IMG/VR virus record: IMGVR_UViG_3300035660_001145
Location: 1-43,953 of that record
Direction: 5' to 3' (one strand)
Length of the DNA: 43,953 nt
Origin: a virus
Shown here: positions 1-43,953 of the stretch, one piece after another
Position numbering within the stretch: position 1 is the first letter of the stretch
How the letters are laid out: each line of letters begins with the position of its first letter
Translations under genes and position numbers: made by a program
Notes under the pieces: generated by a model
Seen by the model: only the letters and a program-made list of their open reading frames with translations
Told to the model about the DNA's origin: nothing
The model's database searches: none

Positions 1-65
1 AATTAAAGAATAATAAAGAGGGTATTATCGACTTATTGAAGGATGTAACAAATAAACTTATTTAA
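1..65 (+). CDS. C-terminal fragment of an ORF cut by the window edge
   Basis: Reading frame 3 is open from the first base to a TAA at 63-65 and encodes a plausible soluble C-terminus ending IIDLLKDVTNKLI. The HNH gene starts at the next base. The last 7 bases of the window (aattaaa) equal the first 7. If that overlap is merged, this tail joins in frame to the ORF starting at 43799, giving a protein of about 70 residues. The fragment is seen directly; the join is an inference. No function is recognised. Confidence 0.45.
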   Translation, partial: LKNNKEGIIDLLKDVTNKLI

Positions 66-557
66 ATGAAAACAATCCCATTAAGCAAGGGCAAAGTAAC
101 ATTGGTAGACGACAAAGATTATAATAGGGTAGCAGTATTACATTGGTATGCTTCTAAAGAAAAAGGGTTATGGTATGCTCGAGCATATTGTGGTAAAAGC
201 AATACTTTGAATCAAACTACAGTGAGGATGCATCGTCTAATTTTAGGAATAATGAATAATCCCAATATACAAGTAGATCATAGGGATGGCGATGGTTTAA
301 ATAATCGTCGGTTAAATCTAAGGGTAGCGACTAATGCTCAAAATAGTATGAACAGAAGAAAAAAGATTGGTTGTCTATCTCAATATAAAGGGGTTTATCT
401 TGATAAACGATACAATAAATGGCGCGCTAGCATAATGTTTAATAAGAAAAGATATCATCTTGGTCACTACTCAAACGAGAAGGATGCGGCCCTCGCATAC
501 AACCGTAAGGCACTAGAGTTTTTTGGTGAGTATGCATTATTAAATAATGTTTTATAA
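66..557 (+). CDS. HNH homing endonuclease with AP2 DNA-binding domain
   Basis: This 163-residue protein is a typical free-standing phage homing endonuclease. An HNH nuclease core lies at about residues 52-95, with His56, the Asp71-His72 pair and Asn80/Asn84 as the visible motif positions. An AP2-type DNA-binding domain follows at about 106-160 (SQYKGVYLDKRYNKWRA, then the conserved LGHYSNEKDAALAYN stretch). Members of this family cut a cognate site lacking the insert and so spread the gene by repair. The ATG follows directly after the TAA of the preceding ORF fragment and has no strong ribosome site. It sits beside the packaging genes and is one of three unrelated-looking HNH genes in the window. 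Confidence 0.9.
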   Translation: MKTIPLSKGKVTLVDDKDYNRVAVLHWYASKEKGLWYARAYCGKSNTLNQTTVRMHRLILGIMNNPNIQVDHRDGDGLNNRRLNLRVATNAQNSMNRRKKIGCLSQYKGVYLDKRYNKWRASIMFNKKRYHLGHYSNEKDAALAYNRKALEFFGEYALLNNVL

Positions 558-702
558 TTTTGGGTCCTTCTTGGAGGGTGCCGGCCTGCGGGTCAGGCGA
601 AGTTCAGGGAGTCACTGATGTTGAATTCATTTTTTGGCATGTCGGGGTCGGAAAATAAAAGTTGTAGATAATTTCATTCCCGACGATAAAAGGATAAAAA
701 TT

Positions 703-2007
703 ATGGCAAAGATTAATATAAAACCCGACATTCAGGAAATAAGAATGTCGGATATAAAATTATTTGCTGGAAATCCGCGTGACATTACAGAAGATGCTCT
801 TTCTGGATTGCGTTCTAGTTTAGGGAAGTTCGGTTATGTTGACCTTTTAATAATCAATAAGCGCAATATGGAATTGGTTTCTGGTCACCAACGGCTTAAG
901 ATTCTACAAGAAGCCGGAGCGGAAACGGTGTTATGTATCGTGGTTGACATTGACGACATGAAGCAGCAGGCCATGAATATTACGCTTAATAATCAGACTA
1001 TCGCAGGATATTGGACGCAGGCGTTAATTCCTATCTTAGAAAAATTACGGCAAGAAATGCCGGAAGATTATTTGAATTTAAGGCTTAAGGAATTACGGGA
1101 AGATTGCCAGGATCTTGAAGCAGAGTTTCTGGGGGAAACGCTTCCGGATGATATACCATCTATGCCTAAAGAGGCAATCACTAAGCCCGGGGATCTATGG
1201 ATTTTAGGGGAACATCGACTTTTGTGCGGGAGCAGTACTAATGGTGCAGACGTCTGCAAACTTATGGATGGCCAAAAAGCGCAGTTGCTGGCCACAGATC
1301 CACCATACCTTGTTGATTATACCGGGGATGATAGACCCAAGGCTGGTAAGGACTGGTCTAATTTATACCACGAAGTGGATATTCAAGATGCCCATATATT
1401 TTATAAAGATTATTTATCTATTGCGCTGCAGCATATCGAAAAGGATTCCGCAATCTATATGTGGCATGCTTCTAAACGCATTGATGTTATTCAGCAGGTG
1501 TTTAATGAATTAGAGATATTAATTCATCAGATGATTATATGGGTTAAACCTTGCGCGATTTTGACGTATTCAATATATCCTTGGCGCCATGAGCCTTGCA
1601 TATTCGGGTGGTTACAGGGCAATAAGCCCAAGATTAAGGGTGTAGCAAATAAGACCGGAACTGTTTGGGTGGTAGGTTTATTACGAACCGGTGATCCTGA
1701 AAGCGCAGAATACTATACCGATATCTGGGAGGTAGATTGGGAAGGTAAGAAGCGTAGCCCGGGGAAAGATCACCCAACTATAAAACCAACCGAAGTTTTT
1801 GCAATTCCTATGAGGGTGCATACTAGCCGCGGGGATATCTGCTATGAACCATTCAGCGGATCAGGAAGTCAGATCATTGCAGCCGAGCGCTTGGGTCGGC
1901 GGTGCTTTGCTATGGAACTGGAGCCGGTATTCTGCGATGTGGCGGTTCGGAGATGGGAAGAATTTACTGGGGAAAAGGGAAAGAGATATGAAAAAGGGAG
2001 CAAATAG
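703..2007 (+). CDS. ParB-like nuclease domain fused to DNA methyltransferase
   Basis: The N-terminal third (residues about 8-110 from this start) is a ParB/sulfiredoxin-type domain with the SGHQRLKIL motif. The C-terminal part is an amino-methyltransferase (N4-cytosine or N6-adenine) with the catalytic DPPY at about 199-202 and the AdoMet-binding PFSGSG motif near the end, so the order is the beta class. Such fusions are common beside phage terminases and act as solitary methylases, protecting phage DNA or marking it for packaging. The frame is open from a TTG at 634, but the ATG at 703 has an AAAGGA site 8 bases upstream and starts just before the ParB domain, so I prefer it. No restriction partner is visible nearby. 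Confidence 0.88.
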   Translation: MAKINIKPDIQEIRMSDIKLFAGNPRDITEDALSGLRSSLGKFGYVDLLIINKRNMELVSGHQRLKILQEAGAETVLCIVVDIDDMKQQAMNITLNNQTIAGYWTQALIPILEKLRQEMPEDYLNLRLKELREDCQDLEAEFLGETLPDDIPSMPKEAITKPGDLWILGEHRLLCGSSTNGADVCKLMDGQKAQLLATDPPYLVDYTGDDRPKAGKDWSNLYHEVDIQDAHIFYKDYLSIALQHIEKDSAIYMWHASKRIDVIQQVFNELEILIHQMIIWVKPCAILTYSIYPWRHEPCIFGWLQGNKPKIKGVANKTGTVWVVGLLRTGDPESAEYYTDIWEVDWEGKKRSPGKDHPTIKPTEVFAIPMRVHTSRGDICYEPFSGSGSQIIAAERLGRRCFAMELEPVFCDVAVRRWEEFTGEKGKRYEKGSK

Positions 2008-2350
2008 GCGAATTTCACGCCCATTTTTTTGCTATAACCGACAATGCAACATTATTTATTCAACTTATGATAAAGATTCTTTTGAAAGTGGATTTAGTTT
2101 TTTCTGTTATGGTAAACTTCCAGTTTCTCACATTTTTTATGAGAAGAAAATCAAACATATAAATGATATTTGCCATTGTTATTATACTCCCTTAAAAGGA
2201 GCCATTCGATTTTTTATTAATCTTGGAGATCTTTGGGGAGAAGCTAATGCAAAGATAGCAGTAATGAATAGAATTCAAAATCTTAAATGCCAATGCGGTG
2301 GGAGATCTTATAAGCGTATAACCCATTGGTGTATGAAATGCGGAAAATAA
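1988..2350 (+). CDS. Hypothetical cysteine-rich protein, zinc-ribbon-like ends
   Basis: This 120-residue protein is not recognised. It carries a cysteine pair near the N-terminus (FFCYNRQC) and a closing cluster CQCGG...CMKCGK that looks like half of a zinc ribbon. The frame is open further upstream inside the methyltransferase gene, but the ATG at 1988 is preceded by an AAGGG-type site and overlaps the methyltransferase stop by 20 bases, the usual spacing in this operon. Its AT-rich, aromatic-rich composition differs from the neighbouring genes, which may mean recent acquisition. Confidence 0.55.
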   Translation: MKKGANRRISRPFFCYNRQCNIIYSTYDKDSFESGFSFFCYGKLPVSHIFYEKKIKHINDICHCYYTPLKGAIRFFINLGDLWGEANAKIAVMNRIQNLKCQCGGRSYKRITHWCMKCGK

Positions 2351-2460
2351 ATCGGGCGGCCGGACCCGATAAATAATACCGAGCCACCTACATGATGAAG
2401 GCATGTAGATTTTTCCAGCCGCTTGCATACCGAAATATATCTTAAGCGGTAGTTTTTTAT
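2351..2460 (+). other. Structured leader with three hairpins before the terminase genes
   Basis: Three inverted repeats follow each other: ATCGGG/CCCGAT (2351-2370), CTACATG/CATGTAG (2388-2408) and CCGCTT/AAGCGG (2419-2449). The last is followed by TAGTTTTTT, so the third resembles a weak intrinsic terminator with a long loop. No clear promoter is seen upstream. The arrangement suggests a transcribed regulatory leader or attenuator ahead of the terminase small subunit, but this is inferred from pairing alone. Confidence 0.4.
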
Positions 2461-2477
2461 TTGTCAATGCCTATCAT

Positions 2478-3152
2478 GTGGATATGGAAGAACAAGCTAA
2501 GGATAAACCCAATCTTATCGAGATGGCCAAAAAGCGCAGACATCTACACCTGGTTGAAAAACTCGCCAGAGGAAAATCTTCCACCCCAACCCTTTCCCGG
2601 GCCGAGATTAATGAATTAAAGAAATATGAACGCGACCCCAATTCCCCTGGAATAGTAGATAGCCAAGAAAAGGTTGCCAAAGTTTTTGGCGTTGCCGTTA
2701 GAACCGTAGAGCGTTGGGTAAAAGAAGGCATGCCGATTACCCCCCAGAAGGATTATGACCTCCTGGAGATCCGCGCCTGGCGCCTAATCAGGAATCAAAA
2801 GTTAAAATCTAAAGGCAATAAAAAGAATGACGCTGATATGTGGGACGCCAAATACCGGGAATATAAAGCCCGCCTTGCGGAAATGGCCTTTAAAAAAGCT
2901 ATGGGGGAATTAATTCCTAAAGATATTGTAGAAAAGGAACTTATTCAAATCAGTATAGGCATTAAAATGGCGCTCCTGGCTCTTCCCCAGCAGGTAGCAT
3001 CGCAACTCGTGGGTCTCGAGGCCCGGCAAATCAATACTTTACTAACTTCACGCATTAAAGAAGCTATACAAGATATTGCTGATGGCAAAGTATTAGTTAA
3101 AAAGATAAAGAATGAGCAATCAAACATTGACATTGAAAATTTGGACGCCTAA
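2478..3152 (+). CDS. Terminase small subunit (Nu1-like)
   Basis: This 224-residue protein should recognise phage DNA and recruit the large terminase. A MerR/Nu1-like helix-turn-helix is visible at about residues 60-95 (QEKVAKVFGVAVRTVERW then a wing with EGMPI). A helical region at about 120-200 resembles the Nu1 oligomerisation part. It lies directly before the GpA-type large subunit and overlaps it by 41 bases. The frame starts with GTG at 2478; an ATG two codons on (2484) is an alternative. Neither has a strong Shine-Dalgarno sequence, in contrast to the structural genes downstream. Confidence 0.8.
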   Translation: MDMEEQAKDKPNLIEMAKKRRHLHLVEKLARGKSSTPTLSRAEINELKKYERDPNSPGIVDSQEKVAKVFGVAVRTVERWVKEGMPITPQKDYDLLEIRAWRLIRNQKLKSKGNKKNDADMWDAKYREYKARLAEMAFKKAMGELIPKDIVEKELIQISIGIKMALLALPQQVASQLVGLEARQINTLLTSRIKEAIQDIADGKVLVKKIKNEQSNIDIENLDA

Positions 3153-5016
3153 GATCCGCAGCGCCTGGCAGCTTCCTAATGAACTGACAGTATCAGAATG
3201 GGCAGATAAATACCGTAAGCTTGACCGCATGGTTTCTTCTGAACCCGGACAATGGCGCACGAACCGTACTCCCTATTTGCGGGGGATAATGGATGCATTT
3301 AATAACCCTTTGATAGAGAAAATAACAATCATGTCTTCTACTCAAGTAGGCAAAACGGAATCATGGTTGAATATGCTCTCATATATCATAGACCAAGATC
3401 CTGCCTCTGTTTTGGTTGTTATGCCGCGCGAATTGGATGCTAAATATATTTCAAAAGGCAGGGTTCGCCCAATGATTAGATTATCTCCAGAATTGTATCA
3501 ACATACCACAAGAGATCCGGATGATATCACAAGGCTCGAAATTAAATTGGATAGGATGTATATCTACTTCGCCGGCGCAAATAGCCCTGCTGCGCTCTCT
3601 TCAAAGCCGGTAAGGTATCTTCTTATGGATGAAACTGATAAGTATCCTAAGTTTTCAGGAGAAGAGGCCGACCCGATAAAATTAGCGACAGAGCGTACCC
3701 ATAATTATTGGAATCGTAAGATTATAGCTTGCTCTACCCCAACCATAAAAGACGGTTATATCTTTAGGGAATATGGATATTCGGACAAAAGAAGTTATTA
3801 TGTGCCTTGCCCCCATTGTGGAGGATACCAGGTTTTAGAATTTGAACACCACGTAAAATTTCCCAAAGAGGAACGGGATCCTGAACGCATCCGCCAGGAG
3901 CGCCTTGCATGGTATGAATGCGACTATTGCAAGGGAAGAATAACCGACTTAATGAAGCAGGGGATGCTTCTGAAAGGAGTATGGATTCCCGCAGCGGTCA
4001 AGCTTGATTCAAAGGGCAACTTGCCTAAGAAGATTGATTTCCCGCAGGTTTCGCATGCGGGCTTCCACCTCAATGCTCTATATTCCCCTTGGCTGACATT
4101 TTCTGCCGTTGCAGCAGAATTCCTCGATTCTCATGAACGGCCGGAATTATTAATGAATTTTGTCAATAGCTGGCTGGCGCAGATATGGGAAGAGAAGGTT
4201 GAAGAAACTAAACCGGAAAAGCTTAAACGGCTCTGCGGTAGCCACCAGAAGGGAACGGTCCCTGATGGTGGCATAGTCTTGACCGGCGGCGTAGACGTCC
4301 AAAAGGAACATTTCTTTCTGACAATCCGCGCCTGGGGCGTCCACCAGGAATCCTGGCTGGTCCTTGAGGAGCAGGTTCAGACATGGGAAGAAATCGAGGA
4401 TAGGCTGATCGAATCGAGTTATCCTTCAGAAGTTCCAGGCATCGCGCCTTTTAAGGTAAGATTGGCTTGTATAGATACCGGATACCGGACTGATGAAGTT
4501 TATGAGTTCTGCCGGAAATATAAACAGCTTACCCGGGCAATTAAAGGAAAGGATCAACTTACCGGCGTGCCTTATAAAGTAAGCACTATAGAGAAGTTCC
4601 CCAATGGTCGCACTATCCCTGGGGGCCTGTTATTGTGGTTGCTCGATACTACATATTTTAAGGATAAGATTAGTCGCTTAGTGCATACAGAAGATGCGCC
4701 GCAACGTTGGCATTTATTTAATAATCCCTCTGAGAATTATCTTAAATGGTTTTGTGGTGAACATAAGATCCTTAAACGCGACAAAAAGCGCGGCCAGGCG
4801 CATGAAGTATGGCAGCCGGTATCATCTCACGCGCAAAGCCATTCCTGGGATGCCGAGATTTACTCGGCCGCTGCCGCGGAAATGCTGCGATTATTCGCCT
4901 TAAAAGAAGAAGATAAACCAATACCACAAATATCTGCGGATATCCAGCATGAAGAAGAGCATAAACATCCAAGTTGGATTCCACAAAAAAAGGGTTGGAT
5001 TAGGCATAATGGCTGA
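3112..5016 (+). CDS. Terminase large subunit, GpA type
   Basis: This is the ATP-driven packaging motor and cutting nuclease of the lambda GpA family, at 634 residues close to the usual length. The Walker A loop SSTQVGKTE lies at about 75-83 and the Walker B YLLMDETD at about 169-176. A zinc-knuckle insertion has CPHCGG and CDYCKG pairs at about 230-290. The C-terminal nuclease carries GGVDVQ, IDTGY and HSWDAEIY acidic motifs. GpA terminases pair with Nu1-like small subunits and usually cut at cos sites, which agrees with the gene in front. A cos site itself was not identified. Confidence 0.95.
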   Translation: MSNQTLTLKIWTPKIRSAWQLPNELTVSEWADKYRKLDRMVSSEPGQWRTNRTPYLRGIMDAFNNPLIEKITIMSSTQVGKTESWLNMLSYIIDQDPASVLVVMPRELDAKYISKGRVRPMIRLSPELYQHTTRDPDDITRLEIKLDRMYIYFAGANSPAALSSKPVRYLLMDETDKYPKFSGEEADPIKLATERTHNYWNRKIIACSTPTIKDGYIFREYGYSDKRSYYVPCPHCGGYQVLEFEHHVKFPKEERDPERIRQERLAWYECDYCKGRITDLMKQGMLLKGVWIPAAVKLDSKGNLPKKIDFPQVSHAGFHLNALYSPWLTFSAVAAEFLDSHERPELLMNFVNSWLAQIWEEKVEETKPEKLKRLCGSHQKGTVPDGGIVLTGGVDVQKEHFFLTIRAWGVHQESWLVLEEQVQTWEEIEDRLIESSYPSEVPGIAPFKVRLACIDTGYRTDEVYEFCRKYKQLTRAIKGKDQLTGVPYKVSTIEKFPNGRTIPGGLLLWLLDTTYFKDKISRLVHTEDAPQRWHLFNNPSENYLKWFCGEHKILKRDKKRGQAHEVWQPVSSHAQSHSWDAEIYSAAAAEMLRLFALKEEDKPIPQISADIQHEEEHKHPSWIPQKKGWIRHNG

Positions 5017-5269
5017 GCCATGGATAAATAAGAAAAACTGGCTTAAGAGGTATGTTGCTCCCCCGGTAGCGGCCGTGGAAGAGAAAAAAGAAGAAACGAT
5101 TCAATCAATAAATAATCAACCCGGGTTATACGGTATTATTTATTATCCCCTGCGTTGTCCAAAATGTAAAAGTAAAGATATAAAAACTCATACTTCACGA
5201 CCACCCGTTAGATATCATAAATGCAAAAAATGCGGTTTCAATTTCAGAAGTATAGAAAAAGAGGCCTAA
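5009..5269 (+). CDS. Small zinc-ribbon protein
   Basis: This 86-residue protein ends in a clear zinc ribbon (CPKCKSKDIKTH then CKKCGFNF) after a basic, proline-containing N-terminus. Phage proteins of this form (Ogr/Delta-like or Com-like) often regulate late transcription or translation, but the match is only by motif. The ATG at 5009 overlaps the terminase stop; an upstream in-frame ATG at 4949 lies inside the terminase gene and is less likely. A palindrome and a promoter-like sequence follow immediately, so a role in switching on the next operon is possible. Confidence 0.6.
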   Translation: MAEPWINKKNWLKRYVAPPVAAVEEKKEETIQSINNQPGLYGIIYYPLRCPKCKSKDIKTHTSRPPVRYHKCKKCGFNFRSIEKEA

Positions 5270-5272
5270 AAA

Positions 5273-5297
5273 GTCGTTCCTACGATATAGGAACGAC
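5273..5297. promoter_or_regulatory. Perfect 10-bp inverted repeat, candidate operator
   Basis: GTCGTTCCTA is followed after 5 bases by its exact reverse complement TAGGAACGAC. There is no U-tract after it, so it is a poor terminator. It ends 4 bases upstream of a TTGACA box, where an activator or repressor dimer could bind. Confidence 0.45.
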
Positions 5298-5301
5298 CAT
5301 A

Positions 5302-5330
5302 TTGACAAAATGATGCAATAGGCTTAAACT
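5302..5330 (+). promoter_or_regulatory. Sigma70-like promoter for the adhesin/structural operon
   Basis: A consensus -35 TTGACA is followed after exactly 17 bases by TAAACT as -10. It lies between the packaging genes and the long rightward structural operon, directly after the palindrome. Confidence 0.5.
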
Positions 5331-5420
5331 TTTTATAGGTGATAATATGTATTGGAAATGTAGAAAACCAAGAAAATAAAATAAGTTAGATTAGTCCGGG
5401 GACGCCTGGATTTTAAAAAG

Positions 5421-5464
5421 CGGCAGTTATGGTGCCATAACCATCTTACTGCCGTTTTATTTTT
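5421..5464 (+). terminator. Terminator-like hairpin in the leader
   Basis: CGGCAG (5421-5426) pairs with CTGCCG (5449-5454), enclosing a second stem GTTATGG/CCATAAC, and is followed by TTTTATTTTT. It lies about 90 bases after the predicted transcription start and before the first gene, so it would act as an attenuator or antitermination target if functional. Confidence 0.5.
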
Positions 5465-5581
5465 ACTTATGGAAAAATATCTTTTGTCATTATTCCTTGT
5501 TTTTATTTTAATAGGGACATTGCATTCATAGGGATACTGGTGGGGCTTCTGTTCAAAAGATGATAACGGAAGGAGGACCAC

Positions 5582-5833
5582 ATGGCAAACGAACCAAGCC
5601 CTAAAGAGGGCGACATTATCGAGATAAAGGGTACGAAATATTTATGCATGGGCCCCGACCTACTTGCAGAGATAGCGTACTTCAGAAACGAAGGCGGAAA
5701 GGAAATTCCCGTCTTAAAGACGCAGACATTCACGAAGGAAGAAGGGATCGACGCGGACGGCAACCCGAAGAGAAGCGTAGAAGTCAGGGTGCAATGCGTC
5801 AAGATCGGCGCAAACCCAGGAAATAACGGATAA
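5582..5833 (+). CDS. Small acidic hypothetical protein, first of adhesin module
   Basis: This 83-residue protein is not recognised. It is rich in Glu and Lys and reads like a small beta-fold (GDIIEIKGTKYLCMGPDLL, then VEVRVQCVKIG) without signal peptide or membrane segment. The start is supported by a GGAAGGAGGACCAC ribosome site. It is the first gene behind the promoter and leader, and its position suggests a minor structural or assembly protein. Confidence 0.6.
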   Translation: MANEPSPKEGDIIEIKGTKYLCMGPDLLAEIAYFRNEGGKEIPVLKTQTFTKEEGIDADGNPKRSVEVRVQCVKIGANPGNNG

Positions 5834-5851
5834 TAGAAGGAGGAATTAAAC

Positions 5852-6271
5852 ATGGCTGTAACGACCAGTATTTACAATGCTCTAAAGAACGACATTTTCA
5901 CAAAGGCAGTGAGTTTAAGCGCGGATACCATTAAATGCGCCCTGTATGATGTTAATGGGACGTTCGTCGCTACCGCTACTACCTATGCGACAACGAATGA
6001 ACTGGCAACCGCCAATGGTTATACGCAAGGCGGGGCGACTCTTGCGAATAAAGCAGTATCAGGGACTACCACGGTGAAGTGGACGGCGGACGCAACCCAA
6101 TGGACAGCAACAGGCGCAGGATTCACCGCTTACAACGCTATGTTATATTCCACAACCAATTCCAATCGTCTAATTGCTCACATTGATTTTGACGGAGCGA
6201 AGACAGCATCTGGCGGTGGCACATTCACGATTACTTGGGATGCGACGAACGGGATATTCAACGTAGCGTAA
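5852..6271 (+). CDS. Phage structural protein with GYTQGG motif
   Basis: This 139-residue protein is rich in Thr and Ala and carries the ANGYTQGGATLANKAV and HIDFDGAKTASGGGTFTITW segments seen in a widespread family of small phage structural proteins of unknown role that are typically encoded next to fibre genes. It has no signal peptide. An AAGGAGGAATTAA ribosome site supports the start. A head-fibre, decoration or fibre-base function is inferred from the neighbouring stalk and collar genes only. Confidence 0.6.
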   Translation: MAVTTSIYNALKNDIFTKAVSLSADTIKCALYDVNGTFVATATTYATTNELATANGYTQGGATLANKAVSGTTTVKWTADATQWTATGAGFTAYNAMLYSTTNSNRLIAHIDFDGAKTASGGGTFTITWDATNGIFNVA

Positions 6272-6303
6272 TAAGAAGTTATTTCGAAAATGAGGTGAAG
6301 TAA

Positions 6304-6915
6304 ATGGCTAATTCTTTATTGCAATACAAGAATAATGCCAAGTCTGCGGTTAATATGGGTAGTGGATTGGCACAGGCAGCCACTACTCTTACCGTAGATA
6401 ATGGCTCAAAATTTCCTGCCTCTGGCGACTTTATGCTGACTATTTGGGATAGTGTAACTTATCCAGACCCTATGGATGATAGTGGAATGGAGATAGTAAG
6501 AGCAACTGCTCGGATAGGAAATGACATAACAATAGTTAGAGCACAAGAAGGCACTGCTGATGTTGCTCATTCTGATGATGAGACTGTGGCGTTACTGTTC
6601 ACTGCTGGCACTATGGATGAGCGATTGATTGCCAACCTTGTAGCCAAAACTTCTGCCTATACTCTAACTGATGCTGATTTCTGTGTAACAGCAGATGCGG
6701 TAGGCGGTGATTTCACTTTAACATTACCAACAGCAGCAGGTAGAAAAGGCAAGAGGTATATCATCAAGAATATCAGCGATGTCTGGGGAGAAGATGTTAC
6801 TGTAGATGGCAACGGTTCTGAAACAATAGATGGAGCGACAACCTATATATTATACGGAGGTCAATTTGAAACACTTGAAATTGTCAGCGATGGGAATAAC
6901 TGGAGAATAGTATGA
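6304..6915 (+). CDS. Tail-fibre/stalk structural protein
   Basis: The first half (residues about 15-110) resembles the small barrel found at fibre bases, with an ASGDFMLTIWD turn and an EIVRATARIGNDITIVRAQEG strand pair. The second half (about 115-203) is a common virion-fibre domain with FTLTLPTAAGRKGKRYIIKN and a terminal SDGNNWRIV. It contains no enzyme motif. The stop overlaps the start of the next gene by 4 bases (ATGA), so it is translated together with the collar proteins that follow, and it probably forms the shaft on which they sit. Confidence 0.65.
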   Translation: MANSLLQYKNNAKSAVNMGSGLAQAATTLTVDNGSKFPASGDFMLTIWDSVTYPDPMDDSGMEIVRATARIGNDITIVRAQEGTADVAHSDDETVALLFTAGTMDERLIANLVAKTSAYTLTDADFCVTADAVGGDFTLTLPTAAGRKGKRYIIKNISDVWGEDVTVDGNGSETIDGATTYILYGGQFETLEIVSDGNNWRIV

Positions 6916-7292
6916 GTTCTTTTCCGAGAGACGCTTTATGTCCTTTGGGTTCGGTTTTAGCATGGATAAAAGATTTTACTGGAACTCCTTCACTCCCAGT
7001 AGAATGGGTAGAATGTAACGGTCAACTTATAACTGATATAAGGAGTCCGTTTTACAATGCATCAGTGCCGACTCTTAATGGAAACCAAGATAGTGATAAA
7101 TATTTTCTTAGGGGTTCTATTACTTCTGGTTCTACAGGTGGAACTGTTTTTCACCGTCATTCAATTTGTTGGTATGGTTATACTTATTTTTCAGGGGTGA
7201 GCTCGGCAGCTGTCTGTGCTTGTGGTTGCACGGATGAAGTTAGTCATTTGCCCTTATATTACGAAGTGGTGTATATTTTGAGGATAGTATGA
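6912..7292 (+). CDS. Tail-collar domain protein, copy 1
   Basis: This 126-residue protein has the tail-collar signature PLGSVLAW...LPVEWVECNGQ followed by FLRGSITSGSTGG, as in phage fibre tips and microcystin-dependent-type proteins. An HRH motif follows the collar, then a Cys- and Tyr-rich segment that differs strongly between the three copies, then a conserved end YYEVVYILRIV. HxH motifs bind iron in the T4 long-fibre tip, so a metal-bound trimer is plausible by analogy. It overlaps its neighbours by 4 bases on both sides. Confidence 0.75.
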   Translation: MSSFPRDALCPLGSVLAWIKDFTGTPSLPVEWVECNGQLITDIRSPFYNASVPTLNGNQDSDKYFLRGSITSGSTGGTVFHRHSICWYGYTYFSGVSSAAVCACGCTDEVSHLPLYYEVVYILRIV

Positions 7293-7660
7293 GTTTTTAT
7301 TCCAGAAATAATTTACCCCCTATCGGGGTTATAGTTGCTTGGCTTAAAAATTTTTCTGGTGTCCCTTCTTTGTCTGGTAATTGGGTTGAATGTAATGGAC
7401 AGACAATAACGGATGCTGGTAGCCCTTATTATAATATTGCTGCACCAGCAATAAATAGTCCTCAGTCTTTTTTGATGGGTTTTGAGACATCTGGGGAAAC
7501 TACTGGGTCGTCTGACTGTCATTGTCATTGTATATACTATAATGGTTATGATGCAGAATACCCAGGATATGATTGTTGTGCATTGTGTTGTGGGTATATG
7601 GATTATGTCGACCATAAGCCACCTTACTATGAAGTAGTGTATGTTATGAGGATAAAATAG
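7289..7660 (+). CDS. Tail-collar domain protein, copy 2
   Basis: This second paralog (123 residues) keeps PIGVIVAWLKNFSGVPSLSG, WVECNGQ and the C-terminal PPYYEVVYVMRIK. Its middle is very rich in cysteine (HCHC, then DCCALCCGYMD) and is unlike copy 1 or 3. Because the flanks are conserved and the middle is not, the copies probably arose by tandem duplication and diverged at the receptor-contact part. There is no adenine-directed repeat in it, so the DGR at 42 kb does not obviously feed it. Confidence 0.75.
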   Translation: MSFYSRNNLPPIGVIVAWLKNFSGVPSLSGNWVECNGQTITDAGSPYYNIAAPAINSPQSFLMGFETSGETTGSSDCHCHCIYYNGYDAEYPGYDCCALCCGYMDYVDHKPPYYEVVYVMRIK

Positions 7661-7661
7661 A

Positions 7662-8057
7662 ATGTTTATACAAAGGGGACAATACCCCCCAATAGGGTCA
7701 ATTATAGGTTGGGTTAAGAGTCTTACAGGGACACCAAGTTTGCCAGATGGGTGGCTCGAATGCAATGGACAAACGATAAGTGATGCTGGAAGTCCCTATA
7801 ATGGACAGACACTTCCTGATTTATTTACTGGGATGAATATTTACTTCTTGCGTGGCTCCGCCAGTTCTGGTTCTATAGGTGGAAGTGTGATTCATCAGCA
7901 TTTCAGTCCGTCCAGTTGGGATTCAACAACATCTGTATGTGCCTATATTTCTTGTGCTTTAACTGTTATAGATGGAAGTGTTTCTCCAGATGTTAGTTAT
8001 CCTGGGTATAATTTTCCAACTTTATATACTGTAGTATGGGTGGTGAGAATAAAATGA
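7662..8057 (+). CDS. Tail-collar domain protein, copy 3
   Basis: This third paralog (131 residues) has PPIGSIIGWVKSLTGTPSLP, WLECNGQ and FLRGSASSGSIGG, the closest to the tail-collar consensus. It has an HQH motif and a C-terminal TVVWVVRIK. The variable middle is Ser/Thr/Cys-rich. It is followed by a glycosyltransferase whose start overlaps its stop as ATGA, so the enzyme could act on these fibre proteins or on the receptor they bind; that is inference from position. Confidence 0.75.
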   Translation: MFIQRGQYPPIGSIIGWVKSLTGTPSLPDGWLECNGQTISDAGSPYNGQTLPDLFTGMNIYFLRGSASSGSIGGSVIHQHFSPSSWDSTTSVCAYISCALTVIDGSVSPDVSYPGYNFPTLYTVVWVVRIK

Positions 8058-8884
8058 CAGAGATGGTAAACCCGAAGAAAATTTTAGTAGTTGTGATAGC
8101 GAAGAATTATAAAGCTGTTGTTAAAAAATGTTTAGGGGCAATCGAAAGGCAGAATTATCCTAATTTTTCGGTGATGATTTCTTTGATGAAACCGAAAGAA
8201 TTTGATAAAGACAAAGGTAAAAACTGGTGGAAGAATATAAATTATCATAGGAATTACGCTCGTAAGATGGCTTTGGCGAGCGATGTTGATTATTTTATGT
8301 TTGTAGATAGCGATATTATCCTTCCTAAAAATGCGCTCTCAATGCTTATGCTTCAAGTAGGCGAAAAGAAAACTACAATTCCATTTCTAATGCCTGATGG
8401 TAAAAGAGTAGAAAGTGGCACATCAATTCCAAGCAAGCATATTATGGGAGGTTGGTATCCTTTACACGAGATAGGTTGGAATGCAGGTCGTTGGGTGGCA
8501 GACCATACTTTATGTGGAATAACTAAGCCAGAACATTCGGTTACCTGTGTAAATAAAATAGATATGGGATGTCTGCTCGTCTCAAGGAAAGTATTTGAAC
8601 AAGTGGATTGGGAAGATAATTTTACTATAGATATTCTTAATCCAGATAAGACTAAGCGTCATCCTTGCGGTTGTTTAATGTTTTGCCGTAAGGCAGAAGA
8701 ATTAGGTTATAAGATATGGATTAATGGAGATGTGATTTGCAAACATATAATAAGATTAGAGGAATTGCCGAGGAGATTATGGATAAAATTAAAGATAAAA
8801 GGAGGGTTTTATGTCGCAAAGTATCGTAGATGGTTCGCTTGTCGTAAAACTAAGCCCATCGGGGGAAAAGTATGTGGAGTTTGA
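8054..8884 (+). CDS. Family 2-like glycosyltransferase in the adhesin module
   Basis: This 276-residue protein has a GT-A fold pattern: an N-terminal ILVVVIAKNYKAVVKKCLGA strand-helix and a metal-binding FVDSDI at about 83-88. DMGCLLVSRKVFEQV follows as the acceptor-side motif. There is no signal peptide or membrane segment, so it is cytoplasmic. The ATG at 8054 overlaps the previous stop (ATGA); an in-frame ATG at 8036 would lie deeper in the collar gene. A sugar-transfer role is well supported by fold motifs; donor and acceptor are unknown. Confidence 0.78.
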   Translation: MTEMVNPKKILVVVIAKNYKAVVKKCLGAIERQNYPNFSVMISLMKPKEFDKDKGKNWWKNINYHRNYARKMALASDVDYFMFVDSDIILPKNALSMLMLQVGEKKTTIPFLMPDGKRVESGTSIPSKHIMGGWYPLHEIGWNAGRWVADHTLCGITKPEHSVTCVNKIDMGCLLVSRKVFEQVDWEDNFTIDILNPDKTKRHPCGCLMFCRKAEELGYKIWINGDVICKHIIRLEELPRRLWIKLKIKGGFYVAKYRRWFACRKTKPIGGKVCGV

Positions 8885-9002
8885 CCTGTTGGATAGTAAT
8901 ACATTTAAGAGAATTTTGACCAAAAAGCAGATTCAGGATAGGATTGCTACTTTGCAAGCGGAATTGACGAAGTATAATAAATTGCTTAATTTAGTGATAT
9001 AA
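8811..9002 (+). CDS. Small coiled-coil protein, function unknown
   Basis: This 63-residue protein starts inside the 3' end of the glycosyltransferase (74-base overlap) but has an excellent AAAGGAGGGTTTT site before its ATG. Its second half (KQIQDRIATLQAELTKYNKL) is a short coiled coil. It may be a fibre-assembly chaperone or trimerisation subunit for the repeat protein that follows, judged only from position. Confidence 0.55.
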   Translation: MSQSIVDGSLVVKLSPSGEKYVEFDLLDSNTFKRILTKKQIQDRIATLQAELTKYNKLLNLVI

Positions 9003-9023
9003 AGTTGTACTTAAAGAAAAAAT

Positions 9024-10742
9024 ATGTTCAATAGACAGACTTTTAATCAGACACAGTTTAATTCGTTACCGATTATTTCGGGTGGCGTTGTCAATGCCTC
9101 AGTTACCCAAGTAGCGGCGAGTCTAACCTTATCAAAAGGGACACAGGCGATTGAGGCCAATATATTGACATCAGCGTCTATATCCCAAGTTGCCACCTCA
9201 CTTACTTTGACTGCTGGAACTCAGGCGGTAGTTGCCAATGTTTTAGTCAACGCCAGCATTACGCAGGTTGCTATTTCTCTAACTCTTTCGGCAGGAACCC
9301 AAAGTGTTGCTGCTCAAGTAAGTATATCTATAAGTCAGGTCGCTAAAGTCCTCGCTCTATCTACGGGCATTCAAAGCATAGAGGCAAAGATAAGCATATC
9401 TATAAGTCAATCTGCCGCTTCATTGTCTCTCTCATCGGGAACTCAAACCATTGCGGCACATATAAACATATCTGTAACTCAAATTGCGGCTTCCTTATCT
9501 CTTAGTTCAGGTACGCAAATCGTAGTCACGGTAAATATAGTAAATATATCCCAAGTCGCTACCTCATTATCTCTTTCAATAGGCACTCAGGCAATCGCTG
9601 CTGTCCAGGAGACGAGCATTGCACAGATTGCCTCTTCACTTTCATTAAGTGTAGGAACTCAAAGTATAGTCGCAAAAATAAATGTGTCCATTAGTCAGAT
9701 AGCGGCATCCTTATCGCTTACCGCAGGCACGCAAGTTATAGCGGCGCACATAGACGCATCCGTAAGCCAGGTTGTCACTTCGCTTTCACTCTCATCAGGA
9801 ACGCAGACAATAGCGGTTAAGGTAACCATATCCATATCTCAAATCGCCGTTTCTCTTATATTAGCGACGGGAACACAGGCAGTCGCTACTATTCAAATTG
9901 TAGGAATTTCCCAAATTGCCGTTTCATTATCCTTATCAAAGGGGACGCAAGCGATTGCCACAATAAATAATGTTGGTATCGCACAGGTAGCGGCGAGTCT
10001 GTCTTTATCGGTAGGCACACAATCGGTTTCCGCAGGAACTGTAGTTGATGCCAGCGTTACCCAAGTAGCGGCTTCATTAACACTCGTTACTGGGACACAA
10101 ACAGTTACGGCGCAAATTTCAGTAAACATATCTCAAGTTACTGCTTCGCTTAATCTGACTGCGGGAATACAAAGTATAACGGCGCAGATATCGATCGGCA
10201 TTTCACAAGTTGTGGCCTCTTTGAATTTAACATCAGGGACACAGGCGGTCGCCACGGTCAATAGGGTAAGCATTTCGCAGGTCACTGCCGGAATGAGTAT
10301 TACGGCAGGAAACCAGGTAGTCAGTGCGGTATCGGTAGGAAGCGTATCAATCAACCAGATAGCGGCATCGATGTCGTTAGGCGTCGGCATTCAATCTATA
10401 GCCGCATTGCAATGCGCCAACATAACACATATTGCCGTTACCCTTACAATCACGCCTTATTCGCCAGCACTGGCAGCGCAGAACGACATAACGATTAGCC
10501 CAAGCGTCATCGCCTTAATAATAAGTTCGGGAATCCAATTTTTAGGAATTCCCATAACCGGCACATTTATTGGGAACAGTGCAATCCTTCCTTCGGCAGG
10601 CAAAGACAGTTATGTCCTGCCGTCGGCAAATAAGGACAGCGAAACCGAATCTGCGGCAGACGAGGACAGCGCGGTTCTATCGTCAGTTAACAAGGGGAGT
10701 GCGATTCTTCTGTCGGCAAATAAGGACAGCGAAATCAAATGA
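9024..10742 (+). CDS. Giant-repeat fibre protein, 20 x ~24-residue repeats
   Basis: This 572-residue protein is almost all repeat. After 22 residues come about 20 units of 23-28 residues with the pattern ISQ-I/V-A-x-SLSL-S-x-GTQ-x-I-x-A, up to about residue 512, then five 10-residue units (SANKDS-like) to the end. Alternating small and hydrophobic residues suggest a long beta-structured stalk. It lacks a signal peptide. No enzyme motif is visible. Length and composition fit a virion fibre or adhesin; the function is inferred. It lies between the collar/glycosyltransferase genes and the connector gene. Confidence 0.7.
   Translation: MFNRQTFNQTQFNSLPIISGGVVNASVTQVAASLTLSKGTQAIEANILTSASISQVATSLTLTAGTQAVVANVLVNASITQVAISLTLSAGTQSVAAQVSISISQVAKVLALSTGIQSIEAKISISISQSAASLSLSSGTQTIAAHINISVTQIAASLSLSSGTQIVVTVNIVNISQVATSLSLSIGTQAIAAVQETSIAQIASSLSLSVGTQSIVAKINVSISQIAASLSLTAGTQVIAAHIDASVSQVVTSLSLSSGTQTIAVKVTISISQIAVSLILATGTQAVATIQIVGISQIAVSLSLSKGTQAIATINNVGIAQVAASLSLSVGTQSVSAGTVVDASVTQVAASLTLVTGTQTVTAQISVNISQVTASLNLTAGIQSITAQISIGISQVVASLNLTSGTQAVATVNRVSISQVTAGMSITAGNQVVSAVSVGSVSINQIAASMSLGVGIQSIAALQCANITHIAVTLTITPYSPALAAQNDITISPSVIALIISSGIQFLGIPITGTFIGNSAILPSAGKDSYVLPSANKDSETESAADEDSAVLSSVNKGSAILLSANKDSEIK
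9090..10559 (+). repeat. Tandem ~72-base protein-coding repeats (about 20 units)
   Basis: The coding repeats correspond to residues about 23-512 of the fibre protein. The units have diverged in DNA while keeping the protein pattern, so they are old and selected rather than freshly copied. Units 19 and 20 are the most degenerate, at the C-terminal side. Confidence 0.75.
10578..10739 (+). repeat. Five 30-base tandem repeats at the fibre C-terminus
   Basis: Ten-residue units of the type SAILPSAGKD are repeated about five times. The DNA units (tcggcaaataaggacagcga and variants) are close to each other, so this array is younger than the 24-residue one and may vary in copy number. Confidence 0.65.
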
Positions 10743-10750
10743 GGTAAAAG

Positions 10751-11257
10751 ATGAATTATTATGTCAGTGATTACGGTCTGGACATCATTCTTAATTGCCA
10801 TAAGGACATAACGGTGGCCGTCTCGGTTGCCATAACATACCAGAAGCCGGACGGCATCACGGGATCATGGACCGGAGTCGTTTACAATACGACTTACGTG
10901 AAATATACGACCCAAGCCGGCGATATCAATCAGGCCGGCACGTGGAAGTTCCAGGCTTTAGTCAACGGCCCGACGCCTCTGCACGGCGACACCGCCAGCA
11001 TCGAATTCCAGCCCCTGTTTGGGCCTATCGTTGCTACAATCACCGCGGCTACGGACGCAGAGATGTTGGTAAAAGTCAATGAAGCGATCACAGCGCATCT
11101 TAATGGAGGCGCAGTGCAATCATATACCATAGGGGGCAGGAATTTACAACGCACTCCCTTGACTGAATTATATAAGATCAGGGATCGGCTGGAAAGAAGA
11201 ATCGCCCAGGGGTTGGGGCCGTTAACTAATTATGCCAGATTCGAGAATCCATCATGA
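10751..11257 (+). CDS. gpW-like head-tail connector with N-terminal beta domain
   Basis: This 168-residue protein seems to be a fusion. Residues 1-90 form an immunoglobulin-like beta domain of the kind found in fibre or baseplate proteins (ITYQKPDGITGSW, TWKFQALVNG). Residues about 95-160 resemble gpW, the small protein that plugs the portal: EAITAHLNGGAVQSYTIGG, then ELYKIRDRLERRI. Lambda gpW is only 68 residues. In lambda the gene order is terminase, W, portal, and here the protein lies directly before the portal gene, which supports the gpW call. A TGAGGTAAAAG site supports the ATG. Confidence 0.65.
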   Translation: MNYYVSDYGLDIILNCHKDITVAVSVAITYQKPDGITGSWTGVVYNTTYVKYTTQAGDINQAGTWKFQALVNGPTPLHGDTASIEFQPLFGPIVATITAATDAEMLVKVNEAITAHLNGGAVQSYTIGGRNLQRTPLTELYKIRDRLERRIAQGLGPLTNYARFENPS

Positions 11258-11267
11258 AAGGGGATAA

Positions 11268-12875
11268 ATGAGAGAAGTTAAATTTCCCGCAAAAAGATTT
11301 TTAGAACACCTTAGCGATGGGCTTGACAGAGTAATTGGCGTATTCTCTCCAAAAAAAGAATACCAGAGAAAAATGTATCGATTCGTCAATAAAGTTGCCC
11401 TAAGAGGCGGTTATAGTGGTGCAAACATTGACCGGTTGAATAATAATTGGGTTCCGAAAGGTGGATCTGCGGACGAAGATCTCCTTCCTGATCTTGATAG
11501 GTTAAGGGAAAGAAGCAGGGATCTGAACCGTAATGACAGTGTGGCCTCTGGGATTACCTCAACGATGCTCTCTAATACCATCGGCACGGGGATAAGTCCG
11601 CAATGCAGAATTGACGGAGAGACTTTGGGAATGGCTCCTGAAATTGTCTCTAAATTTCAAAAACAAGTTGAGAGCGCCTGGGATAAATGGTCGTCTTATG
11701 CCGATGCCGGCAATAGGATGTCTTTTTATGAGATCCAACATCTTGTAGAGCGCCAGATTCTTGAAAATGGAGAGGGGCTTATCATACCGGTGATGATCGA
11801 TGAACCGGGAAGGCCTTATTTCCTTGCCCTGAACGTTATTGAATCAGATAGGCTGGAGACTCCTTCAGATAAGCGGTCAGACAAATCGATCCGCAGGGGC
11901 ATAGAAATTGGCGAGCGCGGCCAGCCCATAGCGTATTGGATCTGTAAAACTCATCCAGGAGATATTACTTATAACCTACGCACCCCGGATTCTAAGCAAT
12001 ATATCCGTTATGAGGCATTTAATCCGTACGGCCGTAGGAATATATTTCATTTATATCATGTAAAACGTCCGGGACAAACCCGCGGCGAGCCGTTCTTTTC
12101 ACCGGTAATAAACAGGTTTAAGGACCTGGCCGATTATATGGAAGCTGAATTGGTAGCCGCCCGGGTTGCGGCGTGTTTTGCCATCTTTGTTAAAAGCGAA
12201 GAAGCTATAGCCTTTGCTTCCGGAGCCTCCAAGGAAACAAATGCCAAGGGACAACGTGTCGAATCGGTTGAACCGGGAATGATCAAATACCTTCTCCCAG
12301 GGGAATCGGTAGAGACTGCTAATCCCAACCGGCCAAGCGCGCAGTTCGACCCCTTTGTGGATAAGGTTTTGCGTTTTATCGGAGCCGGATTAGGCTTACC
12401 TTACGAACTTGTTATCCGCGATTTCTCAAAGACAAATTATTCCAGCGCGCGCGCGGCGATCTTGGAAGCGCGTAAATTTTTCCAATATCGGCAACAATGG
12501 TCAGCTGGTAAATATTGCCAGCCTACCTGGGAAATGCTCATGGATGAAGTGGTATTGCGCGGGGAGGTAGATGCTCCCAATTATTTTGAGCGCCGGCTGG
12601 ATTATACCCGCGCTAAGTGGATAGCCCCGGGATGGGGGTATATTGATCCTGAAGCAGAGATCAACGCTTCTCTTGATGCAATATCCGGCAACGTATCAAC
12701 CCTTGCGGATGAATGCGCAGTACATGGTAAAGACTGGGAAGAGGTCCTAGAGCAGCGGGCCCGCGAGGAGACGAAGCGCAAGGAATTAGGATTGGATAAA
12801 ATAGAAGGCAAAAAACTTATTCTATCGGGAATGACGAATAATAAGGGAGGAGCCAATGGCCAAAAAAATCAATGA
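11268..12875 (+). CDS. Portal protein, lambda gpB type
   Basis: This 535-residue protein matches the lambda-type portal family in length and motifs: an early R-G-G-Y-S-G segment, RSRDLNRNDSVASGITSTML, then the wing/stem part with RFKDLADYMEAELVAARVAA and LPYELVIRDFSKTNYSSARA. The portal dodecamer forms the DNA channel at one capsid vertex. A GGGGATAA site precedes the ATG. The 3' end overlaps the protease gene by 20 bases, as in lambda B-C. Confidence 0.93.
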   Translation: MREVKFPAKRFLEHLSDGLDRVIGVFSPKKEYQRKMYRFVNKVALRGGYSGANIDRLNNNWVPKGGSADEDLLPDLDRLRERSRDLNRNDSVASGITSTMLSNTIGTGISPQCRIDGETLGMAPEIVSKFQKQVESAWDKWSSYADAGNRMSFYEIQHLVERQILENGEGLIIPVMIDEPGRPYFLALNVIESDRLETPSDKRSDKSIRRGIEIGERGQPIAYWICKTHPGDITYNLRTPDSKQYIRYEAFNPYGRRNIFHLYHVKRPGQTRGEPFFSPVINRFKDLADYMEAELVAARVAACFAIFVKSEEAIAFASGASKETNAKGQRVESVEPGMIKYLLPGESVETANPNRPSAQFDPFVDKVLRFIGAGLGLPYELVIRDFSKTNYSSARAAILEARKFFQYRQQWSAGKYCQPTWEMLMDEVVLRGEVDAPNYFERRLDYTRAKWIAPGWGYIDPEAEINASLDAISGNVSTLADECAVHGKDWEEVLEQRAREETKRKELGLDKIEGKKLILSGMTNNKGGANGQKNQ

Positions 12876-14283
12876 TCTATTCTTTATGCGTCCTTGGGCG
12901 ATAAAAGAAGATATTTTTCAGAAGATGCTGGAAATCGTGGAGCGCCATCTGCGCGGAGAAAAACTTTCGTCTGAGATAATTGCTCAACAGATAAATACTG
13001 ATAAGAAGATAAAGGCAGATTACGAAGTCATTAATGGGATCGCACGTATACCCATTTACGGCATAATTGCCAAACGCATGAGTCAAGTACACGGTATCTC
13101 GCAGCCTCAAGGAACCTCTATCGAAGAAATCAAGCGGGATTTACAAGCCGCCATACAAGACCCGGCAGTGGAAAAAATTGTTCTGGATATCGATAGTCCC
13201 GGAGGAAGCGTTGACGGTGTGGCGGAATTTTCAGATTTTATCTATTCATTACGGAATATTAAGCCGATTATAACTTTCGGAGATGGACAGATGGCGTCAG
13301 CTGCCTATTTCATAGGATCTGCTGCAGGCGAAGTTTATGCTTCAAAAAGCTCAGAGGTGGGCTCGATAGGCGTGTATGCCGTCATAAATGATTGGTCTGT
13401 GGCAAACCATATTGAGGGCATAAAAACCAAAATTATTAAGGCCGGTAAATATAAAGCAGTAGGACATCCGGATAAGCCGATGACGGAAGAAGATGAACAG
13501 GTAATACAAAGGGAAGTCAATAAGCATTATGATTTATTCACGCAAGCAGTTATGCGTAACCGCGGCATATCAATAGAGGAGGTGAAAAATGTTGCCACGG
13601 GAGAGATCTGGATAGGCGAAGAAGCTGTTGAAATGGGTCTTATCGATGAGGTAATGACCATAGAAGAGATTTTTGGAGAAGCTGGAAAAACGAAAGATAA
13701 TAAATCCAGTGTTAGGGCCGATACCTCAAATGGCCTAAAAATAGAGAATGATAAATTTAAAAAGGAGGATGAAAACATGTTACAAGAATTGACCATTGAG
13801 AAAGTAAAAGCGGAACACAAGCTTATTGCTGAGGCTTTGACGGCCGAAGGCAAGGAGTTAGGCCTTAAGGAAGGCAAAGAGGCCGGAATCAAAGAAGGTA
13901 AGGAGTTAGGCCTTAAGGAAGGCAAAACGGCAGGCGTCGAAGAAACAAAGGCCGCGGAGAAAAAGCGCATAGAGGATATTTGCGCCGCCATGCCCAAGGG
14001 GATGGAAGCGGTTGCCTTGCAGTGTATCCGTGAAGGCAAGACCGTAGAAGAGGCCAATAAAGCGTTCCTTAAAACCCTTAAAGATGCTTCCGCGGTAGTA
14101 CCAGGGCCAGACGCGGAACTAGATGCCAGTAAAAAGCCGGCATCTGAAGAAACACTCGAAGAGAAATGCAAGCGCGAATGGGAAATCACCCCCAAACTGC
14201 ATGAGGAATTTGCCAGCCTCGAAACCTATACCGGCTATACGCGCGCGCATTCCAAAGGCAGGGTAAGAGTCGGCAAAGAATAG
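12856..14283 (+). CDS. Prohead protease (S49/SppA type) fused to scaffold
   Basis: This 475-residue protein corresponds to lambda gpC. The serine peptidase domain covers about residues 50-270, with the DIDSPGGS oxyanion loop, nucleophile Ser148 in GQMASAAYF and general-base Lys200 in AGKYKAV. The C-terminal part (about 308-475) is highly charged and coiled, with repeated ELGLKEGK units, as in capsid scaffolds. The protease clears the scaffold from the prohead. The scaffold part also has its own start (see separate entry). A GGGAGGAGCC site precedes the ATG. Confidence 0.93.
   Translation: MAKKINDLFFMRPWAIKEDIFQKMLEIVERHLRGEKLSSEIIAQQINTDKKIKADYEVINGIARIPIYGIIAKRMSQVHGISQPQGTSIEEIKRDLQAAIQDPAVEKIVLDIDSPGGSVDGVAEFSDFIYSLRNIKPIITFGDGQMASAAYFIGSAAGEVYASKSSEVGSIGVYAVINDWSVANHIEGIKTKIIKAGKYKAVGHPDKPMTEEDEQVIQREVNKHYDLFTQAVMRNRGISIEEVKNVATGEIWIGEEAVEMGLIDEVMTIEEIFGEAGKTKDNKSSVRADTSNGLKIENDKFKKEDENMLQELTIEKVKAEHKLIAEALTAEGKELGLKEGKEAGIKEGKELGLKEGKTAGVEETKAAEKKRIEDICAAMPKGMEAVALQCIREGKTVEEANKAFLKTLKDASAVVPGPDAELDASKKPASEETLEEKCKREWEITPKLHEEFASLETYTGYTRAHSKGRVRVGKE
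13777..14283 (+). CDS. Nested scaffold protein (Nu3-like), in-frame internal start
   Basis: An in-frame ATG at codon 308 of the protease gene is preceded by AAAAAGGAGGATGAAAAC, one of the best ribosome sites in the window. The product of 168 residues would be the scaffold without protease, exactly as lambda Nu3 is nested in C. It is predicted to be helical (QELTIEKVKAEHKLIAEAL, then repeated GKELGLKEGK). The nested start is seen directly; its use is inferred from the ribosome site and the lambda precedent. Confidence 0.8.
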   Translation: MLQELTIEKVKAEHKLIAEALTAEGKELGLKEGKEAGIKEGKELGLKEGKTAGVEETKAAEKKRIEDICAAMPKGMEAVALQCIREGKTVEEANKAFLKTLKDASAVVPGPDAELDASKKPASEETLEEKCKREWEITPKLHEEFASLETYTGYTRAHSKGRVRVGKE

Positions 14284-14318
14284 AAATAATAACCATTAAC
14301 CAAGGAGGAGGATAAACC

Positions 14319-14735
14319 ATGACTACGTTAGCGGATAACAAACCAAGGGATTACGAAACAGGGCAATTCAACGATCTTCCTGTTGTCGCTACAGATATCA
14401 TCTACGAAGGCGCGGCAGTAGGCGAAAACGGTTCCGGATATTTCCGTCCATTAGTGGCGGCAGATAACTTCGCCGGATTCGCAGTAAAAAAGGCAGACAA
14501 TTCCGCCGGCATCGCAGGCGCGATTAACGTCAAAGTGCAGCAGAAGGGAAGGATTCAATTATCTGTTACCGGAGTTACTGCGGTAACCGATGAAGGTTCA
14601 AACGTATATGCTACCGATGATAATACATTCACGTTAACCTCTAGCGGCGCTTCTGCGATTGGCAAGATCATCCGTTGGATTTCTGGCACCTCATGCATCG
14701 TGGCTTTTGAGGCACTATCGGTTCGGTCAATATAA
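14319..14735 (+). CDS. Capsid decoration/cement-like protein
   Basis: This 138-residue protein lies between protease and capsid genes, where lambda has gpD. It has the features of the cement-protein families (DUF2190-like and gpD-like): VGENGSGYFRPLVAADNFAGFA, then a barrel with INVKVQQKGRIQLSV. Such trimers clamp the expanded capsid. A CCAAGGAGGAGGATAAACC ribosome site indicates strong expression, as expected for an abundant virion protein. Identity rests on position and fold pattern rather than close similarity. Confidence 0.7.
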   Translation: MTTLADNKPRDYETGQFNDLPVVATDIIYEGAAVGENGSGYFRPLVAADNFAGFAVKKADNSAGIAGAINVKVQQKGRIQLSVTGVTAVTDEGSNVYATDDNTFTLTSSGASAIGKIIRWISGTSCIVAFEALSVRSI

Positions 14736-14775
14736 GTTTTAATTTTTTAACTTTAACCAAAAGGAGGAGGTAACC

Positions 14776-15735
14776 ATGGATCAAGGAGTATTAACGAGTA
14801 GAGATATTATAGGGATGATCGATAACGGTATCGAGGCATCCAAGGACACTAGCTGGCCGTATCTGGTCGGCATGGAGTTCACTTCCAACCAGGAAACCGA
14901 GAAATACAAGATCATCGGAGCTTCTCCTGCGTTGAGGGAATGGATCGGCGGCCGTTCCGTGAAGTCATTACGTACTGCCGGTATCGATGTAATAAACAAG
15001 CTCTTCGAAGCAACGGTTATTCTCTCTGTTGACGATTTACGCAGGGATAAGACCGGGTTCATCCGCATACGTTTGGGCCAGCTCGTGGACCGTTATAATC
15101 AACATTGGGCAAAACTTCTTACAACCTTGCGTATTGCCGGTACGAGCACAGTTTGCATAGACGGACAATATTTTTATTCAGCAGCTCACAGCTGGGGCGA
15201 CAGTGGCACATTATCGAACCTCTTAACTTATTCTGTTTACTCAGAATTATCGGTAGTGGCTGCGGCTAATCCCACGGCAATTGAATTGGCGAAAGTCATC
15301 TTAAAAGGCGTGCAGCATCTATTCTCGTTTAAGGATGACCAGGGAGAGCCCGCAAACGAAGATGCCCGCAGGTTCCTGGTCCAGGTACCGGTTAATATGT
15401 TCGGCGCCCTGATCCAGGCCTTAAGCTCCAATTTCCTTTCTACCGGCACCGGTGTGGTGGATAACCCGGCACTCGTGGCCAAGGATCAATTTGAGCTGGT
15501 TCCTAGCGTCAATCCGCGCCTGGCAGCAACGGATGCGTTGTATATCGACAGAATAGATGGTGTTGCTAAACCGTTTATTCTCCAGAATGAAACCGATTAC
15601 ACGCTTTCCGCTAAGGCCGAAGGCAGCGATTTCGAACATGACAACAACGCGCATGAATATGGCATCAAGGTAAATCGCAATGTCGGATTAGGTTTCTGGG
15701 ATAAATCGGTTAAGCTAACTTTGCATACCACCTAA
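14776..15735 (+). CDS. Major capsid protein, Mu gpT-like
   Basis: This 319-residue protein should be the main shell subunit (HK97 fold). Its length and segments such as FEATVILSVDDLRRDKTGFI, ARRFLVQVPVNMF and GFWDKSVKLTLHTT fit the Mu gpT family of major heads rather than lambda gpE. It follows the cement protein, and AAAAGGAGGAGGTAACC before the ATG predicts very strong translation. A mix of lambda-type terminase, portal and protease with a gpT-like capsid shows module exchange. Confidence 0.88.
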   Translation: MDQGVLTSRDIIGMIDNGIEASKDTSWPYLVGMEFTSNQETEKYKIIGASPALREWIGGRSVKSLRTAGIDVINKLFEATVILSVDDLRRDKTGFIRIRLGQLVDRYNQHWAKLLTTLRIAGTSTVCIDGQYFYSAAHSWGDSGTLSNLLTYSVYSELSVVAAANPTAIELAKVILKGVQHLFSFKDDQGEPANEDARRFLVQVPVNMFGALIQALSSNFLSTGTGVVDNPALVAKDQFELVPSVNPRLAATDALYIDRIDGVAKPFILQNETDYTLSAKAEGSDFEHDNNAHEYGIKVNRNVGLGFWDKSVKLTLHTT

Positions 15736-15762
15736 TAACGTAGCATTTTTGTAAAAATGTCT

Positions 15763-15788
15763 GCCCGGGCCCCGTATGGGGCCTGGGC
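15763..15788. other. Strong GC-rich hairpin after the capsid gene
   Basis: GCCCGGGCCCC and GGGGCCTGGGC form an 11-pair stem with one G-T pair around a 4-base loop. There is no U-tract on the + strand, but a short run (catttttac) follows on the other strand. A role in mRNA stability or partial termination after the highly expressed capsid gene is possible. Confidence 0.5.
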
Positions 15789-15804
15789 CTGTGAGGAGGT
15801 TTCT

Positions 15805-15978
15805 ATGAAAGGCGAATTGATTTTGAACGTTGAAAAAAGTATTAGGGGTATAAAGATCCCGGCGGGAACGGTTATTGCTATTATCGAAACCGAGCCGAAA
15901 ATCACGGTTGAAGATGTGGATATCGCCATGCAGCTTAGCGAAGTAAAGACCGTGACTGTACCGGAAAAGAAAAAATAA
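15805..15978 (+). CDS. Small hypothetical protein between capsid and joining protein
   Basis: This 57-residue protein has the TGAGGAGGTTTCT site directly before its ATG, so I chose it over the in-frame ATG at 15757, which lies in the hairpin region. It reads as a small beta-strand protein (GELILNVEKSIRGIKIPAGT). It has the position of lambda FI, but no similarity is visible. Its stop overlaps the next start. Confidence 0.5.
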   Translation: MKGELILNVEKSIRGIKIPAGTVIAIIETEPKITVEDVDIAMQLSEVKTVTVPEKKK

Positions 15979-16325
15979 TGTCCTTCAAAGAGCAACTCAA
16001 TAATGACGCGGTTTTAACGTTCCTGCAGACCGGAGAATTTGCTGAGCCAATTTTATATACCCCCAAGGGGGGAACGGCAAAACAGATCCCGGCTATCGTA
16101 GAACGTAAGCGCATTATTCCATCTGGTGAGGATTCCGGCCGCACGCTGATAAATCAGGTTGAGATCATGATCGCAAACGATGCAGAGAACGGAGTCATAT
16201 CGATCAATAAAGGTGCAGATACGGTATCCTTGCCGGAACGTGTAGGAGATGCATCTATTTCCTGGGTTGTGGAGGATATCTTGGGTCAGGATGAAGGGTG
16301 TTGGCACCTACTTTTACAAAAATAG
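15978..16325 (+). CDS. Head-tail joining protein, gpFII-like
   Basis: At 115 residues it is nearly the length of lambda FII (117) and lies at the FII position before the gpZ- and gpU-like genes. It has the pattern of a small beta-barrel neck protein (AKQIPAIVERKRIIPSG, then ISWVVEDILGQDEGCWHLLL). FII-type proteins cap the head after gpW and create the tail-binding site. An HNH gene begins two bases after the stop, but the C-terminus looks complete, so the insertion was probably neutral. Confidence 0.6.
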   Translation: MSFKEQLNNDAVLTFLQTGEFAEPILYTPKGGTAKQIPAIVERKRIIPSGEDSGRTLINQVEIMIANDAENGVISINKGADTVSLPERVGDASISWVVEDILGQDEGCWHLLLQK

Positions 16326-16326
16326 T

Positions 16327-16827
16327 ATGGAAATTGAAAGAGTTGAATATAAAAACGGTAGACCATTTATAAGATATATTCTTAAAACAGGGGCAAGAAA
16401 GAATCAGATTTGTCGGAATTATGGTCAAATAATAATCTGTCCAGTTTGTAGTGAAAAATTCTTTACAACTAATAGTAATATTAATAGAGGTTGGGGGCAA
16501 TTTTGTTCTCATAAATGCAGTAACAAGTTAGAAAATAATCCCCACTGGAAGAATGGAAAAGTAATAGATAAGATGGGATATATTCTTATTAAAAAGCCAG
16601 AACACCCTTTTAAAAACAGCGAAGGATATGTGCGTGAGCATCGGTTAATTATAGAAAAACAAATTGGCCGTTATTTGCATAAGTGGGAAATATCACATCA
16701 TATAAACGGAATTAAAGACGACAATAGACCAGAAAATTTGATGGCATTTAAAGGACAAAATATACATATAAAATTTGAGAACGGAAAGGAAATTAATTCA
16801 GAGGATATCATTTTTTGTAATAATTAA
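16327..16827 (+). CDS. HNH homing endonuclease inserted in the neck genes
   Basis: This 166-residue protein has a zinc-finger-like N-terminal part (CPVCSEKFF...FCSHKC at about 39-65) and a C-terminal HNH core: REHRLIIEKQIGRYLHKWEI, SHHINGIKDDNRPENL. The frame opens earlier, but the ATG at 16327 starts after the upstream stop. It is more AT-rich than its neighbours and separates two head-tail joining genes that are normally adjacent, both signs of a recent insertion. Like other free-standing HNH genes it spreads by cutting insert-free phages. Confidence 0.85.
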   Translation: MEIERVEYKNGRPFIRYILKTGARKNQICRNYGQIIICPVCSEKFFTTNSNINRGWGQFCSHKCSNKLENNPHWKNGKVIDKMGYILIKKPEHPFKNSEGYVREHRLIIEKQIGRYLHKWEISHHINGIKDDNRPENLMAFKGQNIHIKFENGKEINSEDIIFCNN

Positions 16828-16838
16828 TCAAAAATAAT

Positions 16839-17453
16839 ATGGAAGAGATAACCGCCGAAATAAATACAGCCAATCTGGAAAGAGCACTGAGGATATTCCC
16901 GAAAGAGCTTAAATATCAAATTGCTGACGGCATGGACCATATAAGCCGTAAGTTTCTCAGCATCTTCCGTCAAACCCGGCTCCAGGGGCCCCCTGGCGTA
17001 AAGGGAAGGCCGCATGGTATCTTTACCCGATTTACCCGCGCCAGTCTTCTTTCACAAGATATGGAAGGTATGGGCATGATAATCTTTAGCGATTCAAAGA
17101 TCGCGAGGTTGCAGGAAGAAGGAGGTGTCATTAGCGCATCTGGCGGAGCACTTATCGTTCCTCTTTCAATGCGCCCAGAAATGTTCGTCGGAGGCCAATA
17201 CCCGGGGAGGATCAAGGCTCAATACAAGGAACCTAGAACTCGAAAAGACATTATCGAGTTTATTTCAAATGGAAAGAGATTCCTCGCTAAAATAAAGAAA
17301 CGCTCAAGGGAAATCCTGCCTCTTTTCGTCATGAAGAATAAAATAAGGATCCGTCCGCGCCTTGGGTTCTACCAAACCTGGGATTCAATGCAAGAAACGC
17401 GTATTAATATCCTCAATAAATCAATAGAGGACACACTTTATAAAACGACATGA
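16839..17453 (+). CDS. Tail completion/minor tail protein, gpZ or HK97 gp10-like
   Basis: This 204-residue protein lies at the Z position between neck and tail-terminator genes. It is basic at its C-terminus and has the pattern of the HK97-gp10/gpZ group: LERALRIFPKELKYQIADGM helix, then RLQGPPGVKGRPHGIFTR. Lambda gpZ is 192 residues. These proteins finish the tail before joining it to the head. The stop overlaps the next ATG (ATGA). Family assignment is from position, length and pattern. Confidence 0.6.
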   Translation: MEEITAEINTANLERALRIFPKELKYQIADGMDHISRKFLSIFRQTRLQGPPGVKGRPHGIFTRFTRASLLSQDMEGMGMIIFSDSKIARLQEEGGVISASGGALIVPLSMRPEMFVGGQYPGRIKAQYKEPRTRKDIIEFISNGKRFLAKIKKRSREILPLFVMKNKIRIRPRLGFYQTWDSMQETRINILNKSIEDTLYKTT

Positions 17454-17914
17454 GCACTTCAAGAAAAGAATCAATACTGGAAAATATCAAGACAACCCTG
17501 GAGACTATTACAGTCGCAAACAAATACAATAATACTATTGCAAGCGTCCAGCGCTGGAATAAAAAAGGGAATGATATCCGCCTGGTCCCTACCATAGTCA
17601 TCAATGCCGGCCCGGAAAGCAAAGAGCCGGGGCCTGATCCCCAGACAACCTGTAAATTATCTGTCAATTTGGATGTCTGGACCAGGCAGGATGATGATGC
17701 TACAGAAAATTCCGATACGGTCCTAAATAGTCTGGATCTCGATATAGAAAAGGCCCTTATGGCGGATTATACCCGCGGCGGATATGCCGAAGAGACGAGC
17801 ATACTTAGCGTAGTGCCTTTTGAGAGCGCGGAAGGCAAACTGAGCTTCGGGTTGATCATTGAGGTGCAAATCCTATATAAACACAAATTTACCGATTTAG
17901 CGCTTTATGTATAG
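17450..17914 (+). CDS. Tail terminator protein, gpU-like
   Basis: This 154-residue protein has the size and place of lambda gpU: a helix (SILENIKTTLETI) followed by strands with PTIVINAGPES, LSVNLDVWTRQDD and a closing LIIEVQILYKHKF. The hexameric terminator stops tail-tube growth and binds the neck. Start and stop overlap neighbours tightly. The call is from position and secondary-structure order; direct similarity is weak. Confidence 0.6.
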   Translation: MSTSRKESILENIKTTLETITVANKYNNTIASVQRWNKKGNDIRLVPTIVINAGPESKEPGPDPQTTCKLSVNLDVWTRQDDDATENSDTVLNSLDLDIEKALMADYTRGGYAEETSILSVVPFESAEGKLSFGLIIEVQILYKHKFTDLALYV

Positions 17915-17951
17915 ATAATTTAAAACTTTTTCCAACCAAAAGGAGGAAACA

Positions 17952-19100
17952 ATGTTAAGTAGAAAAAGGCAAATCGCGGCAAAAGTAGAAGATCCTGAAG
18001 GGGAAGCGGTATCTTTAGCGGCAGCTGATGCAAAAAGTTTAGTGATTAATCCTAAGGTAGCATTTGAACCTGAACCTGATGAGCGGGAAATAGCAAGCAT
18101 AGGAGGTTCGCGAATCGGGCGCATCTTTGGCAAACTTCCCGGGACGCTTTCTTTTTCTCTTGAGTTGAGGGGATCAGGCGCTGCAACAACTGAACCGGAT
18201 TGGTTCAAATACATCAAGGCCTGCGGTTTTACAGCAGCCACCTATTATTCTATTAATATCGGCACAATTACTACTGGCCCTTTTCAACACGGTGAAACTA
18301 TCGTGGGCACATCTTCAAATGCACACGGAAGAGTAGTTATTAAAACTGCTACCGGCGTTTCAGCCATTTTATTTGTACCCACAAGTACAGCAACATTTCA
18401 GAGCGGAGAAGTCATTACCGGAGGGACTTCCGGAGCTACGGCCACAACTGCATCCACTCCTACCGCTACAGGCAAGGAACTTAAGCCTATTACCGATAGT
18501 ATTTCCAGTCTTACGATGGCAAGCTATGAAGATGGCCTTAAAAAACTCCTTAAGGGCTGCCGCGGGTCAAAAATAAAATTCAGTTTCAAAACCGGCAAGC
18601 GGGCATTGATGGATTATGAGTTCAAGGGGGCCGGGGTCAGCGTTACTGATTCTTCTCTTTTAACTGTTACCGGAAGAGAAACCACCATCCCGCCGGCATT
18701 CCTTAGCGCAGCGTTATCCATCGATAACGTAGCGGCAAAGCTTTCAGAAATGGAGATAGACCTGGAAAATACTATTGTCTCCCGGGATGACGTCAGCGAG
18801 ACAAAAGGGATCCTTTCATTCCTTATTTCTGTTCCCAGAAAGCTTACCGGTTCTTTTAATCCGGAGATGCTTTCCATAGCCAGCCATGATTTTCATTCCA
18901 AGTGGTTTGGCAATACGGAAATGATCTTGGATTTTGTGGTAGGAAGTTCCGCGGGCAACAGGTTCAGATTCTACGGCCCGAAAGTGCAATATAACAAAAT
19001 CGAGGATGACTCCCGGGATGGAATGGCAACAGCCAAATGTACCTTTGATTTCAACGGCGATATCGATCTCGATAACGAACTTACGATTTTACATTATTAA
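17952..19100 (+). CDS. Major tail tube protein
   Basis: This 382-residue protein has an AAAAGGAGGAAACA ribosome site suited to an abundant virion protein and lies directly before the G/GT chaperone genes, the place of lambda gpV. The core shows LPGTLSFSLELRGSG and KIKFSFKTGKRALMDYEFKG strands typical of tube proteins. Residues about 98-165 are an inserted repeat-like Gly/Thr-rich domain (FQHGETIVGTSSNAHGRV, FQSGEVITGGTSG) that probably decorates the tube surface. The C-terminus has TAKCTFDFNGDIDLDNEL. Confidence 0.8.
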   Translation: MLSRKRQIAAKVEDPEGEAVSLAAADAKSLVINPKVAFEPEPDEREIASIGGSRIGRIFGKLPGTLSFSLELRGSGAATTEPDWFKYIKACGFTAATYYSINIGTITTGPFQHGETIVGTSSNAHGRVVIKTATGVSAILFVPTSTATFQSGEVITGGTSGATATTASTPTATGKELKPITDSISSLTMASYEDGLKKLLKGCRGSKIKFSFKTGKRALMDYEFKGAGVSVTDSSLLTVTGRETTIPPAFLSAALSIDNVAAKLSEMEIDLENTIVSRDDVSETKGILSFLISVPRKLTGSFNPEMLSIASHDFHSKWFGNTEMILDFVVGSSAGNRFRFYGPKVQYNKIEDDSRDGMATAKCTFDFNGDIDLDNELTILHY

Positions 19101-19129
19101 AACGATTTTAAGCAATCAAGGAGGCGGCT

Positions 19130-19558
19130 ATGGCAATGATGGGTGTTAATATCTATGAAACAAGGCAATACATTTCAAAAAATGAACCGGATAAAGATAA
19201 TCCATCAATATTTATTCTGGGAATATTGGACCCTAATATCCGGGCGCATATCGATGACCAGACTACCCAGATGGAATTCAGCGCGGGAGGTCCCCAAGAA
19301 AAAGCTAAAGCAAATATCGCAATCGGGAAACGGTCCCTTCTGGCGGTAAAATTTGGGTTAAAGGGCCTGGAAAATTTTATTGACCCACAAGCTAAAAAGC
19401 CAGTGGTTTTTGATAAGATTAGCGTGTCCATTGGAGGCAAGAATTATGATGCAGTTTCAGATCCTATTCTTGCATTGTTAGGCAATGAATTAAGAAACGA
19501 ATTATCTGAGGAGATTCTCAAAGAGAATTCTTTGACAGAGGAACAGAAAAAAAACTGA
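19130..19558 (+). CDS. Tail assembly chaperone, gpG-like
   Basis: This 142-residue product is the short form of the frameshifted tail chaperone pair. It follows the tail tube gene and precedes the tape measure gene, the invariant place of G. It contains KVPVV-like strands (KPVVFDKISVSIGGKNY) and an acidic helical C-terminus. Its last sense codons are AAA AAA AAC before the TGA, forming the slippery site. An AAGGAGGCGGCT site precedes the ATG. Chaperones of this type bind the tape measure protein during tail assembly and are absent from the virion. Confidence 0.85.
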   Translation: MAMMGVNIYETRQYISKNEPDKDNPSIFILGILDPNIRAHIDDQTTQMEFSAGGPQEKAKANIAIGKRSLLAVKFGLKGLENFIDPQAKKPVVFDKISVSIGGKNYDAVSDPILALLGNELRNELSEEILKENSLTEEQKKN

Positions 19559-19887
19559 TCCTGGCAATCTGGCTTGCGACACAGGAGCTTGATTGCCTTT
19601 CTTGTACGGAAGAGCAGAGGATCGAGCGCGGATGCGAAGAAGATTCCCCTATCCCCGGAGCCTGGAATCTTGAACATCTGAATTGGGAGTTTCAAAGATG
19701 TCCCTTAAAAATCATTACACGGCAAAGTCAGTTGTTTATTACCGCATACTTTTTTTTCATAAAGGGATTCTTTCCAAATCCCGGCGGGTGGATGGATCAG
19801 CCTAATAAGCTGATAGAAGCTTTACAGATAATTGATATTGAAGTACCGAAAATTAAAGAATACCTGCAGAGGAATCTCAAAAAATGA
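19130..19887 (+). CDS. Tail assembly chaperone fusion gpGT-like, by -1 frameshift
   Basis: A -1 shift at 19549-19555 joins gpG to a second ORF that has no start of its own and runs to the TGA at 19885-19887. The T part (about 110 residues) begins LILAIWLATQELDC and contains CPLKIITRQSQLF and KIKEYLQRNLKK. It is open over its whole length, ends overlapping the tape measure start, and matches the known architecture of the G/GT pair. The combined product would be about 250 residues. Its use is inferred from the slippery site and the universal conservation of this arrangement. Confidence 0.82.
19549..19555 (+). promoter_or_regulatory. Slippery heptamer A AAA AAC for -1 frameshift
   Basis: In the G frame the codons are AAA AAA AAC TGA, so the heptamer A AAA AAC sits exactly in the X XXY YYZ register and directly before the stop. 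This is among the most efficient bacterial -1 slippery sequences. The -1 frame then reads CTG ATC CTG onward without a stop to 19884. Confidence 0.88.
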
Positions 19888-21671
19888 GCAATCACGAACT
19901 CGAAATAATAATGAAGTTGAAAGATGAGGTTTCAAAGCGGATCGCCAGCATTGAAGGCGGCCTCCAAAAGTTCGCCAACCAAGTTAAAGAGACCGGCGTA
20001 CACATAAAACAGTTTGGCAGGGATCTATCACAGGTAGGAAATACAATATCTTTTTTAGGCGCGGCCATAACCGGGCCCCTTATGCTGGCATTTAAAAGCG
20101 CCGCAAAATATTCAGCAGATGTACAAAAAGAAACAGACAATCTTCAGGCAACCTTTAATACCTTTCAGGTTTCGATTGCTCAAGCCCTTGTTCCGGTCAT
20201 CCAGCAACTTAATACTATCCTTGGAAACCTTCTTCGAATGTGGGAAAGCCTGGGCCCTGCGCAACAGCAGATGATTGTCCAGGCTGTTTTTATGGGGGGC
20301 ATGTTCTTGATCATAGGAGGCATCGTAACAAGCCTTACCGGGAAGCTAATCAGCATGGCCGGGTCAATCTTTAAAATAGTCTCAGCAATAATGACCTTTG
20401 CCTTGGCAAATCCGGTCCTAGCCGGAATCGCCATTGCCATAGGTATCCTAATATTCATTTTTCTTAAATTTGAAGGCGTAGCAACAAAAATATTAAATGC
20501 CATAGAGATTGCCGTCCGCATGGTTCAAATTGGATTCCTGAAACTAGTTGAAGGTATTACTTGGGCCTTAGATAAAATCGTATTAGGATTACAAAAATTT
20601 TATGAAATATTAGGCAAGCTCCCTGGGGGTATAGGAGGAATTTATCGCGCAGCTGCTACGGAATGCGAAAAATTCAGGGGAACATTAAATGATATTATGC
20701 AGGGAGCTGAAATTGATATCAATAAAAGCACTGAAAAGATGGCCCAGGCATTAGGTGGTGAAGGAGAACTTGCCAAAGGACTCGATGACCTTAAATCCAA
20801 AATATCAGGAGTCTTCTCAGGCCTGCAGCAGCCCCTGGGAGGAGGATTCTTTGACAATCTGCAAAAGAATCTTAATGCCGGCGCTGGCGATACCTATGTC
20901 CAGGATTACATCCGGAAGCAGGAGGAAACAATTGCCCAGTCCAGAGCGATGTGGGATGCCTGGAATAATGAGAAATTGGGCAAGGACTTGGCAAGGCTGC
21001 AATCGGAGACGGAATTCCTGCAAGTAGCCCTTGAAACTCAAAAGCAGGCTCACATGAGCATGTGGACAGTAGTGGGCCAGGCCCGGGATGCCTTTGCCCA
21101 GGGCATGTCTCAATTAGTTATGGATATGATTAATGGAGTCGCCAATGCAAAGGAATTCTTTAAGAAACTGGGCATGCAGATGATTCAAATCCTCGTTGAT
21201 TGGAGTATACAAAAATTAATTGCCTTTGCCCTAAGTAAGATACTGCAGGCCGGAGAAGTTGCCGCGGCTTTGATTACTGGAGGTGCGATAGCAAGCGCAT
21301 GGGCGCCTGCTGCGGCCATGGTATCCTTGGCTACTTTTGGAGCAAATGCGGTTCCAGCCAGCGCAGGTATTGCCACAACGGTAGGAATTGCACAGGCCTT
21401 AGCCATTCCAGGGGCGGAGCAAGGCGCTTTAATAAAAGGATCCAGGTATGGGAGCCTCATATCTGCAGGGGAGAATTACAAAGATGAGGCCATTGTACCA
21501 TTGGAAAACTCAAGATTTGGCCGCAACATATCGGGCGGCCCGAACATCATAAACATAGAAATTGCTAATTATAATCCTGTGGTCTTAAGCGAAGAGGGCT
21601 TAGATAAATTCGCTTTTACTATGGCAAGAAAGGTATCAGATATACTTAATGAGGAAATCAATAGAATATAA
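19884..21671 (+). CDS. Tape measure protein
   Basis: This 595-residue protein sets tail length. At the rule of about 1.5 angstrom per residue, it predicts a tail of about 90 nm, a short siphovirus tail. It starts with an amphipathic helix (KLKDEVSKRIASIEGGLQKF), has several hydrophobic helices at about 52-70, 128-150, 160-205 and 435-500, and ends with IVPLENSRFGRNISGG, common in this family. The ATG overlaps the T stop. The hydrophobic segments may form the membrane channel for DNA entry. Confidence 0.9.
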   Translation: MSNHELEIIMKLKDEVSKRIASIEGGLQKFANQVKETGVHIKQFGRDLSQVGNTISFLGAAITGPLMLAFKSAAKYSADVQKETDNLQATFNTFQVSIAQALVPVIQQLNTILGNLLRMWESLGPAQQQMIVQAVFMGGMFLIIGGIVTSLTGKLISMAGSIFKIVSAIMTFALANPVLAGIAIAIGILIFIFLKFEGVATKILNAIEIAVRMVQIGFLKLVEGITWALDKIVLGLQKFYEILGKLPGGIGGIYRAAATECEKFRGTLNDIMQGAEIDINKSTEKMAQALGGEGELAKGLDDLKSKISGVFSGLQQPLGGGFFDNLQKNLNAGAGDTYVQDYIRKQEETIAQSRAMWDAWNNEKLGKDLARLQSETEFLQVALETQKQAHMSMWTVVGQARDAFAQGMSQLVMDMINGVANAKEFFKKLGMQMIQILVDWSIQKLIAFALSKILQAGEVAAALITGGAIASAWAPAAAMVSLATFGANAVPASAGIATTVGIAQALAIPGAEQGALIKGSRYGSLISAGENYKDEAIVPLENSRFGRNISGGPNIINIEIANYNPVVLSEEGLDKFAFTMARKVSDILNEEINRI

Positions 21672-22435
21672 TGGCTAATGAAATCCAATTAAAATTTGGT
21701 CCACTTAACCTGCAATCTGGGGATATCACTATTGGCAAGATATCTTCTAAGGAGAATAAGGACCCACAGTTAACTAAAATTCCCGGAATAGAAGGTTCAA
21801 TAGCTGAAGAAGCCAAAAGGGCCTCATTGACTTTTTCTTTTAATTTTACCATTGTCGGAGATAACTATGATGATTTAAGAATAAACAAAGATATTCTCAA
21901 GGCAGCTTTTCATAATGGACTACAAAAATTTACTCTTGATGATGACCGTTATATTATGGCTCAACTTTTAGATCTCGAGATAGATGAAGAGAAGCTAAGG
22001 GGGATTATAAAAGGAAAAGTATCTTTTATTAGCCATTATCCCTTTTGGCTATCCGACGGAGAATTGCATACCGACGAACGCATACCGACAAGCGGAGTGG
22101 GTTATCCCATAAACAATGCCGGCAATGCCCCTACGCGCATAAAAATAGAGATAACAGCTCCTGCCGGCGGGATTGCAGATAACTGTAAGATAGAGAATCA
22201 GACTACTACCCCGGCGCAGATGATTCAATACCGCGGAACTATTGCCGAATATGAGAAATTAGAAATAGATAACCGCGTTGACACTGATGATTTTGAAGTC
22301 CTAAATAATACAGCAGATGATACCGCAAATTTTGAGGGAGATTTCATGGAGCTTGCCCCGGGTAATAACACGATAGTGTTTATTGGCCCTGCAGGGACAA
22401 CAGTTAAAATAAGTTATCGTGACGCATGGTATTAA
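21671..22435 (+). CDS. Distal tail protein (Dit-like)
   Basis: This 254-residue protein follows the tape measure gene, as Dit does. It has the split barrel pattern: an N-terminal half with RASLTFSFNFTIVGDNYDD and LKAAFHNGLQKFTLDDDR, then GKVSFISHYPFWLS, and a C-terminal galectin-like half with YRGTIAEYEKLEIDNR and GNNTIVFIGPAGTTVKISY. A Dit hexamer makes the base of the tail hub and carries the fibre proteins. Its start overlaps the tape measure stop by one base. Confidence 0.82.
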   Translation: MANEIQLKFGPLNLQSGDITIGKISSKENKDPQLTKIPGIEGSIAEEAKRASLTFSFNFTIVGDNYDDLRINKDILKAAFHNGLQKFTLDDDRYIMAQLLDLEIDEEKLRGIIKGKVSFISHYPFWLSDGELHTDERIPTSGVGYPINNAGNAPTRIKIEITAPAGGIADNCKIENQTTTPAQMIQYRGTIAEYEKLEIDNRVDTDDFEVLNNTADDTANFEGDFMELAPGNNTIVFIGPAGTTVKISYRDAWY

Positions 22436-22454
22436 GATAGTTCAATACTAAACT

Positions 22455-23870
22455 ATGCCTACTTCAATTAATCCTACAAAATATACAATTGAACTTCGGG
22501 ATAAAAATGGAAATCTTAGACAATATATTCATCCTTTTGTGAGCGATGTCCAATGGGAATGGAATCGGTTCGGTGGATGCGGGCATTGCAATATAACGAT
22601 TAAGAAAGGTTATCGCGATATTATTTTTAATGCACGGGATGATATTCGTATCCGTGTAGAAAGTGGCTCGACAACAAAACTTGTTTATAGGGGATATATT
22701 GAGAATATAACTCCAATATTGCAGCCGAATCAGAATATTAAACTCGACGTATATGGATATTTTAACTTATTTAAGAGGCTGATTGTCCAGGATGCGGGAG
22801 ATATTAAAGAATATACCAGTTCAGAGTTATCTGTGATCGTAGGTAATATTATTGATACTTTCATTACTCCCAATTCTCCTATTACTAAAGGGACGATCGA
22901 TGCAGGGACTTTTGTGGCCGATAGCATACAATTTTTAACCACTGTTGAGGAAGCATTAACTACATTGGCAACACTTGCCGGAAATGTGGAATATGGTGTT
23001 GATGAAAATTTAATATTCTTTTGGCGTACGGAGAGCGAGATTATACATCGGAAATTTTTTGTCGGTGATAATATATCAAACCTTGAGCGCCGTGTTGATT
23101 GGAGCAAACTTGTTAACAGGATATATCTAGTCGGCGGGACTGTTGCAGGGTCTAAATATAAACGTACAGCTGAGGCTACGGAGAGCCAGGATCTATATTA
23201 CCTTTCAGAAAAAATTGTCAACAATGGGTCTATTATAACTGATACCGTAGCTGATCAATATCTTGGGACGTTATTATCTGATAACGCGAATCCCCTCTTT
23301 AATATCAAGGCTAAAATTTTAAATACTAATATACGGATAGAGGATACGGTCCCTCTCGGGTTGATAGCGTTTTATGACGTTAAATACGACCGCGATTCTT
23401 TGGGAGATATAATAGGGGACATTATTGGAGCAGAATCGGCAATTATTTCAAGCAGCGTAGTTAACCCTACAGTAATCACCGCTACAAACCACGGTTTTAT
23501 AAATGGGGAAATAGTTATTATCAGCGGGCATACCGGCTCAACGCCAAATATTAATGGAACTCATACCATAACCTATATTAATGCAAATAGCTTCTCAATT
23601 CCGGTTAATGTAACCGTTAGCGGGACTGGCGGGGTGGCCACATCATCACCTGAAAATGGTAGCGACATTCGCATAGGCTTGACAGGCGATGGCGGAGATA
23701 ATGTAACAGTGGGAAGTTATTTCAGCGCTCAAATAAAACGGATTACCTATAATCTCTCGAATACCGCGGGGAGATTTAATATTACCATTGAGCTTGGAGA
23801 TACGATTTTAGAGACAGCAATGAAGATTAAAAGACTAGAATTAGCTCTCAGTAATTTACAACAATATTAA
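22455..23870 (+). CDS. Tail hub protein (Tal/gp27-like) with inserted domain
   Basis: This 471-residue protein has the pattern of the tail-hub family that follows Dit (gp27-like, as in siphovirus gp37/Tal N-terminal domains): YTIELRDKNGNLRQYIHPFV, then RIRVESGSTTKLVYRGYIEN and SKLVNRIYLVGGTVAGS. At about 325-395 an FCCH-like beta domain is inserted (VITATNHGFINGEIVIISGH, NSFSIPVNVT), a type often added to virion proteins. No peptidase motif is visible at the C-terminus, so the hub lacks an obvious wall-degrading domain. Confidence 0.75.
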   Translation: MPTSINPTKYTIELRDKNGNLRQYIHPFVSDVQWEWNRFGGCGHCNITIKKGYRDIIFNARDDIRIRVESGSTTKLVYRGYIENITPILQPNQNIKLDVYGYFNLFKRLIVQDAGDIKEYTSSELSVIVGNIIDTFITPNSPITKGTIDAGTFVADSIQFLTTVEEALTTLATLAGNVEYGVDENLIFFWRTESEIIHRKFFVGDNISNLERRVDWSKLVNRIYLVGGTVAGSKYKRTAEATESQDLYYLSEKIVNNGSIITDTVADQYLGTLLSDNANPLFNIKAKILNTNIRIEDTVPLGLIAFYDVKYDRDSLGDIIGDIIGAESAIISSSVVNPTVITATNHGFINGEIVIISGHTGSTPNINGTHTITYINANSFSIPVNVTVSGTGGVATSSPENGSDIRIGLTGDGGDNVTVGSYFSAQIKRITYNLSNTAGRFNITIELGDTILETAMKIKRLELALSNLQQY

Positions 23871-23879
23871 GGAGATATT

Positions 23880-24698
23880 ATGGCAGCCTCTTTTCCTAAT
23901 GCAAAGAAAACATTTACTCAGGTAGTAAATGGTATTACTAAACTGGTTGCGTCGTTATTTAATGCTCCCTATGATGAAATTGAAGCTATAGAAACTGCTT
24001 TTGGAGGGATGGGTTGTACGTCACAAAGTTATACGGACAGTCTTAAGAATTTATTATTAGAATATCAAAAGAGTTGTGAAATATATCGTAGCGGAGACGC
24101 GGAAATAAAAGTAAAAGTAGGTAAAATTGCCATATCAGATGCTTCTAATAATGTCCGTTGGCGCAGGAATATAGCGGAAGTAACGGTCAACTGGGATAAT
24201 CTTGATACGGGCGCTGAGGAAAATTCCACTATATATTATATCTACGCGGTAGCTGATAGTGCTGCGACTACCTTTACGATTAAGATTTCCAAAAACGCAA
24301 CCACCCCAACAGGATGTACTTTCTACAAAAAAATAGGTTCATTTTATAATAATGCATCCGGAAATATTGAGCGCGTAGCGAGCGCGGATATTGCCATTAT
24401 TGATTCAGCAACATTAGTAGCAAATACGCCTCAGACATTGGCACACGGATTAGGAGCAATGCCTTCGGTAATTCAAGCAAGTTTAGTATGCATCTCTGCG
24501 GAATATGGTTATTCTGTTAACGACGAAGTTCATACCTGGTTAGGTCACAGTTATGGTGATGGACTTTGCGTATCGGTCGATGCAACGAATGTTACCTTTA
24601 TAATGGCAGCTAATGTTTATATTTTGCAGAAAGTAGCAGGTTCTGCGACTTTTATAACATTATCTAAATGGATACTCAGGACAAGATGTAGATTATAA
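23880..24698 (+). CDS. Tail fibre/baseplate protein with HGLG-type receptor domain
   Basis: This 272-residue protein starts with a helical attachment part (about 1-65), has a central beta region with EVTVNWDNLDTGAEENSTIY, and ends in a domain with TLAHGLGAMPSVIQASLVC and EYGYSVNDEV, a motif shared by many phage fibre tips. It lies immediately after the hub gene behind a TAAGGAGATATT site, so it is the best candidate for the primary receptor contact at the tail tip, together with the adhesin module at 5.6-10.7 kb. Confidence 0.65.
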   Translation: MAASFPNAKKTFTQVVNGITKLVASLFNAPYDEIEAIETAFGGMGCTSQSYTDSLKNLLLEYQKSCEIYRSGDAEIKVKVGKIAISDASNNVRWRRNIAEVTVNWDNLDTGAEENSTIYYIYAVADSAATTFTIKISKNATTPTGCTFYKKIGSFYNNASGNIERVASADIAIIDSATLVANTPQTLAHGLGAMPSVIQASLVCISAEYGYSVNDEVHTWLGHSYGDGLCVSVDATNVTFIMAANVYILQKVAGSATFITLSKWILRTRCRL

Positions 24699-24703
24699 AT
24701 AGG

Positions 24704-24913
24704 ATGCAGATTGGCCAGAACTCTACAGATAAAGAACAAAAGATTAAACTTGAGATAATCCCGCATGAATATAAATTTTTGGCACAAGTTATTAAGAACC
24801 ACAAAAAGACCCTATTTATGCTTAAGATAAATGATAAAATCTGCAATGATTTAATTACTGATATGAATAAAATTGAAAATATCTTGGCGAAATCAGAAGT
24901 TGGGACAATTTAA
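24704..24913 (+). CDS. Small hypothetical protein
   Basis: This 69-residue lysine-rich protein has no recognised family. It reads as two helices (KLEIIPHEYKFLAQVIKNH, NDLITDMNKIENILAKS). It follows the fibre gene by 5 bases and has no strong ribosome site, so it may be translationally coupled. A chaperone or minor tail role is possible but unsupported. Confidence 0.45.
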   Translation: MQIGQNSTDKEQKIKLEIIPHEYKFLAQVIKNHKKTLFMLKINDKICNDLITDMNKIENILAKSEVGTI

Positions 24914-24933
24914 ATGAGCAATAAGGAGAAGGT

Positions 24934-25242
24934 ATGGCAGAAGATTTCGTGAAGAGAGAAGAATATAGCGCATCCATTGGACGTATTCACGATAAAACAG
25001 AGGCAATAAAAGAATCTGTTATCCGTATAGAAGTAGCCAGTAAGCATACGGAAGAATTCACTAAGGATATTCACAAGCTTCTTTACGGCAACGGCAATGA
25101 TGGCTACATTACTAAAGTGGATAAGAAATTCACTCTGCTATTTGAACGGACGGGACTACACTCCAAAATTCTGGTGGGAATTTTTCTGCTGGGCGGATTA
25201 GGAGCGGTGGTAGCGGCGGCGTGGAAGATGATATTGAGATGA
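24934..25242 (+). CDS. XhlA-like lysis/holin accessory protein
   Basis: This 102-residue protein has an N-terminal coiled coil (IGRIHDKTEAIKESVIRIEV) and a single C-terminal membrane helix (KILVGIFLLGGLGAVVAAAW), the layout of XhlA-type proteins that work with holins. It is the first gene of the lysis region and has a GGAGAAGGT site before the ATG. A tail-anchored virion protein of similar layout is an alternative. Confidence 0.6.
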   Translation: MAEDFVKREEYSASIGRIHDKTEAIKESVIRIEVASKHTEEFTKDIHKLLYGNGNDGYITKVDKKFTLLFERTGLHSKILVGIFLLGGLGAVVAAAWKMILR

Positions 25243-25280
25243 TAGACAAGCGTATTAGAGAAAAAGTAGAGGCAAGGGCA

Positions 25281-25775
25281 TTACAAAAATTGACCAATAG
25301 TATTTCTTCTTCTTTTAGAAGAATGCAATTTAAAATGTTCACTTGCATTAGAGAACAATCGCAAATTTTCCAATCTATCATCATCCTTAATACCATTAAC
25401 GTGATGGACAACTTCTTTAGAATTAAGAAATCTTTTAAGATGTTTTTCCATAATAAGACGGGAACGACGAACATATTCTTCATTATTACAAAAAGGATGC
25501 TTTCTGTTTTTTATATAAATATACCCTTCAGGATGTCTTATTATTCCTCCTTTCCATCTATGAGATTTTTCCCCCATCTGTGCTTCCGTAATTTTTCTTA
25601 TATGTTCTTTTGTAAGTGGTCTACCTTTAAGAGATTTACTTATTTTTCTTTTATGTTTTTTAGTCAAATGTTTTCCATAAAATGGATTATTTTCCCCCAT
25701 AAATGCTTTACTAAGTTGAGGACATTTTTTCCCTTTATTCCAAGGGATATTACCTTTAGGATATTTATATCCCAT
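25281..25775 (-). CDS. HNH homing endonuclease with NUMOD3 motifs, antisense
   Basis: This 164-residue protein is encoded against the surrounding late operon. Its N-terminal half carries repeated NUMOD3-like DNA-binding motifs (NNPFYGKHLTKKHKRKIS, KGRPLTKEHIRKITEAQM), and its C-terminal half has the HNH core EVVHHVNGIKDDDRLENLRLF. It starts with GAGGTAATAAA before the ATG and has its own promoter upstream (25896-25923). The long + strand reading frame over the same DNA has no protein-like features. It is a mobile gene inserted between lysis genes. Confidence 0.85.
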   Translation of the reverse strand: MGYKYPKGNIPWNKGKKCPQLSKAFMGENNPFYGKHLTKKHKRKISKSLKGRPLTKEHIRKITEAQMGEKSHRWKGGIIRHPEGYIYIKNRKHPFCNNEEYVRRSRLIMEKHLKRFLNSKEVVHHVNGIKDDDRLENLRLFSNASEHFKLHSSKRRRNTIGQFL

Positions 25776-25795
25776 TTTATTACCTCAAAAATTAA

Positions 25796-25890
25796 GGCGC
25801 TGTTCAGGTATCTAAGAGAGCAACGGTTAAGTTACTCAACCTTACTAAGCGCCGATTTTGGGCATAAAAATACCGTTTCCCTCTTAGATA
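25796..25890 (-). other. Structured leader of the HNH gene, pseudoknot-like pairing
   Basis: TATCTAAGAGAGCAACGG (25809-25826) matches the reverse complement of 25873-25890 at 16 of 18 positions. GGCGCT (25796-25801) pairs with AGCGCC (25848-25853). The two pairings interleave, as in a pseudoknot, and a small hairpin GGTT/AACC (25825-25841) lies inside. The element is transcribed from the HNH promoter in one sense and by the late operon in the other. A translation-control leader is the simplest reading; a self-splicing intron core was not recognised. Confidence 0.5.
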
Positions 25891-25895
25891 AATTA

Positions 25896-25923
25896 AGTAT
25901 AACAGACTTAAATTAATTGTCAA
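25896..25923 (-). promoter_or_regulatory. Sigma70-like promoter driving the antisense HNH gene
   Basis: On the minus strand TTGACA (25918-25923) is followed after 16 bases by TATACT (25896-25901). This is one of the best consensus promoters in the window and points to the HNH gene. Confidence 0.65.
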
Positions 25924-25930
25924 TATAAAA

Positions 25931-26224
25931 ATGAATAAAAAAGGGTTAGAAGAACTTATAAGAATACGTGCTTTTGAACTCTATGAATTTTATCGGGATG
26001 AGGGATACCCCGATGATCCTTTAAGAAATTATCTTCAAGCGGAAGCCGAGTTAGCGGATAATAGACAGACGAGAGGTTGCCCCAAATGCGGTTTCAAGAT
26101 TCTGGGTGGTCACGACGATAAGATAATTTGCCTTAGAAATAACTGCGATTGGCAGATAGACTCAAAGAGATTTGCTGATAGGAACATACCAAAAATATCG
26201 GAGTTAAAGAATAATTGGCAATGA
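25931..26224 (+). CDS. DUF2934-like helix fused to zinc ribbon
   Basis: This 97-residue protein begins with a DUF2934-like segment (IRIRAFELYEFYRDEGYPDD, then LQAEAEL) and ends with a zinc ribbon (CPKCGFKIL...CLRNNCDW). DUF2934 domains are small and of unknown function. The pairing is unusual. It sits after the HNH insertion among lysis genes, so it may be an early-type gene moved with the insertion or a small regulator. No role is assigned. Confidence 0.5.
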   Translation: MNKKGLEELIRIRAFELYEFYRDEGYPDDPLRNYLQAEAELADNRQTRGCPKCGFKILGGHDDKIICLRNNCDWQIDSKRFADRNIPKISELKNNWQ

Positions 26225-26258
26225 GAAGGTAATTAAGGACTAAGGGAGGTGGAGTAAA

Positions 26259-26369
26259 ATGATTGGATTGATTTTAGACATAGTTTTCGTAATAATAGGA
26301 GGATTAGCTGCGGTGGCATATTTTACATACACAGGTAGCACATTAAACTGGAAGAAGGTGAAGAAGTAA
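26259..26369 (+). CDS. 36-residue single-membrane-helix protein
   Basis: This ORF is short but well supported: GGGAGGTGGAGTAAA precedes its ATG, and its stop overlaps the next start (TAATG). The product is one hydrophobic helix (LILDIVFVIIGGLAAVAYF) followed by a lysine-rich tail. Its size and layout fit a small holin, antiholin or lysis peptide. Confidence 0.6.
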   Translation: MIGLILDIVFVIIGGLAAVAYFTYTGSTLNWKKVKK

Positions 26370-26647
26370 TGCCAGAGCCATTTTTAATCGCTAAAGCTGC
26401 GGATATAAGTGCAACTGCATTGGGTAAAGCAACATCGGTGGTGATAAAGGGATTGATTGTTTTATCTCTTGTTGCCCTTATAGTATGGTCTTGCTATGTT
26501 ACATTCATTAAACCCCATACTAATCCCACGCCCACGCAAGAACAGAGGGCGGAGCAAATAATTAACAATAATAATTACTACGGAAGCAAGAGTTCCTTTT
26601 TTGTGGGGATTAAACTGTTTGGGTTTAAACTGGGATTGAGCAAATGA
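26369..26647 (+). CDS. Membrane protein of the lysis region
   Basis: This 92-residue protein has a long hydrophobic helix at about 27-48 (GLIVLSLVALIVWSCYVTF), a Pro/Thr-rich linker and an amphipathic C-terminal part with FFVGIKLFGFKLGLSK. It overlaps both neighbours and is probably co-translated with them. A spanin-like or holin-accessory role is possible; no lipobox is present, so a classical outer-membrane spanin is not supported. Confidence 0.5.
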   Translation: MPEPFLIAKAADISATALGKATSVVIKGLIVLSLVALIVWSCYVTFIKPHTNPTPTQEQRAEQIINNNNYYGSKSSFFVGIKLFGFKLGLSK

Positions 26648-26916
26648 GCAATGTACTGTTGATTCTGATGTTTTTGTTTTTTACTATACCAGCAATTATT
26701 TACAAACAGTATTTTTTGACTCTTACTTTTATTATTTTCGGATTAGTATTTGGATTTATAGAATATGCAGCTCATTACTACATAGGTAAAACTATATCCC
26801 AGCAAATATGGACCTTGATAGTAGAACATCAATATAAGGGAATGATTATTCTTGGGGGCATGCTGTTGGGTTGGATTTGCCTGCTGCTGCACCTAGGGAT
26901 CAGATTTAAGAAGTAA
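26644..26916 (+). CDS. Three-helix membrane protein, holin candidate
   Basis: This 90-residue protein has three hydrophobic segments: about 3-19 (VLLILMFLFFTIPAIIY), 23-45 (FLTLTFIIFGLVFGFIEYAA) and 66-86 (KGMIILGGMLLGWICLLLHL), then a basic tail KK. That is the topology of class I holins. It closes the late operon and overlaps the previous gene by 4 bases. The matching hydrolase is not adjacent; the only obvious wall enzyme in the window is the RlpA-like protein at 32.4 kb. Confidence 0.55.
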   Translation: MSNVLLILMFLFFTIPAIIYKQYFLTLTFIIFGLVFGFIEYAAHYYIGKTISQQIWTLIVEHQYKGMIILGGMLLGWICLLLHLGIRFKK

Positions 26917-26938
26917 CAGAGGGCTTTTCTCCCCAAGT

Positions 26939-26980
26939 CGCGCGGCGAGCGGAACTAAGGCGGCCGCATTGACCCGCGCG
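26939..26980 (+). terminator. GC-rich inverted repeat at the end of the late operon
   Basis: CGCGCGG (26939-26945) pairs with CCGCGCG (26974-26980), and inner GCGG/CCGC pairing is possible. It follows the last late gene by 22 bases and stands out in an AT-rich context. There is no long U-tract (ATCTTCCCC follows), so a factor-dependent end or an RNA element is as likely as an intrinsic terminator. Confidence 0.35.
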
Positions 26981-27106
26981 ATCTTCCCCATATAATAATT
27001 TCTTGCTTAAAATGATAGAGATGGTATAATTCCCTTTTAAGGCAGATATCATAGCGCCTTGAGGCTGTTAGATGGCAAAAATAGGGCTTTAAATCAAAGT
27101 TTCGAG

Positions 27107-27127
27107 ATTGTGAATAAATTGTGAATA
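27107..27127. repeat. Direct repeats ATTGTGAATA, candidate integrase arm sites
   Basis: ATTGTGAATA occurs at 27107-27116 and 27118-27127, 11 bases apart, and a related AATGTGAATG is at 27328-27337 on the other side of the tRNA-like block. Repeats flanking the core on both sides are what tyrosine integrases with an N-terminal arm-binding domain need. Confidence 0.4.
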
Positions 27128-27246
27128 TATGGCCGCAAAACGATATAATAGTATACTAAACAATGCAAAGCAATACAAGGAAGGTTATTCGACGATAAAG
27201 GCATAAAAAATCGTAAATAACTGGTATTCTAAATAGATAGAAAAAA

Positions 27247-27267
27247 GCCGAGGTAGCTCAGTGGTAG
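27247..27267 (+). other. tRNA 5'-half-like block, candidate attP core
   Basis: GCCGAGGTAGCTCAGTGGTAG has the acceptor 5' strand, TA, D-stem GCTC and D-loop AGTGGTA of a bacterial tRNA, but the next bases do not complete the D-stem, so it is not a tRNA gene. Integrase-adjacent tRNA fragments are often the att identity segment. Most phages use the 3' half, so a 5' half would be less common. Confidence 0.45.
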
Positions 27268-27340
27268 TTTTCCGCCTATCCTATAATACCTTGTTAAATA
27301 TCAGGTTGTGGTTGCTTAGTGAATGGAAATGTGAATGCTA

Positions 27341-28330
27341 TTAAAATTTAAGCTTTTCTATGGCTACTCTGAGGTGATCTTTAGTAAGGTGGGAATATTG
27401 TTGCGTAACGGTTATATTGCTATGCCCCAAGACCTGCGAAATAGTATAAAGGTCAACTCCTGCCAAAGCCAAATTTGACGCGCATGTATGGCGAAAATGA
27501 TGAAATCCGATATTCTTTAGACCCGCCTGTTTAATAACTTCTGGAAATATTTTTCTATAATTAGTCAAATCAAAACATTTTCCTGTCTCTTTTTTAAGAG
27601 GCAATAATATTTCTTTAAGTTTATCATGCAAAGGAATAACCCGAAACTTTTTTGATTTTGTTGTGAACCAGCCCTTATTCTGGATAGTTATTGTATTTGC
27701 CTCAAAATTAATATCTTGCCATTCTAAAGAACTTACTTCGCGTTGTCTCATGCCGGTATAAAGTCCAATAAATATAGCGTGATATATCCTTGTACCTTTT
27801 GCGGCATCAAGAATCCGCTTAACTTCATCTTGCGTTAAATACTTCGGGGGATTGCGCGGGATTGGGTATTTCTTAAGGTCCTTTATGGGATTATCAAATA
27901 TATACTTACGCCTTACTGCAAAATTCAGCCAGGCTTTTATGGTAGAGATATAACGATTTGCGCTGTTAAGGCTGATCTTATCATTATTGATACGGCGGTT
28001 TAAATAATCTTGGAATTTTTTCTCGTCTATTTGCTTTAAGGTGTTGATACCTGATAAGGAAAGAAAATTTTTAATCCGTGCAGAGTCATCTTTCAAGGTT
28101 TTCTTGACCTTATAGTGCTCGGTAGCTTGTTCATATTCTTCAAGAATTTTGTCACAAGCTGGGTTATAATTAATATTGATATATTTACCTTCAGTTATCT
28201 CTTGGCTGATCTTGCTTGCCAGATATTTAGCCGTTTCCCGATCTTTAGTCTTGAGGCTTCTGCGGAAGAGCTCGCCATTTTTATAAAAGGCGAGCCAGTA
28301 TATCCGATCACGGCGGTATAGGTGGGACAT
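27341..28330 (-). CDS. Tyrosine-family site-specific integrase
   Basis: This 329-residue recombinase has an N-terminal arm-type domain (about 1-50, RDRIYWLAFYKNGELFRRS), a core-binding SAM-like domain (about 60-145) and a catalytic domain with Arg195 (TGMRQREV), a Lys in TKSKKFRVIPL (about 225-228), His277-x-x-Arg280, His303 (LGHS) and the nucleophile Tyr312 (QQYSHL). All catalytic residues are present, so it should be active. It is the last gene of the leftward lysogeny operon, 10 bases after the lipoprotein, and its 3' end faces the attP region. Confidence 0.95.
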   Translation of the reverse strand: MSHLYRRDRIYWLAFYKNGELFRRSLKTKDRETAKYLASKISQEITEGKYININYNPACDKILEEYEQATEHYKVKKTLKDDSARIKNFLSLSGINTLKQIDEKKFQDYLNRRINNDKISLNSANRYISTIKAWLNFAVRRKYIFDNPIKDLKKYPIPRNPPKYLTQDEVKRILDAAKGTRIYHAIFIGLYTGMRQREVSSLEWQDINFEANTITIQNKGWFTTKSKKFRVIPLHDKLKEILLPLKKETGKCFDLTNYRKIFPEVIKQAGLKNIGFHHFRHTCASNLALAGVDLYTISQVLGHSNITVTQQYSHLTKDHLRVAIEKLKF

Positions 28331-28340
28331 CTTTAGTTAT

Positions 28341-28958
28341 TTAAATTCCTATCCCCGTTTTAATCTTTTTAATTAAATTTTGTATCTGAGGTATAAGAAT
28401 AGTATTTTCTACGGCGCACTCATTGTTAGAAACAAAAATACAAAAATTTACTAATGTCGATAAATATTTATTAGTTACATTATCTTTGTATTGCGGAAAA
28501 TCAAGATTAAATTTTTCATATTCTGAATTTGCCTCTGAGGCTACTGCAGAAGCTAATATCCTTGCAGAATGTAGGAATTTATCACATTTACCAATGACAT
28601 CAATTACTCTTTTTAAATATTCTTTATCGGTTGGAGGATTGGATTCTTTTATTTGTAAAGATATATCTTTTATTAAAATAAAATTATGATCTATGGGGCC
28701 TTCTTTAGGGAATCGCCAAATATCATTTTCATATCCTGGCATTGAAATAAGGAGCCATCCATCATTATAAAAAGATGTTGGGTTTTTATAATTGATTGGA
28801 CACGGAGTAACACTAATAAGCTTTACGCCAGTTACATTATTATTAAAATAAACATTTGCTCCTGGAGGAGTTGAAGTAATCATTCCAGTTCTAATTGGAG
28901 GAATGGTGGCGCATCCAAATAAAGATAATAATAGAATAACGCATAAAGATTTTTTCAT
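28341..28958 (-). CDS. Lipoprotein in the lysogeny operon
   Basis: This 205-residue protein has a lipoprotein signal (KKSLCVILLLSLFGCA, lipobox LFGC with Cys16) and a mature part starting with a PEGA-like strand (GMITSTPPGANVYFN). It would be anchored in the envelope. An AGAGGT site lies before the ATG. It is the third gene of the operon repressor-WYL-lipoprotein-integrase, with gaps of 10-18 bases, so it should be expressed in lysogens. Prophage lipoproteins at this place often block superinfection; that role is inferred here. The rest of the protein is not recognised. Confidence 0.75.
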   Translation of the reverse strand: MKKSLCVILLLSLFGCATIPPIRTGMITSTPPGANVYFNNNVTGVKLISVTPCPINYKNPTSFYNDGWLLISMPGYENDIWRFPKEGPIDHNFILIKDISLQIKESNPPTDKEYLKRVIDVIGKCDKFLHSARILASAVASEANSEYEKFNLDFPQYKDNVTNKYLSTLVNFCIFVSNNECAVENTILIPQIQNLIKKIKTGIGI

Positions 28959-28969
28959 GAAGACCTCTT

Positions 28970-29290
28970 TTAATCCTCAAAAGCTTTTTTACGGATCATA
29001 GCGGCGGTTTCCTCGTTCCATTCGAAATTATCTTCAAGTATTTGCCATTCTATTACATTTGATAATTTAAACGTCCTGATCTGATTACGAAGATGACACC
29101 AGCCAAAAAAATAACCGAATTTTGAATAATAAATATCTATCTTGCGCTCAGAAACTTCGCTATGCTCATTTTTATATTTAATCCAAACCCGCCGCTTTGA
29201 TTTTATTGCTTGTTCAGCATTTTCATCATTAAAAGAGCAGCCGGAAAGATTTATAGAAGTTTCGTGTCCAAACTTGTAATGTTTTTCCAT
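28970..29290 (-). CDS. Stand-alone WYL-domain protein
   Basis: This 106-residue protein consists of little but a WYL-like ligand-binding domain: an acidic start, then RRVWIKYKNEHSEVSERKID, YYSKFGYFFGWCHLRNQ and IRTFKLSNVIEWQIL. Such domains usually sit behind a helix-turn-helix in transcription regulators and sense ligands or nucleic acid. Here the DNA-binding part is missing but is encoded by the preceding gene, 18 bases away. It may be the sensor half of a two-part lysogeny switch. The assignment as WYL is by pattern and moderately sure. Confidence 0.65.
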   Translation of the reverse strand: MEKHYKFGHETSINLSGCSFNDENAEQAIKSKRRVWIKYKNEHSEVSERKIDIYYSKFGYFFGWCHLRNQIRTFKLSNVIEWQILEDNFEWNEETAAMIRKKAFED

Positions 29291-29308
29291 TTTAATATTT
29301 TATTGTTT

Positions 29309-29689
29309 TTATTTACATAAAGCAATTATAGCTTGCCTTTTCTGCGGTGCAAGACTTGGTAAAGTTTCCAGCAGGGCCTTGATAGTATTCTTAACATCCT
29401 GCGAATTTTTATAGGTGATAAGCAGCGTCTTCACTGCTATCGGATCTTGGAGAGCAGCAAGGATGTCGGGAGAGATTTTAGAAGGAGTACCACCAAAGAG
29501 TTCGGCTTCGGTAATTTCAAAGACTCTACAAAGGTTTTTACGTTGAGTGGAATTAGGAAATCTTGAACCCCGTTCCCACGCAGACACGGTCGGTTTAGAA
29601 ATCCCGATTTTTTGGGCGAGTTCCTTCTGTAAGAGATTTTTTTCTTTCCGCAAATCTTTTATTCGGTCTTTAAGTAGCATAGTAGGCAT
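29309..29689 (-). CDS. XRE-family lysogeny repressor (CI-like)
   Basis: This 126-residue protein has an N-terminal HTH of the XRE type (KELAQKIGISKPTVSAWERG at about 21-40) and a helical C-terminal part. It has no S24/LexA-type peptidase, so RecA-driven self-cleavage is not expected. It is transcribed left from a promoter that overlaps its likely operators, opposite to a Cro-like gene. It heads the operon with the WYL, lipoprotein and integrase genes. The frame starts at 29689; an ATG three codons later is equally possible. Confidence 0.85.
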   Translation of the reverse strand: MPTMLLKDRIKDLRKEKNLLQKELAQKIGISKPTVSAWERGSRFPNSTQRKNLCRVFEITEAELFGGTPSKISPDILAALQDPIAVKTLLITYKNSQDVKNTIKALLETLPSLAPQKRQAIIALCK

Positions 29690-29738
29690 ATTTTAATACA
29701 GGGATTTTCTTTGTGTAAAAAATTAGAGATTGACACTA

Positions 29739-29767
29739 TTTATACAACCAATATATCCAAAGGTCAA
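29739..29767 (-). promoter_or_regulatory. Leftward repressor-operon promoter
   Basis: On the minus strand TTGACC (29762-29767) is followed after exactly 17 bases by TATAAA (29739-29744). A GACACTAT half-site at 29732-29739 overlaps the -10 edge and the predicted start, so the promoter is probably autoregulated. Confidence 0.65.
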
Positions 29768-29831
29768 CTATTTTTAATGTTACTAAAAGTAGCACTCCGT
29801 CGGAAAAATAGACACTATGGCGGGATAGTGT
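29765..29831. promoter_or_regulatory. Operator-like inverted repeats of the genetic switch
   Basis: ACACTAT and ATAGTGT form a perfect 7-base inverted repeat with 6 bases between (29812-29831), followed by TAC. A degenerate version (CAACTAT...ATGTTAC) lies at 29765-29783, TACT/AGTA at 29781-29791, and AAAAGTAG-C/T-AC occurs at 29785-29795 and 29866-29876. Several related sites between two divergent regulator genes fit repressor and Cro binding. Confidence 0.55.
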
Positions 29832-29851
29832 TACTTATCGTAAAAAAACCC

Positions 29852-29879
29852 TTGACAAATTCACAAAAAGTAGTACCGT
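29852..29879 (+). promoter_or_regulatory. Rightward early promoter candidate
   Basis: TTGACA (29852-29857) is followed after 16 bases by TACCGT, a poor -10. One AAAAGTAGTAC element overlaps the spacer. It points to the Cro-like gene and early operon. The strong -35 with weak -10 would suit a regulated promoter. Confidence 0.4.
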
Positions 29880-29948
29880 AGGCCTTAACGTGAGGAAACC
29901 AAATTTTTTTAACTAATGAGTGATACAAAAAGTAAACTGGAGGTAAAA

Positions 29949-30206
29949 ATGAAAGGCGCATTCAGAATCACAGAGAAACTAACGAAGTGGTTGGAGTTAA
30001 AAGGATGGAATCAAACGCAACTTGCTGAAGCATTAGCCTGCGATGACAGCGAAATATCGCAGTGGCGCGTGGGCAAAACAGACCCCAAAGAGTTAAAGAA
30101 TTTAAAGCACCCTTCTTGGCAATTATTTAGGAAGTTATGTCTATTGACCGGACTGGATGCTTCTGAATTGTTGACTTTAGACCGCGATGTAGAACAAGAG
30201 GATTAA
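29949..30206 (+). CDS. Cro-like XRE-family regulator
   Basis: This 85-residue protein has a HTH (NQTQLAEALACDDSEISQWR) and little else, followed by an acidic tail. It is divergent from the repressor and heads the rightward early operon, as Cro does. The frame begins at 29916, but the ATG at 29949 has the GGAGGT site (29939-29944) at the right distance and begins just before the helix bundle, so I chose it. Confidence 0.75.
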   Translation: MKGAFRITEKLTKWLELKGWNQTQLAEALACDDSEISQWRVGKTDPKELKNLKHPSWQLFRKLCLLTGLDASELLTLDRDVEQED

Positions 30207-30219
30207 GGGGAGGTGAAAA

Positions 30220-30414
30220 ATGGGCGGGCCTAACAGCGGCAGACGTAGCATTAAAGGTCAGGCAATAGGTTTTATCCTGGATGTCCAGATTATGTTAAAT
30301 GAATTATTGCATGAAGATTTCGATAGCAATATGACGCGGGAAGAATTAAAAGCAAAAGTTCAGGAAGTCTGGCAGAAATCAAAAAAAGTACAGGAAGAGA
30401 TGGAGAGATTATAA
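30220..30414 (+). CDS. Small helical hypothetical protein
   Basis: This 64-residue protein starts with a basic MGGPNSGRRSIKG segment and continues as a helix-rich, charged domain (LKAKVQEVWQKSKKVQEEM). GGGGAGGTGAAAA precedes the ATG. It is adjacent to two DNA-binding genes and its stop abuts the next ATG. Not recognised. Confidence 0.5.
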   Translation: MGGPNSGRRSIKGQAIGFILDVQIMLNELLHEDFDSNMTREELKAKVQEVWQKSKKVQEEMERL

Positions 30415-30597
30415 ATGGCTCCTGAAATCGTTACTTTAGAACAAGCGGCAAATATCTTAAAAATCAGCAAACATACGGCTTATAAAAAGTGGCATAAATG
30501 GCGTGAATATGGAGTACGTGTACTCAAAATGGAGACTAATGCCACTCCAAGATTTTATGTTTCTGATTTATTAAAGATGATGGAGGCGCCGAAATGA
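30415..30597 (+). CDS. Excisionase/MerR-like small DNA-binding protein
   Basis: This 60-residue protein has the HTH_17 pattern: LEQAANILKISKHTAYKKWH as helix-turn-helix and RFYVSDLLKMMEA as the wing and last helix. Excisionases and phage regulators have this fold and length. It lies in the early operon, where Xis would be needed for induction. Whether it is Xis or a regulator cannot be decided from the sequence. Confidence 0.65.
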   Translation: MAPEIVTLEQAANILKISKHTAYKKWHKWREYGVRVLKMETNATPRFYVSDLLKMMEAPK

Positions 30598-30791
30598 ACG
30601 AAAACTTAAATTGCAAATACCTAAGGCTTTATGCTTTCCCATTCAGAGATTGGCACAATACAAGGAAATCTTATAAGAAAGGAGATACCATGCATCCCTA
30701 TTATAAAAATAGAATTGAAGAAGCTCCTATAGATAGTTTTATCGTTATCGGCACCATTATACTTGCGGCAATCATTATAGCCTTTTTATGA
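30594..30791 (+). CDS. Small membrane-anchored protein, possible internal start
   Basis: The 65-residue frame starts with ATGA overlapping the previous stop. A C-terminal hydrophobic helix (DSFIVIGTIILAAIIIAFL) suggests tail anchoring. An in-frame ATG at 30690 has a much better site (AAGAAAGGAGATACC) and would give a 33-residue membrane peptide, so two forms or only the short one may be made. No function is recognised. Confidence 0.45.
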   Translation: MNENLNCKYLRLYAFPFRDWHNTRKSYKKGDTMHPYYKNRIEEAPIDSFIVIGTIILAAIIIAFL

Positions 30792-31174
30792 AACAAATAC
30801 CCCAGCGCAATATATCCATAGATCTTAAAACCCAAGTCTATCAACTGCTGCAGTTTAACTGCCGCGGTAGCGGCCGGACCTTGCGGGCAATAGATATCGC
30901 CAATAAATTCGAAACGGATATCCGCAACATCAATAATATCATCCATTCCCTCAGGATGGATGGATTACTCATCGGCTCTTCAAAAGAAAAACCCTATGGA
31001 TATTATATCCCGGTTACAGAAGATGAAATTAAATCATATTTAGACACTTACCGTGATGAATTATTCGATATGTTACGTGTGCATAATATTCAAAAGCGCG
31101 CTGCATGCAGAACGCTTGAAAAATTAAGACAATCGGAATTTAAGGTAGAACACGGACAATTAGCTTTCGTATAA
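30788..31174 (+). CDS. Winged-helix phage protein
   Basis: This 128-residue protein has a winged-helix pattern: a first helix (DLKTQVYQLLQF), then GRTLRAIDIANKFETDIRNI and IHSLRMDGLLIGSSKE as recognition helix and wing. The C-terminal half is helical and charged. It is in the early operon before the replication gene and may help start replication or regulate early genes. The fold assignment is by pattern only. Confidence 0.55.
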   Translation: MKQIPQRNISIDLKTQVYQLLQFNCRGSGRTLRAIDIANKFETDIRNINNIIHSLRMDGLLIGSSKEKPYGYYIPVTEDEIKSYLDTYRDELFDMLRVHNIQKRAACRTLEKLRQSEFKVEHGQLAFV

Positions 31175-31186
31175 AGGAATAATAAC

Positions 31187-32059
31187 ATGCCAGCGAGAAA
31201 TTGCAAGACCAGACCGGTTTCCTGGAAAACCCACCGCAACAAAGCTTTAGCCGATGCCGTAGTGAAAATGGGTAAATATTATAAAGATTTTAAAAAGGGA
31301 TTCATTGTCTGGCCCGTTTGGATAGGGTTTCTTACACATAGGGACAATGTTGGATATTTTGACGGCGCCGCGGGGATAGTGCGGGATAATTTCTTCCCGC
31401 ACTTTACCGGAGATAGCGGTTATCCGGAAGTGACTTCCGATGAAGTGAAGGTCATCAGAGACATTCTGGCAGAGGTAGGGTTGATAATTAAATACCAGAT
31501 AAATGGCATTGAATATGTCCTTGTTCCAAAGGTAAGTAACTGGTCCCGGATCATAGGCAACATATCAGATAAGACAGATTTTCCCATTCCCCCGAAAGAT
31601 GTTATTACGGCGTGGGAACAACGTTTTAACGAAGTATATACACCGTTAATACGCCGTATAGACGATGTACCGCCTGAAAGTAAAAGTAAAAGTAAAATAG
31701 AAATAGAAATAAATACATATATGGATTATTTTAATTTAAAAACCAAAAAGAATCTTAACCTTACCCCGGAACGTAAATTAATAATCCAACAACGCTTCCT
31801 TGAGGGCAGAACCATAGAAGAACTAAAACGCGCGGTAGATAATTTTGTCGCGGACGATTGGCCGGAGAGACATAAGTTCACAGATATAGTCTATTGCATA
31901 GGTATACGCAATAAAGTTGATAATCTTGATAAATGGCTAAATTCTAAAAGAAAGCCCATGAAGCTCCAACCCCAGCCCAAAAAAGATTGTACGGTATGTG
32001 GTGGTTCCGGCAAGGTTCTGGAGGGCCAGCAAAAAGGAGCAAAATGTTTTTGTTTTTAG
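31187..32059 (+). CDS. Replication initiation protein (DnaD/O-like) with zinc finger
   Basis: This 290-residue protein has an N-terminal winged-helix-like region (about 25-115: VWIGFLTHRDNVGYFDGAAG, DEVKVIRDILAEVGLI), a linker rich in Lys and Ser, and the conserved phage C-terminal replication domain (NLTPERKLIIQQRFLEGRTI, FTDIVYCIGIRNKVDNLDKW at about 185-248). It ends in a zinc-finger-like CTVCGGSGK...KCFCF. This layout fits phage replisome organisers that load helicase at the origin. No helicase or polymerase gene is visible, so host enzymes would be used. Confidence 0.7.
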   Translation: MPARNCKTRPVSWKTHRNKALADAVVKMGKYYKDFKKGFIVWPVWIGFLTHRDNVGYFDGAAGIVRDNFFPHFTGDSGYPEVTSDEVKVIRDILAEVGLIIKYQINGIEYVLVPKVSNWSRIIGNISDKTDFPIPPKDVITAWEQRFNEVYTPLIRRIDDVPPESKSKSKIEIEINTYMDYFNLKTKKNLNLTPERKLIIQQRFLEGRTIEELKRAVDNFVADDWPERHKFTDIVYCIGIRNKVDNLDKWLNSKRKPMKLQPQPKKDCTVCGGSGKVLEGQQKGAKCFCF

Positions 32060-32100
32060 ATTTAATAAATATGGATTAACTGCGGAGATAGGAAGGTAGC

Positions 32101-32367
32101 ATGGAACGACTTTTCATGGAAACCACCAGTCATCAATTATTATGTTTACGTTATAAAAGACCGCGCACAGATTTAAGGCCGCAAGCTAAGCGGATTGCCT
32201 GGCGCCAAATTTTACGCTGGATTGAAGCGCAGATGGCCTTTGCCCGAACCGGTATGGTAAAAATCCAGGAAGTTTTTATGCCCTATATTCAGGTATCAAT
32301 AACCGGCCAGACCTTATATGAAAGATTTGAACAAAAAGGTTTGACGGCTTTGGAAGATAAGAGGTAA
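32101..32367 (+). CDS. Conserved phage hypothetical protein
   Basis: This 88-residue protein has the pattern AWRQILRWIEAQMAFARTGM then VQ-like EVFMPYIQVSITGQTLYERF, which I recall from many small phage early proteins of unknown role. It is basic at its N-terminus and helical. It follows the replication gene by 41 bases behind a GGAAGGTAGC site. No catalytic motif is visible. Confidence 0.55.
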   Translation: MERLFMETTSHQLLCLRYKRPRTDLRPQAKRIAWRQILRWIEAQMAFARTGMVKIQEVFMPYIQVSITGQTLYERFEQKGLTALEDKR

Positions 32368-32369
32368 TT

Positions 32370-32768
32370 ATGCATAAAAGTACCTATTTCATGATCTTAA
32401 TAAGTCTATTCATTCTCTCAGTCCCAGCCTACCCAAATACTAAACAAATTCAAATTGGTTATGCCTCTTGGTATTCTTATGAATCCTGCAGAAAGGAGGG
32501 GACAAGTGGGCGTTTTACGGCAAGCGGAAAAAGGTTTAACGAAAATGATTATACGTGCGCTATTTGGGATAAGAAATTCGGCACGATGCTTAAAATTACA
32601 AATCTCAATTCAGGCGCTTCGATTCTGGTTGTGGTTACGGACAGGGGCCCCGCCAAGAGATTAGCGCGGCAGGGCCGCATTATAGATTTAAGCAAAGCAG
32701 CATTCGCGAAGGTCGCGGATTTACGGACCGGGATAATTAAGGTTAAAGTGGAGGAGATAGATGAATAA
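32370..32768 (+). CDS. Exported RlpA-like lytic transglycosylase, endolysin candidate
   Basis: This 132-residue protein has a signal peptide (about 1-22, hydrophobic FMILISLFILSVPAYP) and a complete double-psi barrel: GYASWYSYESC at the start, GRFTASGKRF, then VTDRGP at about 89-94 and IIDLSKAAFAKVA. These are the motifs of RlpA, which cuts peptidoglycan glycan strands. Phages do not usually use RlpA domains as lysins, and it lies in the early region away from the holins. It may be the lysis enzyme, or may remodel the wall in infection. Additional cysteines could form a disulfide. Confidence 0.75.
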   Translation: MHKSTYFMILISLFILSVPAYPNTKQIQIGYASWYSYESCRKEGTSGRFTASGKRFNENDYTCAIWDKKFGTMLKITNLNSGASILVVVTDRGPAKRLARQGRIIDLSKAAFAKVADLRTGIIKVKVEEIDE

Positions 32769-33078
32769 ATTAACAGATGCACAGAAAGAGCAGGCAAGGT
32801 CAATGTTTAAAGACGGAAAGAGGAGTAAGGAAATCATAGACTTTTTTAAGGAGACTTACAAGATTAGATTGGGCTCCTCCACGTTATCTTATATTCTTCA
32901 TGGCCGGAAGAAAGACCGCAAATTGAGCATTAAAAGAAGAATACCCGCGCATAAAGAAAAGATATTAAAACCAGCGGAAAATAACGATGAATTTGTTTTT
33001 CATGTTAGGGAGGCCTTTTCAGCCTTTAAGAAAAGATTTTTAAGGGAAGTAGAAACCACTATTGAAACCATAAAATAA
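32761..33078 (+). CDS. Helix-turn-helix-like small protein
   Basis: This 105-residue very basic protein has an N-terminal resolvase-like HTH pattern (DAQKEQARSMFKDGKRSKEI then IRLGSSTLSYILHGRKK). The C-terminal half is helical (HVREAFSAFKKRFLREVETT). Its ATG overlaps the end of the RlpA-like gene and the gene GGAGGAGATAG supplies a ribosome site. Probably a DNA-binding protein of the early operon; no precise family. Confidence 0.5.
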   Translation: MNKLTDAQKEQARSMFKDGKRSKEIIDFFKETYKIRLGSSTLSYILHGRKKDRKLSIKRRIPAHKEKILKPAENNDEFVFHVREAFSAFKKRFLREVETTIETIK

Positions 33079-33131
33079 TTAAAGTTTGGGACCATGCGCG
33101 CACAGGCCCAGCAAAGAAAGGCAGGTGATAA

Positions 33132-33338
33132 ATGGCAACGTACCGCTACATCCGGGCATCCGGAATCAGGGCGCTAGTCAAAGAAAATAAAAAGCGCTGC
33201 GGTGCAGGATTCCTCAATGAATTTGATAAATTCATCTATGAGAAAATCCTGAGTGCCGTCAAACAGTTCAATGGGCACCGCGCAACGCTTGATAATACAG
33301 TAGCCAAGCTGGTGTTGGGGGAGATTAAGATAAGATAG
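33132..33338 (+). CDS. Small basic protein, possible histone-fold
   Basis: This 68-residue protein has a helix-loop-helix pattern that resembles bacterial and archaeal histones: a short helix (SGIRALVKENKKRCG), a long middle helix (FLNEFDKFIYEKILSAVKQF) and a basic turn followed by a short helix (NGHRATLDNTVAKLVLG). The NGHRATL turn resembles the GRKT loop of histones. It lies between a HTH protein and ParB. The histone fold is an inference that needs a structure prediction; otherwise it is a small basic DNA-associated protein. Confidence 0.45.
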   Translation: MATYRYIRASGIRALVKENKKRCGAGFLNEFDKFIYEKILSAVKQFNGHRATLDNTVAKLVLGEIKIR

Positions 33339-33347
33339 GAGGAGGAT

Positions 33348-34877
33348 ATGGAAGAGATAAAATTGGTCCAGTTAAAGGAAGCACAACACAACGCGCGCAG
33401 GACATTCGATGAGGCAAAACTTAAAGAACTGGCGGCCTCGATAAAAGAAAAAGGTGTGCTTCAGGCAATCATAGTCAGGCCGTCGAACGGAAAATATGAG
33501 ATAGTCTGCGGTTCGCGCAGGTTCCGTGCTGCAGTAATCGCCGGCCTATCCTCGATTCCGGTGATTATAAAGGATTATGACGATAAACAGGCCCTGGAAT
33601 GCCAGGTTATCGAGAACTTGCAGCGCGAAGATATCCACCCGCTTGAAGAAGCCGAAGGCTATGAAGTTTTAATGAAGAAACACGGCCATAAATCCGCAGA
33701 TGATATCGCCGCCAAGATCGGAAAATCCAAAGCCTATGTCTATGAGCGCCTGAAACTCTGCGAGTTGATACCGGAGAATCGCAAACTTTTTTACGAAGGA
33801 AAATTTTCCCCATCTACAGCTCTCCTGGTGGCCCGGGTGCCGGCGCACCTGCAGAAAGAAGCCGGTAGTAAAGTTGCGCATGGAAAATACCGCGGGGATG
33901 AGCCAATGAGTTTCCGCATAGCCAAGGAATATATCCACAAGCATTTCATGTTGCAACTAAAAGAGGCCCAGTTTGATACAAAAGAAAAAGGCTTGGCCGG
34001 TAAAAGTTCTTGCATCGAATGCAACAAACGTACCGGAACACAGAAAGAGCTTTTTAAAGACGTTTCCAGTGCAGACGTCTGCACTGATCCGGGGTGCTTC
34101 GAGGCCAAGAAAAATGCGCACACGCAACGCGCGATTGCAAAATTTAAAGAGCAAGGCAAAGAAGTCGTCTCCCAGGATGAAGCTAAAAAGCTCTTCAAGT
34201 ATGAGAATGATGAATCCCCGGATAATAAATTCATCAATATCGATAAAGAACATTATTATAGGGGACAATACCTGAAACTTCGTCCGATTGTCAAATCCTG
34301 TAAAGATATCAAGACTACTTTCGCCGTGCAACCATTTTCCGGAAAGATTATTGAAATGATAAACAACACGGACCTGCCCAAAATATTTAAAAAAGCAGGA
34401 ATAAAAGACAGGGATTCGTCAGGATCATCCGGAGCAAACGCCGCGGTTGAACGTAGGAAGGAACGCGTCCGTAAAGCCACAGTCGGGAAAATATGTGCGG
34501 CAATAGTCGAAAAGGTTAATGCGGATAATAAATTATCATTTTTACGCTTATTCGCCGAGGCGGTTTTGAATGAGGCATGCTTTGATGCGCAACGGATGTT
34601 CATCCAGCGCAGGAACCCGGCCATCAAGGGGGATGCCATCCGGATAGAGGTCAAGAAAATTTTCCTTGCGCTTAAAGATGAGGAGCTTTTCGGTTTCTGT
34701 TTTGAAATACTTATATTAAATCACGCCTGGAGCACATGGGGCAGCCAATATGGCCCAATCACTCCTAAGGTCTGTAAACATTATAAGATCGATACCGCAA
34801 AGCTTAGGGCTCAGGTGGAAGCCGAATTCAAGGCCAAAAAACAGAAGAAACCGGTTAAGAAGGAACTGACGAAGTGA
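33348..34877 (+). CDS. ParB-like CTPase/nuclease-domain protein with zinc-finger middle
   Basis: This 509-residue protein starts with a ParB/Spo0J domain (about 1-170): NARRTFDEAKLKELAASIKE, GSRRFRAA at about 55-62 (the CTP-binding motif, with Ser for Glu), ENLQREDIHPLEEAEGY and a HTH (DDIAAKIGKSKAYVYERLKL). The middle part has CIECNKRTG...CTDPGCFEAKK, a likely zinc site. The C-terminal 200 residues are unlike chromosomal ParB and are not recognised. There is no ParA beside it, so plasmid-like partition is unlikely; similar phage proteins lie in replication regions. AGGAGGAGGATATG marks the start. Confidence 0.8.
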   Translation: MEEIKLVQLKEAQHNARRTFDEAKLKELAASIKEKGVLQAIIVRPSNGKYEIVCGSRRFRAAVIAGLSSIPVIIKDYDDKQALECQVIENLQREDIHPLEEAEGYEVLMKKHGHKSADDIAAKIGKSKAYVYERLKLCELIPENRKLFYEGKFSPSTALLVARVPAHLQKEAGSKVAHGKYRGDEPMSFRIAKEYIHKHFMLQLKEAQFDTKEKGLAGKSSCIECNKRTGTQKELFKDVSSADVCTDPGCFEAKKNAHTQRAIAKFKEQGKEVVSQDEAKKLFKYENDESPDNKFINIDKEHYYRGQYLKLRPIVKSCKDIKTTFAVQPFSGKIIEMINNTDLPKIFKKAGIKDRDSSGSSGANAAVERRKERVRKATVGKICAAIVEKVNADNKLSFLRLFAEAVLNEACFDAQRMFIQRRNPAIKGDAIRIEVKKIFLALKDEELFGFCFEILILNHAWSTWGSQYGPITPKVCKHYKIDTAKLRAQVEAEFKAKKQKKPVKKELTK

Positions 34878-35008
34878 GAAGAAAAGCCGACGTTGAATTA
34901 TGCTCGATGTGCAAATCAGCTCATCCCTGGTGTAAAAAGTGTTGTCGTAAATGTAAGAACGAATGTAATGCGGCACAAAACTGCTATATCCAGGAGGCTA
35001 AACGATGA
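34874..35008 (+). CDS. Cysteine-rich 44-residue protein (GTG start)
   Basis: A GTG overlapping the ParB stop (GTGA) opens a frame of 44 residues with eight cysteines: ELCSMCKSAHPWCKKCC, then CKNECNAAQNC. It ends overlapping the next ATG (ATGA). Similar very small Cys-rich proteins occur in phage early operons and are probably zinc-binding. The frame is supported by both overlaps and its composition. Confidence 0.6.
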   Translation: MRRKADVELCSMCKSAHPWCKKCCRKCKNECNAAQNCYIQEAKR

Positions 35009-35217
35009 GGCTTGTGCTTAAGACCAAGAATGGAACGCTATATCGATTGACCGATCCGGAGGCGGCCGTTACGCCTGATGAATGGTCGCGAGTGATGAAT
35101 TTGCTCGAGCAAATTACGGATATCGCAAATAAATATAAAGTAAGTTTGTTTGAGCTTCTTTTATGTATGAATGAACAAATAGACCAACAGGGGGGGGAAG
35201 GAGAACATGGAAAATAA
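35005..35217 (+). CDS. Small hypothetical protein
   Basis: This 70-residue protein has CCAGGAGG as ribosome site. It begins with a beta hairpin (MRLVLKTKNGTLYRLTD) and continues in a long helix (EWSRVMNLLEQITDIANKYK). The product ends in a glycine/glutamate-rich tail that contains the ribosome site of the next small ORF. Not recognised. Confidence 0.5.
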   Translation: MRLVLKTKNGTLYRLTDPEAAVTPDEWSRVMNLLEQITDIANKYKVSLFELLLCMNEQIDQQGGEGEHGK

Positions 35218-35329
35218 AATCAAAAGCATCATCGCTAAAGTAAAATAATCCCAGCGCTCGCCAGCTGGAACGACCGATAAACAATGCTTTAATCTCGGCC
35301 AGCTGGCGGCCTGGCAAAAAGGAGGATAA
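35207..35329 (+). pseudogene. Small ORF split by an in-frame TAA
   Basis: An ATG with a GGGAAGGAGAAC site opens a frame of 13 residues (MENKIKSIIAKVK) to a TAA at 35246-35248. The same frame continues open for 26 more codons, reading SQRSPAGTTDKQCFNLGQLA and ending at TAA 35327-35329, right at the next gene's ribosome site. The continuation looks like protein, so this is probably a 40-residue gene broken by a nonsense change, or read through at low level. TAA ends many other genes here, so a changed code is unlikely. A CGCCAGCTGG/CCAGCTGGCG inverted repeat lies within it (about 35259-35308). Confidence 0.5.
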
Positions 35330-35333
35330 AAAG

Positions 35334-35558
35334 ATGGCAAAAAAAGAGAAGCAGCAAGAATTGCCCGGCATGCCGGAGTCACCTTTGGAAAAGAAGGCAG
35401 AGGAATACCTGAGGAAGAAAGAAGAACTCGAAAACCAGAGGGACGAGCTCATAAAAGAATTCATCAAATCCGGAAAGACCTCAATCAAAATATCCGGACA
35501 TATCATAAAATATCGACACAAAGAAATAAATCAGATCATAGTAAAAACCGAGGATTAA
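35334..35558 (+). CDS. Small coiled-coil protein
   Basis: This 74-residue protein has AAAAAGGAGGATAAAAAG as ribosome site. After a basic start (MAKKEKQQELPGMPES) it forms a charged coiled coil (KKAEEYLRKKEELENQRDEL) and ends in a small strand pair (SIKISGHIIKYRHKE). It is a common kind of early phage protein without known function. It is the last gene before the glycosyltransferase cassette, with only 3 bases between. Confidence 0.5.
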   Translation: MAKKEKQQELPGMPESPLEKKAEEYLRKKEELENQRDELIKEFIKSGKTSIKISGHIIKYRHKEINQIIVKTED

Positions 35559-35561
35559 AGA

Positions 35562-36188
35562 ATGACCAACGACATCTGGGGTATCTGCTGTCCGGGGCCA
35601 TCCCTTGCGCTCTATCAGATCCAAAAACTTATTTCTCTGGATAATCCTTTCTGCCTTATCGCGGTCAATAGCGCCATCCTCCTGGTAGATTTTAATTTCG
35701 ATTATTGGGCCGTCCAGGATATTGAAGTCTTTGAGACTGTCCTTAAGAAAGTGGATCCTCACAACATCCCAAAACTCTATTCAACCCGGCTTTGGGTCCC
35801 CAGCCGGTGGCTAACCGACATCCCCGCGCATTACGATCCTTTGAACTATCACTTCCAGGCCTTTTATAAAGAGACTTTTCCTGCAGATTCAAACGAAGAT
35901 TTTAACAAAATTGCGCCTTTCGCTCACCACATCATCTGGAGGGAATATACTACATTTACCGCTATCGCCCTGGCAATCATAAACGGCGCAAAAGACATCC
36001 GGCTCTATGGTGCGGATATGGCCGGCAAAGGATACTTCATAGAAGGAGTGGAAAACTACCGCACCCGCCTTGACGAAAAGCGCTGGAGCAATGAGCACCA
36101 TTGGTTCGAATGCTTGGTAAGCGAATGCGCTGCGCGTGGAATCATCTTAACCCGGGTAGGAACCAACAATAGAGGAGATTCTCAATGA
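35562..36188 (+). CDS. DUF115/MptE-like protein, first gene of glycan cassette
   Basis: This 208-residue protein has a Rossmann-type start with a GPSL motif (CCPGPSLALYQI at about 9-20), as in the DUF115/MptE-like family found with surface-glycan genes, and later IALAIINGAKDIRLYGADMA. In bacteria such proteins are linked to flagellin or polysaccharide modification; the archaeal MptE is a pterin pyrophosphokinase. The stop overlaps the next ATG, so it is made with the large transferase. Enzyme activity is not predictable; a nucleotide-sugar or polyprenyl-linked role is the best guess. Confidence 0.65.
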   Translation: MTNDIWGICCPGPSLALYQIQKLISLDNPFCLIAVNSAILLVDFNFDYWAVQDIEVFETVLKKVDPHNIPKLYSTRLWVPSRWLTDIPAHYDPLNYHFQAFYKETFPADSNEDFNKIAPFAHHIIWREYTTFTAIALAIINGAKDIRLYGADMAGKGYFIEGVENYRTRLDEKRWSNEHHWFECLVSECAARGIILTRVGTNNRGDSQ

Positions 36189-38218
36189 TGGACATCATCA
36201 TCCCAACCTGTAAAAAAGAAAGTGAGATAACGCCTCTTTTAGAAGAAATCAAACTAACCGCCACGGGTAATTATCAGATCATCATCGCCTCTGATTCCTT
36301 AAAAAGTGCTTCTCAAAACCGCAACATCGGCCTCAACAAAGCCACATCTGATTTCCTGATCATGATTGATGATGATATCAGGGGCCTACCTGACGGATGG
36401 AACGAAACCCTGGTTAGTTATCTTAAGAAAGATAACTCCATAGCTATAGTTTCCGCCCGCCTCATGAACACTGTCGGTACACCCGGGCCTATGGTCGGAA
36501 ATAACCACAACCTTTCGCCCGAAGTCATAGAAGTAGACGAACTTCCAACAGCCTGTATAGCCTTTCGCCGGTCAGGGATCCGCTTTGACGAGAACTTCCG
36601 CGGCAGCGGCTTTGAAGACAATGATTTCTGCAAACAGATGCCCGGGACTTTCATCATCACGAATGCGGTCAAAGTAACCCATATCAATGAAGCAAAAAAT
36701 CAGGGTGGAGAGAACTGGCTCTTTAATGAAGTTTATTACAAGGCTAAATGGATGGAAATAATTGCCTTTTATAAAACTTTTGACGGGGAGGAATTTGCCG
36801 AGGCAAGCATCAAAGCCATTTATCCGCACGTAACAAATATCCTCATGCTCCATTCCGGCATAAATTGGCTTGGAGAAAAAGGAGACAATAAAGTTAAAGC
36901 CGCCATCCAGAACTTTATCGATAAAGGTGGCGACCCGCAACAAAAGATCATCCAGGTCGATTATAATTCTTCTTCCCAATCCGAACAATACAAATTCGGA
37001 TTTGAATATATCAGGGATAAAATCAAGACCAAGAAAGAATGGTATATCCTTATCCTGGATTGCGATGAAATATGGGAAGAGCGCGACCTCAAACGCCTTA
37101 AATTCGAAGCGATTAAAGACAAAATTCATAATGTCTTCACATGCTCCCTGTATACTTACATCAAGCAACTCTTCTATAGAATTGATCCCCCTGAAATGCT
37201 GCACCCTATCGTCCTAGTTGCCGGCCATAAGACCCAATCAATGGAAGGGATTCGGGGTAATAAACTTATACCTTTTAACCGCCGCGACTTTCCTGAAATC
37301 TTTCTTCATCACTTTACCTATGTCCGTAAGGACTTCGAAGCCATCAAACGCAAGTTTTTCCAGACTAAGCAAGCCGAACTTAATCCCCCCATGCGCGAAG
37401 ACTGGCTGGAAACAATCTGGCCCAAGATACCTAATGTTACCAATTTCCATCCCTCCAAGAGTTATGAACATAGCTGGCAGCAGCTTACAGTAGTAACCAA
37501 AGACCAACTTCCGGAAGCAATCCGCGGCCTTAGCTTTTTGGAAAATAAGAAATGGAAAGATATCGTCAAAACCATCCATCCAGACGAATGCGTAGAAGTG
37601 CCGGATATGCAAGTATACCAGCAGAATAAAGAATATTTCATTCAGCAAGGCTTTACGGAGGATATCCTGCGCGAGTTCTTTCCTATCCTTGAACAATCAA
37701 TCTGGTCAACTTTCCAGCTTTTTATGCTCGCTCGCCGTTTCAAAGCAGGCGGCCGCATCGTAGAAATCGGCAGCGGCCAGGGCGGCTCTATCTGTACCAT
37801 GGGCCTGGGCGTTGATAGAAATCCCGCTGTCGAACTTATCAGTATAGATAAATTCCAGCCCTATGATGAAAAGACCCATGCCGGCTGGATGTTTAATGTT
37901 AATCGTTTCAGTTATAAAAAATTCGTTTATAATCTCGAAACTCGTAATATCAAAGCCCGCAATATTTTTAAATGGAGCTTTGAAGCCGTAGGCGATATCG
38001 AAGATAAAAGTTGCGACATGATCTTTATCGATGGCAACCACAGCTATCAAAGCGTCAAAGATGATATTAACTGGTATCTGCCCAAGATCAAAGAAGGCGG
38101 CATCATCTGCGGCCATGACTTTCATCCGCGCTTCCCCGGGGTGATGATCGCAGTAGAGGAAGCCTTTGGAAATAGTTTTGATGTAATGGACCAATCAAGC
38201 ATTTGGATTAAATTATAA
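36185..38218 (+). CDS. Tri-domain glycosyltransferase-glycosyltransferase-methyltransferase
   Basis: This 677-residue protein joins three enzyme-like parts. Residues 1-210 are a GT2 domain (MDIIIPTCKKESEITPLLEE, metal motif MIDDD at about 60-64). Residues about 215-440 are a second GT-A-like domain with ILDCDEIWEE at about 290-299. Residues about 515-677 are a class I methyltransferase with EIGSGQGGS near 526 and FIDGNHSYQSVKDDI near 615, of the type found in glycan-capping enzymes. A polymerase plus methyl-terminator, as in O-antigen synthesis, would fit such a fusion. It is cytoplasmic (no signal or membrane helix). Confidence 0.78.
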   Translation: MMDIIIPTCKKESEITPLLEEIKLTATGNYQIIIASDSLKSASQNRNIGLNKATSDFLIMIDDDIRGLPDGWNETLVSYLKKDNSIAIVSARLMNTVGTPGPMVGNNHNLSPEVIEVDELPTACIAFRRSGIRFDENFRGSGFEDNDFCKQMPGTFIITNAVKVTHINEAKNQGGENWLFNEVYYKAKWMEIIAFYKTFDGEEFAEASIKAIYPHVTNILMLHSGINWLGEKGDNKVKAAIQNFIDKGGDPQQKIIQVDYNSSSQSEQYKFGFEYIRDKIKTKKEWYILILDCDEIWEERDLKRLKFEAIKDKIHNVFTCSLYTYIKQLFYRIDPPEMLHPIVLVAGHKTQSMEGIRGNKLIPFNRRDFPEIFLHHFTYVRKDFEAIKRKFFQTKQAELNPPMREDWLETIWPKIPNVTNFHPSKSYEHSWQQLTVVTKDQLPEAIRGLSFLENKKWKDIVKTIHPDECVEVPDMQVYQQNKEYFIQQGFTEDILREFFPILEQSIWSTFQLFMLARRFKAGGRIVEIGSGQGGSICTMGLGVDRNPAVELISIDKFQPYDEKTHAGWMFNVNRFSYKKFVYNLETRNIKARNIFKWSFEAVGDIEDKSCDMIFIDGNHSYQSVKDDINWYLPKIKEGGIICGHDFHPRFPGVMIAVEEAFGNSFDVMDQSSIWIKL

Positions 38219-38229
38219 GGAATTTATAA

Positions 38230-39258
38230 ATGAACCCCTGTAACTGCGCCGGCATAAACGTCACCTGGTCCTGCAATGCCAGCTGCAAGCATTGCTTCTA
38301 CCGCCGCAATCCTAATCTGCACAAAAATATCCATAAACCCCTGCAGGAGATAATCAAAGAAATGCGCGAAGGCCTTTCTCGCGGAATAAATAGAATCGTT
38401 TTAATCGGAGAAGGCGAGCCAATGCTGCATCCGAAGATTAAGGAGATAATTATTGCCGCCGGAACTTGCGGGCTAAAAAGCAACATCATCACAAACGGCA
38501 CGATACCTATTAAAAATTATGAAGAACTTTTTAAACTCGGCCTGAATCATATACAAATATCTGCTCATGCAATAGGGGAAGCCCTTGATGAGATTATGGA
38601 ATACAAAGAAGCAGGCAAGAGACAGGGAGAGCTTATGACTTGGTTAAAGGAAAATAAGCTGCCATTTCGCGCTAATATTTCCCTACAGCAGTTAAATTAT
38701 AAACAGCTTCCCGAAACAACCCAGTATCTTATCGATAAAGGCGCCTTCCACATCGCGCTTTTAGGTTTCTTGCCGCACTATGAATGGAAGGATCATGTCG
38801 CGGAGATAGCTGTTCATCCTGAGGAACTAAGGCCTTATATAGAAAAAGCCGCGGAGTTATTAATCTCTTCAGGTGCCTACTTCACCATTCGTTATCATCC
38901 TATATGCCACCTAAGCCCTAAATACTGGAAACATGTAGTCAATGCTCGGTATGTCCTTTATGACCCCTGGGAATGGGATTACGGCCGATACCAGCCAAAC
39001 CCTGAAGCTGTCTGGCCGGCAGCCCTGGCAATGGGGGAAAGCACGGCCATTCAAGGGCAGCCATGTGAAGATTGCACAATGAAGCTTCATTGTGGAGGTT
39101 GGAATAGATATTATGTCGCAGCCTTCCAGGGGGCGGCACTAAAGACTATTCAAGAAATTCCCTTTGAGGGTCCAGGATTTAAACACCCGGGAACTTTTCA
39201 CGATATGAACCCGGCCAACAGCCTTAAAGGATATTGCGTAAATGGGAGGCCCGTCTAG
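38230..39258 (+). CDS. Radical SAM enzyme with SPASM/twitch-like C-terminus
   Basis: This 342-residue enzyme has the CX3CX2C motif (Cys15, Cys19, Cys22 in TWSCNASCKHCFYR) that binds the 4Fe-4S cluster for AdoMet cleavage, followed by VLIGEGEPMLHPKIKEI and SNIITNGT as AdoMet-binding strands. A C-terminal cysteine group (Cys279, Cys282, Cys288 in PCEDCTMKLHCGG, and one near the end) suggests an auxiliary cluster, as in SPASM enzymes acting on peptides, sugars or other large substrates. It lies between two glycosyltransferases. An AAGGAATTTATAA site precedes the ATG. The substrate is not visible. Confidence 0.85.
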   Translation: MNPCNCAGINVTWSCNASCKHCFYRRNPNLHKNIHKPLQEIIKEMREGLSRGINRIVLIGEGEPMLHPKIKEIIIAAGTCGLKSNIITNGTIPIKNYEELFKLGLNHIQISAHAIGEALDEIMEYKEAGKRQGELMTWLKENKLPFRANISLQQLNYKQLPETTQYLIDKGAFHIALLGFLPHYEWKDHVAEIAVHPEELRPYIEKAAELLISSGAYFTIRYHPICHLSPKYWKHVVNARYVLYDPWEWDYGRYQPNPEAVWPAALAMGESTAIQGQPCEDCTMKLHCGGWNRYYVAAFQGAALKTIQEIPFEGPGFKHPGTFHDMNPANSLKGYCVNGRPV

Positions 39259-40025
39259 TGAATGAGAAAATAGCGATCATCTATACTACATTCTTAAGGG
39301 ATTGGCTGGTCAAGAAAACAATAATATCGATATTTAAAAATTGGCAATATCGTTTTACTCTCTTTATCGGAGATCAGGGTCGTGAAGATTACAAAGAATT
39401 CCTCGATAGTTTTAAAATATCCGCCTTAAAAAAAGAGGGTATTTTATGGGCTACTCAAACATACGATTGCGGAGTATCTTTATCTCGAAATGATTTAATA
39501 GACCAGGCAGCATATCTTAAATTTAAATACTGCCTTTTAACCGCAGATAGCATCCAATTCATCCCCGAAACAGTCAATAATCTCGATAAGGCTGTCCAGT
39601 TCCTCGAAAATCATTCTGAAGTAGGTATCCTAGGTTTTGACCTTAAGGATAGGATCCCCTGGGAATACTTCATGGATATAAAAAATAACAGTTTTCTTCT
39701 CACAAAAACTGGCCCTATTGAAACAGATCCTGTAACCGGACTACATTTCAAACGTTGTGATATCTGCAGGCAATTCTTCCTGACCAAGATAGATTCTATC
39801 CTTGCTGTTAAATGGGACGAGCAATTAAAAACCGGAGATCATGAAGACTTCTTCTGGAGATATAAGCAGGCAGGCTATAAAGTTTGCTGGACACCAGATA
39901 TCAGCGGCCAATATATCGATTACAAGCCGGAGGAATATCTGCGATATCGCAATCGGCAATATAAGGAGTTCAGGAAGATATTATTTAAGAAACATAATTT
40001 AAACAATTGGATTGAATATGCATGA
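39258..40025 (+). CDS. Glycosyltransferase (GT-A-like), last of the cassette
   Basis: This 255-residue protein has a GT-A pattern: IAIIYTTFLRDWLVKKTIIS, then a CLLTADSIQF metal-binding-like strand and KTGDHEDFFWRYKQAGYKV as the catalytic-base region. It starts with GTG sharing a base with the radical SAM stop (TAGTG); a TTG further upstream is possible but lies inside the radical SAM gene. It contains the cysteines of RCDICRQFF, which could bind metal. Donor and acceptor are unknown; the tight spacing says it works with the radical SAM enzyme. Confidence 0.72.
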   Translation: MNEKIAIIYTTFLRDWLVKKTIISIFKNWQYRFTLFIGDQGREDYKEFLDSFKISALKKEGILWATQTYDCGVSLSRNDLIDQAAYLKFKYCLLTADSIQFIPETVNNLDKAVQFLENHSEVGILGFDLKDRIPWEYFMDIKNNSFLLTKTGPIETDPVTGLHFKRCDICRQFFLTKIDSILAVKWDEQLKTGDHEDFFWRYKQAGYKVCWTPDISGQYIDYKPEEYLRYRNRQYKEFRKILFKKHNLNNWIEYA

Positions 40026-40239
40026 TACATCCTGCCTAAGTCCGCAGGTAATCAAAAATAAAATAAAGAAAACAATTAAGGGAATAGTATGGAGCGGTTT
40101 TATAGGAGAGTATAAGAAACCTCCAATCTATATAATCCAGAAACCTTATGACCAAACTGCTGACGGAATTTTTATTGATGATATTCTTAGAAGGTTTTTA
40201 AAGAAAAAGGTTGAAATTACAATAAAGAAAATTTTATAA
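40018..40239 (+). CDS. Small basic hypothetical protein
   Basis: This product is 73 residues from the ATG at 40018, which overlaps the glycosyltransferase stop. It is basic, with a strand-rich centre (IVWSGFIGEYKKPPIYIIQK) and KKKVEITIKKIL at the end. It has the size of a small regulator or a substrate carrier and lies between the cassette and the resolvase gene. It is not recognised; a link with the radical SAM gene as partner is possible. Confidence 0.45.
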   Translation: MHDTSCLSPQVIKNKIKKTIKGIVWSGFIGEYKKPPIYIIQKPYDQTADGIFIDDILRRFLKKKVEITIKKIL

Positions 40240-40255
40240 GCAGTCTGAAAACAGA

Positions 40256-40648
40256 ATGGAAATTAACTTCATCCTTACACGTCTACCGCCATCTTTAAAC
40301 GAGCTTCTGCATAAACACTGGATCCATCGCCATAGGCTGCAGGAAGCATTTGATGCACAAGTGAGTGTGGAGTGGCTAAAGCTCGGTCGCGTTGTCTTTA
40401 TGCTGCCGGTAAGATTAATATATGTCCTAAGCTTCCCAGCACGCCGCGTGAGGGATATAGATAATTATATCGGAGGGACAAAATTGATAACCGATTCACT
40501 AAAGAAAACATTTCTATTCCGGGATGATTCGGAATGGATTAAAAGTATAGAGGTGAGATTCATTAAAGGCAAAGAGGGCACGGCAGTATTCATTAAGGAA
40601 GCAATTAACCAAAAGGAGGAAGCATGGCAAAGAAAGAAACCGTTTTAA
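40256..40648 (+). CDS. RusA-like Holliday junction resolvase
   Basis: This 130-residue protein matches the RusA family in length and motif: RLPPSLNELLHKHWIHRHRL, then RDIDNYIGGTKLITDSLKKT with the catalytic Asp-x-Asp-Asn, and FRDDSEWIKSIEVRF. RusA dimers resolve branched DNA at the end of phage replication and before packaging. Its 3' end overlaps the first DGR target by 25 bases, so the two genes are translated together. Confidence 0.85.
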   Translation: MEINFILTRLPPSLNELLHKHWIHRHRLQEAFDAQVSVEWLKLGRVVFMLPVRLIYVLSFPARRVRDIDNYIGGTKLITDSLKKTFLFRDDSEWIKSIEVRFIKGKEGTAVFIKEAINQKEEAWQRKKPF

Positions 40649-41088
40649 GCGTAACAAAGGAGATAAAGGATATCCTTAAGAATCGCTTACCAGTTCCGAC
40701 AGGAAAAATGCCGCAGAAACAGCTTAATACCACGCATTTTATTCGTAACTTAGATGGCACCGTAACCGATAAGCAGCTTAATCTTATTTGGTATCCCACG
40801 TTTTCCAAGAAAATGACTTGGGAAGAAGCAAAAAAGGAATGCGAAAAGATAGGTTGCCGGCTGCCTACAACCCATGAGCTATTCAGCTTAGTGGAAATCA
40901 ATGAATACGACCCGGCCATAGATAAGGAGATTTTTCCGGATACCAAGACCGATGATTGGTATTGGACGCAAGATAGTTGCCCTTGGAGTGCAGTCGGCGC
41001 GCGGGGTGTGGACTTCTATAATGGCGACGTGGGCAATTGTTTTAAGGGCATCAGCAATTATGTGCGGCCCGTCCGTTCCAGCCAGTGA
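40624..41088 (+). CDS. DGR variable protein 1 (DUF1566/C-type-lectin-like)
   Basis: This 154-residue protein has a DUF1566-like domain (HFIRNLDGTVTDKQLNLIWY, then GCRLPTTHELFSLVEIN, FPDTKTDDWYWT), whose C-terminal part has the C-type-lectin-like fold used by DGR targets. The last 36 residues are the variable repeat, ending NYVRPVRSSQ. AAAAGGAGGAAGC supplies the start. There is no signal peptide, so it is not exported by the usual route; it is either a virion protein or intracellular. Its repeat is less close to the template than that of the second target. Confidence 0.82.
   Translation: MAKKETVLSVTKEIKDILKNRLPVPTGKMPQKQLNTTHFIRNLDGTVTDKQLNLIWYPTFSKKMTWEEAKKECEKIGCRLPTTHELFSLVEINEYDPAIDKEIFPDTKTDDWYWTQDSCPWSAVGARGVDFYNGDVGNCFKGISNYVRPVRSSQ
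40977..41085 (+). repeat. DGR variable repeat VR1
   Basis: This 109-base copy aligns without gaps to the template at 42179-42287. By hand I count 24 differences, 17 at template adenines and 7 at other bases. The last 25 bases, which should guide homing, contain two of them. It lies at the 3' end of target 1, followed by TGA. Confidence 0.85.
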
Positions 41089-41128
41089 TTAGGCAGTTTG
41101 ACAATTTTTTAATTTAAAAGGAGGAGAC

Positions 41129-41653
41129 ATGAAACAAAAACAGATGGAAAAAATTTTAGAAGACCGTATTGATATTTCAGGAATAGCAAAAGATATGCCG
41201 GCCGCAGATTATGAACTAGCCAAGAAAAAGATAGCAGCATCCGGAAAGCGTTTCATAGATAACAAGAATGGCACCATTACCGATATTAAAACAGGCTTTA
41301 TCTGGGTAAAGAATCCCCATACAGACCTGCCAAAGGAATTTAAAAGCGGGATGCCTTGGCAGCAGGCCATAGACTCCTGCAAGGGACTTAATTTCGCTGG
41401 TTACAAAGACTGGCGCCTACCTACAGCTGAAGAGTTAATCTCTCTTATAGACTGGGAAGCCGGGGCTAAGAGCAACGAGCCGACCATAAATACAAAGTTT
41501 TTCCCGGATACCAAAACTAGTTGGTACTGGACTATTACGCCTTGCCCTTGGGTTGCAGGCTACGCGCGGATGGTGGACTTCTGCAATGGCAGCGTGGGCG
41601 GCGGCCGTAAGGACGGCGGCAATTATGTGCGGCCGGTCCATTCCAGCCAGTGA
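41129..41653 (+). CDS. DGR variable protein 2 (DUF1566/C-type-lectin-like)
   Basis: This 174-residue protein is a paralog of target 1: RFIDNKNGTITDIKTGFIWV, YKDWRLPTAEELISLIDWE, then FPDTKTSWYWT, with the variable repeat at the C-terminus. Residues that differ from the template-coded Asn/Asp are V, G, Y, D, C, S, G, G, G, R, G, G, scattered over the presumed binding face. AAAAGGAGGAGACATG marks the start. No signal peptide is seen. It is the target closest to the template and to Avd and is probably the active one. Confidence 0.88.
   Translation: MKQKQMEKILEDRIDISGIAKDMPAADYELAKKKIAASGKRFIDNKNGTITDIKTGFIWVKNPHTDLPKEFKSGMPWQQAIDSCKGLNFAGYKDWRLPTAEELISLIDWEAGAKSNEPTINTKFFPDTKTSWYWTITPCPWVAGYARMVDFCNGSVGGGRKDGGNYVRPVHSSQ
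41542..41650 (+). repeat. DGR variable repeat VR2
   Basis: This 109-base copy aligns without gaps to the template. All 19 differences I count are at template adenines (A to G, T or C); every other base is the same. The invariant 3' part (TATGTGCGGCCGGTCC and on) is identical, as needed for the initiation of homing. This pattern is the signature of adenine-directed mutagenesis. Confidence 0.95.
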
Positions 41654-41687
41654 ATTGATTTTTTGACATTTTCCAAGCGAGGTAAAG

Positions 41688-42035
41688 ATGAGTCTTTACG
41701 AAGAACTTCCAGTATATAAAACAGCCCAAGACATGGCAGTTTATTTTGAGAAAATAGTCCGGCATTTTGATAGATACAACAAATATACCTTCGGAGTAGA
41801 GATAAGAACCTTGGCACACAGAATTCTTATCCTGGTCGCCAAAGCCAACACTAAGCAAACGAGAAAAGAATATCTTATGGAGGCACTGGATAAACTGGAA
41901 GAACTTAAAATTATCTTAAGGCTCGCTAAAGAAGTAAAAGCTTTTAATTCTTTTAAGAGTTTTGAATTCGCAACCAAGTCAGTCATTGAAGTATCGAAGC
42001 AGTGCGAAGGGTGGTTTAAAAGCCAGAATTCCTGA
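41688..42035 (+). CDS. avd: Avd-like DGR accessory protein
   Basis: This 115-residue protein has the four-helix-bundle pattern of Avd and ribosomal-S23-like proteins: YKTAQDMAVYFEKIVRHFDR, then YTFGVEIRTLAHRILILVA, TRKEYLMEALDKLEELKIIL and FATKSVIEVSKQCEGWFKS. Avd forms a basic pentameric barrel that binds the reverse transcriptase and the template RNA and is needed for priming. It lies between target 2 and the template, the usual order. AAGCGAGGTAAAG precedes the ATG. Confidence 0.88.
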   Translation: MSLYEELPVYKTAQDMAVYFEKIVRHFDRYNKYTFGVEIRTLAHRILILVAKANTKQTRKEYLMEALDKLEELKIILRLAKEVKAFNSFKSFEFATKSVIEVSKQCEGWFKSQNS

Positions 42036-42178
42036 AACGGTTTACTTTCAGGAAGCGTGTGAATCAGAAATCACTGGGCGCTTATTCCACCTTAAAACGG
42101 TATAAGAATACAAGGAGTGGTACCTTAAGAGGATCTGCTCCTGAAGGCCTTAAAGGGCATAAAGTGAATAAGCAAGAG

Positions 42179-42287
42179 TTGCCCTTGGAATGCAGACAAC
42201 GCGCGGATGGTGAACTTCAACAATGGCAACGTGAACAACGACAATAAGGACAACAACAATTATGTGCGGCCGGTCCATTCCAGCCAG
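42179..42287 (+). repeat. DGR template repeat TR
   Basis: This 109-base repeat is the unmutated template. It is rich in AAC and AAT codons (in the target frame NVNNDNKDNNN), so that adenine mutagenesis can change many residues. It lies in the 226-base gap between Avd and the reverse transcriptase, but its last 26 bases overlap the transcriptase ORF, whose ATG (42262) and likely ribosome site (AAGGA, 42246-42250) lie in it. The bases 42036-42178 before it probably belong to the template RNA's structured part. Confidence 0.95.
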
Positions 42288-43362
42288 CGGCTTAAAAGAA
42301 AGCATCTTCTCATTTAAAAATATATACCAGTGTTATTTCGATTGCCGGCGCAAGAAACGTAATACCCACAATGCGCTGCGCTTTGAGATAAACGCCGAAG
42401 AGAACATTTTTAAACTTGAGCAAGAGCTAAAAAACAGGACCTACCATCCTTCGCGCTCAATTCTTTTTGTTGCAAAAAAACCCAAGCTAAGAGAGATATT
42501 CGCAGCAGATTTTCGAGATCGTGTAATACATCATATCTTAATCAATTCCTTAGAGAAAATCTGGGAGTCAATCTTTATCCACGACTCCTACGCAAGCCGG
42601 GATAAAAAAGGCACACACAAGGCAGTTGTCCGATTACAAAGTTTTTTGCGGAAGATCACCAAGAATGGCCATATCCGGGCCTATTACCTGCAGCTGGATA
42701 TTAAAGATTTCTTCATCAATATAGACAAAGATATTCTCTTTGCTCTAATTAAGCCTAAGATAACCAATCCCGAAGCCTTATGGCTTATACAAAAAATCCT
42801 CTTTTGGGATTGCACAACGTCCTATATCCAAAGAGGCGACAAAAATCTTTTATCAAACATACCGGCCAACAAAAGCCTTTTCGGTAAAGAGAACCGACGC
42901 GGCCTGCCGATTGGCAACCTTACCAGCCAATTCTTTGCCAATATCTACCTGAATGAATTAGACCAGTTTGTAAAGCACACGCTTAAGGCGCATTATTACC
43001 TGCGCTATGTAGACGACTTTGTTATTCTCTCCTCAAATGCATCAGAATTAAACATTTGGGAGATAAGGATTGAAGAATTTCTCATTAAACAACTTAAACT
43101 ATGTCTACATCCTAAAAGACGTAAACTATTGCCTATCTCAAATGGTATCGACTTCTTGGGTTATATTGTCCGACCAGGGTATATTCTGGTCCGTAGGCGC
43201 GTAGTAAACAATCTCAAAGAAAAAATCAGACAGTTTCGCCAGGCAAAGGTAAAAGACTTAAGAAAATTTAAGGACTCAATAGCATCATATTTAGGACATT
43301 TTAAATGGGCAAATAGCTATCGGCTTAAACAAAGATTAATAAAAAAATGGATCAATATATAG
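42262..43362 (+). CDS. DGR reverse transcriptase
   Basis: This 366-residue enzyme is of the DGR/retron class: QLDIKDFFINID at about 144-155 (first catalytic Asp146), GLPIGNLTSQFFANIYLNEL at about 214-233 (the DGR-type motif 4) and YVDDFVIL at about 249-256. Motif 5 onward (LHPKRRKLLPISNGIDFLGY) is present, so it is complete. No other ATG lies between 42262 and the conserved part, so translation should begin inside the template repeat. It makes error-prone cDNA from the template RNA with errors at adenines. Confidence 0.95.
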   Translation: MCGRSIPASGLKESIFSFKNIYQCYFDCRRKKRNTHNALRFEINAEENIFKLEQELKNRTYHPSRSILFVAKKPKLREIFAADFRDRVIHHILINSLEKIWESIFIHDSYASRDKKGTHKAVVRLQSFLRKITKNGHIRAYYLQLDIKDFFINIDKDILFALIKPKITNPEALWLIQKILFWDCTTSYIQRGDKNLLSNIPANKSLFGKENRRGLPIGNLTSQFFANIYLNELDQFVKHTLKAHYYLRYVDDFVILSSNASELNIWEIRIEEFLIKQLKLCLHPKRRKLLPISNGIDFLGYIVRPGYILVRRRVVNNLKEKIRQFRQAKVKDLRKFKDSIASYLGHFKWANSYRLKQRLIKKWINI

Positions 43363-43568
43363 AATTTAATCTTGTTTTGCAGAAGCCTAAGACAATGGTC
43401 TATGCAGTGGGGAATATAAAATCACAAAGTATTATTGGATATATTCAATGGCATGGACCATGGAGGCAGTATTGTTTTTTTCCAGAAGTTCATTGTGTAT
43501 TTAGTAAAGGATGTTTAAAAGATATTATAGATTTTTTGAATTCATTAAGGAGGCCTAATGCAAAATAA
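43347..43568 (+). CDS. Small conserved phage protein (WRQYCFFP motif)
   Basis: This 73-residue protein begins in the 3' end of the reverse transcriptase gene and overlaps the next gene. It carries GYIQWHGPWRQYCFFPEVHC and FSKGCLKDIIDFLNSL, a pattern I recognise from a small family common in phages and mobile elements, of unknown role. It is not part of known DGR core sets. No motif for catalysis is visible. Confidence 0.6.
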   Translation: MDQYIEFNLVLQKPKTMVYAVGNIKSQSIIGYIQWHGPWRQYCFFPEVHCVFSKGCLKDIIDFLNSLRRPNAK

Positions 43569-43785
43569 TAAAGAAAAATTGCTACAACAGGCATTAAAAG
43601 AAATAGGACAACATGCAGTAAGGCTTTATGATTTAATGGATCCGGGAACAACTATCGATATTATATTCTCAAAAGCAGAAGAGATTGTAGTACCAACTCA
43701 ATTGCCAAAAATAAGACATTTGATTATTATTAAACCAAACATACATTTAGCATTGTCGCTTACACCAATTAATAATACTAATTAA
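43558..43785 (+). CDS. Hypothetical protein
   Basis: This 75-residue protein has AAGGAGGCCTA as ribosome site and starts within the end of the previous gene. It has an N-terminal helix (KEKLLQQALKEIGQHAVRLY) and a strand-rich second half (LPKIRHLIIIKPNIHLAL). Not recognised. Confidence 0.45.
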   Translation: MQNNKEKLLQQALKEIGQHAVRLYDLMDPGTTIDIIFSKAEEIVVPTQLPKIRHLIIIKPNIHLALSLTPINNTN

Positions 43786-43798
43786 ATTAAATATTTAG

Positions 43799-43953
43799 AT
43801 GTTTGGATTATATAAGAAGATAAGGCGCTGGTTATGGCAGAGAAGGATAACGCATACTATTCAAGTGTTATCGCTTATTGATAAGACGATGCAGGTAAAA
43901 GGATTTAATCGTCCTGCTCGTCGGTCACTGAGGATAATAAGAAAAGAATTAAA
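43799..43953 (+). CDS. N-terminal part of an ORF cut by the window edge
   Basis: This frame starts at ATG 43799 and is open to the last base (51 codons and 2 bases). The product is basic (MFGLYKKIRRWLWQRRI, then NRPARRSLRIIRKEL). No strong ribosome site is seen. It would join the fragment at 1-65 in frame if the genome is circular and the 7-base end overlap is merged. Not recognised. Confidence 0.45.
   Translation, partial: MFGLYKKIRRWLWQRRITHTIQVLSLIDKTMQVKGFNRPARRSLRIIRKEL

Follow-up and report, generated by a model that had tools for sequence, protein, structure and literature searches.

Four adjacent genes of an uncultivated virus very probably encode one form of a conserved phage glycan module. 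At the core of the module is a distinct radical SAM enzyme that travels, in many unrelated phages, with two GT-A glycosyltransferases and in most cases also a methyltransferase. The window analysed here spans an entire virus record from IMG/VR (43,953 bases). PHROG profiles identified terminase, portal, head protease, major head protein, tape measure, Dit and integrase genes in it, and a reverse transcriptase is encoded at 42262–43362. Taken as a whole, the best explanation of the cassette is a cytosolic module for the assembly and tailoring of a glycan, most likely one that decorates a virion protein, and this full reading is given about an even chance.

The four genes, here called A to D, all lie on the + strand at 35562–40025 and are tightly coupled, as an earlier note on this DNA had described. 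Gene A overlaps gene B by 4 bases, and genes B and C are separated by 11 bases. The start of D is best placed at the GTG at 39258, inside the stop codon of C (TAGTG) and with GGGAGG as ribosome binding site; an alternative upstream start, the TTG at 39234, was given in the open reading frame listing. A 75 aa ORF on the same strand (40012–40239) overlaps the end of D and may be the final gene of the run. No confident family match was obtained for this ORF in profile searches. A third-position C bias is common to A–D (GC3 skew −0.13 to −0.38) and uncommon in the other genes of the phage, which fits acquisition of the four genes as one unit. Hydropathy analysis predicted no transmembrane segment in A–D, although A was borderline.

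Gene B (36185–38218) encodes a 677 aa protein in which two glycosyltransferases and a methyltransferase are fused. The first domain, GT-B1 (36185–36751), is a GT2 glycosyltransferase of the GT-A fold that passes Pfam Glycos_transf_2 (E = 9e-13, 48.9 bits vs a cut-off of 23.3). Its DDD (36368–36376) and ED (36614–36619) motifs are invariant in seven relatives. The second domain, GT-B2 (36752–37552), was missed by Pfam; its AlphaFold model (pLDDT 93) has a GT-A fold, and the best Foldseek matches were SpsA, the WrtF fucosyltransferase and SunS, with modest TM-scores (0.4–0.5). GT-B2 thus combines the GT-A fold, by predicted structure, with the DxD metal motif, by alignment, since its DxDE (37058–37069) is invariant in an alignment of 20. 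The third domain (37553–38218) is a class I methyltransferase of the Methyltransf_24 family (PF13578; E = 1.8e-18, 67.8 bits vs a cut-off of 26.3). The reading of B as a GT-GT-methyltransferase fusion in the earlier note was therefore upheld, by Pfam for GT-B1 and the methyltransferase and by AlphaFold and Foldseek for GT-B2.

In contig L001, the three domains of B are present as three separate genes of one cluster. Residues 3–189 of B share 39% identity with the separate GT-B1 gene, residues 190–456 share 31% with the GT-B2 gene and residues 457–676 share 38% with the methyltransferase gene. The C protein of this cluster is 46% identical to that of the window. The second glycosyltransferase and the methyltransferase are also fused to each other in L004, L007 and L009. 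Whole gene B gave no match when used as a query against viral contigs, since such a fusion is uncommon and the search patterns were overly specific.

Gene C (38230–39258) encodes a radical SAM enzyme, as judged from Pfam (PF04055, E = 1.3e-18), the CX3CX2C motif and a core fold recognized by Foldseek. The motif, CNASCKHC (38272–38295), is invariant in an alignment of 25. The auxiliary cysteines proposed earlier were confirmed as four extra residues, C226 (38905), C279 (39064), C282 (39073) and C288 (39091), which are invariant in 25 relatives. All seven cysteines are kept without exception across 31 sequences, among them a protein of a Campylobacter phage and proteins of bacteria. In addition, N238 and a CGGxN variant are near-universal in the C proteins of phage modules and different in most outliers; among the aligned C sequences, CGGxN occurs only in those of phage modules. 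The AlphaFold model of C has a pLDDT of 94.6, and its core matched SkfB, SuiB, viperin and BlsE in Foldseek. No good match to a solved structure was found by Foldseek for the C-terminal domain, the best TM-score by query length being 0.60.

Like the SPASM/twitch enzymes PqqE, SuiB, SkfB and BlsE, C has a radical SAM core followed by a C-terminal Cys-rich domain with a CX2CX5C motif. A SPASM domain is defined by CX9-15GX4C ... CX2CX5CX3C ... C, with seven cysteines and two auxiliary clusters. Unlike the SPASM/twitch enzymes, C has only four auxiliary cysteines, of which C226 and CX2CX5C make up the conserved set, and no Pfam SPASM match, so that it was not classed as a SPASM protein. One four-Cys auxiliary cluster is plausible. 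Assignment of C as a viperin was also rejected (51 bits vs the NCBIfam viperin_w_prok cut-off of 180), as was assignment as a PqqE, MoaA or RiPP maturase equivalog (best 69 bits vs a cut-off of 380, TIGR04317). The NCBIfam cut-off was reached by none of the 25 best-listed models for C.

The linkage of these genes was determined by scanning 2.9 million viral contigs (IMG/VR) with C or its alignments. C alone identified 11 contigs at 43–50% identity, two of which (L005 and L020) start at the C gene or beside it and were left out of the upstream count. GT-B1 was found within 5 kb of C in all nine contigs with an intact upstream side, and GT-B2 in eight of the nine. In the reverse scan, the GT-B1 alignment alone, which was itself built from C-bearing loci, identified 41 loci, several of which are the same or near-identical contigs. 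C was present in 18 of the 24 such loci with at least 5 kb downstream, as was GT-B2 (18 of 24), and the loci without partners were mostly the most distant GT-B1 relatives. Both glycosyltransferases and C occur together in 20 contigs, over which distances among the GT-B1, GT-B2 and C sequences are correlated by Mantel test (r 0.63, 0.45 and 0.45; p 0.0002 each). Linkage, fusion and fission, and co-divergence together indicate that the module behaves as an evolutionary unit.

The earlier view of one coupled set, not a chance cluster, is thus supported by linkage in about 20 contigs and by co-divergence. Independent occurrence of the genes and loss of catalytic residues had been named as findings that would speak against the set. 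The domains of B and C are found together and diverge in parallel, with DDD, ED, DxDE, the methyltransferase profile and CX3CX2C all intact. The module is shared by phages whose terminases and portals are unrelated. Its methyltransferase is usually Methyltransf_24 or FkbM, and variable extras include MptE-like, GT32/GT7-like, sulfotransferase, acetyltransferase-like and aminotransferase (DegT) proteins and a second, SPASM radical SAM protein. FkbM, sulfotransferase, GT32-like and DegT aminotransferase partners were counted in favour of a glycan module. To date, the module has been seen only in uncultivated viruses, and it was not found in 50,697 phage records. In the phage collection, neither GT-B2 from L050 nor GT-B1 from L058 gave a match.

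Genes A and D are accessory members, and have counterparts in other modules only sometimes. Gene A (35562–36188) encodes a 208 aa protein that was earlier called DUF115-like. Its similarity to MptE-like PF01973 is below the cut-off (E = 0.017, 15.3 bits vs 34.6), and the local profile similarity that stands is to the MptE-like proteins adjoining the module in L047, L049 and L051 (hhalign P 3e-4 over 41 columns), which themselves reach PF01973 (E = 1.7e-6). Judged from its sequence, A is probably a sugar- or nucleotide-sugar-handling transferase; it had no match in the phage collection. D (39258–40025, 255 aa), earlier named as another glycosyltransferase, is a divergent GT-A-like protein without a significant Pfam match, and phmmer related it (77 bits) to a GT2-LicD-GT2 protein encoded at 13749–15935 of L017, about 3 kb from the module of that contig. 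It keeps an ED motif, the DXD position reads ADS, and it is 24.7% identical to Salinibacter phage proteins.

Relatives of C are also found outside phage modules, and these rule out a virus-only radical SAM family in the broad sense, since distant relatives occur in bacteria. Four phyla were sampled at 379–398 genomes each, and two of them gave moderate matches (E below 1e-35 or 1e-40), in nine of 379 and three of 392 genomes. A bacterial contig (L087) carries a natural fusion of GT2 and radical SAM domains. The C relative adjoins two GT2 genes and an ABC-2 exporter pair in L088 and a GT2 gene in L074; no obvious glycan neighbours surround the one in L077. These neighbourhoods support a glycan role for the C enzyme family. 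The bacterial relatives lie in surface-polysaccharide or other chromosomal loci, which was counted against the function proposed below.

In the phage collection, C matched only 15 Campylobacter phage records. One radical SAM protein of Campylobacter phages CP220 and CPt10 (PMC2853527) is a full-length distant relative of C (24–27% identity, 142 bits) with all seven cysteines. Unlike C, it has thymidine kinase and phosphoesterase genes as neighbours and not annotated glycosyltransferase genes, an arrangement likewise counted against. On a Brachyspira plasmid, a radical SAM gene is reported to adjoin a glycosyltransferase gene (PMC4267127), so the pairing of these two enzyme classes extends beyond phages.

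A terminase, portal, capsid, connector or tail gene is close to the module in 21 of 26 distinct contigs, as counted from gene maps with PHROG and Pfam checks. The gene order is capsid, module, connector and tail in L047, and capsid, connectors, module and tail in L054. The module is upstream of the portal gene in L001, L019 and L042, with the terminase on the other side in the first two, and upstream of the large terminase gene in L006, L008 and L050. Four contigs (L018, L025, L038 and L048) have no recognised structural neighbour, and replication genes are near two of them. At a base rate of 60%, the probability of this structural adjacency, counted over 27, is about 0.04. Because so much of a phage genome consists of structural genes, their proximity is weak evidence from which a moderate inference can be drawn. 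With moderate confidence, placement among packaging, head and tail genes suggests late expression and a role in the virion.

The window is an exception in module position. Here the module follows ParB and precedes RusA and the DGR, not within a structural block, and this too was counted against the proposed function. The placement by early genes and RusA given in the earlier note is thus correct for the window and does not extend to most relatives, in which the module is in the head, packaging or tail region. If the record is circularly permuted, the interval occupied by the module runs from ParB to TerS/TerL. In two relatives with 65–66% identical ParB proteins (L079 and L080), the interval between ParB and the terminase genes has no module, and elsewhere in these records no C was found, only weak matches of 22–23 bits. 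The window module therefore looks like an insertion in this interval. The co-occurrence with the DGR that had been raised earlier was not borne out; RVT_1 was detected in the window itself, in none of 15 other module-bearing records and in neither of the two relatives.

In the proposed mechanism, GT-B1 and then GT-B2 would add sugars successively to an acceptor in the cytosol of the infected cell, and the methyltransferase would cap a hydroxyl by O-methylation. Either before or after its transfer, a sugar may be epimerised, oxidised or deoxygenated by C through a 5'-deoxyadenosyl radical and an auxiliary iron-sulfur cluster. A and D would diversify the glycan product, and the glycan would shield or tune the particle. 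A virion protein is the most likely acceptor because the module is usually in the packaging, head and tail region and is without membrane export machinery; confidence in this acceptor is evenly balanced. That this is a widespread phage system in which a dedicated radical SAM enzyme family, the paired glycosyltransferases and the methyltransferase build a radical-modified glycan on virion proteins, with sugars foreign to the host, is a tentative proposal held at clearly less than even confidence.

Other acceptors would place the same enzymes in different pathways. Remodelling of a host surface glycan, for superinfection exclusion or serotype change in infected or lysogenic cells, would draw on the lipid carrier and exporter of the host, and it is fairly unlikely. 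Serotype conversion of the gtr type requires a membrane flippase and a lipid-carrier (polyprenyl-linked) glycosyltransferase. The cassette resembles gtrABC in that glycosyltransferase genes are carried on a temperate phage, but A–D include neither of these components, nor any membrane protein predicted by hydropathy, so that this type was rejected for A–D; in line with the earlier note, the cassette is not a standard serotype-conversion module. The integrase of the window phage and the exporter beside the C relative in L088 are consistent with a host glycan. So is the hypervariable host-recognition region of pelagimyophages, where glycosyltransferase genes occur with added cassettes of radical SAM genes and the authors favour O-chain modification (PMC7029224). 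Compared by description only, those genes are AMG-like and separate, and no conserved GT-GT-MT-radical SAM set is described there. Against a host glycan, the cassette has no flippase, polymerase or membrane glycosyltransferase, a strong hydrophobic segment is present in only one of 139 module-span proteins of the relatives, placement among packaging, head and tail genes suggests late expression, and module composition differs strongly between phages.

Some base hypermodification pathways use radical SAM enzymes. Phage glycosyltransferases able to hypermodify DNA are cited in PMC12619734. Modification of the phage DNA itself, with glycosylated and further modified bases, is nevertheless improbable, as no hydroxymethyl-pyrimidine or TET-like gene was found among the scanned window genes (small ORFs only in part) or module loci, and partners such as Methyltransf_24, FkbM, sulfotransferase and aminotransferase are in keeping with glycans attached to other acceptors. 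A RiPP system, in which a peptide matured by the radical SAM enzyme is then glycosylated by the glycosyltransferases, would account for SkfB, SuiB and PqqE among the best structural or sequence neighbours of the radical SAM core, for SunS, a peptide S-glycosyltransferase, among the GT-B2 fold matches, and for the small ORFs that flank the cassette. It is likewise improbable, since the gene maps (with ORFs of 70 aa or more clustered) show no conserved small ORF with the core, transporter and protease are absent, and C departs from the full SPASM Cys pattern and falls below the NCBIfam RiPP maturase cut-offs. Variability of A and D, and the single glycosyltransferase or radical SAM genes of many phages, would suit a variable region that has gathered host-derived genes as loose cargo, without any common pathway. 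Such cargo is at odds with the two-way linkage, the fusion and fission and the co-divergence, and is disfavoured as very improbable.

Decoration of virion proteins by the module would have a parallel in mycobacteriophages, whose virions are glycosylated (Freeman et al. 2023, as cited in PMC12619734). Both involve phage-encoded glycosyltransferases; decoration of capsid or tail tube is the role proposed here for the module, and the available part of PMC12619734 makes no mention of a radical SAM and GT-GT-MT core. Glycosyltransferase and radical SAM genes were also reported, unlinked, in Tasman Sea viromes (PMC7150976). A search of the literature on radical SAM enzymes and phage glycosyltransferases, from whose coverage most subscription papers were absent, found no description of the set, in agreement with the earlier suggestion of an undescribed system. 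DNA, some host surfaces and a few virions are already known targets of phage-encoded glycosylation; the literature searched describes no conserved module built around a radical SAM enzyme. Such a module would add radical chemistry to phage glycobiology and would offer an explanation for some of the radical SAM genes that have been called auxiliary metabolic genes. For environmental phages, it is also a candidate means of particle decoration that can be tested.

The radical SAM family of gene C also occurs in bacteria. One bacterial contig (L087:2943-4676) encodes a family member in which GT2 and radical SAM are naturally fused, and on a bacterial chromosome a radical SAM relative overlaps a GT2 gene (L074:7506-9835). 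One SDR, one Rieske-type and one amidohydrolase-like gene lie near the latter pair, and this gene group is possibly a separate, undescribed cluster.

Among viral contigs, the module of L047 includes a second radical SAM (SPASM) gene (L047:10636-12648; 670 aa), which is apparently split by an intein; the Pfam Intein_splicing match in its protein was sub-threshold (E 1.2e-4). Related phage glycan clusters in L053, L058 and L059 contain GT-B1, a DegT aminotransferase gene, and epimerase-like and further GT-like genes, with the large terminase downstream, and radical SAM gene C is missing from all three. Counterparts of window gene D (39258-40025) were found in 181 Salinibacter phage records, at 24.7% identity.

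Beside the window's module, the region 40624-43362 looks like a diversity-generating retroelement, in which a reverse transcriptase comes after two paralogous ORFs with similar ends (40624-41088 and 41129-41653). RVT_1 was absent from all 15 other module-bearing records searched. The window's two ParB-type genes, a ParB-like gene (33348-34877) and a ParB-methyltransferase fusion (634-2007), lie one near each record end. Because ParB is contiguous with the terminase genes in the window relatives L079 and L080, this arrangement indicates that the window record is probably circularly permuted.
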